From the NCBI RefSeq assembly GCF_001306135.1, contig NZ_LGKP01000021.1, forward strand, positions 62,001 through 126,000: DNA of 64,000 nt. The letters run 5' to 3'. Shown piece after piece: positions 1 to 64,000 of this stretch. How positions within the stretch are numbered: position 1 is the first letter of the stretch; the number at the start of each line of letters is the position of its first letter. The position numbers and the translations under genes are program-made. This DNA comes from Herpetosiphon geysericola. GTDB taxonomy: Bacteria > Chloroflexota > Chloroflexia > Chloroflexales > Herpetosiphonaceae. The notes below the pieces were generated by a model. The model was not told the origin of the DNA. It saw only the letters and a list, made by a program, of their open reading frames with translations, and did no database searches.

Positions 1-107
1 TCGATTCAATTTTGGCAGCCATTTTGATCTTTATCAGCCAAGCCGTTGGAATCTTCCTTTGGCTTTGGAGCTTGATCCGCAGAAAGGTTAGCGTCGATGA
101 CATCTAA
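1..107 (+). CDS. C-terminal tail of an unidentified membrane protein (partial)
   Basis: An open frame enters from the left edge (codons in frame from base 3) and ends at TAA 105-107. The 34 visible residues are mostly hydrophobic (AAILIFISQAVGIFLWLW), then a basic stretch (RRK) and a short acidic end, as in a last membrane helix with a cytoplasmic tail. The stop lies 11 nt inside the next gene, whose ATG is at 97, so the two are probably translationally coupled. The family cannot be told from this fragment. Confidence 0.5.
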   Translation, partial: DSILAAILIFISQAVGIFLWLWSLIRRKVSVDDI

Positions 108-1983
108 GAGCAAGCAATTAATCGTCTGGGTGGGCAATACTGGCGCGCAACGAACCGAAGCCGCCCAAGCATGGCTCGCTCAACAATCTGCGGCACGTAC
201 CTGGCTGCTGAGCATGAATCGGGCCAATTTGGGCCATTGGGCTGGGCTGAATAGCTTTGTTAGCTCGCTCTTGCCCGAAATTAAAGCCCAAGCGCCTGAA
301 CTTTTGGTCAAATATGATTATGAATTGGCCTTAGTGCTGCCCCAATTGCAACGTGAATTGGCCGTGCGCAACCCAAGCCTGACCGATATTAGCAATCCTC
401 AAGAACGCACGCGCAATTATGCAGCCGATCGCGCCTTTCGGATTGTGCAAGGCTTGATCGATATGCTGCATGAGTTTCGCCAACATACGCCCGACCAAGC
501 TTGGGTGATTGTCTGCGATCAGTTTGATCAGGCTGGCTCGTTGGTCACGATGTTTTTCAAAGAATTATTGCGCCGCGCCGACCAACGCTTTGGCTTGACG
601 ATTGGCTTTTTGATTGAGCCAAACGCTGAGTTACTCGCCGACTATCAAAGTTGGGCCGAGCATGTCGAGGTTATCAATGGCGCTTGGCAAGCTGATCAGC
701 CAGTTGCTGCATTAGATCCTGCTGAGGCTAAGCAACAGCTTGATGAGCTAGAGCGCGACCACACCTTTGATCCAATTGAAATTGAATTGCACTTGCCGCA
801 ATTGATTCAGCTGGCAACCGCTGCCAACGAGCCACGCAAGCGGCTTGGCTTTATGCACGAAGGGCTTTCGATCTGCTCAACGCGCGGCTTGTATGCAGAT
901 GCGCTATATTATGGCGAGCCGTTGCAAGTTGAAATGGAGCGCGATTTCCCTAAGAGCGTTGATTTTCGGCTCAGCGCTTATTTGAAGCTCTACAATTGTT
1001 ATATTGGGCTAAAACAGGCCGAGCCAGCTTTGGCAATTGCCGAAACTGCGGTGAGCATTACCGATAATCCAGCCCGTTTATTTAGCTGGTATTACTTGAT
1101 TGCGATGATTCATGGGCGCTTTGCAGTGCCCCGCGATTATGATCAGGCAGAGCATTATCTTAATTTGGGCATTGAAGCGATTCAGCAGGCTGATATTCCG
1201 GCCCAAGAAAAACTCTTCCAATCATCGTTTAATCGCAATGGCTTGGCATTAATTCGCCACTTCCAAAAACGGCCCTTGGAAGCAATTGAAATTTGCCAAG
1301 AATGTTACAAACAGCTAGAAACTGGCTTGGATACTGAGGAACATAAATTACATCGCTCGGTGTTGCTGTATAACATTGCCCAAGTATACGATTCGCTCAA
1401 AGATTACCAGAATGCGCTGCACTATTACACCTTGACGATTGAAATGGACCCCAACTACGCCGAATATTATAATGAGCGCGCTAATATTTATCTGCAAATT
1501 GGCGATTATGCAGCAGCCGAGCGTGATTATCGTCAATCGATCGAGCTTAGCCCGCCGTATACCGAAGTGTGGACCAACCTTGCTCAATGTTACCAATTGC
1601 AAGACGAGTTTGAGCAAGCAGTTGGCGCATTTAGCCGAGCGCTAGATATTGATCCCAAAAATGTGGTGGCGCTCAACCATCGGGCCGAATGCTACGAAGC
1701 TTTGGGCCAAACTCAGGCTGCGATCGACGATTATAGCGATAGCCTGAGGCTCAAACCAAGCGACTCAGGCATTGTTGCCAACCGCGCAATTCTCTATTAT
1801 GAGCTTGGCGATTTGGTTGCCTCGTTGGCCGATTTGAACACCGCGATTGAATTGCAGCCCGATTTGGCTGAGCTGTATGAAAATCGCGCGGTAGCCTTGG
1901 AAGCGCTCGAACGCTATCCAGAAGCTGAGCACGATCGCCAACAAGCGATATTGTTGGCCAACGCCCACGAAGTTAATGCCTAA
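97..1983 (+). CDS. TPR-repeat protein with a degenerate P-loop-like N-terminal domain
   Basis: 628 aa, no signal peptide, probably cytoplasmic. Residues 13-20 read GNTGAQRT, which has the spacing of a Walker A loop (GxxGxGKT) but with Gln and Arg in place of the conserved Gly and Lys. A Walker B-like strand (AWVIVCDQFDQ) lies near residues 132-148. This suggests an inactivated AAA/STAND-type NTPase fold. From about residue 420 there are about six canonical 34-residue TPR units (A-x-Y-NERANIYLQIGDY type), indicating a protein-interaction scaffold. It overlaps the upstream gene by 11 nt, so both are likely in one operon. The TPR part is clear; the NTPase origin is inference. No specific pathway can be assigned. 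Confidence 0.75.
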   Translation: MTSKSKQLIVWVGNTGAQRTEAAQAWLAQQSAARTWLLSMNRANLGHWAGLNSFVSSLLPEIKAQAPELLVKYDYELALVLPQLQRELAVRNPSLTDISNPQERTRNYAADRAFRIVQGLIDMLHEFRQHTPDQAWVIVCDQFDQAGSLVTMFFKELLRRADQRFGLTIGFLIEPNAELLADYQSWAEHVEVINGAWQADQPVAALDPAEAKQQLDELERDHTFDPIEIELHLPQLIQLATAANEPRKRLGFMHEGLSICSTRGLYADALYYGEPLQVEMERDFPKSVDFRLSAYLKLYNCYIGLKQAEPALAIAETAVSITDNPARLFSWYYLIAMIHGRFAVPRDYDQAEHYLNLGIEAIQQADIPAQEKLFQSSFNRNGLALIRHFQKRPLEAIEICQECYKQLETGLDTEEHKLHRSVLLYNIAQVYDSLKDYQNALHYYTLTIEMDPNYAEYYNERANIYLQIGDYAAAERDYRQSIELSPPYTEVWTNLAQCYQLQDEFEQAVGAFSRALDIDPKNVVALNHRAECYEALGQTQAAIDDYSDSLRLKPSDSGIVANRAILYYELGDLVASLADLNTAIELQPDLAELYENRAVALEALERYPEAEHDRQQAILLANAHEVNA

Positions 1984-2015
1984 AGCCTGAGTTGTTGGCG
2001 AAATCATTGCTATAC

Positions 2016-2049
2016 TGAGCCTCAAGGAACAATCCCTTGAGGCTCATTT
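2016..2049 (+). terminator. Hairpin terminator after the TPR gene
   Basis: Twelve-base arms TGAGCCTCAAGG and CCTTGAGGCTCA with a short loop, followed by TTTG. It lies between the TPR gene and the next gene, with the latter's GAGGAG ribosome site only a few bases beyond. The T-run is short, so it may be leaky. Confidence 0.55.
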
Positions 2050-2064
2050 GATTGAGGAGCTGCG

Positions 2065-2616
2065 ATGCCAACAATATTTAGTCATGTGGCGCCAGCCTTG
2101 GTGCTTGGCTTGGCGCTTGGGCGCGAGCGGATTAGCCGCCCGTTGTTGGTGTGCGCCTTGATTGCAGCAATTAGCCCTGATTTTGATGGGATTAGCTTTT
2201 GGCTGGACATGCCACGCGGCACCTTGCTGAGCCATCGCGGCTTTACCCATTCAATTGGCTTTGCTAGCATGATTGCAGGTTTGGGGGCGATTTTCGCGCC
2301 GCGCTTGGGCTGCAAACGCTGGGTTGCGGCGCTGGTATTGTTTCTGGCAAGCTTTAGCCATCCACTTTACGATATGCTAACCAATGGCGGCAGTGGCGTG
2401 GCGCTGTGGTGGCCGTTCAGTAGCCAGCGAGTTTTTTTTGAGTGGCGGCCAATTGCGGTGGCGCCAATTAGCGCGGCGCGGCTTTTTTCCGAGCGCGGCT
2501 GGAATGTGCTGCGCTCAGAATTAGGTTGGATTTGGCTGCCATGGCTGGGCCTTGGCTTGATTGTGGCTTGGCTGCTGCGGCGCTATGATACGTCCAAAGC
2601 GCAGATTGTTGCGTAG
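2065..2616 (+). CDS. DUF457/YdjM-like membrane-bound metal-dependent hydrolase
   Basis: 183 aa with about four to five hydrophobic segments. Family signatures are present: an N-terminal THxxxxxL-like start (IFSHVAPAL), a P-D-F-D motif near residues 37-40, HRGFTHS near residues 57-63, and a second histidine cluster (SHPLYDMLTNGG) in the middle. Together these form the predicted metal site of the YdjM/YbcI family of inner-membrane hydrolases, whose substrate is not generally known. A good ribosome site (GAGGAG) lies 6-7 nt before the ATG. It sits alone between a TPR gene and a flavoprotein gene. Family assignment is fairly sure; biological role unknown. Confidence 0.8.
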   Translation: MPTIFSHVAPALVLGLALGRERISRPLLVCALIAAISPDFDGISFWLDMPRGTLLSHRGFTHSIGFASMIAGLGAIFAPRLGCKRWVAALVLFLASFSHPLYDMLTNGGSGVALWWPFSSQRVFFEWRPIAVAPISAARLFSERGWNVLRSELGWIWLPWLGLGLIVAWLLRRYDTSKAQIVA

Positions 2617-2643
2617 CATAAGCAATCTCGATAGTGTGGAGCG

Positions 2644-4296
2644 ATGATGAACATGGCCCAATTTGATGCGATTGTTGTTGGCGGTGGGCATAATGGCTTG
2701 ACCTGTGCCTGTTATTTGCAAAAAGCTGGAATCAAAACCCTTGTGATCGAACGGCGACCAATTGTTGGCGGCGCGGTTTGCACCGAAACCATGTTTGGCG
2801 GCTATAAGATGGATGTTGGCTCCTCTGCCCACATTATGATTCATCTCACGCCAGTGGTGCGCGAGCTTGAGCTACACAAATTTGGCTTGGAATATATCGA
2901 TATGGACCCGTTTGCCTGGTATCCATTGCCCGATGGTTCAGGCGCAATTGAATTTTGGCGCGATTTAGACAAAACCTGTGCTTCGATTGAGAAAATTTCG
3001 CCCAAAGATGCCCATGCCTATCGCCAATTTGTGGCGCTGTGGGGGCCGCTCAACGAAGGCGTGTTTGATGTATTTCTCAAATCGCCATCGCCCGCCAACC
3101 TTGGCCGCCAGATGCTAACTGGTCAATTCAAAGGCGAAAAAGGCACCCATCCGCTGGATATTCTGCGACGCTTGTTTACCTCGTATGGCCATTTGATCAA
3201 CGAAACCTTTGAAAGCGAAGCCATGCGCGCTGCAATGGGCTGGTTGGCGGCGCAATCTGGCCCACCGCCGCACGAAATTGGCACAGGCGATTTTGCTGGC
3301 TGGCATGCGATGCTGCACGAAAGCGGCGCGAAACATCCGCGCGGTGGCTCTGGGATGCTGACCCAAGCGATGGCTGCACGCTTCAAAAGCGACGGTGGCA
3401 CGCTGCTCCTCGATGCTCCGGTTGAGCGCATTATTGTGCAGCATGGAGTTGTGCAAGGAGTTGAATTAACCTCGGGCGAAATCTATAGCGCACCAATGGT
3501 TATTTCGAATGCTCATGTGCAAACCACCTTGCTCAAGTTGGTTGAGCGTGAGCAATTGCCGAATGGGCTAGCCGAGCGGGTTGGGCGGATTCGGGTTGGC
3601 AATGGCTTTGGCATGGCAGTGCGCTGTGCCGCCGATGAATTGCCCGATTATTTAGCCGCGCCTTCTGGTGGCCGCCCGCATCCATCGCATCATGGCTTGC
3701 AATTACTTTGCCCATCGATCGACTATCTCAATCGTGCGGTCAGCGATTACGATCGCGGCGTGCCTGCCAACGATCCGGCGGTGATTGCCATGACATTTAG
3801 TGCAATCGACCCCGATGTTGCACCCAAGGGCAAGCATACGCTGTTTTTGTGGGGCCAATATCACCCGTATGAATTAAGCAATGGCGAAGATTGGGATAGC
3901 ATTGCCGATCGCGAGGCCGACAAACTTTTAGAAGTGGTGTATCGCTATGCGCCGAATATGCGTGGCAAAATTAGCAATCGCTATGTGCAAACGCCATTAA
4001 CCTTGGAGCGAACCTTTGGCATGTTGCGCGGCAACGTGATGCATGTCGAAATGTCGTTTGATCAGATGTTTGCCTTCCGCCCTCTGCCTGAGCTTTCTGA
4101 GTATCGCGTGGCTGGGATCAAAGGCTTGTATCTGACTGGGGCAAGCACCCATCCTGGCGGCGGCGTCTTTGCGGCATCGGGTTATAACACTGCCCAAACT
4201 GTGCTCAAAGATCGCCAGCCATCACGCCAATGGGTTGGTTGGACGCTTGGCGCAGCAGCAGCCTTGGGTGCAATCGCGTGGGCGAAAAAGAAATAA
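2644..4296 (+). CDS. FAD-dependent phytoene-dehydrogenase-like oxidoreductase
   Basis: About 550 aa. The N-terminus has the dinucleotide-binding fingerprint VVGGGHNGLTCACYLQKAG followed by an acidic/basic strand end (VIERR) and GGAVCTE, typical of the phytoene desaturase/carotene isomerase superfamily and its PYROXD2-like branch. A C-terminal FAD motif region (GLYLTGASTHPGGGVFAASG) is intact. A terminal hydrophobic segment ending in three lysines could anchor it to the membrane. Three Met codons are close together (2644, 2647, 2653); GGAG at 2638-2641 favours 2647 or 2653 slightly. There is no other carotenoid gene in the window, so a role in carotenoid synthesis is not supported by context. 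Substrate unknown. Confidence 0.8.
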   Translation: MMNMAQFDAIVVGGGHNGLTCACYLQKAGIKTLVIERRPIVGGAVCTETMFGGYKMDVGSSAHIMIHLTPVVRELELHKFGLEYIDMDPFAWYPLPDGSGAIEFWRDLDKTCASIEKISPKDAHAYRQFVALWGPLNEGVFDVFLKSPSPANLGRQMLTGQFKGEKGTHPLDILRRLFTSYGHLINETFESEAMRAAMGWLAAQSGPPPHEIGTGDFAGWHAMLHESGAKHPRGGSGMLTQAMAARFKSDGGTLLLDAPVERIIVQHGVVQGVELTSGEIYSAPMVISNAHVQTTLLKLVEREQLPNGLAERVGRIRVGNGFGMAVRCAADELPDYLAAPSGGRPHPSHHGLQLLCPSIDYLNRAVSDYDRGVPANDPAVIAMTFSAIDPDVAPKGKHTLFLWGQYHPYELSNGEDWDSIADREADKLLEVVYRYAPNMRGKISNRYVQTPLTLERTFGMLRGNVMHVEMSFDQMFAFRPLPELSEYRVAGIKGLYLTGASTHPGGGVFAASGYNTAQTVLKDRQPSRQWVGWTLGAAAALGAIAWAKKK

Positions 4297-4305
4297 ATTG
4301 AGGTG

Positions 4306-4349
4306 ATAGCTGCTCAGTCGAATCAATCGCTGAGCAGCTATTGTTTTTT
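4306..4349 (+). terminator. Rho-independent terminator after the oxidoreductase gene
   Basis: Perfect 12-bp arms ATAGCTGCTCAG and CTGAGCAGCTAT, loop of 12 nt, then TGTTTTTT. It stands between convergent genes; the T-run favours plus-strand termination. Confidence 0.85.
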
Positions 4350-6363
4350 AAGGCTGAATTGTTGCTTCAAAAACGCTAATTGATAAAGTGCGCGGGTCGG
4401 CGCCTGGCTGTTGCAAGCTTGGGTTAATGCCTGCTTCGTGGGGTTTGAAACGCAGCGTATAACTTTTTTGGGCTAAATCGATTGGCAACGTAAAGCTTTC
4501 GACCGCTGTGCCAACGTTCAGTGTTGCCAAAACTTGATCATCAAGCAAAATATCGACCGCCTGCGGATGATCGAATGCCACCAATTTCAATTGAAGCTGG
4601 GCCTGCATCGGGCGAGTGGGATATAAGCCCAAAGTTGCGCCGGCTCCAGCATCTTTAATCCAGCGATGCAAATCGTTCTCGCTGCCCTCAAGCTCATACC
4701 AACCAGTGCCCAATTCCATCAAGCTCGTCAATGGCTCGCTGCTTGGTTGCCAATCCAGCCGATAGGCCACGAGCGTTTCGTCGTTGGCAATTTCGCTGGC
4801 CTTGGCTCCGGTGAGCGCTTCCACTTGCTCCAACGTCGGCACTTGCTGATTCGGCATATCCGATTTGCGGTAGTACACGAGGTAGCGCAAATTAAAGTAG
4901 CTAGTTGCAGCCAGCGGTTGCTGCACAGGAAAAATATCCTGCGCTGGCAAATTAAGTTCTGGTTCTTCTAAGCCACGAACGAGCCGAATATCAAAAATTG
5001 GGATGCGTGGCACAGGCCGCGCCAACACGCCATCAATAATTGGGCGCTGATGGATGGTTTGATAATACATGGCAAACCACGCGCTGTTGGTGCGGCGAAT
5101 CGGCATATCGAGCACACTGCCAGTGATTGGATCGGCGGCAATTTGCTCATATACGGGGTGATGCCTTGGCTGAAGCAATGGTCGCTGGCTTGGCCAACTA
5201 TCAACCCCAATTAAGAGTAGCAAAACTGCGCTTGCCAGCACATGCCAACGCGCTTGCCAACGCTTCAGCAGCGCATCCACGCCCATGGCCGCCAGCACCG
5301 CACAACTTATTAACGTTAAAACGATAAAGCGATCGGGGTAGCGCCCGAATTGGGCAATTGGCAAGAGATTATAAATTTGATACAAGCCATAGCGTGGGCC
5401 GAGCGCCAGCCAAAATGCCCCAAGCCCGAGCACAATCCAGCGCAAGCCTTGTTTTTTGGTCAACACCACGCCAATTACGGCCAACGCCAGCCCAACAATG
5501 CCTAAATAGGATAATGTTGAGCGTTGGAGAACTGCCAAGGGTGAGATTGCGCGCTTGCTCACTTCCTCAACGCTGCGAATCAAGACCGAATTTTGCGCGG
5601 CCTGGCGCAACATTGGAAGCAACATTAATGGCAGAATCACGACTAAAGTTACGCCGCCAATGATCAGTGGCGCACGTAGGCGTTGCCAAGTATGTTTGAG
5701 GCTGCGTGGTTGCTGCGCCAGATCAAACCCAAGCCAGACCAATGTCCAGAGCAGCGCATACATCGCCATATACAAGCTTGAAAACAACACCGCGAGCAAA
5801 GCCAGAATTGCCCATGCAATTCGCCCGAATGAAGGTTGTTGGCGCACCCGTTCGTAGGCCACGAAATAGAGCGGCAACCACTGCATATTCCACAATTCAA
5901 GGTGATTGAGGGTGAGGTGGCCAACATGAAAGGCAGAAAAACTGTAGATCATGCCAGCCAGAAAGGCGCTGCGCGACGAGCATTGCCATTGGCGACAGAG
6001 CAAATAGACTGCATAGCCGCTGAGCACAAACGAGCCAAGCGCCAAAAAATTATAAGCTGGAATCACGCCCCATATGGCGATAATCGGCAGCGCAATAATT
6101 GCGTTGGTGATGCTCAAGGGGTGAAAATAGAGCGCAGCGCCATTCGGGGTATACAATTGGTCGGTAAAAAAAGGCGATTTGCCAGCAAGCAGGCTGCGAT
6201 ACACATGATCAAGATTCCAGAGCTTTTCCCATAAATCTTGCGCTGCATCGCCAGATCCTGAAGGCACATGGGTTGCAACATGGCCAATCAGCGGATAGGT
6301 AGCGATGATTGCAAGCAGGAGATAGCCCAAAAGCACAAACGTATGAATTAAGCGTTGCGACAC
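4348..6363 (-). CDS. GT-C-like polytopic membrane protein, putative glycosyltransferase
   Basis: 671 aa. Residues 1-430 hold around ten to twelve hydrophobic segments. The first large outer loop contains SGDAAQDLWEKLW, an acidic motif placed like the DxD/DE site of GT-C glycosyltransferases. The C-terminal 240 residues are soluble and beta-rich, ending in a DPRTLSISVFE strand, as in many bacterial GT-C proteins that carry an outer beta-sandwich. Such enzymes use polyprenyl-phosphate sugars on the outer face. There are no neighbouring polysaccharide genes to give substrate. The GT-C-like topology is visible; the enzymatic role is inferred. Confidence 0.6.
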   Translation of the reverse strand: MSQRLIHTFVLLGYLLLAIIATYPLIGHVATHVPSGSGDAAQDLWEKLWNLDHVYRSLLAGKSPFFTDQLYTPNGAALYFHPLSITNAIIALPIIAIWGVIPAYNFLALGSFVLSGYAVYLLCRQWQCSSRSAFLAGMIYSFSAFHVGHLTLNHLELWNMQWLPLYFVAYERVRQQPSFGRIAWAILALLAVLFSSLYMAMYALLWTLVWLGFDLAQQPRSLKHTWQRLRAPLIIGGVTLVVILPLMLLPMLRQAAQNSVLIRSVEEVSKRAISPLAVLQRSTLSYLGIVGLALAVIGVVLTKKQGLRWIVLGLGAFWLALGPRYGLYQIYNLLPIAQFGRYPDRFIVLTLISCAVLAAMGVDALLKRWQARWHVLASAVLLLLIGVDSWPSQRPLLQPRHHPVYEQIAADPITGSVLDMPIRRTNSAWFAMYYQTIHQRPIIDGVLARPVPRIPIFDIRLVRGLEEPELNLPAQDIFPVQQPLAATSYFNLRYLVYYRKSDMPNQQVPTLEQVEALTGAKASEIANDETLVAYRLDWQPSSEPLTSLMELGTGWYELEGSENDLHRWIKDAGAGATLGLYPTRPMQAQLQLKLVAFDHPQAVDILLDDQVLATLNVGTAVESFTLPIDLAQKSYTLRFKPHEAGINPSLQQPGADPRTLSISVFEATIQP

Positions 6364-6700
6364 ACTGAATCCTTTTTAACTAATCAAACAGCGCTAGCAT
6401 ACCATAGGCGAGCGACGAGAGAGACGAAACCACGAAGGACACGAAGAGCACGAAGGGGTAGGATTCAGGGATCAGCGCTCAGGGGTCAGGAAATCACGAA
6501 TGCTTATTTTAGCCACGAATTGCACGAATGAATCTTTTTACCACAGATTGGCACAGATTTATATATCTTCCGATAGCCATCAGCCCATAGCCATATTTCC
6601 TCTGCGCCTCTGCTTTAACCAATCGATCCACGAAGAGCACAAAGAGCACGAAGCTATTAATGTGGGGATGAGGAAGCATCGCAACATTCCAACACATAAA

Positions 6701-6770
6701 TATTAGGGGGTGCTGGGGGATGAAAACCCCCGGCGTTTCCCTCCGGCGGAGGGACGGAAGGGTGGCGAAA
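6701..6770 (+). repeat. Two-hairpin element, copy 1 (CCCTCC subtype)
   Basis: Hairpin 1 is GCTGGGGG-ATGAAAA-CCCCCGGC; hairpin 2 is TCCCTCC-GGC-GGAGGGA, followed by the constant tail ACGGAAGGGTGGCGAAA. The CCCTCC subtype is shared with copies 2, 4 and 5. Confidence 0.85.
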
Positions 6771-6910
6771 CGATGCTGAGGAATCAGTGCTCAGGGGTCA
6801 GGAAATCACGGATGCTTATTTTAGCCACGAATTGCACGAATTGCACGAAGAAAGGGCATGAAAACAAATCATTGGGGATCAGCAAACATAGCAATATTCC
6901 AACACATAAA

Positions 6911-6980
6911 TATTAGGGGGTGCTGGGGGATGAAAATCCCCGGCGTTTCCCTCCGGCGGAGGAACGGAAGGGTGGCGAAA
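6911..6980 (+). repeat. Two-hairpin element, copy 2 (CCCTCC subtype)
   Basis: Nearly identical to copy 1, preceded by the same 'attccaacacataaatatt' flank. One C-to-T change in hairpin 1 keeps a G-T pair; a G-to-A change at the foot of hairpin 2 weakens it. Confidence 0.85.
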
Positions 6981-7070
6981 AAAGCCATGCTTGTTAAATA
7001 CTACAAATGTCGATTAAAGACATAACAAAGGGCTAAAACTAAACTCCGTGGCCAGCAAGCAGCATAAAAA

Positions 7071-7099
7071 TTGACAAAGTATTAAGCTTAGGCTATGCT
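7071..7099 (+). promoter_or_regulatory. Sigma70-type promoter of the M23 peptidase gene
   Basis: TTGACA at 7071-7076 and TATGCT at 7094-7099 with a 17-nt spacer, about 105 nt before the chosen ATG. Confidence 0.7.
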
Positions 7100-7203
7100 T
7101 GCCATAACTGCGTGGACTTGGCAGCGCACATTCATGTTGTAATGCATGCCGATAGCCGTGATTGCTATCAGCAACCAAGTACCATTCGAGGAGTCTTCTT
7201 TCC

Positions 7204-8820
7204 ATGACAGAGAAGCGAACTCCGCGGCGACGTGTTCAACGGGCCCAAACGCAAAACAACGCCGAAGTTATTTTGCTACCAGCTCCTAACCACACCACTA
7301 CCGCATTTCGCCAAAAATCTGATACAGGCCGGATTGAGTCGCTCAATCAAGGTGGCCGCTCAGCCCAACGACGACGCAAGCAAGAACAACGCGCAGCTTC
7401 GATCGCGCGATCTTCGCTAGCTCAAATCGCTGGCACATCAACACGTGCTCCACTAGCAATTTCCGAACCAAAACCAGCACGGCGTTCGCTCAAGCTTGCC
7501 GCCCAATCGGTGCGTCAACGCTTACAAATTCAACGTCGTTTAGTCGCCCATAGCGTCATTCTTTTGGCTGCTTGTGTGGTGGCTTGGGGCCGAGGCTTTC
7601 CGCTCAATCCGGCTGCCAATTCGACCGATCACGCAATTCCCGAAGTTTTAGCCGCCGCTCAGTTGGTCGATGAAGTTGAAGCAGGTAATTTTCAACGCGT
7701 CGTCATCCCCATTTCTGCAACCCAGCCCCAAAGTGTTGGCGGTGGCGAGCATGAAGTGGTGGTCGATGTTGGCCCTGCCTTAATCAAACCAGCGCCAGAG
7801 CGTGGCCCTGCCTTTGTGGCAACCCACTTGGTTGCCAACGAAGAAACTATCGCCGATATTGCTAGCAAATATACAATCACCCCCGAATCACTCATTGCGG
7901 CCAATAATTTGACTGGCCCAGTTGCGATTGGCGAAACCTTGCGGATTCCGCGAGTTTCGGGAGTACCCCACACCGTCAGCGAAGGCGAAACGATTACCGA
8001 TATTGCCGAACGCTATAGTGTTGGCGCTGATGTGATTATGACCTTCCCACCCAATGGCTTAGATCAAGGCCAAGCCTTGGTTGCTGGCCGCGAGATTTTC
8101 GTGCCAGGCGCATCACTAGCGGGCGTCCAAAATGTCTCAGTCCGCGGCGCAATCGATTCAATCAACCAAAAATCGCAAGCAGCAGCAATCGTGTTAGCCG
8201 ACCGCACCAACTTGCGCGAAGGCCCAGGCACTGCCTATGAGAAAATCGTCAAGGTCAATGCTGGCGAGCGTTTACAGCTGATCGCTAAGCACGAAGAATG
8301 GGTCAAAATTCTGCAAACTGATGGCAATGTGGCTTGGGTTGCCCGCGAAGTCGTGAGCATTCCGGCTGAAGTTTGGTCGGTTTTGGAAGAAACCGATAAT
8401 TTCCCACCGCCACCACCGCCGCCACCAGTCTGGGTTTGGCCAAGCTATGGCGACCTAACTTCGGGCTTTGGTTATCGCAACTTTAGCGTTGGGCGCTTCC
8501 ACAACGGCATCGATATTGCCAACCGCAAAGGCACGCCAATTTCGGCTGCTCGCCGTGGTACAGTTATCGAAGCTGGCTGGTGTAGCGGCTATGGCTATTG
8601 TGTCAAAATTAGCCACGGCTCAGGGATGGTCACTGAATACGGCCATATGATGTCGAATCCTGTGGTTTCCGAAGGTCAAGAAGTCGAGGCCGGACAGTTG
8701 ATTGGCTATATGGGCAGCACCTATGATCGGGCTGGCGGCGGCTATTCAACTGGTGTCCACTTGCACTTCACGATCAAAATCGATGGTACGGCAGTCAATC
8801 CGCTGAAATATCTGCCATAA
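7204..8820 (+). CDS. Membrane-anchored LysM/SH3 M23 metallopeptidase
   Basis: 538 aa from ATG 7204, chosen because GGAG lies about 12 nt upstream; an in-frame TTG at 7162 is less likely. Residues 1-115 are very basic and cytoplasmic; one membrane helix follows (about 116-135). Outside come two LysM domains (about 208-250 and 256-303, each with a GETI-DIA pattern), a bacterial SH3 domain (329-388, with TNLREGPG), a proline stretch (401-409) and an M23 peptidase domain (420-536) with H-NGIDIA and the HLHF zinc motif. It probably cleaves peptidoglycan cross-bridges or stem peptides while bound to the wall. Catalytic residues look intact. It is monocistronic, with its own promoter and terminator. 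Confidence 0.9.
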   Translation: MTEKRTPRRRVQRAQTQNNAEVILLPAPNHTTTAFRQKSDTGRIESLNQGGRSAQRRRKQEQRAASIARSSLAQIAGTSTRAPLAISEPKPARRSLKLAAQSVRQRLQIQRRLVAHSVILLAACVVAWGRGFPLNPAANSTDHAIPEVLAAAQLVDEVEAGNFQRVVIPISATQPQSVGGGEHEVVVDVGPALIKPAPERGPAFVATHLVANEETIADIASKYTITPESLIAANNLTGPVAIGETLRIPRVSGVPHTVSEGETITDIAERYSVGADVIMTFPPNGLDQGQALVAGREIFVPGASLAGVQNVSVRGAIDSINQKSQAAAIVLADRTNLREGPGTAYEKIVKVNAGERLQLIAKHEEWVKILQTDGNVAWVAREVVSIPAEVWSVLEETDNFPPPPPPPPVWVWPSYGDLTSGFGYRNFSVGRFHNGIDIANRKGTPISAARRGTVIEAGWCSGYGYCVKISHGSGMVTEYGHMMSNPVVSEGQEVEAGQLIGYMGSTYDRAGGGYSTGVHLHFTIKIDGTAVNPLKYLP

Positions 8821-8836
8821 ACCAACTGTGGTTTGA

Positions 8837-8875
8837 AGCAGCGCTAGGGCAAATAGCTCTAGCGCTGCTTTTTTT
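8837..8875 (+). terminator. Strong Rho-independent terminator after the M23 gene
   Basis: AGCAGCGCTAG and CTAGCGCTGCT arms around GGCAAATAGCT-type loop, followed by seven T. Confidence 0.92.
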
Positions 8876-8884
8876 GTCGAAATA

Positions 8885-8912
8885 AAAGCCTACTCAATGA
8901 CGAGTAGGCTTT
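8885..8912 (-). terminator. Terminator of the tro-like operon
   Basis: AAAGCCTACTC and GAGTAGGCTTT arms with a 6-nt loop lie just beyond the 3' end of the second permease. A/T runs flank both sides, so it may act in both directions. Confidence 0.75.
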
Positions 8913-8947
8913 CCTAGGTATGAATCGTGGCTAGCGGAAGGGCAGTG

Positions 8948-10063
8948 CTAGCCACGACCTAGTTGCAAAACTTGCTGGCTGCGTTCGCGCCCGCTGGTCG
9001 TCAACTCAAGTTGTTGGCCTTGGCAACGCACCAAACTCCGCCGCTGTGCCAAATCAAGCACGCGCTGAGCAAACTTATTGTTCCATTGTAATTCGCTTTG
9101 CAAATGGCTAATGGTGCTTTCGTTGGCCGCTTCGGGGCTACCTTCGTGCTGCAACAAATGCACCAGCAGCGTATCGGCGGCAAACTGAATCCGTTGGCGG
9201 GCCAAACGTTGAGCACGAGCAACCAAGCCTTGTTTGGGGCTGAACAACAAGGCCAAGCCAAATTCTACCCCTGTGATGGTGGCAATTGCGCCTGCAACCG
9301 AGCCATTGAGCATAAAGGCCAAGCCAAAACCAAGCACAGCTGCGATTGCTCCAGCCCCAATCGCCAAGCCAATCATCCATGGCAAGCGATCAGTCAACAA
9401 ATAGGCTGTGGCCGCAGGCACAATCATCAAGGCCACCACCAAAATCGCCCCAACTGCGGTAAACGCGCCAACTGTGGTAATCGAAACCACGGCCATCAAG
9501 CCATAGTGAATCAGGATTGGCGAAAAGCCAAGCGTCGCCGCCAAGCCAGCATCAAAGGTCGCCAGCTTCAATTCTTTATAAAACAGTGTGATAAAGATGA
9601 AGTTGATCAGACATAAGCCACCCATAATCCACAACGATTGCGGCCCCAAATCGGTCTCGCCAAGATACCAATGATCAAAGCCCACAAATTCGATGTTGCC
9701 ATACAGCACTGCATCTGCATCAAGGTGCACATCGGCATAATATTTCGAAACAAGGAAGGTTCCCAAGGCAAACATGGCTGGAAACACAATCCCAATTGCC
9801 GATTCGCCGCCGACCCGTTGGGTATTTTTGAGCAGCTCAACTAAGCCCACGGTGATCAATCCGGCTAGTGCTGCCCCAAAAAATCCTGCCAATAAGCTTG
9901 GCCCTTGGGCGATGAAATAGCCCGCCACCAAGCCTGGCAAAATCGCATGGCTAATTGCATCGGCCAACATTGCCATGCGCCGCAGAATCAGGAAACAGCC
10001 AAGCGAGGCACAGGCAGCAGCGACCAAGATGCCGGTCAGAATAATTGCAAACGTGCTACTCAT
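8948..10063 (-). CDS. Metal ABC transporter permease (TroD/MntB-like) with C-terminal winged-helix-like domain
   Basis: 371 aa. Residues 1-280 form the ABC-3 permease domain with about eight to nine membrane helices and the conserved LADAISHAILPGL coupling region and GESAIGIVFPAMF. Residues about 290-371 are soluble and predicted to be helical with a short beta wing (LARQRIQFAADTLLVHLL ... LVRCQGQQLELTTSGRE), resembling the DtxR-type winged helix found fused to some manganese permeases. It follows the other permease by 3 nt and should pair with it as the membrane channel for Mn, Fe or Zn import. The permease call is certain, the nature of the extra domain is inference. Confidence 0.88.
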   Translation of the reverse strand: MSSTFAIILTGILVAAACASLGCFLILRRMAMLADAISHAILPGLVAGYFIAQGPSLLAGFFGAALAGLITVGLVELLKNTQRVGGESAIGIVFPAMFALGTFLVSKYYADVHLDADAVLYGNIEFVGFDHWYLGETDLGPQSLWIMGGLCLINFIFITLFYKELKLATFDAGLAATLGFSPILIHYGLMAVVSITTVGAFTAVGAILVVALMIVPAATAYLLTDRLPWMIGLAIGAGAIAAVLGFGLAFMLNGSVAGAIATITGVEFGLALLFSPKQGLVARAQRLARQRIQFAADTLLVHLLQHEGSPEAANESTISHLQSELQWNNKFAQRVLDLAQRRSLVRCQGQQLELTTSGRERSQQVLQLGRG

Positions 10064-10066
10064 GGC

Positions 10067-10987
10067 TTATTCTCCTTTGACTGGCTGGGCTTCGCGATTG
10101 CGCGGCTCTTGGTCGAGGGCATGGCTTTGACGCAGTTTGGCCCAAACCAAGCCCCGAGCTGGCGCAAACAACAATGAAATTGTCACAATTGTGGTTAAGC
10201 TGAGAATGATCATCGGCCCAGTTGGTACGTGCTGTTGCCCAAGGCTTAGCATGGTTCCTGCAATCCCTGCTGCTGCGCCAAATACGCCCGAAAGCAGCAA
10301 CATCACGCTTAATCGATGAGTCCATTGGCGGGCTGCAACCGCTGGCCCAACCAACATCGCCGCCATTAACACCACGCCGACGGTTTGCAAGCCAATCACA
10401 ATCGCCACCACAATCAGGCTGGTGAGCAAAATGCCCAACCGATTTGGCGCAAAGCCAAGGCTAGCAGCAAACGCCGGATCAAACGCCAACAACTTAAATT
10501 CTTTATACAGCAACACCAAACAGCCTAAGGCTAGGCCACCCAAAATGCTCATCGTTAGCACATCGGTTGCAACCAAGGTTGCCGCTTGGCCAAACAAAAA
10601 GCGATCAAGCCCTGCTTGGTTGGCATCGTTGCGCTTGGCAATATAGGTCAGCAGCAAAATCCCTACGCCAAAAAAGACGCTCAGCACAATCCCCAAGGCG
10701 CTATCTTCGCTAATTCTGGTGTCGCGCACAATTCGATTGATCGTCAGCGTGCCGACCCAACCAGCAATGCCCGCCCCCAACAAAAGCACAATCGGCGCTT
10801 TGGAGCCAGTCAACAAATAAGCGATGGCAATGCCAGGCAGCGCCGCGTGCGAAAGCGCATCGCCCAGCAGGCCTTGGCGCCGTAGCACCGCAAAACAGCC
10901 CAAAATGCCGCTGACAATTCCCAGCACCATCGCGCCCAAAGCCACGTTGCGCAAGGTGTAATCGCTGAAGAGATCGAATAAATTCAT
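10067..10987 (-). CDS. Metal ABC transporter permease (TroC/MntC-like)
   Basis: 306 aa from the ATG at 10987, which overlaps the stop of the ATPase gene as ATGA, so translation is coupled. It has about eight membrane helices and the ABC-3 family coupling motif LLGDALSHAALPGIAIAYLL, then EDSALGIVLSVFFGVG. It forms the transporter core with the next permease and the upstream ATPase. A longer open frame to 11107 exists but lies inside the ATPase gene and has no better start. Metal specificity cannot be read from the permease. Confidence 0.92.
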   Translation of the reverse strand: MNLFDLFSDYTLRNVALGAMVLGIVSGILGCFAVLRRQGLLGDALSHAALPGIAIAYLLTGSKAPIVLLLGAGIAGWVGTLTINRIVRDTRISEDSALGIVLSVFFGVGILLLTYIAKRNDANQAGLDRFLFGQAATLVATDVLTMSILGGLALGCLVLLYKEFKLLAFDPAFAASLGFAPNRLGILLTSLIVVAIVIGLQTVGVVLMAAMLVGPAVAARQWTHRLSVMLLLSGVFGAAAGIAGTMLSLGQQHVPTGPMIILSLTTIVTISLLFAPARGLVWAKLRQSHALDQEPRNREAQPVKGE

Positions 10988-11730
10988 GCAGCACCTCGAA
11001 TCAAGTTTTGGGTTCGCCCGCCATAGGTTTGGCTGATATTCTCTGGTGTCCAAGTGGTTTTCATTGGGCCTGCGGCGATCATGCGCACATTCAGCAAGGC
11101 CACCCAATCAAAATATTCTGGCGCTGAATCAAGGTCGTGGTGCACACAGATTACGGTTTTGCCATCGGAGCGTAGTTGTTGCAATAGGCTGATGATGGCG
11201 CGTTCGGTAACTGCATCAACGCCTACAAATGGCTCATCCATTAGATACAACTGGGCACGTTGGGCCAAAGCCCTTGCCAAAAAGACCCGTTGTTGCTGGC
11301 CGCCGCTGAGTTGGCTGATTTGGCGTTGGGCAAAATCCGCCATGGCGACTTGCTCCAAACAATGCAAGGCCCATTCGCGGTCGGCCTTGCTCGGACGCTT
11401 GATCCAGCCAAGTTGGCCATAGGTTCCCATCAACACCACATCCAAGGCATTGGTTGGAAAATCCCAATCGACGCTTGAGCGTTGCGGCACATAGCCAACC
11501 ATTTGGCGGGCTTTGGCATAGGGCTGGCCAAACATCTGGACGGTGCCAGCAGCAATTGGCATCAAGCCAAGCGTCGCTTTAATCAGGGTCGATTTACCAG
11601 CACCGTTTGGCCCGACAATCGCCGCCAACACGCCACTTGGCACACTCAAATCAATATCCCACAACACTGGTTTATCTTGATACGCCACAGTCAGGTCGTG
11701 AATTGCCAGCGGTTTTGCATCTGTGTTCAT
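10984..11730 (-). CDS. Metal ABC transporter ATP-binding protein (TroB/MntA-like)
   Basis: 248 aa from ATG 11730, which has AAGGAG seven nt upstream; the longer frame to 11853 runs into repeat DNA. Walker A GPNGAGKST, the signature LSGGQQQR, Walker B LYLMDEP and a switch His (ICVHHDL) are all intact. It powers metal uptake by the two permeases encoded just downstream. The gene is separated from the binding-lipoprotein gene by a short repeat block, the only non-compact joint in the operon. Confidence 0.93.
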   Translation of the reverse strand: MNTDAKPLAIHDLTVAYQDKPVLWDIDLSVPSGVLAAIVGPNGAGKSTLIKATLGLMPIAAGTVQMFGQPYAKARQMVGYVPQRSSVDWDFPTNALDVVLMGTYGQLGWIKRPSKADREWALHCLEQVAMADFAQRQISQLSGGQQQRVFLARALAQRAQLYLMDEPFVGVDAVTERAIISLLQQLRSDGKTVICVHHDLDSAPEYFDWVALLNVRMIAAGPMKTTWTPENISQTYGGRTQNLIRGAA

Positions 11731-11856
11731 ATGGTTTGGCTCCTTGAAACACTGGGGATCGGGGTTTGGGGGCTGGGGATTGGTAGATTTTTTGGTATAA
11801 ACACTATTTTCAGCTATGTTCCCGATCCCCGATCCCCAACAACCGATCCCCAATTA
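11731..11856. repeat. Short repeat block inside the tro-like operon
   Basis: Contains 'actggggatcggggtttgggggctggggattgg' type repeats and, about 50 nt further, the inverted complement 'cccgatccccgatccccaac'. The two halves could pair into a long hairpin in the operon transcript between the binding-protein and ATPase cistrons. Confidence 0.7.
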
Positions 11857-12774
11857 TTACTTCAACGCATTAACAATGGTTGTGACGTTATGGCGCACCA
11901 TGCCAATATAAGTGCCTTCTTTTGTATCAGCATTACCCATGGCATCGGAGAATAATTGACCACCGATTGCCACATTCCAGCCGCGCGATTGCACAGCTTT
12001 TTGCACTGCATTAATCGTGGTTTGTGGCACACTGGATTCAACAAAGATGGCTTTGATTTGGCGGGTTTTAATAAATTCGGCTAGCCCTTGAACATCGCCT
12101 GCGCCTGCTTCGCTGGCGGTGCTCAAGCCTTGCAAGCCCCGCACTTCAAAGCCATAGGCCGAGCCAAAGTAGCCAAAAGCATCGTGGGCGGTAATCAGCA
12201 CGCGGCTTGAAGCTGGTACAGTGGCGATCAAATCGCGAATCTCTTGATCAAGCGCGGTTAGTTCTTGGGCATAGGCAGTGGCGTTGCGCTCATAATCAGC
12301 GGCATGAGCTGGATCATAGCTTGCCAAAGTTTCAGCAATCACATCAATCGTATCGCGCCACAACAGCACATCAAACCAAATATGCGGATCGTAGGAATCG
12401 TTGCCCGTTAAGTGCAAACGACGTGGATCGAGTTTGCTGGTGACAGCGATGGTGGGCTTTTGGCGATTGAGCTTTTCGAGCATATCGGTCATGCGGCCTT
12501 CAAGCTCCAAGCCACCATAAAACACCAGCTCTGCATCATCGAGAATCCGTACATCGCCAACGCTTGGCTTGTAGAGATGCGGGTCGACGCCAGGCCCCAT
12601 CAGGCCCAGAACCTCAATATGTTCGCCGCCAACATGTTTAATCACATCGGCGATCATGCCAACCGTTGCCGCCACTTTGATCGGCGGCTTTGACGTGGTT
12701 TGTTGGGCAAAACTGCTCGGGCCGCAACTTACCAGCAACAGAACAAAGAGCACCAAAAGCTGTTTTCGTCGCAT
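11857..12774 (-). CDS. TroA-like metal-binding lipoprotein of the ABC transporter
   Basis: 305 aa. The N-terminus MRRKQLLVLFVLLLVSC is a lipoprotein signal with the modified Cys at the end of LLVSC. It belongs to the cluster A-I metal-binding proteins: ligand candidates are the His in DPHLYKPS, the His in DPHIWFD, the His in TAHDAFGYF and the Asp in LFSDAMG, matching the TroA arrangement. There is no His-rich loop, so manganese or iron is somewhat more likely than zinc, though TroA proteins can bind either. First gene of the four-gene transporter operon; GAGGT lies before the ATG. A perfect palindrome is located 34-49 nt before the start. Confidence 0.93.
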   Translation of the reverse strand: MRRKQLLVLFVLLLVSCGPSSFAQQTTSKPPIKVAATVGMIADVIKHVGGEHIEVLGLMGPGVDPHLYKPSVGDVRILDDAELVFYGGLELEGRMTDMLEKLNRQKPTIAVTSKLDPRRLHLTGNDSYDPHIWFDVLLWRDTIDVIAETLASYDPAHAADYERNATAYAQELTALDQEIRDLIATVPASSRVLITAHDAFGYFGSAYGFEVRGLQGLSTASEAGAGDVQGLAEFIKTRQIKAIFVESSVPQTTINAVQKAVQSRGWNVAIGGQLFSDAMGNADTKEGTYIGMVRHNVTTIVNALK

Positions 12775-12807
12775 ACAACTACCTCATTTTAATAAGACAA
12801 CAAACTA

Positions 12808-12823
12808 TTTAGGCATGCCTAAA
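12808..12823 (-). promoter_or_regulatory. DtxR/MntR-type operator before the transporter operon
   Basis: TTTAGGCATGCCTAAA is a perfect 16-bp palindrome, with the TTAGG...CCTAA arms typical of DtxR-family boxes. It lies 34-49 nt before the binding-lipoprotein ATG. It matches the arms of the site before the regulator gene, so the same protein probably binds both. Confidence 0.75.
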
Positions 12824-12833
12824 AGCTTTGATT

Positions 12834-12861
12834 AAAAAAAGAGCGCTACATTGAACGCTCT
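12834..12861 (-). terminator. Terminator of the DtxR-family regulator gene
   Basis: On the minus strand AGAGCG-ttcaatgtag-CGCTCT then seven T. The left arm overlaps the last codons of the regulator, so regulator and transporter are separate transcription units. Confidence 0.8.
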
Positions 12862-13517
12862 ATTTGAACTTGAATTCTGGTTGCTAAGCGCGAGTCGAGC
12901 ACCTGTTGGGTTTGCTGCTCGCCAACGTTCAAGGTTAAGGGGCCGTCAAACGGGGCGCGAGCAACAATCATCACAATGCTGTTTGGCGTTAAGCCAAGGT
13001 CTGCTAGATAGCGCAAGCGCGCTGCATCGCGATCTTCAACTTCGACGATGCGGGCAATTTGGTTAAGCTCCAATAAGGTTAATGAGCAAGAATCGCGCTG
13101 CGGAATGCTGCCATCGCGGGCGGGAATTGGCGAACCATGCGGGTCAAATTGGGGATGACCCAAATATTCGGCAATGCGTTCTTCGAGTGCTTCCGAAAGC
13201 ACATGCTCCAATACCTCAGCCTCATCGTGCACTTCATCCCACGACATCCCAAGCGCTTGGACCAAATAGAGTTCAAGCAAGCGATGATGGCGAATCATCT
13301 CAAGCGCAATTTTCTCGCCAATCTCGGTGAGCCGCACGCCAGAGCGCGCTTGATAATCAACCAATTCCAAACTTTCGAGCTTTTTGAGCATCTCAGTGAT
13401 GGTAGGCGCACTAAAGCCAAAATAACTAGCCAGCCGACCGTTGGAGACAGGCGCTTCCTCTTGTTGAAGGGTATAAATTGCTTTAACATAATCTTGCACG
13501 CCTGCCGTAATTCGCAT
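12846..13517 (-). CDS. DtxR/MntR-family metal-dependent transcriptional regulator
   Basis: 223 aa. Residues 1-70 form the winged helix (DYVKAIYTLQQEE, then GFSAPTITEMLKKLESLELV recognition region). Residues 70-140 are the metal-binding and dimer domain with HHRLLELYL, DEVHDEAEVLEHVLSEALE and the ligand-rich GHPQFDPHGSPIP. Residues 150-223 are an SH3-like FeoA domain (LGLTPNSIVMIVARAPFDGP). Together these are a complete DtxR-type repressor. It would sense Mn or Fe and repress the adjacent transporter. A matching palindrome overlaps its own -10 region, so it should also repress itself. Confidence 0.93.
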   Translation of the reverse strand: MRITAGVQDYVKAIYTLQQEEAPVSNGRLASYFGFSAPTITEMLKKLESLELVDYQARSGVRLTEIGEKIALEMIRHHRLLELYLVQALGMSWDEVHDEAEVLEHVLSEALEERIAEYLGHPQFDPHGSPIPARDGSIPQRDSCSLTLLELNQIARIVEVEDRDAARLRYLADLGLTPNSIVMIVARAPFDGPLTLNVGEQQTQQVLDSRLATRIQVQIERSM

Positions 13518-13537
13518 AAATTCACTAATCCTTTCAT

Positions 13538-13552
13538 TTAGGTACTACCTAA
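13538..13552 (-). promoter_or_regulatory. Operator at the regulator promoter
   Basis: TTAGGTACTACCTAA is a perfect 7+1+7 palindrome. It abuts and overlaps by one base the -10 box of the regulator promoter, so binding would block transcription. Arms TTAGG/CCTAA match the site before the transporter. Confidence 0.75.
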
Positions 13553-13581
13553 GTATAAAGTTGATTGTGGTTAAATGTCAA
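13552..13581 (-). promoter_or_regulatory. Promoter of the DtxR-family regulator gene
   Basis: On the minus strand TTGACA (13581-13576), 18-nt spacer, TATACT (13557-13552). The consensus match is 6/6 and 5/6. Confidence 0.8.
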
Positions 13582-13589
13582 GCAGGGAA

Positions 13590-13898
13590 ACCGCGAAGAA
13601 CACGAAGAGCGCGAAGGTTAAGTTTTGAGCCACGAATTGCACGAATAGGTTTTTTAGCCACAGATTTTTAGGCTTTTGGCTTTTGGCTTTTGCATTCATC
13701 CCTCATCCCTCATACTTGCGCCCTCTGCGCCGCTGCGTTGAGTTTTCGCCACGAATTGCACGAATAGGTTTTTTAGCCACAGATTCCACAGATTGATTAG
13801 ATTATGTTTCTCATAGCCCATAGCCTGATCCCCAGCCCCCAACAACCGATCCCCATCTATGTTCTATGTTCTTCATCCTTCATCCCTCATCCTTCTAT
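13590..13898. repeat. Repeat-only spacer
   Basis: Built of 'cgaagaacacgaagagcgcgaag', two copies of 'gccacgaattgcacgaataggttttttagccacagatt', 'ttttggcttttggctttt', 'ctctgcgccgctgcgtt', 'ccgatccccatctatgttctatgttc' and 'catccctcatcc' units. No gene or two-hairpin element. Confidence 0.75.
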
Positions 13899-14564
13899 TT
13901 ACGGAAACCCACTGCCCATAGTCAGCAAGCTGCCGATTAAAATGAACAGCAAGGCCAGAATATAGCCAAGCAAGGCTAGATTAAAGGCCACGCCACGCCC
14001 AACGTGATACCAGTGATGGCATTGCTGGGCCTTGGCTGCGCGTTTTGTCCATTGGCGAATCTCGGGAATTAAGCGCATGGCTTGATCAAAAAGCTGCTTG
14101 ACGGCCAGCTCTGGAGCAGCCACATCAACCTCAACCAGCGCTAAGCGATGTTCTTCGACATATTCGCCTGGAGCCAACCACTCACCAGTTTTGGCATCGC
14201 CAACAAAGCGATTGCGATAGCGCACCGCCTTGCAAACGAGCCGAAACTCCAGCGTAGTGCCATGAATCGTCAGCACAAACGTCCCGATTAATGGTTGTAG
14301 CTGAAAAACTTTGCTGGTCAGGTGGTCGCGCACGACGATTGGCACAATCACCGAATAGCGATCGGCCTGAATTTTCGCATGGGGAATTTCAGTGCAATGC
14401 TCAAGCTGAGTAGCTCCCAGCGCTTGCATGAATTGGGGTAAATGCAGCTCAATCAGTGGACGCACAAGGCGAGCGGTGGCGCGGCTTTGCAAATCGCTTT
14501 CGGTTTGGCGAATCCGTTCGATCTGCTGCTCTAAGCGCCAGCGTAAAATCCGTGCTCGTTCCAT
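13899..14564 (-). CDS. Unknown protein with C-terminal membrane helix
   Basis: 221 aa from ATG 14564, which has AGGTGG about 8 nt upstream; a GTG at 14573 is also open. The N-terminal part starts with an amphipathic helix rich in Arg and Gln (LRWRLEQQIERIRQTESDL), then a mixed alpha/beta region. One strong hydrophobic segment (ALLGYILALLFILIGSLL) is at the C-terminus, after two His and Trp residues. I do not recognise the family. It closes a minus-strand run with a DUF4013-like protein and cinA; the gap to the next gene is 27 nt. The C-terminal region may be a tail-anchor. Confidence 0.65.
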   Translation of the reverse strand: MERARILRWRLEQQIERIRQTESDLQSRATARLVRPLIELHLPQFMQALGATQLEHCTEIPHAKIQADRYSVIVPIVVRDHLTSKVFQLQPLIGTFVLTIHGTTLEFRLVCKAVRYRNRFVGDAKTGEWLAPGEYVEEHRLALVEVDVAAPELAVKQLFDQAMRLIPEIRQWTKRAAKAQQCHHWYHVGRGVAFNLALLGYILALLFILIGSLLTMGSGFP

Positions 14565-14591
14565 AACAACCACCTAGGTGATGGAAGTTTG

Positions 14592-15350
14592 CTAGCTGAT
14601 AGCCCGTTTACGTTCAGCTAAACGCTGCTCGATCTCTCGATCTGCCACAATTTGGTCGGCCTCAAAATAGACTTGGGCCACAACCAGCCAGGCCCAAAAT
14701 AAACAGCTCATCAACAGCCACAAGGCTGCCAACAGCCACCAAACTGCCACTGCCGGAATATGAGTAAGTTGCCAGAACCACCACCCAGCTCCTAGCGCTG
14801 GCAGATAAATTGGCAAAGTAACCAATCGGGCTTGGAGGTAAACCCAACGTCCATTATTGCCAAGTGCGCGGCGAAGGCTTGCCCGACCAAGGGCTTTTTC
14901 CACTGCGCCGTCGCGGGCAAACAAGAGCTTGCTGACAGGCGAAAAACTGCCTAAGAAGCTTACACCAAACAGCGTGCCAAGAATGATGAAGGTGAGGCTG
15001 GTGGCAATCGTATTATTATCGCCAACGATAAATGGCACAATCGCACAAAACAAAAACACGGCAGCAACCAGTTGCGGAAACACGAAATAGACAAAATCCA
15101 TCACAGTTGCCAACAAACCCATTACCGCTTTATCGCCAAACTGGCGCCACGCAGGCAGCGGCAGCCGATAGCCCCGCGAACTATTATCGAGGTGCTCAAT
15201 GACCAACCCTTGTGGCCAAATAACCCCAATGATGGTTGAGCCAAACAAACCCCCAAGCGCAACCTTGGGCAACCATAGGCGGTCGCTCCAAACAGTGCGC
15301 AGGGCGGTTTGTAAGGCTCGCAAGGGCTGAAATTGTTCTTCGGCTGCCAC
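14592..15350 (-). CDS. DUF4013-like polytopic membrane protein
   Basis: 252 aa starting with GTG at 15350 preceded by AAGGAGG. About six hydrophobic segments: a helix near residue 30, a hairpin pair around residues 85-110 and 120-145, and a pair near the C-terminus. The N-terminal FQPLRALQTALRTVWSD and the inner GSFSPVSKLLFARDG..A..R resemble the DUF4013 family seen in archaea and Chloroflexota, of unknown function. The start region overlaps the space just after cinA by 13 nt, so it is probably translated from the same message. Family call moderate; function unknown. Confidence 0.65.
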   Translation of the reverse strand: MAAEEQFQPLRALQTALRTVWSDRLWLPKVALGGLFGSTIIGVIWPQGLVIEHLDNSSRGYRLPLPAWRQFGDKAVMGLLATVMDFVYFVFPQLVAAVFLFCAIVPFIVGDNNTIATSLTFIILGTLFGVSFLGSFSPVSKLLFARDGAVEKALGRASLRRALGNNGRWVYLQARLVTLPIYLPALGAGWWFWQLTHIPAVAVWWLLAALWLLMSCLFWAWLVVAQVYFEADQIVADREIEQRLAERKRAIS

Positions 15351-15363
15351 TGGCCCTCCTTCG

Positions 15364-16542
15364 CTAGGCTTCCAAGCTACGACGAATCAGATCAAGCGCC
15401 GCAGTGGTGATAAAGCCTAAGGCATCATCGCTTTTCAACTCAACCCGTCGGGTAAAGCTGCGTTGCAAATCTTTGCCCACCAACACAATGCACACATCGG
15501 TAAAGCCATCGGCTCCAATTTGGGCTGGCACTGCTGCAATGCCATAGCTGGCCTGCCAATTGTTGCGCACGGTGTTGGCCCCAGCAATTGCCAAAGATTC
15601 TGCTGCTTCGCGATCAACTGCTTGATCAAGCGGGTGGATGGTTACGCCGCGCAAGGCTTGGGCTAAATCGGGCTTGGCCGAACGCAGCCCATTGTAGATT
15701 GGTGCGCCGCGCAAGCCTTCGTAAATTGCCAAAGTAGCTGAATGTTGCTGCAAACGGCGCAATACATGCGCTGCCAAGCCATCGCGATCCATCAAAAAGC
15801 GCTCAAGGCGGCGTGAAACTTCGGCAGCGCAGGATTCAATATCGGCCTCAACTTGGGCCGGATCTTCGCCGTGGGCCGAAATGCGCACCTCGTATTGGGC
15901 GGCTTTGGCCGAAATGCCAACCGTTGGATAGGCAGCTTGCATCAGATCGGCGATAAGCTCGCCAGCTTCAGCCTCGCTTGTGCCACTCAGCCAGATCGAA
16001 CGCACCAACAAGATCGATTTTAGGCCACGTTCGTTGCGCAAGAAGGGCAATAATTCAGTTTCAACTAGAAACTTCATCTCGCTGGGTACACCAGGAAAGA
16101 CCATCAACGCGCGTGCGCCTTCATCGATGATAAATGATGGCGCTGTGCCACGAGCATTGGGCACAGGCCGCGCGCCCATCGGCACAAAGGCTTGTTGGCG
16201 ATTGCTCTCGCTCATTGTGCGGCCAAACGAACGAAAGCGCGCTTCGATGCCATCAAACAGCTCTTGGTGAAACTCCAAGGGGCGTTTGGTAGCTTGGGCA
16301 ACGGCCTCACGGGTCAGATCGTCGGCGGTTGGGCCAAGCCCACCAGTGCACAACACCAACGGGCTCCGTTGCCATGCAGCAGCGATAACCTCGGTGATTG
16401 CGCCAATATCGTCTGCAACCAAGGTAACGCGTTGGACTTCAACGCCCACCGTGGCGAGCGTTCGCGCCAACCATGCGCTATTGGTATCGACGGTTGTGCC
16501 GAGGGTCAATTCGGTGCCAATGGCAATTAATTCAGCTTGCAT
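15364..16542 (-). CDS. cinA: CinA-family protein with a divergent C-terminal domain
   Basis: 392 aa. Residues 1-170 are a complete MocF/MoeA-like domain (AELIAIGTELTLG, TGGLGPTADDLTREA, VFPGVPSEMKFL), as in the pyrophosphatase half of CinA. Residues 170-245 match the KH-like linker (GISAKAAQYEVRISA). The C-terminal 145 residues take the place of the nicotinamide-nucleotide amidase domain, but the expected TAESCTGG motif is absent; the corresponding region reads ATLAIYEGLRG. The amidase activity is thus probably lost or altered, while the N-terminal ADP-ribose/CoA pyrophosphatase-type activity may remain. The gene follows a small membrane protein by 11 nt. Confidence 0.88.
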   Translation of the reverse strand: MQAELIAIGTELTLGTTVDTNSAWLARTLATVGVEVQRVTLVADDIGAITEVIAAAWQRSPLVLCTGGLGPTADDLTREAVAQATKRPLEFHQELFDGIEARFRSFGRTMSESNRQQAFVPMGARPVPNARGTAPSFIIDEGARALMVFPGVPSEMKFLVETELLPFLRNERGLKSILLVRSIWLSGTSEAEAGELIADLMQAAYPTVGISAKAAQYEVRISAHGEDPAQVEADIESCAAEVSRRLERFLMDRDGLAAHVLRRLQQHSATLAIYEGLRGAPIYNGLRSAKPDLAQALRGVTIHPLDQAVDREAAESLAIAGANTVRNNWQASYGIAAVPAQIGADGFTDVCIVLVGKDLQRSFTRRVELKSDDALGFITTAALDLIRRSLEA

Positions 16543-16553
16543 TGTGCTACTCG

Positions 16554-16775
16554 CTAGGCAATTGTCGTTTGATCAGGGGCTGGCACACGTTCGTGGAACT
16601 CAGTCCACAGCTCTTTTTCCCGTTGAACCACAGCTGCTTTGGCCGAGGCGATGGCACTTTTGACATTAACTTGCAGCGAACCCAACGCGCCTTCTTCTTC
16701 ATCGCGGTTGGCCAGCACATATGAGGCTGCCAAGCCAGCACCAACGCCGACAATTAGGCCGAAAACGAATTTCAT
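16554..16775 (-). CDS. Small YtxH-like single-span protein
   Basis: 73 aa from ATG 16775, with GAGG about 8-12 nt upstream; an in-frame GTG 15 nt earlier is less likely. Residues 3-22 are a Gly/Ala/Val-rich membrane helix (FVFGLIVGVGAGLAASYVLA), then an acidic turn and a charged helical tail (VKSAIASAKAAVVQREKELW). This is the layout of YtxH proteins, which are small and of unclear function. It is the first gene of the cinA run. Confidence 0.6.
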   Translation of the reverse strand: MKFVFGLIVGVGAGLAASYVLANRDEEEGALGSLQVNVKSAIASAKAAVVQREKELWTEFHERVPAPDQTTIA

Positions 16776-16870
16776 GAGCGGTTTCCTCACACTAGGCAGA
16801 GCAAATTCTGGGGTTATTATACGGTGGAATGAGGCTTAAAACAATGCAGCGCCCGAAGGCGCTGACTGTG

Positions 16871-16946
<76 letters not shown>

Positions 16947-16968
16947 GATTTAGTTGTGAGGATGTGGT

Positions 16969-17052
16969 TGGTGGGGACGGAGAGACTCGAACTCTCACGT
17001 CTAGGACACTTGCTCCTAAGGCAAGCGCGTCTGCCAATTCCGCCACGTCCCC
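16969..17052 (-). tRNA. tRNA-Leu (anticodon TAG)
   Basis: Minus strand, class II tRNA with long variable arm. Acceptor GGGGACG/CGTCCCC, anticodon stem CTTGC/GCAAG around loop CTTAGGA, T-arm GTTCGAGTC, discriminator A and an encoded CCA. Confidence 0.96.
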
Positions 17053-17064
17053 GTAGCGAGGGAG

Positions 17065-17093
17065 AGTATAGCATAGCTGTTGAGAAATTGCAA
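17065..17093 (-). promoter_or_regulatory. Promoter of the tRNA-Leu/tRNA-Gly unit
   Basis: Minus strand TTGCAA, 17-nt spacer, TATACT, ending 12 nt before the tRNA-Leu 5' end. The tRNA-Trp promoter has the same -10 and spacer. Confidence 0.8.
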
Positions 17094-17154
17094 ATGCGAG
17101 GATTTCATGAGCATAAGACTTATTTATTTCGACCATAATCAGCAACTTTCCTGA

Positions 17155-17223
17155 TCACCACCCTTCCGTCCCGCCTCAAGGCGGGAGACGCAGGGAGTTT
17201 TCATCCCCCTGCACCCCCTAAAA
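17155..17223 (-). repeat. Two-hairpin element, copy 3 (CCCGCC subtype)
   Basis: Minus-strand copy with GCAGGGGGATGAAAACTCCCTGC and TCCCGCC-TTGA-GGCGGGA, then GGAAGGGTGGTG. The remaining spacer to 17294 shows nothing else. Confidence 0.85.
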
Positions 17224-17294
17224 TTTATTTAGCGGATCTCCATTGTGCTTCTGTTTCAAGCAGTAATGATGACCCTAAACCCCTATCAACTAAC

Positions 17295-19271
17295 TTACTC
17301 AATCTCAACGGTGCCTAATTCGATGTAATTGGCTCCATGCTGGGCAGTGCTGGCAGTTACGGGCAAGCGCTGAGCATCAATCTCAGTAATCGTCGGATCA
17401 TACCAGCCAAGCACCACGAGATAGCGGCCTTTGGCGATGGTTTTGGGCAAGGGTACTGCCACTTGATCATGAATTGCTTGGTTGGCCTGCCAGCGACTAG
17501 TGGGCAGCCCGCCATTCAAAGGCATGGTATCGACTTGGGCGGCAACGGGTGCGCCTAAGGCTGGGACCAAATGAATGAACAAGCGATAATCGTTGGCTAA
17601 AGTGCTGTTGGTACGCCACGCCAATTGCACTGGCAATGTGCCGCCCGCCTGATAGCCAGCAGGCCACGCCTGAAATTGATAGCCTTCGAGTTGCAGGCTG
17701 TTATTCCAGGTAGCTGTGGCCGAAGCGGGAATTGGCCAGGTGCCAACTAAGGCCAAATTCTCTACCTGCATTGGGCGAGGAAAGCTTTGACACAAAATCC
17801 GTAGCGCATTAAATTCCCAATACGGCAGATCGGTACAGCGCCATTTGTCGTTTAAATCAGCAGTCAGAAAATTAATGCCAACCTTGCCCATATCATCTTG
17901 GGGATATTGCGGGTTGGGCGGATCAATCGCTTTGGCATTTTCTGGCGCAATTAGCAGCCAACCACGGCGTTTGCCAGCCAACAGCGCCGCATAATCATTA
18001 TCAAACTCGCCTTGATCATAGCCAATTGCCCCGATGCGGCCAAAGCCGCGGGCCGCAGGCAAGGCATCGGGCGTGACGCGGCTTGCATAATAATTATACA
18101 AGGTGGCAATATACGGCGGCTGCACGATAATCACATCATCAGGGGCAACATGTTCGGCCAAGCTTTGCAGCGCCCCGCGATAATCTTCCTTGACAGCGTT
18201 GCCGCTCCAAATGCCATATGGCTGTTGAAACACCAACCATGCGCTTAACCCTGTAATCATCACGATACTGCCCGTACTTAGCCAGCGTTGTTGGGCGATT
18301 CCGGCCAAACCAAGCGCTAACGTCAAGCAAAATAACGGCAGGCTAAAACTAAGGTAACGCGGCTCGTAGAGCGGCGAGCCTGCCCCAAGCACTGCCAAAA
18401 ACAACAGCACTGGCAAGAGCCACAAGCTTAAGATGATGTTTCGCCGTGGATGGCGCCATGTCAGCCATAAGCCGCTGGCGAGTGCCAAGCCCACAGGCAA
18501 CAAGCGCCAAGCCAAATCGCTGCTTGAGCGATCAAAACTGAGGCGACCTAGCAACAGCCATGCTGCTTGTAGCACGTCAATTGTGCGACCAATCGGCGGT
18601 GCGTTTGGGTCTTGGCGCAACCCAAAGCGAATGCCAACCACAAAGCCAAGGCTTAGCAAGCCAAAGCCAAGCCAGAACCACTTTTGCCAAGCGGTTTGCC
18701 TGAAATGGAGCGCCAAAACCAAGACCTGACCTAAAACTTGCAATAATGCCAAGCGATGCAAACTGAGGCAAAGCACCACGCTTGCCAACCATAGCCAAAC
18801 ATTCCGCTTATTCAGCTGATCAAGCAGATCGAGCAAACGCAAATTCGACCAAAGCACCGCCGCCATCAACATGCTATAGACTTTGGCATCCTGGCTTTGC
18901 CACAAGCCAAAGGGATTAATTGCCAGCAACCCAGCTGCAACCCAAGCCACTGTGGGCGTGATCAAACGGGCAGCAAAGTGATAGAGCAACACGACTGCCA
19001 ACGCTCCGGCAATGGCCGAAGGCGCACGAAGCGCCAATTCACTATCGCCAAAGATGCTCACCCAAGCCTTGATCAGCAAGTGATAGAGCGGGTAACTCTG
19101 GCGAGGGCTTAATAGATCGCCGAATAAGCTGGGCCACGAACGACCGGTAGCTTCGCTCCAAGTACCGCCCTCGTCGAGCCACAAACTTTGGCTGCTTAGG
19201 CGGAAGAAGCGTAAGCCAAGGGCAACGATCAAAAGGCCAAAACTGATTAATCGGGCTGATTGCTTATGCAT
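17295..19271 (-). CDS. GT39/ArnT-like membrane glycosyltransferase
   Basis: 658 aa from ATG 19271; the upstream TTG at 19295 is open but has no better ribosome site. Residues 1-420 have about ten to twelve membrane helices. The first outer loop has SLWLDEGGTWSEATG, the acidic DE motif of the PMT/ArnT superfamily, and the second has SYPLYHLLIKAW and LRAPSAIAGALAV, also typical. The last 200 residues form a soluble beta-rich outer domain. Such enzymes transfer sugars from polyprenyl phosphate carriers. It stands alone between tRNA genes and a STAS gene. Acceptor unknown. Confidence 0.8.
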   Translation of the reverse strand: MHKQSARLISFGLLIVALGLRFFRLSSQSLWLDEGGTWSEATGRSWPSLFGDLLSPRQSYPLYHLLIKAWVSIFGDSELALRAPSAIAGALAVVLLYHFAARLITPTVAWVAAGLLAINPFGLWQSQDAKVYSMLMAAVLWSNLRLLDLLDQLNKRNVWLWLASVVLCLSLHRLALLQVLGQVLVLALHFRQTAWQKWFWLGFGLLSLGFVVGIRFGLRQDPNAPPIGRTIDVLQAAWLLLGRLSFDRSSSDLAWRLLPVGLALASGLWLTWRHPRRNIILSLWLLPVLLFLAVLGAGSPLYEPRYLSFSLPLFCLTLALGLAGIAQQRWLSTGSIVMITGLSAWLVFQQPYGIWSGNAVKEDYRGALQSLAEHVAPDDVIIVQPPYIATLYNYYASRVTPDALPAARGFGRIGAIGYDQGEFDNDYAALLAGKRRGWLLIAPENAKAIDPPNPQYPQDDMGKVGINFLTADLNDKWRCTDLPYWEFNALRILCQSFPRPMQVENLALVGTWPIPASATATWNNSLQLEGYQFQAWPAGYQAGGTLPVQLAWRTNSTLANDYRLFIHLVPALGAPVAAQVDTMPLNGGLPTSRWQANQAIHDQVAVPLPKTIAKGRYLVVLGWYDPTITEIDAQRLPVTASTAQHGANYIELGTVEIE

Positions 19272-19330
19272 AGCGTGCTCTATAATCTTTAACAAATATG
19301 AATGGCAGCAGAGCTTTGGGCTTGAACAGC

Positions 19331-19361
19331 AAAAAGCACCAAGCCAGCGAGCTTAGTGCTT
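19331..19361 (-). terminator. Terminator of the STAS gene
   Basis: Minus strand AAGCACTAAGC-tcgctg-GCTTGGTGCTT followed by TTTTGCTG; one G-T pair in an 11-bp stem. Confidence 0.75.
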
Positions 19362-19385
19362 AATTGATTGCTGCGAAGCACGCGG

Positions 19386-19727
19386 TTAAGCGCTCAGTTG
19401 CTCAATGCCGCTTGCTTCGTCATCAGCGATCGTAAACAACGTATCGAAGCGGGTTTTGCGGAAAACCTCAGCAATTTGGACTTGCAAGCCAAACAGCATC
19501 AAATTTTGGCCGCGACTTTGCTGATCTTTCAAATTCATCATGAGCATGCGCAAAGCCAAGCTTGCGGCAAAATCAACTTTGCTCACATCGACCAAGACCG
19601 GCCCATTGTGATCGGCAATCGCTTTGGCAAATGGTTCTTCAAGCTCACGGACAGCCGCAGCGTCCATGCGTGCAGGCAAGCGCACAATCAAGACCTGGCC
19701 ATTGGTTTCTTGGATGAGTTCAGCCAT
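19386..19727 (-). CDS. STAS-domain protein (anti-sigma factor antagonist type)
   Basis: 113 aa, a single STAS domain. It has the order beta-strand (VLIVRLPARMDAAAVRELE), core strand (GPVLVDVSKVDF), and helix (AASLALRMLMMNLKDQ). In SpoIIAA-type antagonists the helix begins D-S-S-G, where a Ser is phosphorylated by a kinase; here it reads A-A-S-L, so the site is altered but one Ser remains. GGGAG lies 7 nt before the ATG. No anti-sigma kinase or sigma factor gene is adjacent. Confidence 0.85.
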   Translation of the reverse strand: MAELIQETNGQVLIVRLPARMDAAAVRELEEPFAKAIADHNGPVLVDVSKVDFAASLALRMLMMNLKDQQSRGQNLMLFGLQVQIAEVFRKTRFDTLFTIADDEASGIEQLSA

Positions 19728-19850
19728 ACGAAATCTCCCTATAGTTGTCGTTCAAAAGACAGCAGGAAACAAGCGTCATTATACACTGAAGCTGAGGTCA
19801 ATCACAGAGGATTCTGAGCAAATTGCGTTTTTGGGCTTGTTAAAGGCACA

Positions 19851-19879
19851 TTGACGCTTTTTTGCGCGGGCTTTATAAT
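19851..19879 (+). promoter_or_regulatory. Sigma70-type promoter for the small membrane protein
   Basis: TTGACG, 17-nt spacer, TATAAT; it is the closest match to consensus in the window. Transcription would start about 40 nt before the GTG start. Confidence 0.8.
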
Positions 19880-19924
19880 GCGTAGCGCTTAATGCAACTT
19901 CACTTCTTCGCAGGAGGCTGCTCG

Positions 19925-20422
19925 GTGTACTTTACACAAAACGATCCCCCGATTCTTTTCCCTTCGTGGGTAGCAGGTTTGTTGGTTGTTTGGATTGCGG
20001 TTTTAGTGGGTGCCATTTTCTGGCTACGCTCGCTGCCACCAAAAAACCCGTCGCGTTTGGCGTTTCGCAAGCGCACCAGCAACGGCCTGCTAATCATCGC
20101 CGGGATTGGGATCGTGCAGTTTCTGGCGCGTTGGCTGAAGATCGACGTAGTTGAGTGGCGCTTGTGGGGCTATGTTTTATTTGTCGCCTTGATTGGTTTC
20201 GGGCTGTATTCTTGGCAGTATGCCCGTTCAACCTTGCCAGCTTTGGTTGCCCAAACCGGCAAAGTTAAATCCAATTATGCTAAGAGCCGCGCTGCTGCTG
20301 CCAGTAGCAATGTCAAGGCTGGCGCTGATGGTGTTGCAAGCGAACCCGCTGCACCACGCCTCCCCAAGCCCATTGCAACCACTGGTCGTCGTGACGCACG
20401 CCGCTCCAAGAAACGCAAATAA
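19925..20422 (+). CDS. Three-span membrane protein with basic tail, unknown function
   Basis: 165 aa from GTG 19925, chosen because a perfect AGGAGG lies 7 nt upstream; the ATG at 19892 would leave that site inside the gene. Three hydrophobic segments (WVAGLLVVWIAVLVGAIFWL; GLLIIAGIGIVQFLARWL; LWGYVLFVALIGFGLYSW) are followed by a 60-residue Ala/Lys/Arg-rich tail ending RRSKKRK, probably cytoplasmic and possibly RNA- or DNA-contacting. I do not recognise the family. It has its own strong promoter and terminator. Confidence 0.75.
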   Translation: MYFTQNDPPILFPSWVAGLLVVWIAVLVGAIFWLRSLPPKNPSRLAFRKRTSNGLLIIAGIGIVQFLARWLKIDVVEWRLWGYVLFVALIGFGLYSWQYARSTLPALVAQTGKVKSNYAKSRAAAASSNVKAGADGVASEPAAPRLPKPIATTGRRDARRSKKRK

Positions 20423-20442
20423 TTCGCTCGGTTGGCAACAAT

Positions 20443-20487
20443 TAAACACTGGCTCTGCTTTGCAGGCTGGTGTTTTTGTTTTTTTAG
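20443..20487 (+). terminator. Terminator after the small membrane protein
   Basis: AAACACTGGC...GGCTGGTGTTT hairpin followed by TTGTTTTTTT. Confidence 0.85.
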
Positions 20488-20652
20488 ATGGTTCAGAGGT
20501 TAGTTGTCAGGTGTCGGGGATTAGGGATAAGACTATGGACTATTGGAACAAAATCCTAAAAATCTGTGGCTAAAAAATCTATTCGTGACGAAAAATAAGC
20601 GTTCGTGGTTTCTATCCCCTGATCCCTGACAGTTGCACCCTAGCTCCTCGTT

Positions 20653-20719
20653 CGCCACCCTTCCGTCCCTCCGCCGGAGGGAAACGCCGGGGGTTTTCAT
20701 CCCCCAGCACCCCCTAATG
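20653..20719 (-). repeat. Two-hairpin element, copy 4 (CCCTCC subtype)
   Basis: Minus-strand copy, essentially identical in sequence to copy 1 including CCCTCC/GGAGGG and the GGCGAA tail. It is part of the tandem unit. Confidence 0.85.
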
Positions 20720-20913
20720 TTTATTTCGTGGAATGTTAGTACGTTGCCTGTATGCCAAGGTGTGTGTTTCGTATGCTTTGTGTAAGGCAGAAGAAATATG
20801 GCTATGGGCTATCAAACAATCAATCTGAGCTAATCTGTGACAATCTGTGGCCAAAATACTTATTCGTGGAATTCGTGGCTAAAAATACGGTTCTGATCCC
20901 CAAGTAATCGTTT

Positions 20914-20981
20914 CGCCACCCTTCCGTCCCTCCGCCGGAGGGAAACGCCGGGGGTTTTCATCCCCCAGCACCCCCTAATAT
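20914..20981 (-). repeat. Two-hairpin element, copy 5 (CCCTCC subtype)
   Basis: Minus-strand copy; it starts the second tandem unit and matches copy 4 through the whole element. Confidence 0.85.
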
Positions 20982-21259
20982 TTATTTCGTGGAATGTTAG
21001 TACGTTGCCTGTATGCCAAGGTGTGTGTGTTTCGTATGCTTTGTGTAAGGCAGAAGAAATATGGCTATGGGCTATCAAACAATCAATCTGAGCTAATCTG
21101 TGACAATCTGTGGCTAAAAAACCTTCGCGATCTTCGTGTTCTTCGCGGTTGCTGTTCCCTAGCGCTTGACCCCTGATCCCCGACTCCCAATAACCGATCC
21201 CCAAAAAATCGTAGAAACGAAAGAAACAGGTATACTACTACTCTACTTAAGGAGCAACA

Positions 21260-22126
21260 ATGAATCCATATACCGATCCGGCGCGGGTGCGCGGAGCCTT
21301 ACATAGCATTGGGGTGCGCCCGAGCAAAAGCATGGGCCAGAATTTTTTGGTTGATCCAACGCCGTTGAAGTTGGCCTTGGAGCATGCCGACGTAAACGCT
21401 AATGATGTGGTGGTTGAGGTTGGTCCAGGCTTAGGCGTGCTCACATGGGAATTGCTGAATGCCGCTGGCCAGGTTATTAGCGTTGAGCTTGATACGCGCT
21501 TGGCCGGACGTTTACGCACCGAGTTTGCCGATCGCCCACTTACAATTGTCGAAAGCGATGTGCTGGAATTGGCTCCCAGTGCGATGTTGGCTGCTGCTGG
21601 CTTGCCCGCCGACACGCCCTATAAACTGGTGGCCAATATTCCCTATGCGATTACCTCGCCCTTGTTACGCCATTTTCTCGAAGGCGATAGCCCGCCAAGC
21701 TTGATGATGGTGCTGATGCAGTGGGAAGTTGCTGATCGGATTACCGCTAAGCCAGGCGATCTGAGTATTTTGGCGCATAGTGTGCAACTCTACGCAACTG
21801 CTGAAATTGTGGCCCGCGTGCCAGCCGCTTCGTTCTTGCCGTCGCCAGCAGTCGATTCGGCGCTGGTGTTGATGCGCCGTCGCTCAACCAACGCTGTACC
21901 GACACATCCTAAAGCCTTGTTCAAAGTCATTCGAGCAGGGTTTAGTCAAGCCCGCAAAAAGCTGATCAATTCGTTAGCTGGTGGTTTGGCTGGTCAAGGC
22001 TATAACAAAGAGCAAGTGCTGGCGGCAATTAACGCAGCGGGGATTGACCCAAATCTACGGGCCGAGGTGTTGACCTTGGATCAGTGGGCAACATTAACTG
22101 ATACCTTAGGCATGGCTACCAAATAA
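21260..22126 (+). CDS. rsmA: 16S rRNA dimethyladenosine transferase
   Basis: 288 aa, usual length for RsmA/KsgA. It starts with KSMGQNFLVDP, the family hallmark, then the SAM-binding VVEVGPGLGVLTWEL, and the catalytic NIPYAITSPLL (N-I/L-P-Y). The C-terminal all-helical domain ends with LTLDQWATLTDTL. It would dimethylate two adjacent adenines in the 3' helix of 16S rRNA. AAGGAG precedes the ATG by 6 nt. It converges with a LuxR gene and the two overlap by 11 nt at their 3' ends. Confidence 0.96.
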   Translation: MNPYTDPARVRGALHSIGVRPSKSMGQNFLVDPTPLKLALEHADVNANDVVVEVGPGLGVLTWELLNAAGQVISVELDTRLAGRLRTEFADRPLTIVESDVLELAPSAMLAAAGLPADTPYKLVANIPYAITSPLLRHFLEGDSPPSLMMVLMQWEVADRITAKPGDLSILAHSVQLYATAEIVARVPAASFLPSPAVDSALVLMRRRSTNAVPTHPKALFKVIRAGFSQARKKLINSLAGGLAGQGYNKEQVLAAINAAGIDPNLRAEVLTLDQWATLTDTLGMATK

Positions 22127-22715
22127 TTAAGCCACGTTGCGCGCCAACCCGAATTGCTTCGGTGCGCGAAGCTACATCCAATTTGCTGAGCAAAGCTGAA
22201 ACATGGAATTTGACTGTATGCTCGCTAATCACCAAACGCTGGGCAATTTGGCGGTTGGTCAAGCCCTCAGCCAAGAGTTGCAGCACTTCATGCTCACGCT
22301 CGCTGAGCACAGTATCCAAGGGTTCTGGTTGGGGTGGGCTGTGAATTTGGGCCAAAATTGTGGGCGAGAGCACACACAACCCAAGCTGTAAGGCCTGCAA
22401 ACTAGCCCAAATTTCCTGTGGATAGGCATCAGTTGTTACCACACCCCATGCCCGTTGCTGTGGCGTGGGGCGTGGTAATTCTTGGCTAATCAGCAAGATC
22501 GCAGGCTGATCGGTGGTGTGGTGCAAAAGTAAGGGCAAGGCTTGATCATCCAGCAAAATCACCACATCGACGTTTCCCAAATGGTCGAGCAATGATTCGA
22601 TGTTGGGCGCTGCCGCTACAATTTCCGCCTCGTACTCGGCCAACACGCTGCGCATACCCGCGCGGGTCAGCGTTGTGCCACCAATCAACATGAGTTTTAA
22701 TGCTGATTCGCTCAA
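22116..22715 (-). CDS. LuxR-family regulator with a degenerate receiver domain
   Basis: 199 aa, probably from a TTG at 22715 (an ATG at 22691 is also possible). The C-terminus is a full GerE/LuxR helix-turn-helix (LSEREHEVLQLLAEGLTNRQIAQRL then VKFHVSALLSKL). The N-terminal 115 residues have a CheY-like layout but lack the acidic pair after the first strand (LIGG in place of V-D-D), and the Lys after the fifth strand is missing; the central Asp region reads VILLDDQ, one residue longer than usual. Phosphorylation is therefore doubtful. It follows the HtrA-like gene by 3 nt. Confidence 0.85.
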   Translation of the reverse strand: MSESALKLMLIGGTTLTRAGMRSVLAEYEAEIVAAAPNIESLLDHLGNVDVVILLDDQALPLLLHHTTDQPAILLISQELPRPTPQQRAWGVVTTDAYPQEIWASLQALQLGLCVLSPTILAQIHSPPQPEPLDTVLSEREHEVLQLLAEGLTNRQIAQRLVISEHTVKFHVSALLSKLDVASRTEAIRVGAQRGLIIW

Positions 22716-22718
22716 TGG

Positions 22719-23594
22719 CTATTTCGCTCCAATGGTGATGTCGAGGTTTTGCAATTGACCAGCGCGTAGCACATCGAGCGCCACTGTCTTGCCAGCGCGA
22801 TCGCTTGCCAAGAGCATTTGCAAATCGCGTGGCTCGCCAAGCTCATGGCCATCTAAGCCAACCAAGATATCGCCAACCAACAAGCCTGCTTGATGCGCTG
22901 GGCTATCTGCTTCGACGCTGACGACTAACAAGCCAGTGGCTTGGTTGCGGCCTGCGCGTTGGTTTTCGGGCAAATTGACAGTTTGGCTGGCAATCCCGAT
23001 AAAGCCACGGCGCACGCGGCCATGATTCAGCAAGGTATCAGCCACGCTAGTCAGCACTGCCACGGGAATCGCAATTGGTTCGCCGCCAGCAAAGCCCGAG
23101 GTAAACAAGCCAACAATTTCGCCTTGAACATTGACCAAGCCGCCACCAGAGAAGCCTGGATATGGCGTGGCATCGGTGCGCAAATATTGAGCCAAGGTGC
23201 CACGGCGGGTTGGAACCGGGCCGCCAATTGCGTTAATAATACCAAAACTAGCTTGAACGCTGCTTGGCCGACCAACTGCCAAGGCCAATTGGCCAACCCG
23301 TGGCTCGGTTTTGGCCAACGCTGCGGGAGTGAAATTGGCGTTTGGCACGCGCAACAAGGCCACATCGCTGCTTGGGTCGCGCCCAACTACATGGGCTTGA
23401 TATTCAGCACCATCTGGCCCAACTATTTTGATGTGTTCATCGCGTTGGATCACATGATCGGCGGTCAGCACCAAATCTGCTTGCCAAACAATGCCGCTGG
23501 CACTTTGGCGTCGACGGGCGTAGATCGTCACAATCCCTGCGCCAGCATGTTCAACTGCATCGGCCAGTTCGCTCGAAAATTCCTGTAAACTCAT
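22719..23594 (-). CDS. HtrA-like trypsin-fold protease with PDZ domain, no signal peptide
   Basis: 291 aa. Catalytic triad is visible: His in LTADHVI, Asp in PSSDVALLRV and Ser in PGFSGGGLVN. Residues about 200-291 are one PDZ domain (GLLVVSVEADSPAHQAGLLVGDILVGLDG). Unlike DegP/HtrA, the N-terminus (MSLQEFSSELADAVEHAG) has neither a signal peptide nor a membrane helix, so this may be cytoplasmic. AGGAGG precedes the ATG. It is transcribed with the pseudo-receiver regulator, suggesting joint stress signalling, but this is inference. Confidence 0.9.
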   Translation of the reverse strand: MSLQEFSSELADAVEHAGAGIVTIYARRRQSASGIVWQADLVLTADHVIQRDEHIKIVGPDGAEYQAHVVGRDPSSDVALLRVPNANFTPAALAKTEPRVGQLALAVGRPSSVQASFGIINAIGGPVPTRRGTLAQYLRTDATPYPGFSGGGLVNVQGEIVGLFTSGFAGGEPIAIPVAVLTSVADTLLNHGRVRRGFIGIASQTVNLPENQRAGRNQATGLLVVSVEADSPAHQAGLLVGDILVGLDGHELGEPRDLQMLLASDRAGKTVALDVLRAGQLQNLDITIGAK

Positions 23595-23798
23595 ACAGCC
23601 TCCTAAAATTGACTAACTGCTAAGCAGTATAGCCATTCACTGCGGCCTTGAGATCAGCCGATTAGCGAGGTTGCGACCTAGCCAAATGACTAGTTGCTTG
23701 GGCCAGAACGCGGTACAATAGCTATGCAGCTGTCGTGATGATAGCGAGCATTTCAAGCTGCACCCTGCTGGTGCCAACTTCATTGCGGAAGAAGAATT

Positions 23799-24533
23799 AT
23801 GGTGTTATCGCTTGATCTACGACGCTACCGAAATATCGTCGTATTGACGGGGGCGGGAATTTCGGTTGCCTCAGGGGTTCGACCGTTTCGCGGCCCAAAT
23901 GGGATTTGGAACGAATGGGATATTGAGCGTTGCGCCACGCGCACAGCCTTGGAACAATCTCCCCAGTTGGTTTGGCAAACTTTTGGGCCATTACGCAAAC
24001 AACTTCAAACCACCCAGCCCAACGCTGCCCATCGGGCATTGGCCCGTTTTGAACAATCGCTGAACAAGCATCAACGCTTTACGCTGATCACCCAAAATAT
24101 TGATGGCCTGCATCAAATAGCTGGCACGCGCAATTTGGTCGAGTTTCACGGCAGTTTACGCCAAAGCCGTTGCAGCGACGATACTTGTGAGCAGTCAAGC
24201 TTTGTCGATCAGCGAGCGCATACCGAAACACTGCCAACCTGCCCAACCTGTGGCAAGCCGTTGCGCCCAGATATTGTGCTGTTTGAGGAATCAATTCCAG
24301 CGTGGGCCGAAGCTCACGCCAAACGCAGCCTGCGTGAATGCGATTTCTTTTTAGCGGTTGGCACATCTGGCACGGTGTTTCCCGCAGCAGCCTTTGCGCG
24401 CACAGCTCAAATGCTGGGCGCTCGCACAATGTTGGTCAACTTAGAGCCGCATTCCGAAGCCGATTCGGCGTTTGAAGAACAGCAGATTGGCCGCGCTGAG
24501 GAGTTACTACCGACCTTGCTAGGAGTTGCCTAG
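23799..24533 (+). CDS. Sirtuin (NAD-dependent protein deacylase)
   Basis: 244 aa, usual length. NAD-binding GAGISVASGVRPFRG and the TQNIDGLH motif are intact, followed by the catalytic His in VEFHGSL. The zinc module has two Cys pairs: CSDDTC and CPTC. AVGTSGTVFPAA binds the ribose and pyrophosphate. It should remove acetyl or longer acyl groups from protein lysines in the cytoplasm. The 3' end overlaps the convergent lipoprotein gene by 15 nt. Confidence 0.93.
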   Translation: MVLSLDLRRYRNIVVLTGAGISVASGVRPFRGPNGIWNEWDIERCATRTALEQSPQLVWQTFGPLRKQLQTTQPNAAHRALARFEQSLNKHQRFTLITQNIDGLHQIAGTRNLVEFHGSLRQSRCSDDTCEQSSFVDQRAHTETLPTCPTCGKPLRPDIVLFEESIPAWAEAHAKRSLRECDFFLAVGTSGTVFPAAAFARTAQMLGARTMLVNLEPHSEADSAFEEQQIGRAEELLPTLLGVA

Positions 24534-25046
24534 CTGAATCGTGACTGGCAATTGTTCAACCGCCGAGGTGCAGTAACCTTTGCTGCTACAAAGCATAAAA
24601 CTCAGCAAAATTTGCTGATTAGGCTGTTGAGGATCAAGCTCAACTGGCATGCGCAAGGTTACTGGCCCTGCTGGATAAATTAACAACGGCTTGCTCGTTT
24701 GCAAGGTTGGGTCTGGCGCTGCAATCGCATCGGCGATGATTGGGCCAACTGAGCGCAATTGGCCTGCTTGGGTTAGCTCAAGCAAGGTTGGTCGCCCCAT
24801 GCCATCAACTCCATTGCGCGGCAAATCTTTGGAATACAAGTGTAAATGAGGTTCTTTGGGTTGGTAAGTCGCCGCCAAAATGATTTGGTTGGCACTATCG
24901 CGCTCTAAGCGCAATTCAACCTGGGCATGCTGGCTATCGACAGTTTCCAACACCTCGATCACCTGATACGGTGCTTGGGGCGTGGCAATCTCTGGGCCAC
25001 AACTTGCCAGCAAGAGGATCAACACCAACCAAATCATTTTGCGCAT
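24519..25046 (-). CDS. Lipoprotein of unknown function with a C-terminal Cys pair
   Basis: 175 aa. Lipoprotein signal ends LLLASC. The rest is mainly beta-strand, and near the C-terminus is SFMLCSSKGYCTSAVEQL, a Cys-x5-Cys pair followed by a strand. This resembles the C-terminal end of the DsbD N-terminal domain (nDsbD), so an extracytoplasmic thiol or disulfide role is possible but unproven. Its ATG directly follows the TAA of the upstream gene, so the two are cotranslated. Confidence 0.65.
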   Translation of the reverse strand: MRKMIWLVLILLLASCGPEIATPQAPYQVIEVLETVDSQHAQVELRLERDSANQIILAATYQPKEPHLHLYSKDLPRNGVDGMGRPTLLELTQAGQLRSVGPIIADAIAAPDPTLQTSKPLLIYPAGPVTLRMPVELDPQQPNQQILLSFMLCSSKGYCTSAVEQLPVTIQLGNS

Positions 25047-25679
25047 TTAGTTAATCTCCGCTCTGAGCATTTTTATGCCATTCCACACATGCCAAACCAC
25101 CGTGTGCTCAGGGTATTGGCGGCGATTGGCCGCGCTAATTGGCTGGCCTAAGCGGGTCATTCTGCCTTGGCGATCAACCGGACGGCGGCCAACCACTGGC
25201 GCTGCTTCCGAACGCGGTGCAGGAAAATAGCTCTGGCCAATTGGCACTGGCGTATGAAATTGCCAATTGCCCAGCGCCCCATAATCAACGTTCAAGACAT
25301 ACAAACTATAATAATCGTTTTCGAGGCCTTCGCGCTGACATTTGGCGCAACCGCCGGTTGTCTCTGCATATTCTACGGGCGAAAGATTGGCCTTGCGTGC
25401 CTGAGCACGGCAATTCTCACACAGCCAAATCCGCGTTTTCGGCGTTGGGCCTTCGAGAATCCCCAAGCTCACCGAGGGCGATTGGCTGAGATATAGCGTT
25501 TGAATCGCCCGTTCTTTGAGCAAATAGAGCGATTGCGCCCGATCAAAGGCGCTCAGCTCTTCGCGGCTTGGCGTGCGTTCGGCTTTGGGGTCAGTTTCGT
25601 AGAACGTGGCCCATTCATCAAGCAATTTTAACCAACGAGACAAACCGACAATCGGCGGTTCTTCAATGACAGTACTCAA
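25047..25679 (-). CDS. Unknown protein with CxxC zinc-ribbon-like motifs
   Basis: 210 aa, starting with TTG at 25679 (AGGAGG 4 nt upstream). The middle holds WLCENCRAQ and GGCAKCQREG, two CxxC knuckles 20 residues apart that probably bind zinc. The N-terminal helix part begins with GLSRWLKLLDEW. No membrane segment or signal. I do not recognise the family. It is cotranslated with the lipoprotein gene. Confidence 0.6.
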   Translation of the reverse strand: MSTVIEEPPIVGLSRWLKLLDEWATFYETDPKAERTPSREELSAFDRAQSLYLLKERAIQTLYLSQSPSVSLGILEGPTPKTRIWLCENCRAQARKANLSPVEYAETTGGCAKCQREGLENDYYSLYVLNVDYGALGNWQFHTPVPIGQSYFPAPRSEAAPVVGRRPVDRQGRMTRLGQPISAANRRQYPEHTVVWHVWNGIKMLRAEIN

Positions 25680-25688
25680 CGAGCCTCC

Positions 25689-26069
25689 TCAATCGAGCGG
25701 CGCAAATAAATCAACTAAATTTCCATCGGGATCAAGCACAACTGCATAACGCTGACCCCAAAATGCATCCCATGGCTCTTTGGAGCCAGCATAGCCTGCT
25801 GCCAAAATCTTAGCATAGAGTTCGTCAACTGCTGCAGGGCTGGCACATTTGAACGCCATGTTCATGCGATGGCCACGTGGTTCTTCCCAATGCTCGTACA
25901 AACTCTTGATCAAGCTTTGGCTATCCCAGGCCAAGCGCATACCGTTGGGCAAGGTTGTTTCGACATGATCTTCGCCGCCAGAATCGCTTGGTAAATCCAA
26001 ATCGAACAAGCGATAAAAATTCAGAGCCTTGTCCATGTCGGCAACCACAATCCCAATCATATCAAACAT
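25689..26069 (-). CDS. VOC/glyoxalase-fold protein
   Basis: 126 aa from ATG 26069, which has AGGAGG at optimal spacing; the longer frame to 26150 is not needed. Its beginning MFDMIGIVVADMDKALNFYR and end YAVVLDPDGNLVDLFAPL are typical of a VOC-superfamily (glyoxalase/bleomycin-resistance) monomer. Metal-ligand residues can be assigned only tentatively (Glu in DHVETTLP, His in RGHRMNMAF). Substrate unknown. It lies immediately before a CxxC protein gene on the same strand, with 9 nt between. Confidence 0.8.
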   Translation of the reverse strand: MFDMIGIVVADMDKALNFYRLFDLDLPSDSGGEDHVETTLPNGMRLAWDSQSLIKSLYEHWEEPRGHRMNMAFKCASPAAVDELYAKILAAGYAGSKEPWDAFWGQRYAVVLDPDGNLVDLFAPLD

Positions 26070-26438
26070 TGGCTTCCTCCTGTAAATACAAACACATGTG
26101 CTATTATACAACTTAAATAGCTTGGTTTGCCAACCCTTGCCCAGCCTCATCGATTGAGTTTTGCATTAATCAACTCCAAAAAGCATAGTACTTTGGCTGT
26201 ATTATTCTAGCCTAGTTGGCATTTTAAATTGATGCCAAAACAGCTATAGATTTTTTGAATTAAGCAAAAATAATGCCTAAATTATTGCCAATGGTCATAG
26301 CATTATGCTAGTACCACCAGATTAGATATTTGATTGAGAGCATAAAGTACTAGCTAATTAATTGTTTATTGTCTTTAATCAGCGCATAATTACTACCAAG
26401 ATTTTGCCTCATTCGGTTTCTTGGGAAGGATTATGCTC
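26070..26438. other. AT-rich spacer without repeats
   Basis: About 370 nt between divergent genes, much more AT-rich than its surroundings and free of the microrepeats that fill most other spacers. I see no clear gene or hairpin. It presumably holds the divergent promoters. Confidence 0.5.
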
Positions 26439-27827
26439 ATGCAGCGGATAAAAATCGTGCCACTCATTATTATTTTTTTGCAATTCTATGCAGTTAATCC
26501 TATTGCTGCCAGAAATCGAACTTTATTGCAATTAAATATCGCCAATGAGCAACTTGATAGCGATAGCGATAGCCTAATCAATACTTGGGAAATTCAACAT
26601 CAACTTAACCCCTACAGCGCCCTTGGCCCCGATGGCGCAGCAGGCGACCCCGATAACGATGGCTTGAGCAATGCAGCTGAGCAGCTTCACACCAGCAATC
26701 CGCGTAATCCCGATAGCGATGCTGATGGGATGGGCGATGGCTGGGAAGTTGGCTATGCGCTGAATCCAACCAGCGCTCATGGCGACGATGGCGCGACTGG
26801 CGATCCTGACCGCGATAATTTGACCAACCAAGAAGAAGGCTTCAGCACGACAAATCCTCGCAATGCAGATACTGATAGCGATAGCTTGCGCGATGGCTGG
26901 GAGGTTGATCATCAATTGTCGCCGATTAATGCGACTGGCTATCACGGCAGCGCTGGCGACCCTGATACCGACCAACTCAGCAATGGGCAAGAGCAAACTG
27001 CCGCGACCAACCCGCGCAATCCCGATAGCGATCGCGATGGCTTGCCTGATGGCTTAGAAATCGAGCATGGCACAAATCCCTTGGATTGCGAGCTTGATGC
27101 AGATACTGATGGCTTGGAGAATCAGCAGGAATTGGCATTAGCAACCAATCCATTTAGCGCTGACAGCGATGCTGATGGTTTGCCCGATGGCTGGGAAGTG
27201 GCGCAGCAACTCAATCCGCTCAGTAGCGCAGGCTTGCATGGCGCAAATGGCGATGGTGATGCTGATGGCTTGCTACAACTTCACGAATATCAACACCAAA
27301 CCAACCCACATCAGGCCGACAGCGATGGCGATGGTTTGGGCGATGGCTGGGAAGTGCGCTACAACTTGAATCCATTGAGTGCGCTTGCGAATGATGGCGC
27401 GCAGGCCGACCCTGATGGCGATTCATTGAACAATGTGGCTGAGCAAGGTTTTGCCACCAACCCGCGTAGCGCCGATAGCGATGGCGACCAATTGCCCGAT
27501 GCTTGGGAACTGCAACAACAGCTTGATCCATTGCGAGCTAGTGCCGAATTTGGCACAGACGGCGATCCTGATACCGATGGCTTGAACAATCTGGCTGAAT
27601 ATCGCAATAGCACCAATCCATTGCTTGCCGATTGTGATGCTGATGGCATGCCCGATGGTTGGGAAGTGCGCTATCTGCTTGACCCGCTTGATGCATTTGG
27701 TTTGAATGGTGCGGCGGGCGATCCTGATGCTGATGGCTTGAGCAACGTGGTTGAATTTCAACGCCAAACCAATCCGTTGCAGGCCAGCTACCTCGTGATG
27801 TTGCCACTTGCCCAACATTCGTACTAA
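26439..27827 (+). CDS. Secreted protein made of eight calcium-binding-type repeats
   Basis: 462 aa from ATG 26439 (AAGGA 8 nt upstream); ATG 26433 and TTG 26421 are in frame. A signal peptide (RIKIVPLIIIFLQFYAV, cut near AA-RN) is followed from residue 40 by eight units of 52 aa (the fourth is 46). Each unit has D-x-D-x-D-x-L-x-DGWE, LNP, GDPDxDGLSN and TNPR-type ends, matching thrombospondin type 3/EF-like Asp loops that bind calcium. Four to six Asp per loop are kept in all units. The C-terminus ends in a short YLVMLPLAQHSY tail, perhaps an export or sorting tag. It is likely a surface or adhesion protein. Confidence 0.85.
   Translation: MQRIKIVPLIIIFLQFYAVNPIAARNRTLLQLNIANEQLDSDSDSLINTWEIQHQLNPYSALGPDGAAGDPDNDGLSNAAEQLHTSNPRNPDSDADGMGDGWEVGYALNPTSAHGDDGATGDPDRDNLTNQEEGFSTTNPRNADTDSDSLRDGWEVDHQLSPINATGYHGSAGDPDTDQLSNGQEQTAATNPRNPDSDRDGLPDGLEIEHGTNPLDCELDADTDGLENQQELALATNPFSADSDADGLPDGWEVAQQLNPLSSAGLHGANGDGDADGLLQLHEYQHQTNPHQADSDGDGLGDGWEVRYNLNPLSALANDGAQADPDGDSLNNVAEQGFATNPRSADSDGDQLPDAWELQQQLDPLRASAEFGTDGDPDTDGLNNLAEYRNSTNPLLADCDADGMPDGWEVRYLLDPLDAFGLNGAAGDPDADGLSNVVEFQRQTNPLQASYLVMLPLAQHSY
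26556..27785 (+). repeat. Eight in-frame coding repeats of about 156 nt
   Basis: Each DNA unit encodes one 52-residue calcium-binding-type repeat; the fourth lacks six codons. The units differ at many synonymous positions, so they are old rather than recently copied. Confidence 0.85.
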
Positions 27828-27855
27828 CCTAGGTGCAGATTTGGCCCAAATAATG

Positions 27856-27894
27856 GCGCTAGGCCTAGTGAAATTGCTAGGTCTAGCGCTATTT
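27856..27894 (+). terminator. Terminator after the repeat protein gene
   Basis: GCGCTAGGCCTAG and CTAGGTCTAGCGC arms (13 bp with one G-T pair) then TATTT. The U-run is weak. Confidence 0.65.
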
Positions 27895-27959
27895 AAACTT
27901 GGTATAATGGCCCAACATTGTTGTTTGAAACCTGACTCAATCATAGGAGTAGAGCATCC

Positions 27960-29159
27960 ATGCGCGTCTTGATGTTGGCTTGGGAATATCCACCGCATAT
28001 TGTTGGCGGTATGGGCAAGCACATTGCCGAATTGGTTCCGGTGCTTGATGCAGCGGGAATCGAAGTGCATGTGTTAACGCCATGGCTGCGCGGCGGCCAA
28101 CAACACGAGCGTTTTGGCATGCACAGCCATATTTGGCGGGTTCAGCCTCCAGCTATGCCCGATTATGGCTTTGTTTCGTTTACTCAAGAAACCAACCGCT
28201 ATCTTGAGCGCTTTGCCGCCGATTTGGGCAAAACCCATGGCCCTTTCGATTTGATTCATGGTCACGATTGGCTAACGAGTTATTGTAGCGTGGCCTTGAA
28301 ATATGCCTGGCATACCCCGTTGATCACCACGATTCACGCGACTGAGCGTGGGCGCGGGCGCGGCTCGCTGGGCGGCGATCATGCCAAAACAATCAATGGC
28401 TTGGAATGGTGGTTGGCTCACGAAAGCTGGCGGGTGATTGTCTGTAGCGATTTTATGGCCAACCAACTGAATCAGTTTTTTGGCACGCCCTTCGATAAAC
28501 TTGATGTGATTGCCAATGGAGTGAATGTGCCAACCATCGAATGGCCGAGCCAAGAACGCCAGCAATTTCGCCAAAAATATGCCGCCGAAAACGAAAAAAT
28601 TGTGTTTAGTATTGCTCGTATGGTCTACGAAAAAGGCATTCAAGTCTTGGTTGAGGCCATTCCCCATGTTTTGGCGCAACGTCGCGACGTAAAATTCGTA
28701 ATTGCAGGTATGGGGCCGTTAGCTGAACAATTGCGCAACCGTAGCCATGAACTGGGCATTGATAACCATGTGTATTGGACGGGCTTCGTGACCGATCAAG
28801 ACCGCAATTATCTCTACAACGTTGCTGATGTCGCGACCTTTCCCAGCATTTATGAACCATTTGGGATTGTGGCTTTGGAAGCGATGGCTGCCCATTGCCC
28901 AGTGATTGTTGCGGATACAGGCGGCTTGCACGAAGTTGTGCAAAACCACGAAACTGGCTTGACGATCTATCCCGATAATCCAGAATCGTTGGCTTGGGGC
29001 ATTTTGCACACCCTTGCCCACCCCGAATGGACGAAGCAGCGGGTTGACCATGCCTTCCAAACTGTTGTCGATATTTATAATTGGCCATTAATTGCCAGCC
29101 AAACCCAAGCAGTCTATCAGCGAGTTTGCGACGAGCGTGCAGTTAGTATGTGGGGATGA
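27960..29159 (+). CDS. GT4-family glycosyltransferase (glycogen-synthase-like)
   Basis: 399 aa. The N-terminus MRVLMLAWEYPPHIVGGMGKH carries the GGxG-type loop of starch/glycogen synthase-like enzymes; the C-terminal Rossmann domain contains SIYEPFGIVALEAMA, the E-x7-E motif of GT4/GT5 retaining enzymes. The N-terminal half also has DLIHGHDWLT. AGGAG precedes the ATG. It is the first of a five-gene run on the plus strand, but sugar donor and acceptor are unknown. Confidence 0.85.
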   Translation: MRVLMLAWEYPPHIVGGMGKHIAELVPVLDAAGIEVHVLTPWLRGGQQHERFGMHSHIWRVQPPAMPDYGFVSFTQETNRYLERFAADLGKTHGPFDLIHGHDWLTSYCSVALKYAWHTPLITTIHATERGRGRGSLGGDHAKTINGLEWWLAHESWRVIVCSDFMANQLNQFFGTPFDKLDVIANGVNVPTIEWPSQERQQFRQKYAAENEKIVFSIARMVYEKGIQVLVEAIPHVLAQRRDVKFVIAGMGPLAEQLRNRSHELGIDNHVYWTGFVTDQDRNYLYNVADVATFPSIYEPFGIVALEAMAAHCPVIVADTGGLHEVVQNHETGLTIYPDNPESLAWGILHTLAHPEWTKQRVDHAFQTVVDIYNWPLIASQTQAVYQRVCDERAVSMWG

Positions 29160-29163
29160 TTCT

Positions 29164-30624
29164 ATGAGTACAGAAGCGTTTCAGGCTGGGGTTGCAGCCC
29201 TGAAAAGTGGCAATAAAGCCCTAGCCCGCCAACATTTGATGCAGGTTGTTGAACAAGACGAAAATAATGAACAGGCCTGGCTGTATTTGGCAGGAGCCTT
29301 GGACGATCCACAGGAAATGCGGATTAGCTTGGAAAATGCGCTGCACATTAATCCGCAAAGCAGCCGTGCCAAACAAGGCCTTGAATGGCTGCGCAAGCAA
29401 CATCCAGCTCTATTTGTTGAGCAAACTCCAGCAGTGCCTGAAGCAGCCTCAGCCGCGCCAGCTGCACCAGCTACGCCGCCAGCACCAGCCTACACTGGGG
29501 CAACCTTGGCCTTGGCTGATATTCCGCTCGCCGCCAATCCAATTCCTGATCAGCCAAGTGCGTCAGGGCCAGCGCCTGGTATGCAACCGCCAATTGTTGC
29601 CCAAGCAAACCCAGTCGCATTCGGCCAAGTTGCCCCGCCAAGTATAGGCGAAGTGCCCGATATTTTGCCCTGCCCACGCTGTGGCGCGCAAACCCGCTAT
29701 GTTGAGCAGCGCTGCCGTCAATGTGGCATGAACCTAACGATCAAGACAGATCGCCAAACTCAATCCAAAGCACCGCTGATGGTTGCAGGTGTGCTGACGA
29801 TTCTGCCTGCGATTGGCTGGCTTATTTCGGCCTTAGGGCTGTTTCTGTTGGTATCGATGGCTTGGGGCGAATTAAAAAAAGAAATGGTTGCGGGAATCCC
29901 AGAAGATCGCCGGGCTGCCTTTATAGAAGCCAATCAAGAGCAAATTGATATGGTTTTTGATCGATTTGTAATGCCCATATTAAACGTCGGCGCTCTCTGG
30001 CTGCTGGTGGGAGTTATCGGGATTGTCGTCTCGATCGCCTTGTTTAAACGAACTAAGTTTGGCTATTTTGGCACGCTGATCTACAACTTATTCTTTTTTG
30101 TTGTTTGGGGATTCTTAGCGATCGTTTTTGCACGCCAAAGCAGTGCCATGGAGGCGACTTTTGCTCAGTTTAGTCAATCATCCCAAGGTGCTGGCTCTTC
30201 AATGCCTATCAATTTCGATGCACTGATTAGTGCGGCAAAATTAATCATTCAAACCGTTTATTTTACCGCAGCCTATTACTTCGTTACGCTTATCATTTTA
30301 ATTTTCGCTTGGCGCTCACTCTCGCAGAAGGCTGTGCGTTTTGTGCCCCAATTCGAAGAATTGGCCGACGGCAATGGCCACTTCAATCGCGGAGTTGTCT
30401 ATCAAAAGCGTGGGATGTGGTATCTTTCTATGCTAGAGTGGGAACGAGCAGTCAAGCTCAACCCACGTGATTCGACCTATCGCCATGCGCTTGGCTTGAT
30501 TTATGAGCAGATGAAGCGGCCTGCTGATGCCTTACAGCAATTTGAGCAAGCCCTCACCGAAGATCCCAATAATCTCCGGATTAGCCAAGATCGGGATCGC
30601 TTGGTGCAAACATTGCGAGCCTAG
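29164..30624 (+). CDS. Membrane protein with zinc ribbon and TPR-like repeats
   Basis: 486 aa from ATG 29164, only 4 nt after the previous stop. Layout: TPR-like helices at residues 5-75 (FQAGVAALKSGNKALARQHL), an Ala/Pro-rich linker (about 85-160), a zinc ribbon near 175-195 (CPRC ... CRQC), four membrane helices between about 205 and 385, and a C-terminal TPR pair (from about 400: GNGHFNRGVVYQKRG, ALGLIYEQMKRPADALQQFEQAL). It seems to be a membrane scaffold. It is in the same run as aroC and tyrA; no direct link to aromatic synthesis is evident. Confidence 0.75.
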   Translation: MSTEAFQAGVAALKSGNKALARQHLMQVVEQDENNEQAWLYLAGALDDPQEMRISLENALHINPQSSRAKQGLEWLRKQHPALFVEQTPAVPEAASAAPAAPATPPAPAYTGATLALADIPLAANPIPDQPSASGPAPGMQPPIVAQANPVAFGQVAPPSIGEVPDILPCPRCGAQTRYVEQRCRQCGMNLTIKTDRQTQSKAPLMVAGVLTILPAIGWLISALGLFLLVSMAWGELKKEMVAGIPEDRRAAFIEANQEQIDMVFDRFVMPILNVGALWLLVGVIGIVVSIALFKRTKFGYFGTLIYNLFFFVVWGFLAIVFARQSSAMEATFAQFSQSSQGAGSSMPINFDALISAAKLIIQTVYFTAAYYFVTLIILIFAWRSLSQKAVRFVPQFEELADGNGHFNRGVVYQKRGMWYLSMLEWERAVKLNPRDSTYRHALGLIYEQMKRPADALQQFEQALTEDPNNLRISQDRDRLVQTLRA

Positions 30625-30657
30625 CGTGATCCATGGCTTGTTATAAGCGAGGCCCGC

Positions 30658-31728
30658 ATGCCCGGAAATAGTTTTGGCCGTTTGTTCCGCATTTCCACCT
30701 GGGGTGAATCCCATGGCGTTGGCTTAGGTGTGGTCATCGACGGCTGCCCTGCTGGCCTAGAGCTTGATCTCGCCGCGATTCAGGCCCAATTGGATCGCCG
30801 CCGAGTGGGCCAAAGCCGCATGACGTCAGCCCGCCGCGAGCCTGATGAAGTCGAGATTTTATCGGGCATTTTCGAGGGCCGCACCACTGGCACGGCCTTG
30901 GCAATGCTGATTCGCAACACCAACGCCCGCTCCAGCGATTACGATGCGATTAAGCATTTGTATCGGCCTGGCCACGCCGACCACAGCTACGATGCCAAAT
31001 ATGGCTTTCGCGATTATCGTGGTGGTGGCCGTTCAAGTGCCCGCGAAACTGCGGCACGGGTTGCTGCTGGCGCAGTGGCGCGCCAAATTTTGGCCACAAT
31101 GGGCATTAGCTTGGTAGCCTATACCCTTAGTTTAGGCCAGATCAAAGCCCAAATCATCGATGAAAATGAAATTGAAAACAATATTATGCGCTGCCCCGAC
31201 CCAGATGTTGCCGAGCAAATGATTGCCTATGTCGACCAAGCCCGCCGCGATTTGGATTCGCTGGGCGGCGTGGTTGAAGTCAAGGCGCGCGGCGTTCCCG
31301 CTGGGCTGGGCGAGCCAGTCTTCGATAAACTTGATGCGCTGATTGGCCACGCGATGTTTAGCATTCCTGCGGTCAAAGCTGTGGAAATTGGCTCAGGCAT
31401 CGAGGCTGGCAACGCCCGTGGCTCGCAAAATAATGACCCATTTATCCAGCGCGCCGATGGCAGCATTGGCACCAGCAGCAACCATGCTGGCGGCATTTTG
31501 GGTGGCATCAGCAGCAGCGAGGAAATTGTGGTGCGCCTGACGGCCAAGCCACCAGCTTCAATCGCCCAAGCCCAAACCACGGTTGATCAAGCTGGCGAGC
31601 CAGCGACGATTGTCGTCAAGGGCCGCCATGATCCAACCGTTTTGCCGCGTTTGGTGCCAGTTGCCGAGGCAATGTTGGCGTTGGTGCTGGTCGATTGTAT
31701 TTTGCAGCAACGCGCCGCTCGATTGTAG
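30658..31728 (+). CDS. aroC: Chorismate synthase
   Basis: 356 aa. Family signatures: [11 protein letters not shown] at the N-terminus, [24 protein letters not shown]-type FMN/EPSP contact residues, and the central [20 protein letters not shown]. It turns EPSP into chorismate, with reduced FMN. It lies between the TPR membrane protein and another membrane protein; tyrA follows two genes on, so the shikimate end-steps are partly clustered. Confidence 0.97.
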
Positions 31729-31734
31729 GCCCGA

Positions 31735-32757
31735 ATGACAGATCAGCCGCCAGCATCCAACCACGCCAGCGATCATGAGGCAGCCGAGCCACGCCGGAGC
31801 AGCTCGGCGCCGCCTCAATTGCGCTCAGCGATCAGTCGCGCATTATCGCGCCGCAAAGCCGAATTGCAAAGCCAAACCAGCCCTGAACAGATGCCAAGCG
31901 ATCCTGCTGTGGAGCCAAGCGATGTTGCCGAACCAATAGCGCCAAATCCCATGCGCCAAGAGCGCTATCGGGTGGCTGCCAGCCGCGCCATCAGCCGCCA
32001 ACGCCCAAGCAGCGAAGCGCAGCAGCCAGCCAATTCGCCAACCAGCCGTGGCCGTGATCGTACTCGCACCCGCTTGCGACCACCAACCTTGCCCAACCAA
32101 CCGTTGCCAAAGCTGCCTGCCGAGCAACCAGTGCGGCGCGAATTACCGCCAGCAGTCGTTGCAGCCTTGCAACCAGAGAGCCTGCCAGCACCTGAGATAC
32201 AACGACCACCGTTGTGGGTTGCCTTTGTTGCAGGTTTAGGTTGGACGGCCATGTTGGTCTGGATCTTTTTTGGCGGGCTTTCGCCGCAATCTGGTTTATG
32301 GGTTCGCACGTTGTTTGGTATGGCAAGCTTGGGCTTGGGTTTAACCACTTGGTTACCAATCCAATGGGCCTTGCGTTTGCCAGCATTAACCTGGCGGGGC
32401 ACAGTTGGCTGGGCCATAATTTTCTGGGTGCTGGCCTTTGTGCCCGCGCCAACTACCACGATTGCTGCTGGGTTGCCCGATTTACCAATTTATTTGCTGT
32501 TTCTAAGCGGCGTTTTTTTGGCCAGTAATGCCTTGGTTTTGCCGCTGGTCTATGTTTGGGGCATTCGACGCTACCACAATCGGGCGCAGCGTTTCGATGT
32601 GCGCCGTTCGCATCGCCAAGCAGCAGAAGCTGGAATTTTTTGCAGTTTGTGTGTGCTTTTAGCTGCAATGAACATTTTCGAGCCAGTCACAGTGTTATTG
32701 TTAATCGCCATTTTGGTGCTAAGCGAGATGGTTATTTTATCGTTACAGGCCAAATAG
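31735..32757 (+). CDS. Membrane protein with long disordered N-terminus, unknown
   Basis: 340 aa. The first 140 residues are low-complexity, rich in Ala, Pro, Ser, Arg and Gln; two similar segments of the form S-A/R-x-S-R-A-x-S-R-x (SAISRALSRRKAELQ and VAASRAISRQRPSSE) are noteworthy. Residues about 155-340 hold five to six hydrophobic helices. The start is 6 nt after aroC's stop with only a weak ribosome site, indicating coupling. I do not recognise the family. Confidence 0.65.
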   Translation: MTDQPPASNHASDHEAAEPRRSSSAPPQLRSAISRALSRRKAELQSQTSPEQMPSDPAVEPSDVAEPIAPNPMRQERYRVAASRAISRQRPSSEAQQPANSPTSRGRDRTRTRLRPPTLPNQPLPKLPAEQPVRRELPPAVVAALQPESLPAPEIQRPPLWVAFVAGLGWTAMLVWIFFGGLSPQSGLWVRTLFGMASLGLGLTTWLPIQWALRLPALTWRGTVGWAIIFWVLAFVPAPTTTIAAGLPDLPIYLLFLSGVFLASNALVLPLVYVWGIRRYHNRAQRFDVRRSHRQAAEAGIFCSLCVLLAAMNIFEPVTVLLLIAILVLSEMVILSLQAK

Positions 32758-32791
32758 CAGGCTTGATCGCTACAGATGGGGGTTTTGTTCT

Positions 32792-33784
32792 ATGCCACAT
32801 ACCGTTGCAATTCTTGGAACTGGGCTAATTGGCGCGTCGCTGGGTTTGGCGTTGGGCACTGCTGATCCTGAGACCGCTCCACTAGGGCGTTGTCGGGTGA
32901 TTGGCTATGATGGTAGTAGCCAACAATTGCGAATTGCGCGCGGACGGCTGGCGATCGATGATGAGGCCAAAACTGCTGCCGAAGCAGTCAAAGAAGCCGA
33001 TATTGTGGTCTTGGCAACCCCAGTCCAAACCTTGCCAGCCTTGATGCGCGAAATTGCCCCACACTTGCGCTATAAGGCCTTGGTAACCGATGTTTGTAGC
33101 ACCAAAACCAGCGTTTTGCAATGGGCCAAAGAATTTTTGCCCTCCACCGTGAGCTTTGTTGGTGGCCACCCCATGGCTGGCCGCGAGAAGGTTGGCGCCG
33201 AGGCTGCTGAATTAGATTTGTTCAAAGGCGCTGTCTATTGCTTGTGCCCACCAGTTAACGCCACGCCCGAAGCTACCAATTTGGCGACCGCCTTTGTTGA
33301 AACAATCGGGGCCAAGCCCTACTATATCGATCCCGAAGAGCATGATATTTATGTCGCTGGCATCAGCCATTTGCCGTTTTTGCTGGCCGCAGCCCAAACC
33401 GAAGTGGTGACCCGCTCGCCTTCGTGGCGGGAAATGCAGATGATCGCAGCCAGTGGCTTTCGCGATCTGACCCGCTTGGCATCGGGTGATCCAGTGATGC
33501 ATCGCGATATTTGCAGCACCAATCGCAGCGCAATCAAACATTGGGTCAACGAATCAATTCGGGTCTTGGTCGAGATGCGCACCGCACTCGAAGACGACAA
33601 GATGGATGATTTGCAACACATGTTTGAACACGCCAAAACCATGCGCGACCAATGGCTGACATTGCCGCAAAACCAACGTCCAGGCGAAGGCGATCAATTA
33701 GCCGATGCCGAAATTGGCACCAGCATCAGCCAACGCTTGTTTGGCAACCCCGCTGCATTGTTGCGCGGCGGCAAGAAAAAATAG
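32792..33784 (+). CDS. tyrA: Prephenate dehydrogenase
   Basis: 330 aa. NAD(P)-binding VAILGTGLIGASLGLAL at the N-terminus; VTDVCSTKTSVLQW and the family-typical GGHPMAGREKVG around residues 125-135; ISHLPFLLAAA near 190. The helical dimer domain is complete, and no ACT or chorismate mutase domain is fused. It converts prephenate to 4-hydroxyphenylpyruvate for tyrosine. It ends the five-gene run begun with GT4, and tRNA-Trp follows after 78 nt under its own promoter. Confidence 0.92.
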   Translation: MPHTVAILGTGLIGASLGLALGTADPETAPLGRCRVIGYDGSSQQLRIARGRLAIDDEAKTAAEAVKEADIVVLATPVQTLPALMREIAPHLRYKALVTDVCSTKTSVLQWAKEFLPSTVSFVGGHPMAGREKVGAEAAELDLFKGAVYCLCPPVNATPEATNLATAFVETIGAKPYYIDPEEHDIYVAGISHLPFLLAAAQTEVVTRSPSWREMQMIAASGFRDLTRLASGDPVMHRDICSTNRSAIKHWVNESIRVLVEMRTALEDDKMDDLQHMFEHAKTMRDQWLTLPQNQRPGEGDQLADAEIGTSISQRLFGNPAALLRGGKKK

Positions 33785-33801
33785 GCCCAAACATAAAAAA
33801 C

Positions 33802-33830
33802 TTGCTCAATTTACCAAACTATGCTATACT
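33802..33830 (+). promoter_or_regulatory. Promoter of tRNA-Trp
   Basis: TTGCTC, 17-nt spacer, TATACT; 32 nt before the tRNA 5' end. Confidence 0.7.
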
Positions 33831-33862
33831 CCGCAACGTCTGATAAAACAGACAACCAGCGA

Positions 33863-33937
33863 AGGGGTGTAGGCTCAATGGTAAACCGCTGGTCTCCAAA
33901 ACCGGATTTCAGGGTTCGAATCCCTGCGCCCCTGCCA
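33863..33937 (+). tRNA. tRNA-Trp (anticodon CCA)
   Basis: Acceptor AGGGGTG/CGCCCCT, anticodon loop CTCCAAA with anticodon CCA, T-arm GGTTCGAATCC, discriminator G and an encoded CCA end. Confidence 0.97.
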
Positions 33938-33962
33938 AACGCTCCATTACGGAGCGTTTTTT
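33938..33962 (+). terminator. Terminator of tRNA-Trp
   Basis: AACGCTCC-ATTAC-GGAGCGTT then TTTT, starting right after the CCA end. Confidence 0.88.
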
Positions 33963-34083
33963 GTTGCCAGATAGCTAGCTTCAAATCACCCAAATGGCCT
34001 ATAGCACAGATGTTCAAATTCTGGTTGACATGCTATAATTTGCTGGTTGAACTGAGTTTTTGCAGCATGCTTGAGGGTCTACC

Positions 34084-36867
34084 GTGTCAAAAATGACGAT
34101 GTGGCAGCAATATCTGTCAATTAAACAAAAATACGCCGATGTGATTCTGTTTTTCCGGCTGGGCGATTTTTATGAAACCTTCGGTGATGATGCCAAATTA
34201 ATTGCCGAAGTGCTTGATATTACCCTAACCGTGCGTGGCTTGAGCAGCGACGAAAATACGCCGATGGCTGGCGTGCCCTATCACGCCGCCGATAATTATA
34301 TTGAGCAACTCGTCAGTCGCGGCTATCGGGTCGCCATCTGCGAACAAATGGATGAGATGGTGCATAAAACCTTGCAAAAACGCGAGGTCGTGCGCATCGT
34401 TACCCCAGGCACGCTGACCGAGCCAACCATGCTCCAAGCTGAACGCAATAGCTACCTCGCTGCAATTTTAGTCGATCGCGGTAGCGTAGGCTTGGCCTAT
34501 GCCGACCTAACGACTGGCGAGTTTTGCGCCACTGAATTGCGTGGCAACGAGGCCTTGAAACAACTCGAAGGCGAATTGGCCCGTTTAGGTGCTGCCGAAT
34601 TGTTAGTTTCCGATGCGCCCGAATTACGCCCCGCTGGCTTGGAGATTGCCAAAAAGCAGCTAACCCAAGATCTCGCGCCAATGCGCAAGGCCGAACGCGA
34701 GCGCCTGCTGCCCCACGAACGCACCGCCAAAAAAGTCGAAGGCAATAACGAAAGCACTTGGGTTCAAGGCAACGTCACTCAATGGCCAAATTGGCATTGG
34801 GAAGCGCGCACTGCGCGTGATGCCTTGCTGAATCAATTTAAAAGCCAATCGCTTGATGGCTTTGGCTTGGGTAATAAAGCGCTAGCAACGCGGGCCGCTG
34901 GCGCATTAATTCAATATCTGCATGAAACTCAGCGCGATAGTGTGGCCCAAATCCGCAGCTTGCGGGTGTATGATACGACCCGCTTTATGTTTCTCGACCC
35001 TCAAACGCGGCGAAATTTGGAGCTGACCGAAGGCGCTGCTGGGCAGCGCAAAGGCTCGTTGATTGCAGTGCTCGATCAAACCCGCACGCCGATGGGGGCA
35101 CGCTTGCTGCGCCAATGGATTTCGCAGCCGCTGATCGAACTAGGCCCATTGACCGAGCGCCAACAAGCAGTCAGCTGTTTTGTTGAAGAAACCTTGGTGC
35201 GGGCCGAAGTGCGGGCCTTGTTCAAAGGCGTTGGCGATATTGAGCGCACGATCAATCGGGTGGTGCAAGGCATTGCCACGCCTCGTGATTTGGTGCGACT
35301 GCGCGAAGCACTGCGCCTTACTCCCGATATTTTGAGCCAAATCGAACGCACTGGCTTGCGCTCAACCAGCCCAACCGAAATTGCCTCCAGCGCTGATGAT
35401 TTGTTTGATGACGAGCCAGCCAGCAACCAAATTGATGCCTGCGCCGATATTTGCGAATTGCTCGAACAGGCGATTGCGAATGATCCGCCTGCTTTGCTTG
35501 GCACATGGGATAACGCCCGCAGCGACGAGAATGTGATTCGCAAAGGCTACGCTGCCGAAATTGATGCAATTGTTGAGGCTACCCGCGATGCAGCCCGCTG
35601 GATCAATGAGCTTGAGGCCAAGGAACAACAACGCACGGGGATCAAAACGCTCAAAGTTAGCTATAACAAAGTTTTTGGCTATTACATCGAGGTAACCAAG
35701 GCCAGCGGCGAAACTCGGATTCCCGATGATTACATTCGCAAGCAAACCTTGGTTAACGCAGAGCGCTACATCACACCCGAACTCAAAGAATACGAATCGC
35801 TGATTCTGAATGCTTCAGAAGCTTTGAACGAAAAAGAGCGCCAAGCCTTCCGCCAAATTTTGCGCCAATTGGCGAACGCAGGCCACCGTTTGCTTGATTT
35901 GGCGCGGGCAATTGCCGAGTTTGATGTCTATAGCACCTTGGCTGAGGTTGCGGTGCGCCAGCGCTTTGTACGGCCAACTCTGCGCCTCGATGATGTCTTT
36001 GTGATTCAAAATGGCCGCCATCCGGTGGTTGAGCACAATTTGAATGAGCCGTTTACGCCCAACGATGCCCATTTTGATCCTGAGCATCAAATTGTTGTGC
36101 TGACTGGCCCTAACATGTCGGGCAAAAGCACCTTCTTGCGTCAAGTTGCCTTGATTGGCTTGATGGCCCAAATTGGCTCGTTTGTACCAGCTGATTACGC
36201 TGAGATTGGCCTGCTCGATCGGATTTTCACGCGGATTGGGGCGCAGGACGATATTGCAACTGGTCAATCGACCTTTATGGTCGAGATGATTGAAACTGCC
36301 AATATTTTGCACAATGGTTCGCCGCGCTCGCTGATTATTCTCGATGAAATTGGCCGTGGCACCAGCACCTACGATGGGCTTTCGATTGCGCGCGCAGTCG
36401 TTGAGTATATTCATAATCAGCCCCGCCTGCGGGCCAAAACCCTGTTTGCAACCCACTATCATGAGCTGACCGAGCTAGCCAACATCTTGCCACGGGTACA
36501 TAATTGGACACTCGCGGTCGCCGAAGAAGGTGATCATGTGGTCTTTTTGCGCAAAGTGATCGAGGGCGCTGCTGATCGTTCATATGGAATTCATGTGGCA
36601 CAAATGGCGGGCCTGCCACCAGCGGTGATCAAACGAGCAAGCGAAGTGCTGAGCGAGCTTGAAGGTAAAGGCGAGCGTGAGCAACGGCGCGAAGCGATGC
36701 GTCGGGTCAATGCAGCTGATAGTTCGGCTGCACCGCAAATGTCGCTATTTAGCAGCAACGAACCAAATCCTGCGCTGGAGCTGTTGCGCGAGATGGATGT
36801 GACCCAACTGACGCCAATCGAAGCGCTGACCAAACTTTACGAACTACAACGCTTGGCCAAAGATTAA
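34084..36867 (+). CDS. mutS: DNA mismatch repair protein MutS
   Basis: 927 aa, longer than the common 850-880. It starts with GTG 34084 (GAGGG 6 nt upstream); ATG 34093 is an alternative. The mismatch wedge FRLGDFYETF contains the Phe-x-Glu pair. Walker A GPNMSGKST, Walker B LIILDEIGRGT and the ATPase His in ATHYHELTEL are intact. Two low-similarity inserts (near 200-225 and 435-455) account for the extra length. It binds base mismatches to start repair; mutL is not in the window. An extended -10 (TGCTATAAT) lies at 34031-34039. Confidence 0.97.
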   Translation: MSKMTMWQQYLSIKQKYADVILFFRLGDFYETFGDDAKLIAEVLDITLTVRGLSSDENTPMAGVPYHAADNYIEQLVSRGYRVAICEQMDEMVHKTLQKREVVRIVTPGTLTEPTMLQAERNSYLAAILVDRGSVGLAYADLTTGEFCATELRGNEALKQLEGELARLGAAELLVSDAPELRPAGLEIAKKQLTQDLAPMRKAERERLLPHERTAKKVEGNNESTWVQGNVTQWPNWHWEARTARDALLNQFKSQSLDGFGLGNKALATRAAGALIQYLHETQRDSVAQIRSLRVYDTTRFMFLDPQTRRNLELTEGAAGQRKGSLIAVLDQTRTPMGARLLRQWISQPLIELGPLTERQQAVSCFVEETLVRAEVRALFKGVGDIERTINRVVQGIATPRDLVRLREALRLTPDILSQIERTGLRSTSPTEIASSADDLFDDEPASNQIDACADICELLEQAIANDPPALLGTWDNARSDENVIRKGYAAEIDAIVEATRDAARWINELEAKEQQRTGIKTLKVSYNKVFGYYIEVTKASGETRIPDDYIRKQTLVNAERYITPELKEYESLILNASEALNEKERQAFRQILRQLANAGHRLLDLARAIAEFDVYSTLAEVAVRQRFVRPTLRLDDVFVIQNGRHPVVEHNLNEPFTPNDAHFDPEHQIVVLTGPNMSGKSTFLRQVALIGLMAQIGSFVPADYAEIGLLDRIFTRIGAQDDIATGQSTFMVEMIETANILHNGSPRSLIILDEIGRGTSTYDGLSIARAVVEYIHNQPRLRAKTLFATHYHELTELANILPRVHNWTLAVAEEGDHVVFLRKVIEGAADRSYGIHVAQMAGLPPAVIKRASEVLSELEGKGEREQRREAMRRVNAADSSAAPQMSLFSSNEPNPALELLREMDVTQLTPIEALTKLYELQRLAKD

Positions 36868-36882
36868 GCGATGAGGGATGAG

Positions 36883-36946
36883 GAGTCAGGGATCAGGGAT
36901 GTGGATGGTGAAGCATCCCGTCGCTGATTCCTGACCCCTTTTTTAA
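36883..36946 (+). terminator. mutS terminator formed from microrepeat DNA
   Basis: GAGTCAGGGATCAGGGATG pairs with CATCCC-gtcg-CTGATTCCTGAC in a long hairpin, then CCCCTTTTTT. The arms are made of the 'ggtcaggggatcag' repeat type seen in other spacers. Confidence 0.7.
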
Positions 36947-37243
36947 TCCACGAAGGACACGAAGACCACGAAGGGGAATTGGCTACAGGCTATAGGTACA
37001 ACTTAACTGTGGTATTCCAGAAGCAGCGCAGCGGGGTTTCGCCCTCAAGCCTGATGTCGCGATTGACGTGACAATAGTCCTTGCGTCACAGGCGTTAGCG
37101 CAGGTAATGCCGACCATTAGGCTTTTAGGAGTCTCGAGCTACTGAATAGGGGTTAATCTCGTGTCCTATATACAGATAGCCTATGCGTCGTGTTCTTGAT
37201 GGAGCAAAGATTTCCAGCCCCGATTCTCCACAGCTCAATTAAA
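36947..37243. other. Spacer between mutS and gap
   Basis: Begins with 'cacgaaggacacgaag' microrepeats; the rest to 37243 is non-repeated DNA with no credible gene. A short imperfect inverted repeat (GTGAC...GTCAC) lies near 37055-37085. Nothing recognised. Confidence 0.5.
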
Positions 37244-37282
37244 CAAAAAAACACGCTGGTGGTTTTTCAGCCATCAGCGCGT
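37244..37282 (-). terminator. Terminator of gap
   Basis: Minus strand ACGCGCTGATGG-ctgaaaaa-CCACCAGCGTGT then TTTTTTGTTT; two mismatched or wobble positions. Confidence 0.85.
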
Positions 37283-37300
37283 TTGGTTTGCGAAGAAAAC

Positions 37301-38326
37301 TTAGAGCTTTTCAGCGATGTAGGCGGTGAGGTCGGCGATGCGGGTTGCATAACCCCATTCGTTGTCGTACCAAGCAACAACTTTGACCATCTTTTCGCCA
37401 ATCGCCATCGTCAAGCTCAAGTCGACGACGCTTGAGTATGAAGTCCCAATAAAGTCTGATGAGACCAATGGCTCGTTGGTTACGCCCAACACACCTTCCA
37501 TAGCGCCTTGTGAGGCTTCGATAAAGGCATTGTTGATGCTTTCAACGGTTGCGCCTTCGGTCAATTCGACCACAAAGTCAATCATCGAAACAGTTGGGGT
37601 TGGGACGCGAACTGAGAAACCATCAAACTTGCCCTTCAGCTCAGGGATAACCAAGGCCACGGCTTTAGCAGCACCAGTGGTCGTTGGAACCATGTTCAAA
37701 GCAGCGGCGCGAGCGCGGCGCAAATCTTTGTGGGGGCCGTCTTGCAGGTTTTGGTCCATAGTGTACGAGTGAATCGTGGTCATCAAGCCATGCACAATCC
37801 CGAACTTATCGTTCAAGACTTTGGCCACAGGAGCCAAACAGTTGGTGGTACATGATGCATTTGAAACAATCGTATGTTTTTCAGGGTCGTAGTTTTCTTC
37901 GTTCACGCCGATACAGACCGTAATGTCTTCGTTTTTGGCGGGAGCGCTGATGATAACTTTCTTGGCGCCTGCGTCTAAGTGCAGTTTGGCTTTGCTAGCA
38001 TCAGTGAAAATCCCAGTCGATTCAATCACGATATCGACGTTGAGTTCACCCCATGGTAACTTTGACGGATCGCGCTCGGCCAAGGCCTTGATGACCATTG
38101 GCTCTTCTTCATCGGCGAAGGTAACGCTGATTGTATCTTCAGTGGCGGTGACATCGCCATCGAATGAACCATAGGTTGAATCGTACTTGAGCAGGTGGGC
38201 CAACGTTTGGTTATCGGTCAGGTCGTTGATTGCAACAATTTCCAACTCATCGCGATAGAGATCCAAGATGGTTTTGAAGCTTTGGCGACCGATGCGACCG
38301 AAGCCGTTGATTGCTACTCGTGCCAC
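37301..38326 (-). CDS. gap: Glyceraldehyde-3-phosphate dehydrogenase
   Basis: 341 aa from GTG 38326, with AAGGAG 6 nt upstream; the frame extends to 38356 but without a ribosome site. The N-terminus [14 protein letters not shown] binds [19 protein letters not shown] carries the catalytic Cys; [12 protein letters not shown] is near the C-terminus. It performs the glycolytic oxidation of GAP to 1,3-bisphosphoglycerate or its reverse. pgk and tpi are not adjacent; it is a single-gene unit. Confidence 0.97.
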
Positions 38327-38391
38327 AAGTGACTCCTTAATATTTCGCACCAACATAAGAATGCTTTCACGGCTTTGCGCCGTTCTTCACC

Positions 38392-38420
38392 ACTATAGCA
38401 CATTCGTAGCTTGCTGTCAT
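38392..38420 (-). promoter_or_regulatory. Promoter of gap
   Basis: Minus strand ATGACA, 17-nt spacer, TATAGT, about 65 nt before the GTG start. Confidence 0.75.
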
Positions 38421-38439
38421 TCTGCTTTGGTGAAGGTTT

Positions 38440-38791
38440 GTAGGCTTGGAATAGAGAACATAGAACATAGATGGGACGAGGGGTCAGGGATCGGTGATTG
38501 GGGGCTGGAGATCGGGCAAAGACGGGATTCATGTTAACGTAGAGGCACAGAGCGAATTAAGGATGAAATTAAGAACAGAGAACAGAGAACATAGCAAATG
38601 CGAAGAATCGAGAAGGATGTTTTTAGCCACAGATTGACATAGATTAGCTCAGATTGTAAATTCCCCCTAATAGCCAAAAGCCGATAGCCCATAGCCTTCG
38701 TGCTCTGCGCCGCTGTATTAAGCAACCGATCCCCAGCCCCCAACGACCGATCCTCAATCCCTATGTTCTCTGTTCTTTTTGACTTTTGATT
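38440..38791. repeat. Microrepeat spacer
   Basis: Units: 'gaacatagaacatag', 'ggggtcagggatcggtgattgggg', 'gtagaggcacagagc', 'agaacagagaacagagaacatag', 'gccacagattgacatagatt', 'gccaaaagccgatagcccatagcc' and 'gatccccagcccccaac'. No gene, no two-hairpin element. Confidence 0.75.
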
Positions 38792-39814
38792 TCACTTCAG
38801 CCCTAAATTAAACTCGCGCTTGGCCCACTCAATCGTGCGTTGGCGGGCCTCGGCAAGCCCGATCAGCGGCTGATAGCCAAAATCTTGGGCAGCTTTGGCG
38901 CCGGTAAACCAAAAATCAACGCAGGTTGAGGTAACGGTGTAGCGGGTTAGGCTGGGGCGTTGTTTGCTACGCGTCGTGCGATACCAAGTTTCGCTAGGCC
39001 ATGCCAACATATTCATCAGGCCAAATGGCACATGGCGCTGGGCCATCCGCAAACCTAAGGCTTCGACAATCGGCTTGAGAAACAGAAAAAAGTTATCAGG
39101 ATCAGGGTCGACTAAGAAATAGGCTTGGCCGCCCATCACTCCAGCGGCGGTTAAATGTTGGGCTGCGAGAATATGGCCATGGGCAGCATTCTCCACGTAG
39201 ATATGCGAAAAGCGCGCCGAGCCATCGCCCAAACGCGGAATCGCACTGCGCGTGCCTAAAGCGACCAACGAAGGCAAGCGGTGTGAATCGCCTGGGCCAT
39301 AGACCCCGCCCAAACGCAACGAACAGGTTGCTAAGCCAGCCTGACCATTGGCCGCCAAGACTACGCGCTCACCAGCGGTTTTGGTCGCGCCATAAATATC
39401 CAAATGGCGCTTGGGATAGGGCAAACGTTCATCGCCAGCGCGAATTGGCTTGCCCTCGAACACCACATCAACGCTGCTAGTATAAATCAGTTGGGCAACA
39501 CCCATGGCTTTGCAGGCAGCAACCACATGTTGCGGCCCGAGTACATTCACATCGTGCAATAATTGGGCATTGCCCCAACCCCAATCAACTGCAGCGGCAC
39601 ACAAAAAGACCGTGCCAACATCGCGGCAAGCAGCTAAAACCTGCTCGGCACGGCGCAAATCGCCAACCACCGATTCGACCTGCTGGTCGGGATAGGGCTG
39701 AAGATCAAACACCCGTACAGGTCGTCCGCTGGCCAAAAGTTGCTGCACCAAATGCTTGCCAACAAAGCCACAACCGCCAATTACTAACGCCCGGGTGGAT
39801 TGCTCAAGCGCCAT
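38792..39814 (-). CDS. NAD-dependent epimerase/3-beta-HSD-type dehydrogenase
   Basis: 340 aa extended SDR. The N-terminal VIGGCGFVGKHLVQQLL binds NAD(P); the catalytic Y-x3-K is YGATK, with Ser in the preceding YTSSVDVV. The C-terminal part (YRTTRSKQRPSLTRYTVTSTCVDFWFTG) resembles the sterol-4-alpha-carboxylate dehydrogenase/3-beta-HSD group rather than UDP-sugar epimerases. Substrate unknown. GGGAG precedes the ATG; 29 nt separate it from the upstream STAS membrane gene. Confidence 0.85.
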   Translation of the reverse strand: MALEQSTRALVIGGCGFVGKHLVQQLLASGRPVRVFDLQPYPDQQVESVVGDLRRAEQVLAACRDVGTVFLCAAAVDWGWGNAQLLHDVNVLGPQHVVAACKAMGVAQLIYTSSVDVVFEGKPIRAGDERLPYPKRHLDIYGATKTAGERVVLAANGQAGLATCSLRLGGVYGPGDSHRLPSLVALGTRSAIPRLGDGSARFSHIYVENAAHGHILAAQHLTAAGVMGGQAYFLVDPDPDNFFLFLKPIVEALGLRMAQRHVPFGLMNMLAWPSETWYRTTRSKQRPSLTRYTVTSTCVDFWFTGAKAAQDFGYQPLIGLAEARQRTIEWAKREFNLGLK

Positions 39815-39843
39815 CGAAAATCTCCCAATTACAACGTTGCAGG

Positions 39844-40938
39844 CTACGAATTCAAGGCTTGTTCCAAGGTGGCAAACGCTGGCAGTCGACTAACATCAAT
39901 CCCAGAGCCAACCAAACCTTGGGCAACATCAGGATTGATGCCAACTAAGGCGGTTTCGGCTCCAACCAAGCTGGTAGCGGCAATCACCGCCGCCAATTCG
40001 CCAGCCATATACACATCAACTAAGGGCACACCAGTTACATCGAGCAGTACTTGGCGGGCACGTTGCTGCACCACCGCAGTAATCACCCGCTCGCGAATTG
40101 TGGCCAAACGATCGCTATCAAGTTGGCCGACCAAGGGCACAACCAAACGTCGCCCGCCAAGCGGAATAATTGGCACGCCCAACTCGCGAATAACTGCCGC
40201 CTGTTGCTGGTTGGCTTCCAACAGTTGGGCTTGTTCGGTAGCGCGTTGCTTCAATTCAGCCAAGGTATTTTGCAAGGTTGCAGTGCGCTCGGCAACGGTT
40301 TGTTCAAGGCTGGATTGCAGCAACTCTAGCTCGGTTTGGCGGGTGCGGGCACTACTCAGCGCGGTTGATAAGGCGCTGCCATAGCTTGATAACACCATCC
40401 CCAGCACCAAAGCGACTGCCATATAGCCACCAATAATCCCCCCATAATTTTTATCCATCGGTTTGGCAAAACCAGTGATCTGGGGCACAAAGGCCTCGGC
40501 CAGGGCAGTTGCAATTAAGCCTAAGAGACCAACACCAATCATCACAAAGGTCAATTTGCGGCCACTTAGCAAGCTTGCCAAAGCCATGGGCACAGCCAAG
40601 CCAAAAATAATTGCGCCACTATCGGCCAAGCCTGTGCCAAGCAACATAATTAATAAAAAGAACGATAAGCCAAAAACACTGCCAAAAAGCGCCAGCTTAA
40701 AATAATTGCGCCGCAGCAGTAACAACGCCCCTAGGAAAATCATAATTGCCGAGCCAATGGCAATCGCGATCCCAATTGATTGAGCGGTGGTGACTGGAGC
40801 AAGAAAAGGCACAACTAAAGCCCCAGTGCTGGCCAGAAACGAACCTAAGAGAATACCCTGCATAATTTGGGCTTGTTGCAATTGAATGGGGTCGGAATAG
40901 TTAAGCGAATGAAGCCATTGCTGAAAAAAACGTTTCAC
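39844..40938 (-). CDS. Membrane-anchored RsbR-like STAS protein
   Basis: 364 aa from GTG 40938 (GAGGAG 6 nt upstream); the longer frame to 41040 has no ribosome site. Residues about 20-205 have five to six membrane helices, 210-250 a coiled coil (LELLQSSLEQTVAERTATLQ), and 255-364 an RsbR/stressosome-type STAS domain (VLLDVTGVPLVDV). In RsbR the two phosphorylated Thr are in VDT and AQT; the equivalent places here read VDV and AQG, so both are lost. It would act as a membrane sensor with an unphosphorylatable output. It is upstream of the epimerase. Confidence 0.85.
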   Translation of the reverse strand: MKRFFQQWLHSLNYSDPIQLQQAQIMQGILLGSFLASTGALVVPFLAPVTTAQSIGIAIAIGSAIMIFLGALLLLRRNYFKLALFGSVFGLSFFLLIMLLGTGLADSGAIIFGLAVPMALASLLSGRKLTFVMIGVGLLGLIATALAEAFVPQITGFAKPMDKNYGGIIGGYMAVALVLGMVLSSYGSALSTALSSARTRQTELELLQSSLEQTVAERTATLQNTLAELKQRATEQAQLLEANQQQAAVIRELGVPIIPLGGRRLVVPLVGQLDSDRLATIRERVITAVVQQRARQVLLDVTGVPLVDVYMAGELAAVIAATSLVGAETALVGINPDVAQGLVGSGIDVSRLPAFATLEQALNS

Positions 40939-41106
40939 GGGTGGCTCCTCAGGGTGTGGGATTGTAGGTATGAGTTCTAGCGCTATTGTACCACCTTCGT
41001 TTACCCTCTTATTCAACTTTAGGTTACAGCTTGCTACCATTTGCTACTATGAAAAAGCCAAGCCCATGAACTGAGCTTGGCTGAAGAGCGATTTTGAGTT
41101 AGCGGT

Positions 41107-42486
41107 TTAGACTAGGCGTTCGCGAATGTAGACGGCTAGTTCGTTGATTGGAATCCGCACTTGGCTCATGGTGTCGCGGTCGCGCACAGTCACTGTGTCG
41201 GTTAGGCTGGGATCATCGCCCCGGCCCAAGGTGTCAAAGTCGACGGTGACGCAGAACGGCGTACCAACTTCGTCGTGACGGCGATAGCCCTTGCCGATGT
41301 TGCCAGTATCTTCGTAGAAAATGCGGCCAATGCCGGTTGCCATCAAGAGATTCTTCACAGCTTTGGCTTTTTCGACGATCTCTGGCTTGTTGCGAGCCAA
41401 TGGCAACACCGCAACCTTGATTGGCGCTAAATGCGGCTTGAGCTTCAAGACAATGCGTTCTGAGCCGTTTTCCAAGCTTTCCTTGGTATAGGCTTCGGTC
41501 AAAACCGCCAAAACCCCGCGATCAACCCCTGCCGAAGGCTCGATGACAAATGGCACCAGCGGCTTTTGGGTTTCTGGGTGCGGAATCGTCAGCTTGGCAG
41601 TGCTATCTTCGTTGGGATCGACATTTGCCGATAAGCCAAAATCTGCTTGGCTACGGGTATGCGAGCCAAGGTCAAAGTCAGTCCGATTGGCAATCCCCTC
41701 TAATTCTTCCAAGCCATGTGGGAATTTATACAGAATATCGACGCAGGCTTTGGCATAGTGAGCCAATTCATCACCAGCTTGATGATAGGCTTGCAGATTT
41801 TCGCTGAGCAAGCCTTGATCACGCCACCATTGCAAACGAGCTTCGACCCATTGGCTATGCCATTGATCGTCGGTGCCTGGCTGCACGAAGAATTCAAGCT
41901 CCATTTGCTCAAATTCACGCACGCGGAAGATAAAGTTGCGGGGCGTGATTTCGTTGCGAAATGCCTTGCCAATTTGGGCAATCCCAAAAGGCAAACGCCG
42001 TGCAGTCGAATCAACCACATTTTTGAAGTTGGTAAAGATGCCTTGGGCAGTTTCAGGCCGCAAATAGGCAAACGAGCCTTCTTCGGCAACTGGCCCGACG
42101 GCAGTTTTGAACATCAAATTGAAAGGCCGTGGCTCGGTCAAATCGGTTGAGCCACATTTTTCACATTTGTTATCTTTGAGTTGGTCGGCGCGCCAACGGC
42201 TTTTACAATTGCGACAATCGACCATTGGATCGGTAAAGGTTGCTTCGTGGCCAGAGTGGCGCAGCACCAAGCGATGGGTCAAAATCGACGCATCGAGGCC
42301 TTCCACATCGTCGCGTTCATAGACCATGGCTCGCCACCACGCGGCTTTGAGGTTATTTTTGAGTTCAACCCCCAACGGGCCGTAATCGTAGGTTCCTTGC
42401 AACCCGCCATAAATATCCGAGCCAGGAAAAATAAAGCCCCGCCGCTTGCATAATGAAACCAATTCATCCATCGTTGTTGCTGGCAT
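41107..42486 (-). CDS. glyQS: Glycyl-tRNA synthetase (alpha2 type)
   Basis: 459 aa from ATG 42486 (GGAGG about 9 nt upstream); frame open to 42507. Class II motifs: [26 protein letters not shown] at the start, motif 2 ([29 protein letters not shown]), and motif 3 ([14 protein letters not shown]). The zinc module is CRNC ... CEKC. It lies under a T-box leader, so it is induced when uncharged tRNA-Gly accumulates. A microrepeat block with a 13-bp inverted repeat lies between leader and gene. Confidence 0.96.
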
Positions 42487-42541
42487 ACAAACCTCCATGA
42501 AAAGCAAAAGTCAAAGGGCAAAAATCAAAATGACGATCCAA

Positions 42542-42584
42542 GTCAAAAGGCAAAACCAATTTTTAGATTACTTTGCCTTTTGAC
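42542..42584 (-). repeat. Inverted repeat in the glyQS leader
   Basis: GTCAAAAGGCAAA and its exact complement TTTGCCTTTTGAC are 17 nt apart. Flanking 'gtcaaagggcaaaaatcaaaa' copies belong to the same microrepeat. It lies between the T-box terminator and the ribosome site. Confidence 0.7.
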
Positions 42585-42604
42585 TTCTGATTTCTGCCTT
42601 TTAA

Positions 42605-42860
42605 AACGGTCATCCCCAGGCAACGCTATTGCTAGCACTGCCTGGGGACGAAGAAAAAACGCTTCGCGGTTCCACCCCAGTTCCTTGGTTCTGCACCAAG
42701 GCACCTTTGAGATCTATTGTAATTGGCTCCCCGTCGCCATTCTGCTGGTTTAGGCGTGTGGGCTTGCACTATCCCCACATCGCTGCACGCTAAGTTCCAG
42801 CCTACTTCTACGGTTCATTGCCAATAGGCATCATGTTGTTGGGGCTAACTCTAGCATAGC
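42605..42860 (-). promoter_or_regulatory. T-box riboswitch of glyQS (specifier GGC, Gly)
   Basis: On the minus strand Stem I is closed by CCGT/ACGG and GCTGG/CCAGC. The specifier loop reads AGAAGTAG on the 5' side and AGAATGGCG on the 3' side, with GGC at 42738-42736. A stem III (CCTTGG-tgcagaa-CCAAGG) precedes the antiterminator: CTGGGG-TGGAACC-GCGAAG...CTTCG-T-CCCCAG, whose bulge (42674-42668) binds the tRNA CCA end. The alternative terminator is CCCCAGGCA (42622-42614 region) with TGCCTGGGG. The U-run (TTTT) starts 7 nt after that stem, so termination may be weak. Confidence 0.9.
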
Positions 42861-42896
42861 TGCCAGAATGTCTATTCAGCCCAACGACTGATTTAC

Positions 42897-43817
42897 TTAG
42901 GCGCTAAACTCGACTTCGGCTGCATCAGCGATTTTTGGGCGCTGAGCTGCTTGATCATATTTAACGCTGCGGTCGTTACTTACTTGGGTATAAATTTGCG
43001 TTGTTGAAATACTTGCATGGCCAAGTAACTCTTGCACTTCGCGCAAATCCCGGCCCCGATTGAGCATATGGGTTGCGAACGAGTGGCGCAAGGTATGAGG
43101 GGTTAAATCGCTCAGGCCTAAGCGTTCGGCGTAGCCCTTCAAGATCAACCAAAAGCCTTGGCGGGTAAGCCGCTTGCCCCGATGATTGAGAAACAAGGCG
43201 GGGTCGCCGCCGTTGCGGCTAATCTGGCCACGCGCCATATCAAGATATTCTTCCAAGGCGGTGCTTGGGCTGCCAGCAATCGGCAAACTGCGCTCCTTAT
43301 TGGCCTTGCCCAAGCAGCGAATCTGATGGCTATTCAGATCAACATCTTGAACATCGAGCGCAACCAACTCGCTGACGCGCATGCCAGTGGCATACAACAC
43401 TTCGAGCATGGCCTTATCGCGCAGGCCTTCGGGGCCGCTGGTCGTGAGGGGCAATTCAAGCAATTCGTCAACTTGCGCGACCGTAATCGCTTTGGGCAAG
43501 AAACGATCAACCTTGGGCGAATCCAAGTTTTCGGTTGGATTCGTGGCAATAATATGTTGGCCTTGCAGGTATTCAAAAAACGATTTAATTGCAGCAGTAC
43601 GACGTGCGATCGTGGAGGTTGCGTAGCGCTTTTCTTTGAGAAAGAGCAAGAACGCCAACAGGTCATCGCGGGAGACGCTGCTCCAGCTGCCTGCGTTACG
43701 TTCGACCATAAAAGTAACAAATTGGTCAAGGTCGGTTCGATAGGCGGCAATGGTGTTACCGGTTAAACCGCGCTCAACCGTTAAATAGGCTAAAAACTGT
43801 TCTAGCTGCTGCTGCAT
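42897..43817 (-). CDS. Xer-type tyrosine recombinase
   Basis: 306 aa from ATG 43817 (GGAGG 8 nt upstream). Residues 1-90 are the SAM-like core-binding domain (YLTVERGLTGNTIAAYRTDLDQF). The catalytic half has the Arg in GMRVSELVALD, His-Leu-Arg (HTLRHSFATHML), and GHASISTTQIYT with the nucleophile Tyr. Length and full set of active residues fit XerC/XerD, which resolve chromosome dimers at dif. No partner Xer gene or mobile element is nearby, so the chromosomal role is more likely than a phage integrase. Confidence 0.92.
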   Translation of the reverse strand: MQQQLEQFLAYLTVERGLTGNTIAAYRTDLDQFVTFMVERNAGSWSSVSRDDLLAFLLFLKEKRYATSTIARRTAAIKSFFEYLQGQHIIATNPTENLDSPKVDRFLPKAITVAQVDELLELPLTTSGPEGLRDKAMLEVLYATGMRVSELVALDVQDVDLNSHQIRCLGKANKERSLPIAGSPSTALEEYLDMARGQISRNGGDPALFLNHRGKRLTRQGFWLILKGYAERLGLSDLTPHTLRHSFATHMLNRGRDLREVQELLGHASISTTQIYTQVSNDRSVKYDQAAQRPKIADAAEVEFSA

Positions 43818-43891
43818 GAGCACCCTCCAACGTCGGGATATGCGTTTCCAAAATTCCCCGCAGCGCCTATGGTAGCACCAAGAATTGCTTA

Positions 43892-44130
43892 TGTCAAAGA
43901 TGATTGTTTAGTAGGGGTCGGGGATTGGGGATCGGGGATCAGGTCATTTATTGCTTGCAAATCAGCACTACTTGAACCATAGGCTGCTGCCGATCCCCAG
44001 TCCCCAATGACTGATCCCCATGGCGTTGCTTCTGTCAAAGATGATTGTTTAGTGGGGATCGGGGATCAGGTCATTTATTGCTTACAAATGCGCACTGCTT
44101 GAACCATGGGCTGCTGCCGATCCCCAGCCC
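43892..44130. repeat. Tandem duplication of about 141 nt in microrepeat DNA
   Basis: A unit starting 'tgtcaaagatgattgtttagt' at 43892 recurs at 44033. It continues with 'ggggatcggggatcaggtcatttattgctt', 'cactgcttgaaccat' and 'ggctgctgccgatccccag'. The second copy runs into the 3' end of the DUF899 gene. Confidence 0.8.
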
Positions 44131-44952
44131 TCAACTGCCGATCCCCACTCGTTTATCAGCGCCAGCGAGATCATCGGAGCGGCCAGCGGCGATGCGTGAC
44201 CATTGGGCAATTGGGCGGCCAGCAGGCCGATTGACGGGGTGGCCATGCTCATCGGTGCGCATTTGAGCCGAGCGGGTGTTGAAAAAGGGTTGCGGCCAGC
44301 CAGCAGGCGAATCTTCCCAAATTTCTTGGCGACCATAAATTGTCATATCAAGCATTGCATACGAGCTGCCCAGTTGCTCGCAGCCGCGACCAGTTGTCCA
44401 ATAGGTTTCAAATACTCGACCATTATGTTGCAAATAGCACACCCAAATGCCAAAGTGGCGACCAGCAATCAGCCGATCAAGCGAGGCTTCTGGCACAGAA
44501 TACCAAGGCATCGGCCAGCCCATAAATTCGCGGTAGCGGTTGCTCTCGGCAAACGGGCCTTGGCAGAACACTGCAAAGGTTACATCGCGCGAGTTCAGGT
44601 AGCCAAGCTCAAGCACATGGCCAACGTTCATGCTACAACCTTCGCATTGCTGCGCCGCACTCGCACCGTCGTACCACATCATATAGCCTGCAAACAGTTG
44701 ACTACGACCCTCGAAAACGTCGATTAATCGAACTGGGCCATTTGGCCCAACGACTGGTGTTGTTGCATCGACTTCGACCATTGGCAGGCGCCGTCGCGCA
44801 GCAGCAATTGCATCACCCTCGCGGGTATGGGCTTTCTCGCGAATCCGAAGTGTATCAAGTTGGGCTTGGAATGTAGCGCGATCAACAGGTGTGGGTATAT
44901 TTGGAGGATTGGCAGCGCTCAGGGGAATTTGGTTTTGCAAACCATCGTTCAT
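44131..44952 (-). CDS. DUF899-family thioredoxin-like protein
   Basis: 273 aa from ATG 44952 (AAGGAG 6 nt upstream). Family features: RRRLPMVEVDATTPVVGPNGPVRLIDVF-type start, LFAGYMMWYD, and CEGCSMN, a CxxC placed at the thioredoxin active site. FAVFCQGPFAESNRYREFMGWPMPWYS follows. Last residues KRVGIGS and the stop are encoded by the adjacent repeat unit, so the original C-terminus was probably replaced. It may be a redox or dithiol protein; no function is proven for the family. Confidence 0.85.
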   Translation of the reverse strand: MNDGLQNQIPLSAANPPNIPTPVDRATFQAQLDTLRIREKAHTREGDAIAAARRRLPMVEVDATTPVVGPNGPVRLIDVFEGRSQLFAGYMMWYDGASAAQQCEGCSMNVGHVLELGYLNSRDVTFAVFCQGPFAESNRYREFMGWPMPWYSVPEASLDRLIAGRHFGIWVCYLQHNGRVFETYWTTGRGCEQLGSSYAMLDMTIYGRQEIWEDSPAGWPQPFFNTRSAQMRTDEHGHPVNRPAGRPIAQWSRIAAGRSDDLAGADKRVGIGS

Positions 44953-45014
44953 TGAATGCTCCTTCATCACTACAATAAACTGCCTTGCTATCATAGCATG
45001 AATATAGAACATAT

Positions 45015-45195
45015 GACCTATTCAATGAAGGGGTCAGGGACTAGAGGTCAGGGGTCAGGAGAGCATAGAACAGAGAGCACAGAACATGATAATTAGGTAA
45101 TCTGTGACAATCTATGGCTAAAAACAAGTTCGTGCTCTTCGTGTTCTTCGCGGTTATAACCTGAACCCTAATCCCTAGCCCCTGACCCCTCGTCT
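45015..45195. repeat. Microrepeat spacer
   Basis: Contains 'ggggtcagggactagaggtcaggggtcagg', 'gaacagagagcacagaacatg', 'aatctgtgacaatctatggc', 'cgtgctcttcgtgttcttcgcgg' units only. Confidence 0.7.
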
Positions 45196-46536
45196 CTACG
45201 CTTGAATAATCGCCAACACTTCATCGCGTTTGGCTTCCATCAGCTCTTTGCTGCGGGCTTCAAGGTTGAGCCGCAACAATGGCTCGGTGTTGGAGCCACG
45301 CACGTTGAAATGCCAATCAGGATAATTGACCGACAAGCCATCCATGGTGTGTTGCTCAGCATTGCTATATTTTTCGGCCAAGGTTGCCAACACAGCTTTC
45401 ACATCAGCAACTTTGGTGTTGATTTCGCCTGAAATGAAGTAGGTTGATTCAAGCGGCGCCAACAATTCGCTCAAGCTCTTGCCCTTTTTCGAGAGCATTT
45501 CCAAGATAATCAGCGAGGGAATCACGCCAGAATCGGCATAGTTGAAATCGCCAAAATAGTAGTGGCCCGTCACTTCGCCAGCGAAAATCGCGCCTTCGTT
45601 GGACATCCGAGCCTTGATGAAGGCATGGCCAACCCGCTCCATCAGTGGCACGCCACCAGCAGCGCCAATCAACTCGGGCACGGCCCACGAAGCCCGCACA
45701 TCATACAAAATTTTGGCTCCTGGGTGTTTTTCAAGGAAATATTGGCCCATCAAGGCGGTCATAAAATCGCCTGAGATAAATTGGCCGCGATTGTCGATTG
45801 CAAAGAAGCGGTCGCCGTCACCATCGAAGGCAAAGCCCACATCGGCGTTTTCGCTAACTACGCGGGCTTCGAGTTCGGCGCGATTTTCTGGCTGCAACGG
45901 GTCAAGCCCGTGGTTTGGCAACGTACCATCGGGGTCAAGATACAGGCCTATCAATTCGACTGGCAAGCGTTCGTAAACCCGCTGGAGAATTGGCCCGACC
46001 ATGCCATTGCCTGTGTCAGCAATTACTTTGAGCGGTTTGAGGCTGGATACGTCGATCAGTTGCAAGACCGATTCGATAAATTCTTCGCTGAGGTCAAGCT
46101 CGCTCATGCTGCCTTGGCGAGTTGGCTCGCTAAATGCTTCGCTCTCGACCAATGTGCGCAAATCTTGAATGCCTGCATCGCCTGAGAGCAATTGAGGCAT
46201 TTTTTTGACCATTTTGAAGCCGTTGTATTGTTTGGGGTTGTGCGAGGCCGTCACCATCATGCCTGGCAAGCCCAATTGGGTACAGGCAAAATAATATTGA
46301 TCGGTGCTAACCATACCGATGTTGATCACATCAGCGCCTTGGTGCATCAAGCCACGGGTAACTGCATCGAAAATCGCTGGGCCTGAAGTCCGCATATCAC
46401 GGCCAACAATCACTTTTTCTGCTTGTAAAAACGAAGCGAAGGCGCGTCCAATCAAAAATGCTACATCTTCATTCAGTTCGCTGGGGTAAATCCCGCGAAT
46501 ATCGTAGGCTTTGAAAATCCCTGGATTGACCTGCAT
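45196..46536 (-). CDS. Phosphomannomutase/phosphoglucomutase
   Basis: 446 aa from ATG 46536 (AAGGA about 9 nt upstream); the frame extends to 46566. Catalytic phosphoserine loop VTASHNPKQYNGFK, metal loop DGDGDRFF, sugar-binding GEVTGHYYF and the C-terminal phosphate loop RGSNTEPLLRLN are all intact. The Val-Thr version of the GEMSG sugar motif leaves mannose- or glucose-phosphate preference open. It supplies sugar-1-phosphates for polysaccharides and glycolipids. It stands alone between repeat blocks. Confidence 0.92.
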   Translation of the reverse strand: MQVNPGIFKAYDIRGIYPSELNEDVAFLIGRAFASFLQAEKVIVGRDMRTSGPAIFDAVTRGLMHQGADVINIGMVSTDQYYFACTQLGLPGMMVTASHNPKQYNGFKMVKKMPQLLSGDAGIQDLRTLVESEAFSEPTRQGSMSELDLSEEFIESVLQLIDVSSLKPLKVIADTGNGMVGPILQRVYERLPVELIGLYLDPDGTLPNHGLDPLQPENRAELEARVVSENADVGFAFDGDGDRFFAIDNRGQFISGDFMTALMGQYFLEKHPGAKILYDVRASWAVPELIGAAGGVPLMERVGHAFIKARMSNEGAIFAGEVTGHYYFGDFNYADSGVIPSLIILEMLSKKGKSLSELLAPLESTYFISGEINTKVADVKAVLATLAEKYSNAEQHTMDGLSVNYPDWHFNVRGSNTEPLLRLNLEARSKELMEAKRDEVLAIIQA

Positions 46537-46860
46537 GGTTATATCCTTTCTGTGCAGAGCGATCATGGGCTATCATACGCCAAAATTGTTAAATCGCGAA
46601 GAGCAGGATTTTTAAATGGCTTATGCTGATCACCACCCCCAAATATGTGGGCTTTGGATTGTTGTGGTTGATTCTATACCCAAAACTTGGCGATCTTCGT
46701 GCTCTTCGTGGTTGCGACGCAAGGGATCAGGGGCTGGGGATCGGTATCCCGTGCTGTGCCACCCTCTGTCGCCAACCCCGATGATGTTCCGATAGCCAAG
46801 AGCCAATCGCCTTCTCCCCTTCGTGATCTTCGTGCTCTTCGCGGTTCCACTCGTCTCTCA

Positions 46861-46927
46861 TTTCACCACCCTTCCGTCCCGCCTCAAGGCGGGAGACGCA
46901 GGGGTTTTCATCCCCTGCACCCCTCAT
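46861..46927 (-). repeat. Two-hairpin element, copy 6 (CCCGCC subtype)
   Basis: Minus-strand copy with perfect hairpins GCAGGGG-ATGAAAA-CCCCTGC and TCCCGCC-TTGA-GGCGGGA, then GGAAGGGTGGTGAAA. Confidence 0.9.
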
Positions 46928-47152
46928 ATTTGTTTGCTGGATTGTTACAGTTGATTCTGTGACCCCAATTGCTTCACTTTGTGTCTTTCGTGCCCTTCGT
47001 GGTTGCGACGCAAGGGGTCAGGGGCTGGGGATCGGTATCCTGTGCAATGCCAACCACCTGTCGCCAACCCCGATGATGTTCCGATAGCCAAGAGCCAATC
47101 GCCTTCTCCCCTTCGTGATCTTCGTGCTCTTCGCGGTTCCACTCATCCCTCG

Positions 47153-47219
47153 TTTCACCACCCTTCCATCCCGCCTCAAGGCGGGAGACGCAGGGGTTTT
47201 CATCCCCTGCACCCCTCAT
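47153..47219 (-). repeat. Two-hairpin element, copy 7 (CCCGCC subtype)
   Basis: Same as copy 6, except GATGGAAG for GACGGAAG after hairpin 2. It is the end of the second tandem copy. Confidence 0.9.
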
Positions 47220-47269
47220 ATTTGGGCTGTCGATTGTTGCTGCTGGGTTGATTCACCCAAATATATCAT

Positions 47270-48859
47270 TTAGCCCAGATCAACTTTCACGCCATATTGC
47301 GCAAAGCGTTGCAATAATTCGGGATCAAACAATTCTGGTTTGATGTGAATATCGATCTCGCGTAATTTTGGCAGTTCTAGCCAGCCTTCGATCCATGGAA
47401 TTTGGGCTGGCTCAAGGTTGTAGCCAAGCATAATGCTTTCGAGCTTGGTCAATTGATTCAGCCATTCAGGAATTACATGGTTTGGCCCGATTCTGAGATA
47501 TAAACTCCGCAGTTGCGACAGCTCGCGAATACTGGCAGGAAATGGCTCATCACTTGATAACCCAAATGATAGATGTTTGAGTTTAGTAAGCGTTGGCAAA
47601 ATGCGTTCCAAGCTCGCTATGGGAATATCATTACCATGAAGATAAAGTTCCTCAAGCTGCTGGAGCTGGCCCAACCTTGGATCAAGATCGGTCAACGCAC
47701 AATCATCAATCGAAAGCTCGCGCAGCTGCTGCAATTCATGCAACCATGCTGGTAACTCACCGAGTCGATGATTACTCAGCCTTAATTCTTCCAGTCTATG
47801 CAAGCTGCGGATGCCATCTAAGCGATGCTCACGGCTGCAATATAAGGTATTCATATGCAGTTTTCGCAAACTATAGTTAGGCTGGGCTGGCGGCAGAATA
47901 TGATCAATCCCAGTGCTGACAAGATTCAAGGTGTGCAAGTGGGGCAATTCTAAAACCCAGCCGGGCAACTCGCGAAAGCCTTCGCCAAATAAGTGTAGTT
48001 CTTCAAGCTGGTGCAATTGGCGAATTGATTCAGGAACTGTGGATTCAGTGATGACTAGCTCAAGGGTTTTGAGGTTTGGTGGCAACGTTGGCGCATCAAC
48101 ATCACGACATTTGAGTTTTTCAAGCGATTCCCATGTGTGCCAGACTTGGCTTATTTCACGAAAATCGCCGTGACTTTCCAAATACGCCAGTTGTGGTAAT
48201 TCCATGAGCCACGTTGGTACAGGCATGTTGCTATGAAAGTTCAACCTGCGCAAATCAGCCAACTGCCGGAACCATTCGGGATAAACTATTAATTCATCGT
48301 AATTAGTCCATAAATCAAGCGCTTCGAGCGTGGTCAGCGTGCCAATTAAATGCTCATTGGGGATGTTTTGGAGCGCATAGGTTAAGTGTTTAAGCTCGAG
48401 GCCCGTAAACCAGGCAGGTATCTCAGTTATAGTTAAACCACTAATATTGAGCACTCGTAATTTTGGCAGGTTGCCTACCCAGCGAGGAATTTCGCTCAGC
48501 TCGGTAGAGCTAAGATCAAGCGTGTGTAATTGTTGGAGTAATGCTAACTCTGCTGGGAGTTGGGTTACTGATAATTCACCGATATGCAGTTCTTCGAGAT
48601 TTGATAACTGTCCAATCCATGGCTCTAATACTTCAATTTCATCGTTATAGCTAAGATCCAATCTGCGTAACTTGGTTAGTTTGGCAAGTTCAGGTGGAAG
48701 TTGCTGCAAACGATTCATTGATAGGTCTAAGTGTTCAAGATGGGTTAACTCGCCAATTGTTTCTGGTAGCATGGTAATTTTGAGAGAGGAAAGATCGAGG
48801 GTTGGTTCACGGGTTTGGGCATTGTGGGCAATCCGCGCCCGACAAAGTTGCTCGTTCAT
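47270..48859 (-). CDS. Leucine-rich-repeat protein, first of a tandem pair
   Basis: 529 aa with no signal peptide or membrane helix. About twenty LRR units of roughly 23 residues (pattern LxxLxxLDLSxNxLxxLPxxxxxL) run from residue 20 to the end, e.g. HLEHLDLSMNRLQQLP and LRRLDLSYN. It starts and ends like its paralogue (MNEQLCRARIAHNAQ, and DPELLQRF...GVKVDLG). AAGGAG and a GTAGAAG spacer precede the ATG. Probably a protein-binding scaffold; partner unknown. No kinase, GTPase (ROC) or E3 domain is attached. Confidence 0.85.
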   Translation of the reverse strand: MNEQLCRARIAHNAQTREPTLDLSSLKITMLPETIGELTHLEHLDLSMNRLQQLPPELAKLTKLRRLDLSYNDEIEVLEPWIGQLSNLEELHIGELSVTQLPAELALLQQLHTLDLSSTELSEIPRWVGNLPKLRVLNISGLTITEIPAWFTGLELKHLTYALQNIPNEHLIGTLTTLEALDLWTNYDELIVYPEWFRQLADLRRLNFHSNMPVPTWLMELPQLAYLESHGDFREISQVWHTWESLEKLKCRDVDAPTLPPNLKTLELVITESTVPESIRQLHQLEELHLFGEGFRELPGWVLELPHLHTLNLVSTGIDHILPPAQPNYSLRKLHMNTLYCSREHRLDGIRSLHRLEELRLSNHRLGELPAWLHELQQLRELSIDDCALTDLDPRLGQLQQLEELYLHGNDIPIASLERILPTLTKLKHLSFGLSSDEPFPASIRELSQLRSLYLRIGPNHVIPEWLNQLTKLESIMLGYNLEPAQIPWIEGWLELPKLREIDIHIKPELFDPELLQRFAQYGVKVDLG

Positions 48860-48950
48860 CTTCTACTCCTTAAACTAATTCTTTCGCATCCCCAACCAAG
48901 GTACGAGGGATTATTGCCGCCGACAATATTGGACAACAAGGCAATGCTAT

Positions 48951-50540
48951 TTAGCCTAGATCAACTTTCACGCCGCGTTGCTCAAAACGTTGCAATAATT
49001 CGGGATCAATAGGATATGGGTCATTAAGCCTTATTTGTAACTCCTTAAGTTTCGGTAGCTCAAGCCATGCTTCCAAGGGCAATGGATGATCAAGCTCTGG
49101 TGCAGAGATCCATAGAATTTCAAGGTGCTTCAATTGATTCAGCCATTCAGGCATTACATGGGTTGCCCAGATTCCAATCTCCAAACTACGTAGTTGATGC
49201 AGCTGGCAAATACTACTCGGAAATTGGTCATTACCCGATAAATGGAGTGATAGATGTTTAAGTTGGATTAACTGTGACAATACATAATCTAAACGTGTTA
49301 TTGGAATATAGTTATCTGAGACATGAAGCGCTTCAAGCTGCTGGAGCTGGCCCAACCTTGGATCAAGATCAGTCAACGCGCAATCATCAATCGAAAGCTC
49401 GCGCAGCTGCTGCAATTCGTGCAGCCATGACGGTAGTTGTTCTAAGGTATGCCCACCCAAACTTAATTTTTCTAGCCTATGCAAGCTGCGTATGCCATCT
49501 AAGGTATGGTGGTGGCTACAGAATAGACTATGCATCATGAGTTTTCGCAGGCAATGGTTGGGCTGGACTGGCGGCAGAATGTGATCAATCCTCGTACTGA
49601 CAATATCTAAGGTATGCAAGTTGGGCAATTCTAAAACCCAGCCAGGCAACTCGTGGAACCCTTCGCCAGATAACTGTAGCTCTTCAAGGTGGCGCAATGA
49701 GCGAATTGCTTCAGGAAAGGTCTCTTGCTTGATCATTAGCTCTAAGGTTTTGAGATTTGGAGGAAAAGCTGGAGCACTAATATGACCGCACTTGAGCTGC
49801 TCAAGCGATTCCCAAGCATGCCAGACTTGGCTAATTTCGCTAAAGTCGCCATAGCTTTCCAAATATGCTAGTCGAGGTAATTCGATTAACCATGTTGGCA
49901 CAAGCGTTTGACTCTGATAACAGAGCCAGCGTAAATTATGCATCTGCCTAAGCCAGCTTGGAAAAGCCGTAGGTTTACGATGATCATATTGTAGATCAAG
50001 CTCTTCGAGCATGGTCATGGAGTCAATCATATGCTCATTGGAGATACCTCTTGGATAATAGACCAAATGTTTAATTGGTAACTCGCTTAACCACGCTGGA
50101 AATGTGGTCAATTTTTCTAATCCATCAATATCGAGCATATACAGCGTTGGCAGATCGAGCAATTCGCGTGGCAATGCTTCAAAACCATCAAGATAGAGAT
50201 TCAATTTTTGCAACCGTGGTAATCGCGTTAGAACAGTGGGAATGCCCGTGGTTGGGGTTGCCCGAATATGCAATTCTTCGAGGCTGGTCAATTGATCAAG
50301 CCATTCTGGAATGGTGTCGAGGTTGAAAAAACTCAGATCTAAGCTGCGCAACTTCGTCAGGTTGGCAAATTCAGATGGTAACTGCCGCCAGTAATTATAG
50401 CGAACATCTAATACTTCAAGATGGGTTAATTCGCCAATTGTTTCTGGTAGGCTGGTCAGGTCAAGATGGGAAAGATCGAGGCTTGGCTCACGGGTCTGGG
50501 CATTGTGGGCAATCCGCGCCCGACATAGTTGCTCGTTCAT
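48951..50540 (-). CDS. Leucine-rich-repeat protein, second of a tandem pair
   Basis: 529 aa, the same length as its neighbour and clearly paralogous, with LRR units throughout (LEVLDVRYNYWRQLP, LRSLDLSFFNLDTIP). Conservation is patchy: the first 19 residues, a central HELQQLRELSIDDCALTDL stretch and the last 15 are nearly identical, while other units diverge strongly. The ribosome site and spacer are identical (AAGGAGTAGAAG). Only 91 nt separate it from the downstream copy. It begins right after a 15-bp hairpin. Confidence 0.85.
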   Translation of the reverse strand: MNEQLCRARIAHNAQTREPSLDLSHLDLTSLPETIGELTHLEVLDVRYNYWRQLPSEFANLTKLRSLDLSFFNLDTIPEWLDQLTSLEELHIRATPTTGIPTVLTRLPRLQKLNLYLDGFEALPRELLDLPTLYMLDIDGLEKLTTFPAWLSELPIKHLVYYPRGISNEHMIDSMTMLEELDLQYDHRKPTAFPSWLRQMHNLRWLCYQSQTLVPTWLIELPRLAYLESYGDFSEISQVWHAWESLEQLKCGHISAPAFPPNLKTLELMIKQETFPEAIRSLRHLEELQLSGEGFHELPGWVLELPNLHTLDIVSTRIDHILPPVQPNHCLRKLMMHSLFCSHHHTLDGIRSLHRLEKLSLGGHTLEQLPSWLHELQQLRELSIDDCALTDLDPRLGQLQQLEALHVSDNYIPITRLDYVLSQLIQLKHLSLHLSGNDQFPSSICQLHQLRSLEIGIWATHVMPEWLNQLKHLEILWISAPELDHPLPLEAWLELPKLKELQIRLNDPYPIDPELLQRFEQRGVKVDLG

Positions 50541-50556
50541 CTTCTACTCCTTAACC

Positions 50557-50592
50557 AAAACGCCACTTCTTTACTTCAAGAAGTGGCGTTTT
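50557..50592 (-). terminator. Perfect 15-bp hairpin just before the LRR pair
   Basis: AAAACGCCACTTCTT and AAGAAGTGGCGTTTT with a 6-nt loop; on the minus strand it ends TTTT and the LRR ribosome site is 4-8 nt further. It would stop transcription from ychF, or act as an attenuator for the LRR genes. Confidence 0.75.
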
Positions 50593-50851
50593 AATTTGAT
50601 CAATTAACGATTCGTTGTGCTGCCTCACCCCAGTCTTTCGCCTACTTCTAAGGATTGGTTTTCTCTTTGAGCCACAAAGTTTTATGGTTCACCGATCACT
50701 GCATTCAAGGCCCTGATTGCCCTTGAGGGGGTGCAGGGAGCTTTAATCCCCCTGCGTCTCCCGCCTTGAGGCGGAACGGAAGGGTGGTGAAAAACCACTA
50801 AGTGACTACCAAACCGATCCTAGAAAGTGCTAGATCAAGGGCGAGGGATTG
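50593..50851. other. Spacer after ychF with one two-hairpin element
   Basis: Apart from the element at 50724-50792 the sequence to 50723 is not repeated elsewhere in the window and has no gene. No convincing minus-strand promoter for the LRR genes was found. Confidence 0.5.
50724..50792 (+). repeat. Two-hairpin element, copy 8 (CCCGCC subtype, diverged loop)
   Basis: Plus-strand copy. Hairpin 1 keeps GCAGGG/CCCTGC but the loop reads AGCTTTAATCC instead of GATGAAAACC; hairpin 2 has one A in GGCGGAA. It is the most diverged copy. Confidence 0.8.
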
Positions 50852-51934
50852 CTACACGTTGAACAAGAAGTGGGCAATATCGCCATCTTTGACAACGTAG
50901 GTTTTGCCTTCGAGCCGCACGGTGCCAGCTTTTTTGGCGGTCGCCATATCGCCAGCCTTCATCAAATCGTCGAAGGCCACGATTTCGGCGCGAATAAAGC
51001 CGCGTTGCAAATCAGAGTGAATCGTGCCAGCGGCTTCGGCAGCCCCAATGCCTTGGCGAATCGTCCAAGCACGCACTTCGTCGTCGCCTGCGGTCAAGAA
51101 GCTAATCAAGCCCATCATCGTATACGAGGCCTTGATCACGCGGTCGCGGGCGGGCTCAGTAATGCCTAAATCGTCCATAAACATTTGGGCATCTTCATCT
51201 TCGAGCTGGGCTAATTCGGCCTCAACTTTGCCTGCCAAGGTCACAATCGCAGTTTTTGGCTTGTCGTATTCCAAAACTGGCGGCGTTGCAAGTTGCTTTT
51301 CGTCGATATTGACAACGACCAACATTGGCTTGCCACTGAGGAATTGGAAGCCGCGTAGCACTTTGGCTTCTTCTTCGCTCAATTCTTGGGCGCGAATTGG
51401 CACATCTTGTTCGAGGCCAGTATACAAGCGCTCAAGTGCACTCAGTTCGACCATCCGCGTTTCGCGATCTTTGCCGACCATTTTGGTCACTTCACCACGC
51501 AAGCGGCTCAAACGACGCTCGATAATCGCCATATCCGAGAACATCAATTCCATATCGACCGAGGCTAAGTCGCGGGCAGCATTCACCGTATCTTGGGCAT
51601 GCGGCACGCCATCATCCTCAAAAGCACGCACCACATGCAACAAAGCATCAACTTGGCTGATGTAGTTGAGAAACTGTGGATTCAAGCCGCCACTTTCGTG
51701 GGCGTTGCCACTCATGCCAGCCACGTCGATATATTGGACGTCGGCTGGGGTGAGCTTTTTGGGCTTGTACATTTTGGCCAAGGCATCAAGCCGCTCGTCG
51801 GGCACTTTGACCATGGCGATATTTGGCTCGATCTGGCCTGATGAATAGGCGTTCGTTTCAGCGGTATTGCGGGTTAGTGCATTAAATACCGTGGTTTTGC
51901 CGCTGTTGGGCAAACCAATAATCCCGATTTTCAT
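50852..51934 (-). CDS. ychF: YchF/OLA1-type P-loop ATPase
   Basis: 360 aa, usual length. G1 loop GLPNSGKTTVFNALTR, the YIDVAGM switch (D-x-x-G), and VVNIDEKQ in place of NKxD, consistent with ATP preference in this Obg-related family. The C-terminal TGS domain ends in the diagnostic FIRAEIVAFDDLM and KDGDIAHFLFNV. It binds ribosomes and is linked to oxidative-stress control in other bacteria. It follows the PP2C-like gene by 13 nt in a run with surE. Confidence 0.96.
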   Translation of the reverse strand: MKIGIIGLPNSGKTTVFNALTRNTAETNAYSSGQIEPNIAMVKVPDERLDALAKMYKPKKLTPADVQYIDVAGMSGNAHESGGLNPQFLNYISQVDALLHVVRAFEDDGVPHAQDTVNAARDLASVDMELMFSDMAIIERRLSRLRGEVTKMVGKDRETRMVELSALERLYTGLEQDVPIRAQELSEEEAKVLRGFQFLSGKPMLVVVNIDEKQLATPPVLEYDKPKTAIVTLAGKVEAELAQLEDEDAQMFMDDLGITEPARDRVIKASYTMMGLISFLTAGDDEVRAWTIRQGIGAAEAAGTIHSDLQRGFIRAEIVAFDDLMKAGDMATAKKAGTVRLEGKTYVVKDGDIAHFLFNV

Positions 51935-51947
51935 GAAACCCCTTTAT

Positions 51948-54539
51948 TTATGGTGTTGGTGTAATTTGAACCGTTGGTGTCGTGGTTGTGCCACCCAAGC
52001 TTTCACGTGGTGGCGGTGGCGATGGCAAAACCATCGAATAAATTCGGTTGCTATTGGCAAGATACAGCATTTTGCTGGAGCCGCTGCCAACTACTGCCAC
52101 GTCGTTGAGCAATTCGAGCTTGATGGTGCTGGTGCTCGGCACTTTCAGCTGTTGAATAATCTCGCCTTGGCGATTGACTTCGATCACTCGTTGATTGACT
52201 GCATCGACGATGAAGAAATGGCCTTGGTTGTCGCGGAAGGTTTCGGCGCTAACTTCTTGCTCGACGAACAAGCGCCGCGCCCGCAATGGCGGATCAAGCG
52301 CTGGCACGCTCACAGTATCGATCAACGAGCCGCCCTCGAAAATGCCAACCGTGCCATCAGGCTGCAACATATAGATCCGCCCATCAATCGCAATATCGAC
52401 GACCGCTTTGGTGTTGAAATCGCCAGTTGATTCGGTGATCCAATTTTCGGGCAAGTTGGCAAACTCGCCTGAGCGATAACGCAGAATTTCGCCAGCGGTT
52501 GCGCTATCGGTGCGCCCCAAATCGTAGACATACAAACCGCCGCCGTAGGTCTCAATATCAGGGAATGGCTGGCGCGTCCAGAGTTCGCTGCCTTGGATGG
52601 TGCGCGAAACCCAGGTTTTGGTGTCGCGCAAATAGAAATAGATGTTTGATTGGGCATTGAGATTGGGCGGTGCGTCGATTGCCGCTAGCTCACCTTCGCG
52701 CAACATCACGCTGCGAATTGGCGCTGCAGGCAAGCCTGCAATTTCATCGCCATCTTTGAGCAAGCTGATCGGCTGGCCGCTGCTGCCTTCGGTGTAACTA
52801 TAAAGCGCGCCGTTTTCAGTGCCAATAAAATACAAGTCGTTTTTGCCAGTGTTTGGCGTGACAATCAGCTTGCCAATCGTATCGCTGGTTGGCATTGTTG
52901 TCACCAACTTGAGGTCGGTCAAAAACGATGTGCGATCAATGCTGGCCCGCAGATTATCGGATTTTTTGCGCAACGCCAGATAATCGGCCTTGCGGGTTGG
53001 GTTGCTCATATAGCCCTGATCGCTGGCCAAGGTTTCGAGATGCGTGTCTAATTCGCCCAATTCTTCCAAGGCGGAGCGATCATCGGTGGCTTTAACTGCT
53101 GTTTCAAACTTGGCATTGGCAACATTCAAGCTATCTTGGTAGGCAGCTTCGGTGTTTTGGGTGCGCCGATCTTGCACATAGAACCAACCACCGCCAACCA
53201 ACACAATCAGCAAGGCGATTAATGTCCATGGAATGTTGCGTCGCCGCGAACGCCGATAGGATAAATCGCCACCGCGAGCTTGGGCAAAGCGCGGCAATGG
53301 CGGCGCCATCGGGCGGCTATTGCGGCCAAAATTGGCAATATAGGTCACAATTGCTGCCAGCAAATAGCGAAATGGCGCAATGAATTTTTGCCAGCCAGTC
53401 AATGGCACAACCGGATCGCGCTGGGGCACGGGCACGGCGGCAAAATCGACAGGCAACGGCTCCATGTCGGTCAAATCGATGCTTGGCGCACTGCTAGCGG
53501 CCTGAATTGCCGCGACCATGCTGGTTTCGCCCAAATAGGCGCTGGGCAACCATTGCTCAGCATCACGCAAACTGCGCGGGCGATAGCGTGGGCGCTCGTT
53601 GAGCCAGCCCATATCGCGCGGGTCAACGTCCTCAAGCTCTGCTGGCATTGGTGGCAGTTCGTCGATGGCCGAGCTAGGATCGCCGGTTTCATCATCTTTT
53701 TCGCGGCGCACCATCAAGGCAGCATTGGCCGTAACATCGCTAATCCATTCGCCAACCACGCTGGCAGCGGCCTTGCCTCGTTCAGCCAAGCCCTCAGCAG
53801 AGAGCAATTCGCTATTTGGGTCGACAAACGGCAGCATATCGATTAAGGCAACGTGGGCTTCGTTCAAGCTATTGCGCCGCGCAATTGCATACAATTCTTC
53901 CAGCGAAGCAGCAGCCTCGGAAAGGCAAAACATGCGCTCTGCATCGGCTCGACCGAGCACCCGCGCCAAGCGACTTGAGCAAAGCACCAACATATCGCCA
54001 GCTTCGACCACGTTGCGAAACATCTCTGGCTCGCTGAACAAGCTTGTGCCAAGCGCGTTGGGCGGCATAATCGTTGAACTGCTGACGTTGCCTTGCCACG
54101 AAGGATTGGTTGGCAAGGCCCGTAATTGGCCGCGATGGGCAACATAGGCTTGGGTTGGCTGCACTTGGGCAATATATAAATCGTTGTTGCGCAAGACCGC
54201 ACATGTACAACCAACTGCGGTTTTTTGGTGATGCGCAGCCTTGAAATTAAATTCATACAGGGCTGTATTGGCAGCTTTTAGGGCATTGCGCAAGCCAGAG
54301 GTAATACTAAATGAAGTATCTGCATAAAATGTTTTAATTACGGTTTGGGTAACAAGATCGCAAGCTTCTTTACCGCGCGCACCTTCGTTGACTGCATCGG
54401 TTAATACAAACAAATGGCCTTTGCGAGCCTCAGGTGCGAACAAATTATTTGGCATCGCACTATTAATGCGATCGCTCACATCTTGGCGCAAACCATTGAC
54501 AATGCCAAATTGATAGGTTTGTAATTTATAACGTGACAT
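51948..54539 (-). CDS. PP2C-like domain fused to a membrane helix and beta-propeller
   Basis: 863 aa. Residues 1-260 are like a PP2C phosphatase (FVLTDAVNEGARGKEACDLVTQTV, CTCAVLRNNDLYIAQVQPTQAYV), but the DGMGG metal motif reads DAVNEG, and the final Asp motif is hard to place, so catalysis is doubtful. Residues 260-430 are a long linker with negative and Pro-rich parts. One membrane helix is near 436-455 (IPWTLIALLIVLVGGGWFYV). The outer C-terminal part (530-850) looks like a propeller of six to seven blades with repeated V-D-x-A-I-D-G-R-I-Y-type strands. It starts directly at surE's stop (TAAATG). Confidence 0.7.
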   Translation of the reverse strand: MSRYKLQTYQFGIVNGLRQDVSDRINSAMPNNLFAPEARKGHLFVLTDAVNEGARGKEACDLVTQTVIKTFYADTSFSITSGLRNALKAANTALYEFNFKAAHHQKTAVGCTCAVLRNNDLYIAQVQPTQAYVAHRGQLRALPTNPSWQGNVSSSTIMPPNALGTSLFSEPEMFRNVVEAGDMLVLCSSRLARVLGRADAERMFCLSEAAASLEELYAIARRNSLNEAHVALIDMLPFVDPNSELLSAEGLAERGKAAASVVGEWISDVTANAALMVRREKDDETGDPSSAIDELPPMPAELEDVDPRDMGWLNERPRYRPRSLRDAEQWLPSAYLGETSMVAAIQAASSAPSIDLTDMEPLPVDFAAVPVPQRDPVVPLTGWQKFIAPFRYLLAAIVTYIANFGRNSRPMAPPLPRFAQARGGDLSYRRSRRRNIPWTLIALLIVLVGGGWFYVQDRRTQNTEAAYQDSLNVANAKFETAVKATDDRSALEELGELDTHLETLASDQGYMSNPTRKADYLALRKKSDNLRASIDRTSFLTDLKLVTTMPTSDTIGKLIVTPNTGKNDLYFIGTENGALYSYTEGSSGQPISLLKDGDEIAGLPAAPIRSVMLREGELAAIDAPPNLNAQSNIYFYLRDTKTWVSRTIQGSELWTRQPFPDIETYGGGLYVYDLGRTDSATAGEILRYRSGEFANLPENWITESTGDFNTKAVVDIAIDGRIYMLQPDGTVGIFEGGSLIDTVSVPALDPPLRARRLFVEQEVSAETFRDNQGHFFIVDAVNQRVIEVNRQGEIIQQLKVPSTSTIKLELLNDVAVVGSGSSKMLYLANSNRIYSMVLPSPPPPRESLGGTTTTPTVQITPTP

Positions 54540-55307
54540 TTAAGCGTTATTCCATATCGCAGTACTTAATCGTTGCACCCAATCAAGGTTGGTCATATCG
54601 AAATGCAGCGGCGTAATCGAGACATGGTTGTTGGCCACTGCGCCAAAATCGGTTCCATCGTCGGGCTTGCCTTCAGGCGCGGCCCCACCAACCCAATAAT
54701 AGGGCCGACCGCGCGGATCAAGCCGTTTGATCAGCTCGTCGCGATAAATTCGATGGCCCAAGCGGGTAACTTTGGCATCGTTCACAATTTCTGCCGAGCC
54801 TTGCGGCACATTAACATTCAACAAAATATCGCTGGGCAATTGCAGTTCCATGGCGCTGGCGGCAATCCGGCGTGCCCAAGTGGCAGCTACGCTAAAATCG
54901 CTGCCCGGCTTGTAGCCATCAACCAGCGAAATCGCAATTGAACGAATGCCAACTACGAGGCCTTCCATGGCGGCGGCAACTGTGCCGGAGTAGAGCACAT
55001 CGTGGCCTAAATTTGCGCCAAGGTTGATCCCCGAAACCACCAAATCAGGCTGATGATCGAGCACGCCCAGCAAAGCCAGGCCAACACAATCGGCGGGCGA
55101 ACCATCGCAAGCGAGCGCTGGGCTGCCATCTGCAAGCTGCACTTCATTGATGCGCAACGGGGCGAACAAGGTGCGACTATGACTACCTGCGCTCCAATTG
55201 CGCTCAGGCGCAACAACAGTGACACGGCCAAGCTGCTCAAGTTGGCCTTTCAACGCCAACAAGCCAGGGCTATGCACACCATCATCATTGGAAAGCAAAA
55301 TGTTCAT
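54540..55307 (-). CDS. surE: 5'/3'-nucleotidase SurE
   Basis: 255 aa. Metal-binding MNILLSNDDGVHSPGLLAL at the N-terminus, APERNWSAGSHSRTL, and DLVVSGINLGANLG with the second metal site. Complete SurE; it removes phosphate from nucleoside monophosphates under stress. GAGCGATC lies before the ATG. Translation runs directly into the PP2C-like gene, followed by ychF: a three-gene unit. Confidence 0.95.
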   Translation of the reverse strand: MNILLSNDDGVHSPGLLALKGQLEQLGRVTVVAPERNWSAGSHSRTLFAPLRINEVQLADGSPALACDGSPADCVGLALLGVLDHQPDLVVSGINLGANLGHDVLYSGTVAAAMEGLVVGIRSIAISLVDGYKPGSDFSVAATWARRIAASAMELQLPSDILLNVNVPQGSAEIVNDAKVTRLGHRIYRDELIKRLDPRGRPYYWVGGAAPEGKPDDGTDFGAVANNHVSITPLHFDMTNLDWVQRLSTAIWNNA

Positions 55308-55380
55308 GATCGCTCCTCAGGCCACCAGAGCCTGCTCATTCGCGGGCATTATAGGGCATTATGCCACGACATGCCAAACG

Positions 55381-55412
55381 CCGAGCGCTTGTCGTTGCCA
55401 ACAAGCGCTCGG
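55381..55412 (-). terminator. Terminator of the class A PBP gene
   Basis: CCGAGCGCTTGT-TGGCAACG-ACAAGCGCTCGG on the minus strand, 12-bp perfect stem, followed by CGTTTGG; the T-run is weak. Confidence 0.75.
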
Positions 55413-55421
55413 TTGCTCAAT

Positions 55422-58400
55422 TTAGGGCGTTGTCACAGGAGTTGGTTGTGGTTGTTCAGGTATTGGCGATGGCTCAACGACTGGCGTTGGCTCAATAATA
55501 ATTGTTGTTGGCACTGGCAGCACTGGCGTTGGCTGCGCTGGTGGCGCCGTTGGTTGCGCAGGCGGTGCGGTTGGTTGGCTGGTATCCGGCGAGCGAATAC
55601 CCAAAATAATGACCGTATTCAGATCCACCGCCGAGCCAACTCCCGGCAAACTACTGACCACCGCATAGGCTGGATATTGATCAAAGACTGGGCCAAGCCG
55701 ATCGCGGCCTTGATAATCGACCACAATCTTATCAGGCGCAAAGCCCAAGTTCATCAAGATTTGGCGGGCTTGGTTTTCGCCATAGCCAACCAAATTTGGC
55801 ATTTGCACTTGGCCCGGCCCCAAAATTGGCGCGGTCGGGGTCAGCGGGTCTGGGGTTGGGGTGCCAGGGGTTGGCGTTGGCGCAACTGCATCACAGCTTG
55901 GCAGCTTATCGGGATCAACCGCCACCGGCGAATCTTCGCCATTGTCGTTGCGATCGCTGGTATAGCCCTTCCATTTGCTCAAATCAATCCGTTCGTCGTC
56001 GTTGCTTTCTGGCAACTTCCACACATAAATCGATGAGATTGCGCCTTCTGGATACTCAGCGCCAGCAACTGGGCGACAATAGGTCGCTGTTTCTTTGCCT
56101 TCAGCATCGGTGGTGGTAAGCCTAACCACCGAGATTTTTTCGTACAGGTCGCAGCGTCCACCAGAGTCTAAGCCATCGATAAATAGCTCGTCGGTGCGTC
56201 CGCCGAATGGGCCTGGAATTTCGCAAATTTCCTCGCGATACACGCCAGGATACGATTTTGCAAAGCTTTGGGGCATATTATCGATGCCGCCATAGAAGCC
56301 AGCCAAGCGATTCATAATTGCGTCGTTGGCAAAAATTGCTTCCATGGTCCGCGCCCAAATCACGCCCCCACCTTGGGTACTTTCCACTTGGGCAGTTTGT
56401 TCGTTATTGTTATTGCCCGTCCAGACGGTGACGGTGACAAATGGCGTAAAGCCCGAAGCCCAGGCATCGCGGAAATCGTTGGTCGTACCGGTTTTGACCG
56501 CTGCTGGCAACGAAAGTTTCAAGATGCTGTTAGTGCCGAAAATCGGGCGGCGCGCTTCGTTGTCGCTAATCATGTTGGTGATGATATGGTTCAAGCGCCC
56601 ATCAACACACTGGGTTCCATTCGGCAAACGCGCACCTAAGCGATAATCTTCGCTATTAGGAATCACACATTTGCTGGTATCGCTGACTGGATCACTCTCT
56701 GGATTGGCCAGCGGGGTTGGCTTGAATTCCTCCAAGGTTTTGCCCCGAGAATCGGTAATTTTGAGAATGGGGGTTGGCGCAAAGTAACGGCCACCGCTGG
56801 CAACCGTATTATAGGCCGTCGCCAAATCCAACGGCGTTACTTCGCCACCACCAAGGGTTAGCGCCAAACCATAATAGCCAGGATCGTTGGCCAACACGTT
56901 AGGCGAAATTCCTAAGCGATGCAACAAATTCAAGGTTTCGGGAATACCTGCGGCCTTGAGACCTTTGACCGCTGGAATGTTCAGCGAGTTGGCAACCGCC
57001 GTGCGGGCGCGCAACGGGCCATGGAATTGATTATCAAAGTTTTGCGGCTCGTACTTGACCCCGCGTGGATTGAAGATCGTTGGCACATCCCACAAGACGC
57101 TGGCAGGTGTGATGCCACGTTGGCCCTTGGTTGCAACATATTGCTCCATGCCCGAAAGATAGGTAAATGGTTTCAAGGCCGAGCCTGGTTGGCGCAAGGC
57201 AGTGGTAACGTTCACCTTGCCATCAAGCACGTTGCCCTCTTCACCTGGCGTTGTCGTCGTCTCGGAAAGATCGTAGCCAATTGAGCCAACCATCGCCAGA
57301 ATTTGGCCCGTGTTGGGCTGCATCACCACAACTGCCGCATTGTGAATGTTGCGATCAGCAGCATTGAGTTCTTGAATTCGGGTGTAGGCGATGGTTTGGG
57401 CCAAATCTTGGGTTTGCAAATCGAGGGTTGTGGTGATGCTCAGACCACCATTCGAAACCACCTCAGCACCATAGCGTTGTTGCAAATAATCCTTGACATA
57501 GAACACAAAGTGCGGTGCTAACAAACTGACTTCAGGCTTATCAAACTGTAAATCGGTAGCCACCGCCGCCCGAGCTTCGCGCTCGGTCACATAATTGTTG
57601 CGCACCATTTGGCGCAGCACTTCGATCTGACGGCCTTTGGGTGGCACAATCTCACCTTTAACATCATTGGCAAGATCGTACATTGGGTCGAGCCAAACAT
57701 CCTTGGGCAATTTGAGGCCTTTGAGCACCAATTTATCATCGAGCCAAGGCATTGGATCATAGGTCGTTGGCAACTGGGGAATCCCACCAAGCAACGACGC
57801 TTGGGCTATATCGAGATCTTTGGCATCAATCCCAAAATAGTTTTGGGCCGCAGCTTGAACGCCATACGATAAGTTGCCATAGGGAATTTCGTTAAGGTAG
57901 AGTTCGAGAATTTCGTTTTTGCTATAAACCGTATTCAGCTCTTGGGCCAAAATAATTTCTTTAACTTTACGGCTATAGACATTGGGATCTTGGCGTTCCT
58001 CAGGCGTTAACACAATCAAGCGCACAACCTGTTGGGTAATCGTTGACGCACCACCAGCACCCACGCTTTGTTGGGTAATGTTGGCGAAGGTTGCCCGCGC
58101 AATACTGAAATAGTTCACGCCAGAGTTTTCAAAGAACGAAGCATCTTCGGCAGCGACCGTTGCATTAATCAAATGCTTAGAAACTTCATCCAGATTAACC
58201 GGAGTTCGCCGACCTTCACCGACAAATTCATACAGCAATGTGCCATTGCGATCATAAATTTTCGAGGCTTGAAAGGCGGTGTAGGTATGAATTTGATCAA
58301 GCCGTGGCTTCAAGTTGGCGGCAATTCCATTGTAGGTAACGGCCATTGCCACCCCAGCAACGGCTATAAAGACCAATCCAACTGCCAGCAAGCTGATAAA

Positions 58401-58520
58401 AGCAATGCCAATGCGGCGGCCCATCGAGCGCTGAGCGCCCTTGTTGCCAAGCCGCGAGGGAATAAACCTAGTTGTTCGGCGTTGTCGCCGTGAGATTACA
58501 TTGCGAGATGTTTGACGCAT
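55422..58520 (-). CDS. Class A penicillin-binding protein with PASTA domain
   Basis: 1032 aa from ATG 58520; the frame to 58571 is open but unneeded. A basic N-terminal tail and a membrane helix (about 37-60) are followed by a GT51 glycosyltransferase domain (VAAEDASFFENSGV; GASTITQQVVR), then a transpeptidase with SxxK (GSALKPF), SxN (ANSLNIP) and KTG (VKTGTTNDFRDAWASG). A single PASTA domain is near residues 860-935 (VQMPNLVGYGENQARQIL). The last 80 residues are Pro/Thr-rich with repeated PAQPTAPP units, likely extended in the wall. It polymerises and cross-links peptidoglycan. It is a single-gene unit with terminators on both sides. Confidence 0.95.
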   Translation of the reverse strand: MRQTSRNVISRRQRRTTRFIPSRLGNKGAQRSMGRRIGIAFISLLAVGLVFIAVAGVAMAVTYNGIAANLKPRLDQIHTYTAFQASKIYDRNGTLLYEFVGEGRRTPVNLDEVSKHLINATVAAEDASFFENSGVNYFSIARATFANITQQSVGAGGASTITQQVVRLIVLTPEERQDPNVYSRKVKEIILAQELNTVYSKNEILELYLNEIPYGNLSYGVQAAAQNYFGIDAKDLDIAQASLLGGIPQLPTTYDPMPWLDDKLVLKGLKLPKDVWLDPMYDLANDVKGEIVPPKGRQIEVLRQMVRNNYVTEREARAAVATDLQFDKPEVSLLAPHFVFYVKDYLQQRYGAEVVSNGGLSITTTLDLQTQDLAQTIAYTRIQELNAADRNIHNAAVVVMQPNTGQILAMVGSIGYDLSETTTTPGEEGNVLDGKVNVTTALRQPGSALKPFTYLSGMEQYVATKGQRGITPASVLWDVPTIFNPRGVKYEPQNFDNQFHGPLRARTAVANSLNIPAVKGLKAAGIPETLNLLHRLGISPNVLANDPGYYGLALTLGGGEVTPLDLATAYNTVASGGRYFAPTPILKITDSRGKTLEEFKPTPLANPESDPVSDTSKCVIPNSEDYRLGARLPNGTQCVDGRLNHIITNMISDNEARRPIFGTNSILKLSLPAAVKTGTTNDFRDAWASGFTPFVTVTVWTGNNNNEQTAQVESTQGGGVIWARTMEAIFANDAIMNRLAGFYGGIDNMPQSFAKSYPGVYREEICEIPGPFGGRTDELFIDGLDSGGRCDLYEKISVVRLTTTDAEGKETATYCRPVAGAEYPEGAISSIYVWKLPESNDDERIDLSKWKGYTSDRNDNGEDSPVAVDPDKLPSCDAVAPTPTPGTPTPDPLTPTAPILGPGQVQMPNLVGYGENQARQILMNLGFAPDKIVVDYQGRDRLGPVFDQYPAYAVVSSLPGVGSAVDLNTVIILGIRSPDTSQPTAPPAQPTAPPAQPTPVLPVPTTIIIEPTPVVEPSPIPEQPQPTPVTTP

Positions 58521-58570
58521 AGTAGACACATACCCCTTTGATTCGGTGTGTGGTCGCCGGATATATAACA

Positions 58571-58588
58571 AGGCGGCTCGCGCCGCCT
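58571..58588 (-). terminator. Hairpin after the GNAT gene
   Basis: AGGCGGC-GCGA-GCCGCCT on the minus strand then TGTTATAT. Short but GC-rich; a modest terminator for the NYN-idi-GNAT unit. Confidence 0.6.
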
Positions 58589-58660
58589 CGGATATTCTAC
58601 CACGCTCAAGTTAGGAAGTTGCAAAAATTGAGGTTTTTTCAGCTCTCCATCAGTTGAACA

Positions 58661-59170
58661 TCAGGCAAGCGCAGGCGCTAAACGAGCCATCGTATAGGCA
58701 TCGACCAGCTTGCCGCCGCGATAGGCATAGTTGCGCAAGGTGCCTTCGACCGCAAAATCAAAGCGCTTGTAGAGCGTAATCGCTGGCGTATTGTCGGTAA
58801 AGACCACAATTTCGAGCCGCGTTAAGCCAAGCCAATTTTCGGCTAAATCGATAATTGCTGCCATCAAGGCTGCGCCAATGCCACGACCTTGGTAATCGTC
58901 GCGCACCGCTAGCTCCAGATCGCCTGCATGGCGGCGGCGACCCTCGCCAATTTCAAGGCTAATCACGCCCACAACCATGGCATCGATCGTAGCAACCAAG
59001 CGTGGCGTTTCGGTATCGGGATTTTCAACCCGCCGCCGCCAAACATCTTGGGCTGGAAATGGCACATGCAATGATCCATCAAGCACGTTTGGCCCGCTAA
59101 ATATGGTCGCAAGGTCAAGGTAATCATCTGGCTCCAAGGCCCGAATGATAATATCCAAGCTTTTACTCAT
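58661..59170 (-). CDS. GNAT-family N-acetyltransferase
   Basis: 169 aa. The acetyl-CoA loop is RDDYQGRGIGAALMAAII (Q-x-x-G-x-G/A), and the conserved NTPAITLYKRFDF is near the C-terminus. The IVVFTDN...LYKRFDFAVEGTLRNYAYRGGKLVDAYTMARL tail is as in the YhhY/amino-acid acetyltransferase group. The acceptor is unknown. It starts 21 nt after idi, so it is in the same message. Confidence 0.9.
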   Translation of the reverse strand: MSKSLDIIIRALEPDDYLDLATIFSGPNVLDGSLHVPFPAQDVWRRRVENPDTETPRLVATIDAMVVGVISLEIGEGRRRHAGDLELAVRDDYQGRGIGAALMAAIIDLAENWLGLTRLEIVVFTDNTPAITLYKRFDFAVEGTLRNYAYRGGKLVDAYTMARLAPALA

Positions 59171-59191
59171 GAAACTACTTTCTCGAAAAAC

Positions 59192-60226
59192 TCAGCTAAC
59201 ACGATATAAGGGTGTTTGGCGCAACGCGGCCAAATCTGCCGCCCCAGTACAAAACATACTGATGCGCAATTGATCAAGCATTGCCGAGATTGCTGCATGG
59301 ACTGCATCGCTGCCGCCCTTGTTTTGGGCCAATAAATTTGGCGCAGCTGATGCACCCAAATCGGCACCGAGCGCAATTGCTTTGGCAATATCCAGCCCGC
59401 TGCGCACGCCACCAGAGCCAATAATACCAATTGTTGGCAAGGCTGCGCGCACCTGTTTAATCGCCTCGGTGGTCGGAATGCCCCAACCAGCAAACGTGCC
59501 AGCAGTAGTTTGGCCAGTTTTGCTTGGCTGGCGAAAGCGTTCAACTTCGCTCCAACTGGTGCCACCAGCGCCAGCAACATCGATCGCCTGCACGCCAGCC
59601 TCAACCAAACGCTTGGCCGCTTTGCTGCCAATGCCGTTGCCAACTTCTTTGGCAATCACTGGCACTGGCAAGGCCCGACAAAGCGCCTCGATTTTAGCCA
59701 ATAAGCCAGCAAAATTGGTATCGCCTTCTGGCTGCACCGCCTCTTGCAAAGCATTAAAATGCAAAATCAGCGCATCAGCCTCAATCATATCCACAGCGCG
59801 CTGGCATTGCTCAATGCCATAGCCATAGTTGAGTTGCACCGCACCCAAATTGGCGAATAAGGCAATATCGGGCGCGACCCGCCGCACTTGATACGACGAA
59901 GCTAGGTTTGAGTCGAAGATGGCCGCTCGTTGCGAGCCAACGCCCATAGCCACACCCAAGGCTTGGGCAGCTTCGGCCAATTGTAAATTAATTTCCTCGG
60001 TTGGCGCAGCGCCGCCAGTCATTGAGCTAATTAGAAATGGCGCATTGAGCTTTTTGCCCAAAAATGTGGTGCGCAAATCAATGCTGTGCATATCCAATTC
60101 TGGCAGGGCATCATGCTCAAAATGATAGCTGCCAAAACCAGTTGTAATGCCTTTGGCGTTCACATCTTCATTAATCACAATATTCACATGATCGATTTTG
60201 CGGCCTTCGGTTGCAGTTTCTGTCAT
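59192..60226 (-). CDS. fni: Type 2 isopentenyl-diphosphate isomerase
   Basis: 344 aa. Family features: RKIDHVNIVINEDVNAKG at the start, FLISSMTGGAAPTEEINLQLAEAAQ, GSQRAAIFD, and the FMN site VIAKEVGNGIGSKAAKRL and GSGGVRSGLDIAKAIALGA. It uses FMN and NADPH to interconvert IPP and DMAPP. Its ATG has GAGG 7 nt upstream; 11 nt separate it from the NYN gene. No other isoprenoid gene is within the window. Confidence 0.95.
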   Translation of the reverse strand: MTETATEGRKIDHVNIVINEDVNAKGITTGFGSYHFEHDALPELDMHSIDLRTTFLGKKLNAPFLISSMTGGAAPTEEINLQLAEAAQALGVAMGVGSQRAAIFDSNLASSYQVRRVAPDIALFANLGAVQLNYGYGIEQCQRAVDMIEADALILHFNALQEAVQPEGDTNFAGLLAKIEALCRALPVPVIAKEVGNGIGSKAAKRLVEAGVQAIDVAGAGGTSWSEVERFRQPSKTGQTTAGTFAGWGIPTTEAIKQVRAALPTIGIIGSGGVRSGLDIAKAIALGADLGASAAPNLLAQNKGGSDAVHAAISAMLDQLRISMFCTGAADLAALRQTPLYRVS

Positions 60227-60237
60227 GTCCAGCCTCG

Positions 60238-61035
60238 TTATTCCTCATCAGCCCCAAAAAATTCAAGCCATTCGTCGATCTCATCGGGATGCACTGGCGG
60301 CGGTGGTTTGTGTAGCCGTTCGCCGGTGCTTGCCTGCGGGTTTTTGCCACCTCGCGAAAGCCGTGGCCGCCCATCAGCATCGCGCGGAATTGGGTCGGGC
60401 TGATCTTTGCGGCGCGGCGGCAGTTGCCAACGCTCAGGCGGTTGTGGCACAACAATTGGTTTAGCAGCTTGGGGCGAACGTCGTTTGGCCTGGGTGCCCG
60501 TGCGCTGCTGGCTTGGTTGGTTTGGCTTGGGTTTACGCGTCAGGTCAACTTTGCTCTCAGCACTCTCTTTATCAAAGCCAAAAAAATCAAGCCATTCTGG
60601 CAATTGATCTTGGCGCACATGGGCATGCATCTCTTGGTGCGTCGGTGCATTGGGATCAGCAGCGCCCATCGATTCGAGCAAAGCGGCAAAATCGCGAGCG
60701 TTAATCACCCGAGCGCCAACTGCATCGGCCACCGAGGTAATCGCACGGTCAGACGAAACCAGCACCCACTCGCTAGCACGGGATAAACGCACCAGCTGCG
60801 ATTTGATCATCTCGTCTGCATCGCTTGGTGAGCGGGCAAAGCGCACAGTTACGCCACCGCCGCCGAGGGTGCGCTGGGTATATTGACCACGGTCAAAAAC
60901 CACCGAAACGCTTACTTTGCGCGTAATTGCAAAGCGTTGCAGCAATTGCACTAATTTTGCTTCGTCATCAGGATCATTGAGGCGAATCGTCGCCAGTTGG
61001 CCGATTAAGTTATGGCCATCAATTAAATAGGGCAT
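60238..61035 (-). CDS. NYN-domain (YacP-like) ribonuclease
   Basis: 265 aa. The N-terminal 130 residues form a PIN/NYN nuclease: MPYLIDGHNLIG with the first Asp, VVFDRGQYTQ, SDADEMIKSQLVRLSR with two Asp, and VLVSSDRAITSVA with the last. The rest is a charged, Pro-rich linker with two short similar motifs, WLDFFGFDKE near the middle and WLEFFGADEE at the end. This duplicated peptide may be a docking segment. It is the first gene of the NYN-idi-GNAT unit. Confidence 0.88.
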   Translation of the reverse strand: MPYLIDGHNLIGQLATIRLNDPDDEAKLVQLLQRFAITRKVSVSVVFDRGQYTQRTLGGGGVTVRFARSPSDADEMIKSQLVRLSRASEWVLVSSDRAITSVADAVGARVINARDFAALLESMGAADPNAPTHQEMHAHVRQDQLPEWLDFFGFDKESAESKVDLTRKPKPNQPSQQRTGTQAKRRSPQAAKPIVVPQPPERWQLPPRRKDQPDPIPRDADGRPRLSRGGKNPQASTGERLHKPPPPVHPDEIDEWLEFFGADEE

Positions 61036-61263
61036 ATACAGCCTCAGTTTGGTTGTTTGTATGATCCCCGTAGCCTACGGGCGATCAGCGTTTTTAGTTT
61101 TCACTGCTGCGCTCGGAGAACGCGGAGAAAGCATTTTCACGCTAGAAACGCCATGTGCCAGCGCTTGTCACAATGCTATAGGATATACATCATAACAAAT
61201 AATTGGCTTGCTGGGCGGTCTTATTTGGTTGTTTGCGGTTAATTGTACGTCAAGGAGCAGGAT

Positions 61264-62331
61264 ATGCAGCATCAATCTGTGCGGCAATTGTTTGAAGCAG
61301 CCGAAATTCGAAGTTTATCACCATTGGCAGCCTATAGCGCGAACGCCAAACGCGATCAGCCTGAGCCAGCCTCGCCAGTGCGCACGGAGTTTCAGCGCGA
61401 CCGCGACCGAATTTTGCATTCCAAGGCGTTTCGGCGGCTGAAACATAAAACCCAAGTTTTTATTGCGCCAATCGGCGACCACTATCGCACGCGTTTAACC
61501 CACACACTTGAAGTAACCCAAATTGCGCGCACAATTGGCCGCGCCTTGCTGCTCAACGAAGATTTGATCGAGGCGATTGGCTTGGGCCACGATTTGGGCC
61601 ACACGCCGTTTGGCCATGCTGGCGAGGCCGCTTTGGCCAAAGCAATTGGCCGCAGATTTCGCCATAACGAGCAAAGTGTGCGCGTGGTTGAGCTGTTGGA
61701 GAAACATGGCGAGGGGCTGAATTTAACTCAGCAAGTACGCGAGGGCATTTATTCACACTCCAAATCGCGCAAAGATATTACCACCGCAACCTGGGGCACG
61801 GCCTCAACGCTCGAAGGCCAAATTATTAAATTGGCTGATAGCGTGGCCTACATTAACCATGATATTGATGATGCAATGCGCGCTGGCATTTTGCAACTCA
61901 ATGATTTGCCCAGCGCCTATGTTGCCATGCTTGGCACAACCCACGCCGAGCGGATTAATACCATGGTCTGCGATATGATCGACCATAATTGGTGGGCACG
62001 TGGCGAGCAACCAGCGCCCAGCGATTTGGCCATCAGCATGAGCCCGCAAATTTTAGAGGCCACCAACGGCGTGCGTGAATATATGTATGCCAATGTCTAC
62101 CTGCGTGGCCCTGCCAAAACCGAAGATGGCAAAGTCGATTATGTGATCAACACCCTGTATGAATATTATTGTAAGCATCCAGAATCGCTACCCAGCGATC
62201 TGCTGGCAATTGGCCAACAACGCGGCGAGCCAGTCGAACGCGCCGTCATCGATTATATTGCTGGCATGACCGATCGCTATGCCCTGAAAAAATTCAACGA
62301 TCTGTTTATTCCAAAAACCTGGGATATGTAG
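61264..62331 (+). CDS. dgt: dGTPase-like HD-domain triphosphohydrolase
   Basis: 355 aa from ATG 61264 (AAGGAG 7 nt upstream); frame open to 61243. The start region SPVRTEFQRDRDRILHSKAFRRLKHKTQVF is typical of Dgt proteins, then the HD site: THTLEV, GHDLGHTPFGHAGE, and the late Asp in LADSVAYINHDIDD. Residues bind metal and hydrolyse dGTP (or other dNTPs) to the nucleoside and triphosphate. It is divergent from the NYN gene. Confidence 0.93.
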   Translation: MQHQSVRQLFEAAEIRSLSPLAAYSANAKRDQPEPASPVRTEFQRDRDRILHSKAFRRLKHKTQVFIAPIGDHYRTRLTHTLEVTQIARTIGRALLLNEDLIEAIGLGHDLGHTPFGHAGEAALAKAIGRRFRHNEQSVRVVELLEKHGEGLNLTQQVREGIYSHSKSRKDITTATWGTASTLEGQIIKLADSVAYINHDIDDAMRAGILQLNDLPSAYVAMLGTTHAERINTMVCDMIDHNWWARGEQPAPSDLAISMSPQILEATNGVREYMYANVYLRGPAKTEDGKVDYVINTLYEYYCKHPESLPSDLLAIGQQRGEPVERAVIDYIAGMTDRYALKKFNDLFIPKTWDM

Positions 62332-62660
62332 AACGAGGGGTCAGGGTTCAGGGGCTAGGGGTCAGAAGTTAGGCTGTTGGCTTTCGGCGATGTGGTAAAA
62401 GGTACGATCAACGCAGAGGCGCAGAGAACCAATGCCTATTGGCGATAGAATATGGGCGCGTAGAACATAATCATAAAAATCTGTGGGCATCTGTGGCTAA
62501 AAACTTAACCTTCGTGCTCTTCGTGCTCTTCGTGGTTAAACAAAGCAAATATCCATTCTCTGCGTCTCTGCGTTAAAAACTAATGCCCTGCTCTCAATCC
62601 CCGCTCACGACCCCATGGCATATGTTCTATGCTGTTTGCTCTATGTTCTATATTCTTGGT
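62332..62660. repeat. Microrepeat spacer before secG
   Basis: Units: 'ggggtcagggttcaggggctaggggtcag', 'acgcagaggcgcagagaac', 'aatctgtgggcatctgtggc', 'cttcgtgctcttcgtgctcttcgtgg', 'ctctgcgtctctgcgtt' and 'atgttctatgctgtttgctctatgttctat'. No gene. Confidence 0.75.
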
Positions 62661-62718
62661 TTATAATAGCGATCTATTGATACTTGACTAGACACAGCCA
62701 ACTGTGGAGGTTTACCAG

Positions 62719-62946
62719 GTGCAAACGTATTTGTTTTCGGCAGAAGTTGTTTTGGGGATTGCCTTGATTACTTTGGTGCTTTTACAAGCCAAAGGCAATA
62801 GCGCCAGTGTGTTGGGTGGCCGCAACACCTCAGCCGCCTATCGTACTCGGCGCGGCGTTGAAAAAACCCTGTTTAGCGTAACGATTGTGATCGCCAGCGT
62901 ATTGATTCTCTTGGCGCTGTTGCATCCCTTCTTATTAACAGTCTAA
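62719..62946 (+). CDS. secG: Preprotein translocase subunit SecG
   Basis: 75 aa from GTG 62719, chosen because GGAGG lies 8 nt upstream at 62706-62710; the earlier GTG at 62704 would overlap that site. Two membrane helices (AEVVLGIALITLVLLQ and SVTIVIASVLILLALLHPFLL) flank the conserved loop GNSASVLGGRNTSAAYRTRRG, typical of SecG. It supports SecYEG protein export. The binding-protein gene starts 4 nt after its stop. Confidence 0.92.
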   Translation: MQTYLFSAEVVLGIALITLVLLQAKGNSASVLGGRNTSAAYRTRRGVEKTLFSVTIVIASVLILLALLHPFLLTV

Positions 62947-62950
62947 GCGT

Positions 62951-64000
62951 ATGGTTCGACGTATTCGCTGGCAAATTGGAGCCACCTTGGTTTGTGCTAG
63001 TCTGATTTTGTTGTTGTTGGCGCACTTAGCGCTAGCAACAACAGCAGGCGGCGAGGCAGGCGTTGGCGGGGTCTATCGCGAGGCCTTGGTTGGCGAGGTC
63101 AACGATCTCAACCCCTTGCGCGGTAGCGCTCAAACCCGCGCCGAGGCCGACCTCAGTGGCTTGTTGTTCGAGGGCTTGACCCGGGTTGAGGCCACTGGGG
63201 TGGTTGTGCCTGATCTTGCAGAAAATTGGCAGGTCAGCAGCAACAACTTGGTCTATACCATGACCTTGCGCAATGATGTTCGTTGGCACGATGCCACGCC
63301 TTTCTCGGCCAACGATGTGATCTGGACAATCGACTGGATCAAAAGCCCACAATTCAATGGCGACCCAAGCCTCAAATTGGCCTGGCAAAACATCGCGGTT
63401 ACGGCGCTCAATCCGCAAACTGTGCGCTTTAATTTGCCCGTAGCCTTTGCTCCATTCCTCAATCAACTCACTGTGCCGATGTTGCCGTCGCATCTGTTGC
63501 GCAACGCCACGCCCGAACAATGGCAAGCTTGGAACCAGCAGCCAATTGGCACTGGCAGTTTTCGCTTTGGCCAACGTGATGGCAATTTAATCGAATTGGT
63601 GGCAAATGCCGATTATCGGCCCAATATTCCCAATAGTCGCCCCAATTTGGAGCGGCTAGAGTTTCGGCTGTACCCAACCATGGAAGCTGCCCACGAAGCT
63701 TTGCGCCGCGATACGGTCGATGCCTTTACCTACGATGTGACAGAGCAAGGTGAATTGCCGCTGCCTGTTGGTTATCGGCGGGTTCGCGCACCATTGGCCG
63801 ATTATGTCGTGCTGACAATTAATTTGCGTCGTCCGCCGCTTGATGATTTGCGCGTGCGCCAAGCCATCGACTATGCAGTTGACCCAAATAGCTTGATTGC
63901 CGACGTGCTGCAAAATCGGGCCTTGCCTTTGACCTCGCCAATTTTGCCCTCGTCGTGGGCTGTGGCCGATGAGCTGACTGGCTATATCGACGATCCAGAG
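62951..64000 (+). CDS. Family 5 (peptide/nickel-type) ABC substrate-binding protein, partial
   Basis: The first 350 codons are here; the gene runs off the right edge. After a signal segment (LVCASLILLLLAHLALA) the SBP_bac_5 features appear: REALVGEVNDLNPLRGSAQTRAEADLSGLLFEGL, a WHDATPFSANDVIWTIDWI (the family-typical W.DG.P.TA.DV), IGTGSFRF (G-T-G-P-Y like) and LRVRQAIDYAVD. It is exported, and probably binds peptides or another small solute. Its GTC-TAA-GCGT-ATG link to secG suggests co-transcription. No lipobox Cys follows the signal in the usual place. Confidence 0.88.
   Translation, partial: MVRRIRWQIGATLVCASLILLLLAHLALATTAGGEAGVGGVYREALVGEVNDLNPLRGSAQTRAEADLSGLLFEGLTRVEATGVVVPDLAENWQVSSNNLVYTMTLRNDVRWHDATPFSANDVIWTIDWIKSPQFNGDPSLKLAWQNIAVTALNPQTVRFNLPVAFAPFLNQLTVPMLPSHLLRNATPEQWQAWNQQPIGTGSFRFGQRDGNLIELVANADYRPNIPNSRPNLERLEFRLYPTMEAAHEALRRDTVDAFTYDVTEQGELPLPVGYRRVRAPLADYVVLTINLRRPPLDDLRVRQAIDYAVDPNSLIADVLQNRALPLTSPILPSSWAVADELTGYIDDPE

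Follow-up and report, generated by a model that had tools for sequence, protein, structure and literature searches.

A predicted transcriptional glycine T-box riboswitch in the leader of the single-chain glycyl-tRNA synthetase gene of Herpetosiphon geysericola

The window analyzed here, a 64,000-nt stretch of the Herpetosiphon geysericola genome, carries on its minus strand a structured leader upstream of a glycyl-tRNA synthetase gene, raising the question of whether this leader is a genuine glycine T-box, by which mode it would control the gene behind it and how unusual it is in the Chloroflexota. A preliminary description had named its core parts (a specifier loop with GGC, stem III, an antiterminator with the bulge TGGAACC and a mutually exclusive, predicted terminator), all of which are present on the minus strand (Table 1). 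The Rfam T-box model (RF00230) aligns to the leader over model positions 1-219 of 219 with 89.8 bits, the E value being 3e-20 for a search space of 601 bases and 7.2e-20 genome-wide. This score lies 3.2 bits short of the gathering score of the model (93 bits), which is an annotation threshold rather than a structural feature, and a default whole-window Rfam search at 93 bits does not report the glyS leader. One visible reason for the low score is a gap in the alignment, where the stem II region holds a single base against 40 model columns; stem II is naturally missing in glycine T-boxes, according to the available part of PMC7583486. In each of the six genomes searched within the genus, the glyS leader stays below 93 bits (82.9 to 91.8), and the fold of the 281-nt leader is more stable than 200 of 200 dinucleotide shuffles (z = -3.77). 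Taken literally, the check proposed in the preliminary description, a T-box model hit above threshold, speaks against its reading; the E value and the comparative evidence outweigh this shortfall, and the leader is a member of the RF00230 T-box family, assigned on structural features despite its sub-gathering score.

Matches to NF003211 and TIGR00389 identify the gene behind the leader as a single-chain glyS, with no glyQ/glyS pair, and the label glyQS used for it earlier is therefore replaced. Its protein is 99% identical to the GlyRS of Herpetosiphon llansteffanensis and H. giganteus. The tRNA-Gly(GCC) gene that had been placed in the same window is indeed found there, with an anticodon complementary to the GGC specifier. 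Among the 48 tRNA matches in the genome, all typed by ARAGORN except one (L216, in which nothing was found), tRNA-Gly genes are represented by two GCC, one UCC and one CCC copies; the four found all end in U73-CCA, and U73 fits the bulge A of UGGAACC. The proposal of a glycine T-box upstream of a glycyl-tRNA synthetase gene is thus borne out by the family match and by the fit of both specifier and bulge base to the tRNA-Gly(GCC) of this genome.

At the foot of stem I, the Rfam columns of the K-turn (GA motif) are occupied by AUGAA and GGAGC, a correspondence in matching columns only. Stem III is flanked by the purine-string motif (RRRxG ... AA) known for T-boxes from the portion of PMC7583486 consulted. 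In the antiterminator, A1 comprises six pairs, and A2, which is closed by a G-U wobble, ends in an 8-nt loop. Calculated fold energies are -37.5 kcal/mol for the unconstrained hairpin state versus -27.4 kcal/mol with the antiterminator forced, a difference of 10.1 kcal/mol. The U-run had previously been described as lying 7 nt from the terminator stem; the gap is in fact 3 nt, because the stem extends four pairs past GGGG (UCGU/AUGA).

Table 1. Features of the glyS leader, its gene, its predicted ligand and its upstream neighbour in the window
Feature	Position	Strand	Basis
T-box leader core	42641..42827	-	RF00230 match, model 1-219
Stem I: GA/K-turn columns at its foot, specifier loop, distal loop	42723..42824	-	Rfam alignment; ends from sequence
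Specifier GGC (Gly), pairs with anticodon GCC	42736..42738	-	Rfam column register; 24/24 parsed leaders
Purine string AGGTG (42706-42702), stem III (42701-42683) and AA (42682-42681)	42683..42706	-	Exact RRRxG - stem III - AA pattern
Antiterminator: A1 CTGGGG/CCCCAG, A2 GCGAAG/CTTCGT, 7-nt bulge TGGAACC (42674-42668)	42642..42680	-	Pairing, A2 covariation
Competing hairpin (predicted terminator), 19 pairs	42610..42651	-	5' arm = 3' strands of A2 and A1
TTTT run, 3 nt beyond extended stem	42603..42606	-	Sequence
Heptamer-repeat element, hairpin to ribosome site	42500..42602	-	Inverted and direct repeats
Shine-Dalgarno-like GGAGG	42492..42496	-	Sequence
glyS, single-chain glycine--tRNA ligase, 459 aa	41107..42486	-	NF003211 595.4 bits (cut-off 312), TIGR00389 468.6 bits (cut-off 243.3)
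tRNA-Gly(GCC), discriminator U73, predicted ligand	16871..16946	-	ARAGORN; 3' end CTCCA
xerC/xerD-type tyrosine recombinase gene, directly upstream, conserved neighbour	42897..43823	-	NF001399 332.9 bits (cut-off 279)

The near group comprises 41 genomes, this one among them; GlyRS was found in 40, and its locus was examined in 30 of those 40. After exclusion of one locus with just 82 nt upstream (L050), 29 loci with 420 nt upstream remained, own included. The leader is found in 24 of these 29, one of them (L062) with CGGAACC in the bulge, and its pattern was not seen in the 420 nt upstream of the other five (L046, L049, L058, L059 and L067). The GGC specifier, the bulge A and all five A2 pairs are conserved in 24 of 24 leaders, as are all six A1 pairs bar one pair in L066; since the search expression demanded A1 and the CG/CGT of A2, the conservation of these elements is partly built in. 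The inner two positions of A2, which were left free in the search, occur in six combinations that are paired in every leader, and re-dealing the partners 5000 times never equaled the observed pairing, in a comparison that does not control for relatedness. The closing pair of A2 is G-U in 23 leaders and A-U in one. In L065 and L066, CCGGGG/CCCCGR replaces CTGGGG/CCCCAG in A1, and in L065 the 3' arm of the competing hairpin changes along with it (TCGCCCGG), so that, as read from the predicted pairings, the two alternative structures change in concert.

The purine-string motif lies at stem III or within 2 nt of it in 21 of the 24 leaders under a simple rule that clearly misparses some stems. A competing hairpin of at least eight unbroken pairs is returned for 23 leaders, and one of only six for L066, by a rule that reports the best pairing with no shuffle control. 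Farther afield, 80 named GlyRS loci were collected, three of which were dropped for having less than 250 nt upstream; among the remaining 77, the T-box core was not found upstream in 71, and the six that carry it comprise five Herpetosiphonaceae and one Meiothermus.

By analogy with the T-box family, this leader would bind tRNA, sense its charge and terminate transcription accordingly. During transcription, stem I would read the anticodon of tRNA-Gly(GCC) through the GGC specifier. The UCCA end of an uncharged tRNA would then pair with UGGA in the bulge, stabilizing the antiterminator and allowing the polymerase to enter glyS. With a glycine-charged tRNA, the antiterminator would be left unheld, its 3' strands would join the 19-bp hairpin followed by the short U-run, and transcription would stop.

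The mode of control, called unclear in the preliminary description, is less so than stated there. Against a transcriptional mode, the T-run of the window is short, and a consensus scan of 42480-43000 returned no terminator and no sigma-70 promoter. Four of the first 10 bases past the stem are T in the window, the lowest count of the 24 leaders (tied with L052), compared with four to five across the genus and up to nine in the others, and five of the 24 leaders have no TTTT within 12 bases after the stem. The spacing of the hairpin and the T-runs of the relatives nevertheless point to transcription attenuation. Across the 24 leaders, 23-139 nt separate the end of the hairpin from the start codon, and in the window GGAGG lies 113 nt beyond the hairpin, so that the hairpin would not cover a ribosome site placed at the usual spacing. 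Furthermore, of the 18 leaders from outside the genus, 13 carry a run of three or more T, and 10 a run of four or more, beginning 0-1 nt past the parsed stem. With the hairpin clear of the expected ribosome site and T-runs in the relatives, transcription attenuation is the best reading and, as predicted from hairpin position and T-runs, the most likely mode of control; we consider it very probable that a glycine T-box riboswitch of class I (transcriptional) controls glyS.

A translational T-box, in which the hairpin or a downstream fold would mask the ribosome site, could account for the window's short T-run, 3 nt off the stem, and for the empty terminator scan. It is nonetheless improbable, given the 113 nt that separate hairpin and GGAGG, the 23-139 nt between hairpin and start codon across the 24 leaders, which would leave a ribosome site at its usual spacing outside the hairpin, and the TTTT that begins 0-1 nt past the stem in 10 of the 18 leaders from beyond the genus. 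Stem I is also long, as in transcriptional T-boxes (PMC7778990, in the part available).

Decay of the riboswitch, whereby efficient termination would have been lost in the genus and the leader would persist as a relic or be constitutive, is less probable still. The T-runs of the genus are among the weakest of the set and the repeats inserted between the hairpin and glyS vary by species, as such decay might leave them, but all six genus members retain the purine string, the specifier, the bulge and an A2 with the G-U pair, and their parsed hairpins, at 19-20 pairs, exceed those of most relatives. A chance match, or another terminator-type leader, could appeal to the score under the curated threshold but has a negligible likelihood in view of the E value, the conservation and covariation, and the agreement of specifier, gene and tRNA on glycine.

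Between the hairpin of this putative transcriptional T-box and the ribosome site lies the further hairpin mentioned in the preliminary description. It is present, and we judge it to lie outside the riboswitch. Heptamer-like units (AAAAGTC/AAAAGGC), repeated in inverted arrangement, make up the element, and an 18-base pattern of this heptamer occurs 68 times in the genome with at most one mismatch, compared with zero occurrences of the reversed-pattern control. The same heptamer type occupies the site before glyS in L041, and a different heptamer, GGATGAA, is found there instead in L039, L040, L042 and L043; the GGATGAA-type pattern has 262 matches in the genome, overlaps in tandem arrays being counted separately. 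A role for this hairpin as a riboswitch part was therefore dropped, as it is made of genome-dispersed heptamers and a different heptamer takes their place in some other Herpetosiphon genomes. The site before glyS looks like a place where heptamer repeats come and go. A literature search yielded no paper on heptamer repeats of Herpetosiphon among the matches listed.

Bacillus glycyl-tRNA synthetase is a two-chain enzyme, and the staphylococcal glycine T-box precedes a single-chain GlyRS. As far as the available text of PMC7583486 describes them, Bacillus-type glyQ/glyQS leaders resemble the Herpetosiphon leader in carrying a GGC specifier for tRNA-Gly(GCC), in lacking a stem II domain, in the stem III purine string, in an A1/A2 antiterminator with a 7-nt bulge and in a terminator that recruits the 3' strands of both helices. 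Unlike them, the Herpetosiphon leader serves a single-chain GlyRS in the Chloroflexota, its short U-run lies 3 nt past the stem and a repeat element precedes its ribosome site. The staphylococcal glycine T-box is reported to have an extra stem Sa in its discriminator domain (PMC7583486, same portion), where A2 of the window instead ends in its 8-nt loop.

The suggestion that a T-box would be unusual in the Chloroflexota did not hold. T-box matches at E 0.001 or better occur in 187 of 201 Chloroflexota genomes (matches that were not individually checked) and in every one of the 41 near-group genomes, this one counted, and the sections of PMC3766115 available to us list the Chloroflexi as one of the few T-box-bearing groups and include Herpetosiphon aurantiacus in the set of Chloroflexi genomes. 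The Chloroflexi T-boxes of such comparative surveys belong to the same family and phylum as the glyS leader (PMC3766115, same sections), which is thus of an ordinary, already described kind. Only 114 of the 201 genomes have a match above the gathering cut-off, and the six glyS leaders of the genus all fall below it, indicating that the RF00230 gathering cut-off under-calls T-boxes in this phylum.

The H. geysericola genome itself has eight T-boxes, two of which pass the cut-off, upstream of glyS, trpS, proS, ileS, leuS, valS, serS and thrS; the ileS assignment comes from a fragment truncated by the end of its locus (532.7 versus a cut-off of 621.4). Visual reading of the specifiers in the Rfam register gives a codon that suits the enzyme at six of these eight genes; at serS and thrS the expected codon (UCC and ACC, respectively) is one base off. 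Other small genes intervene between the T-box and valS, serS or thrS, and control of thrS, which lies about 0.5 kb away past a small gene, is less sure than that of the other synthetase genes. By eye, the T-boxes of these three loci (L001, L007 and L008) are each followed by at least one gene for an unknown membrane-protein-like product. We rejected the reading of these T-boxes as leaders of unknown membrane proteins only, as valS, serS and thrS lie behind (L218-L220); the small membrane-like proteins are possibly under T-box control as well.

The origin of the enzyme behind the glyS leader may differ from that of the leader. In a GlyRS tree of 53 rows, the Herpetosiphonaceae enzyme (459-460 aa) adjoins Elusimicrobiota (94/91) within a wider clade (98/94) to which Melainabacteria and an Alphaproteobacteria MAG belong as well, and the 22 rows from the order's other families stand apart from it (100/99). 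Twenty of these 22 are 530-545 aa long, the Herpetosiphonaceae enzyme being some 80 residues shorter. In a second tree of 47 rows with insert columns removed, which omitted L054, L082, L143 and three duplicate Herpetosiphonaceae records, forcing the 29 rows of the order together costs 29.8 log units, with a p-AU of 0.02 that is suggestive only, as the clade test was set up after inspection of the tree. The named loci in both trees were chosen by hand from the 80 available, 23 for the 53-row tree and 18 for the 47-row tree. The T-box leader and the xer neighbour, whose motif precedes GlyRS at 24 of the 30 loci, are common to Herpetosiphonaceae and its sister families, whereas the GlyRS grouping is not. 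Replacement of the enzyme in place from another lineage, the nearest here being Elusimicrobiota, with T-box and xer kept, would explain this combination and is a tentative, rather doubtful possibility; old paralogy, row selection or an error in the tree may instead lie behind the odd grouping. If true, the exchange would mean that a riboswitch was kept while its enzyme was replaced.

Immediately 3' of glyS, the ORF at 39844-41040 has a C-terminal part that is YtvA/STAS-like at scores under the curated cut-offs. Elsewhere in the window, two neighbouring minus-strand ORFs of 529 aa each (47270-48859 and 48951-50540) are leucine-rich-repeat-like by eye and resemble copies of one another.
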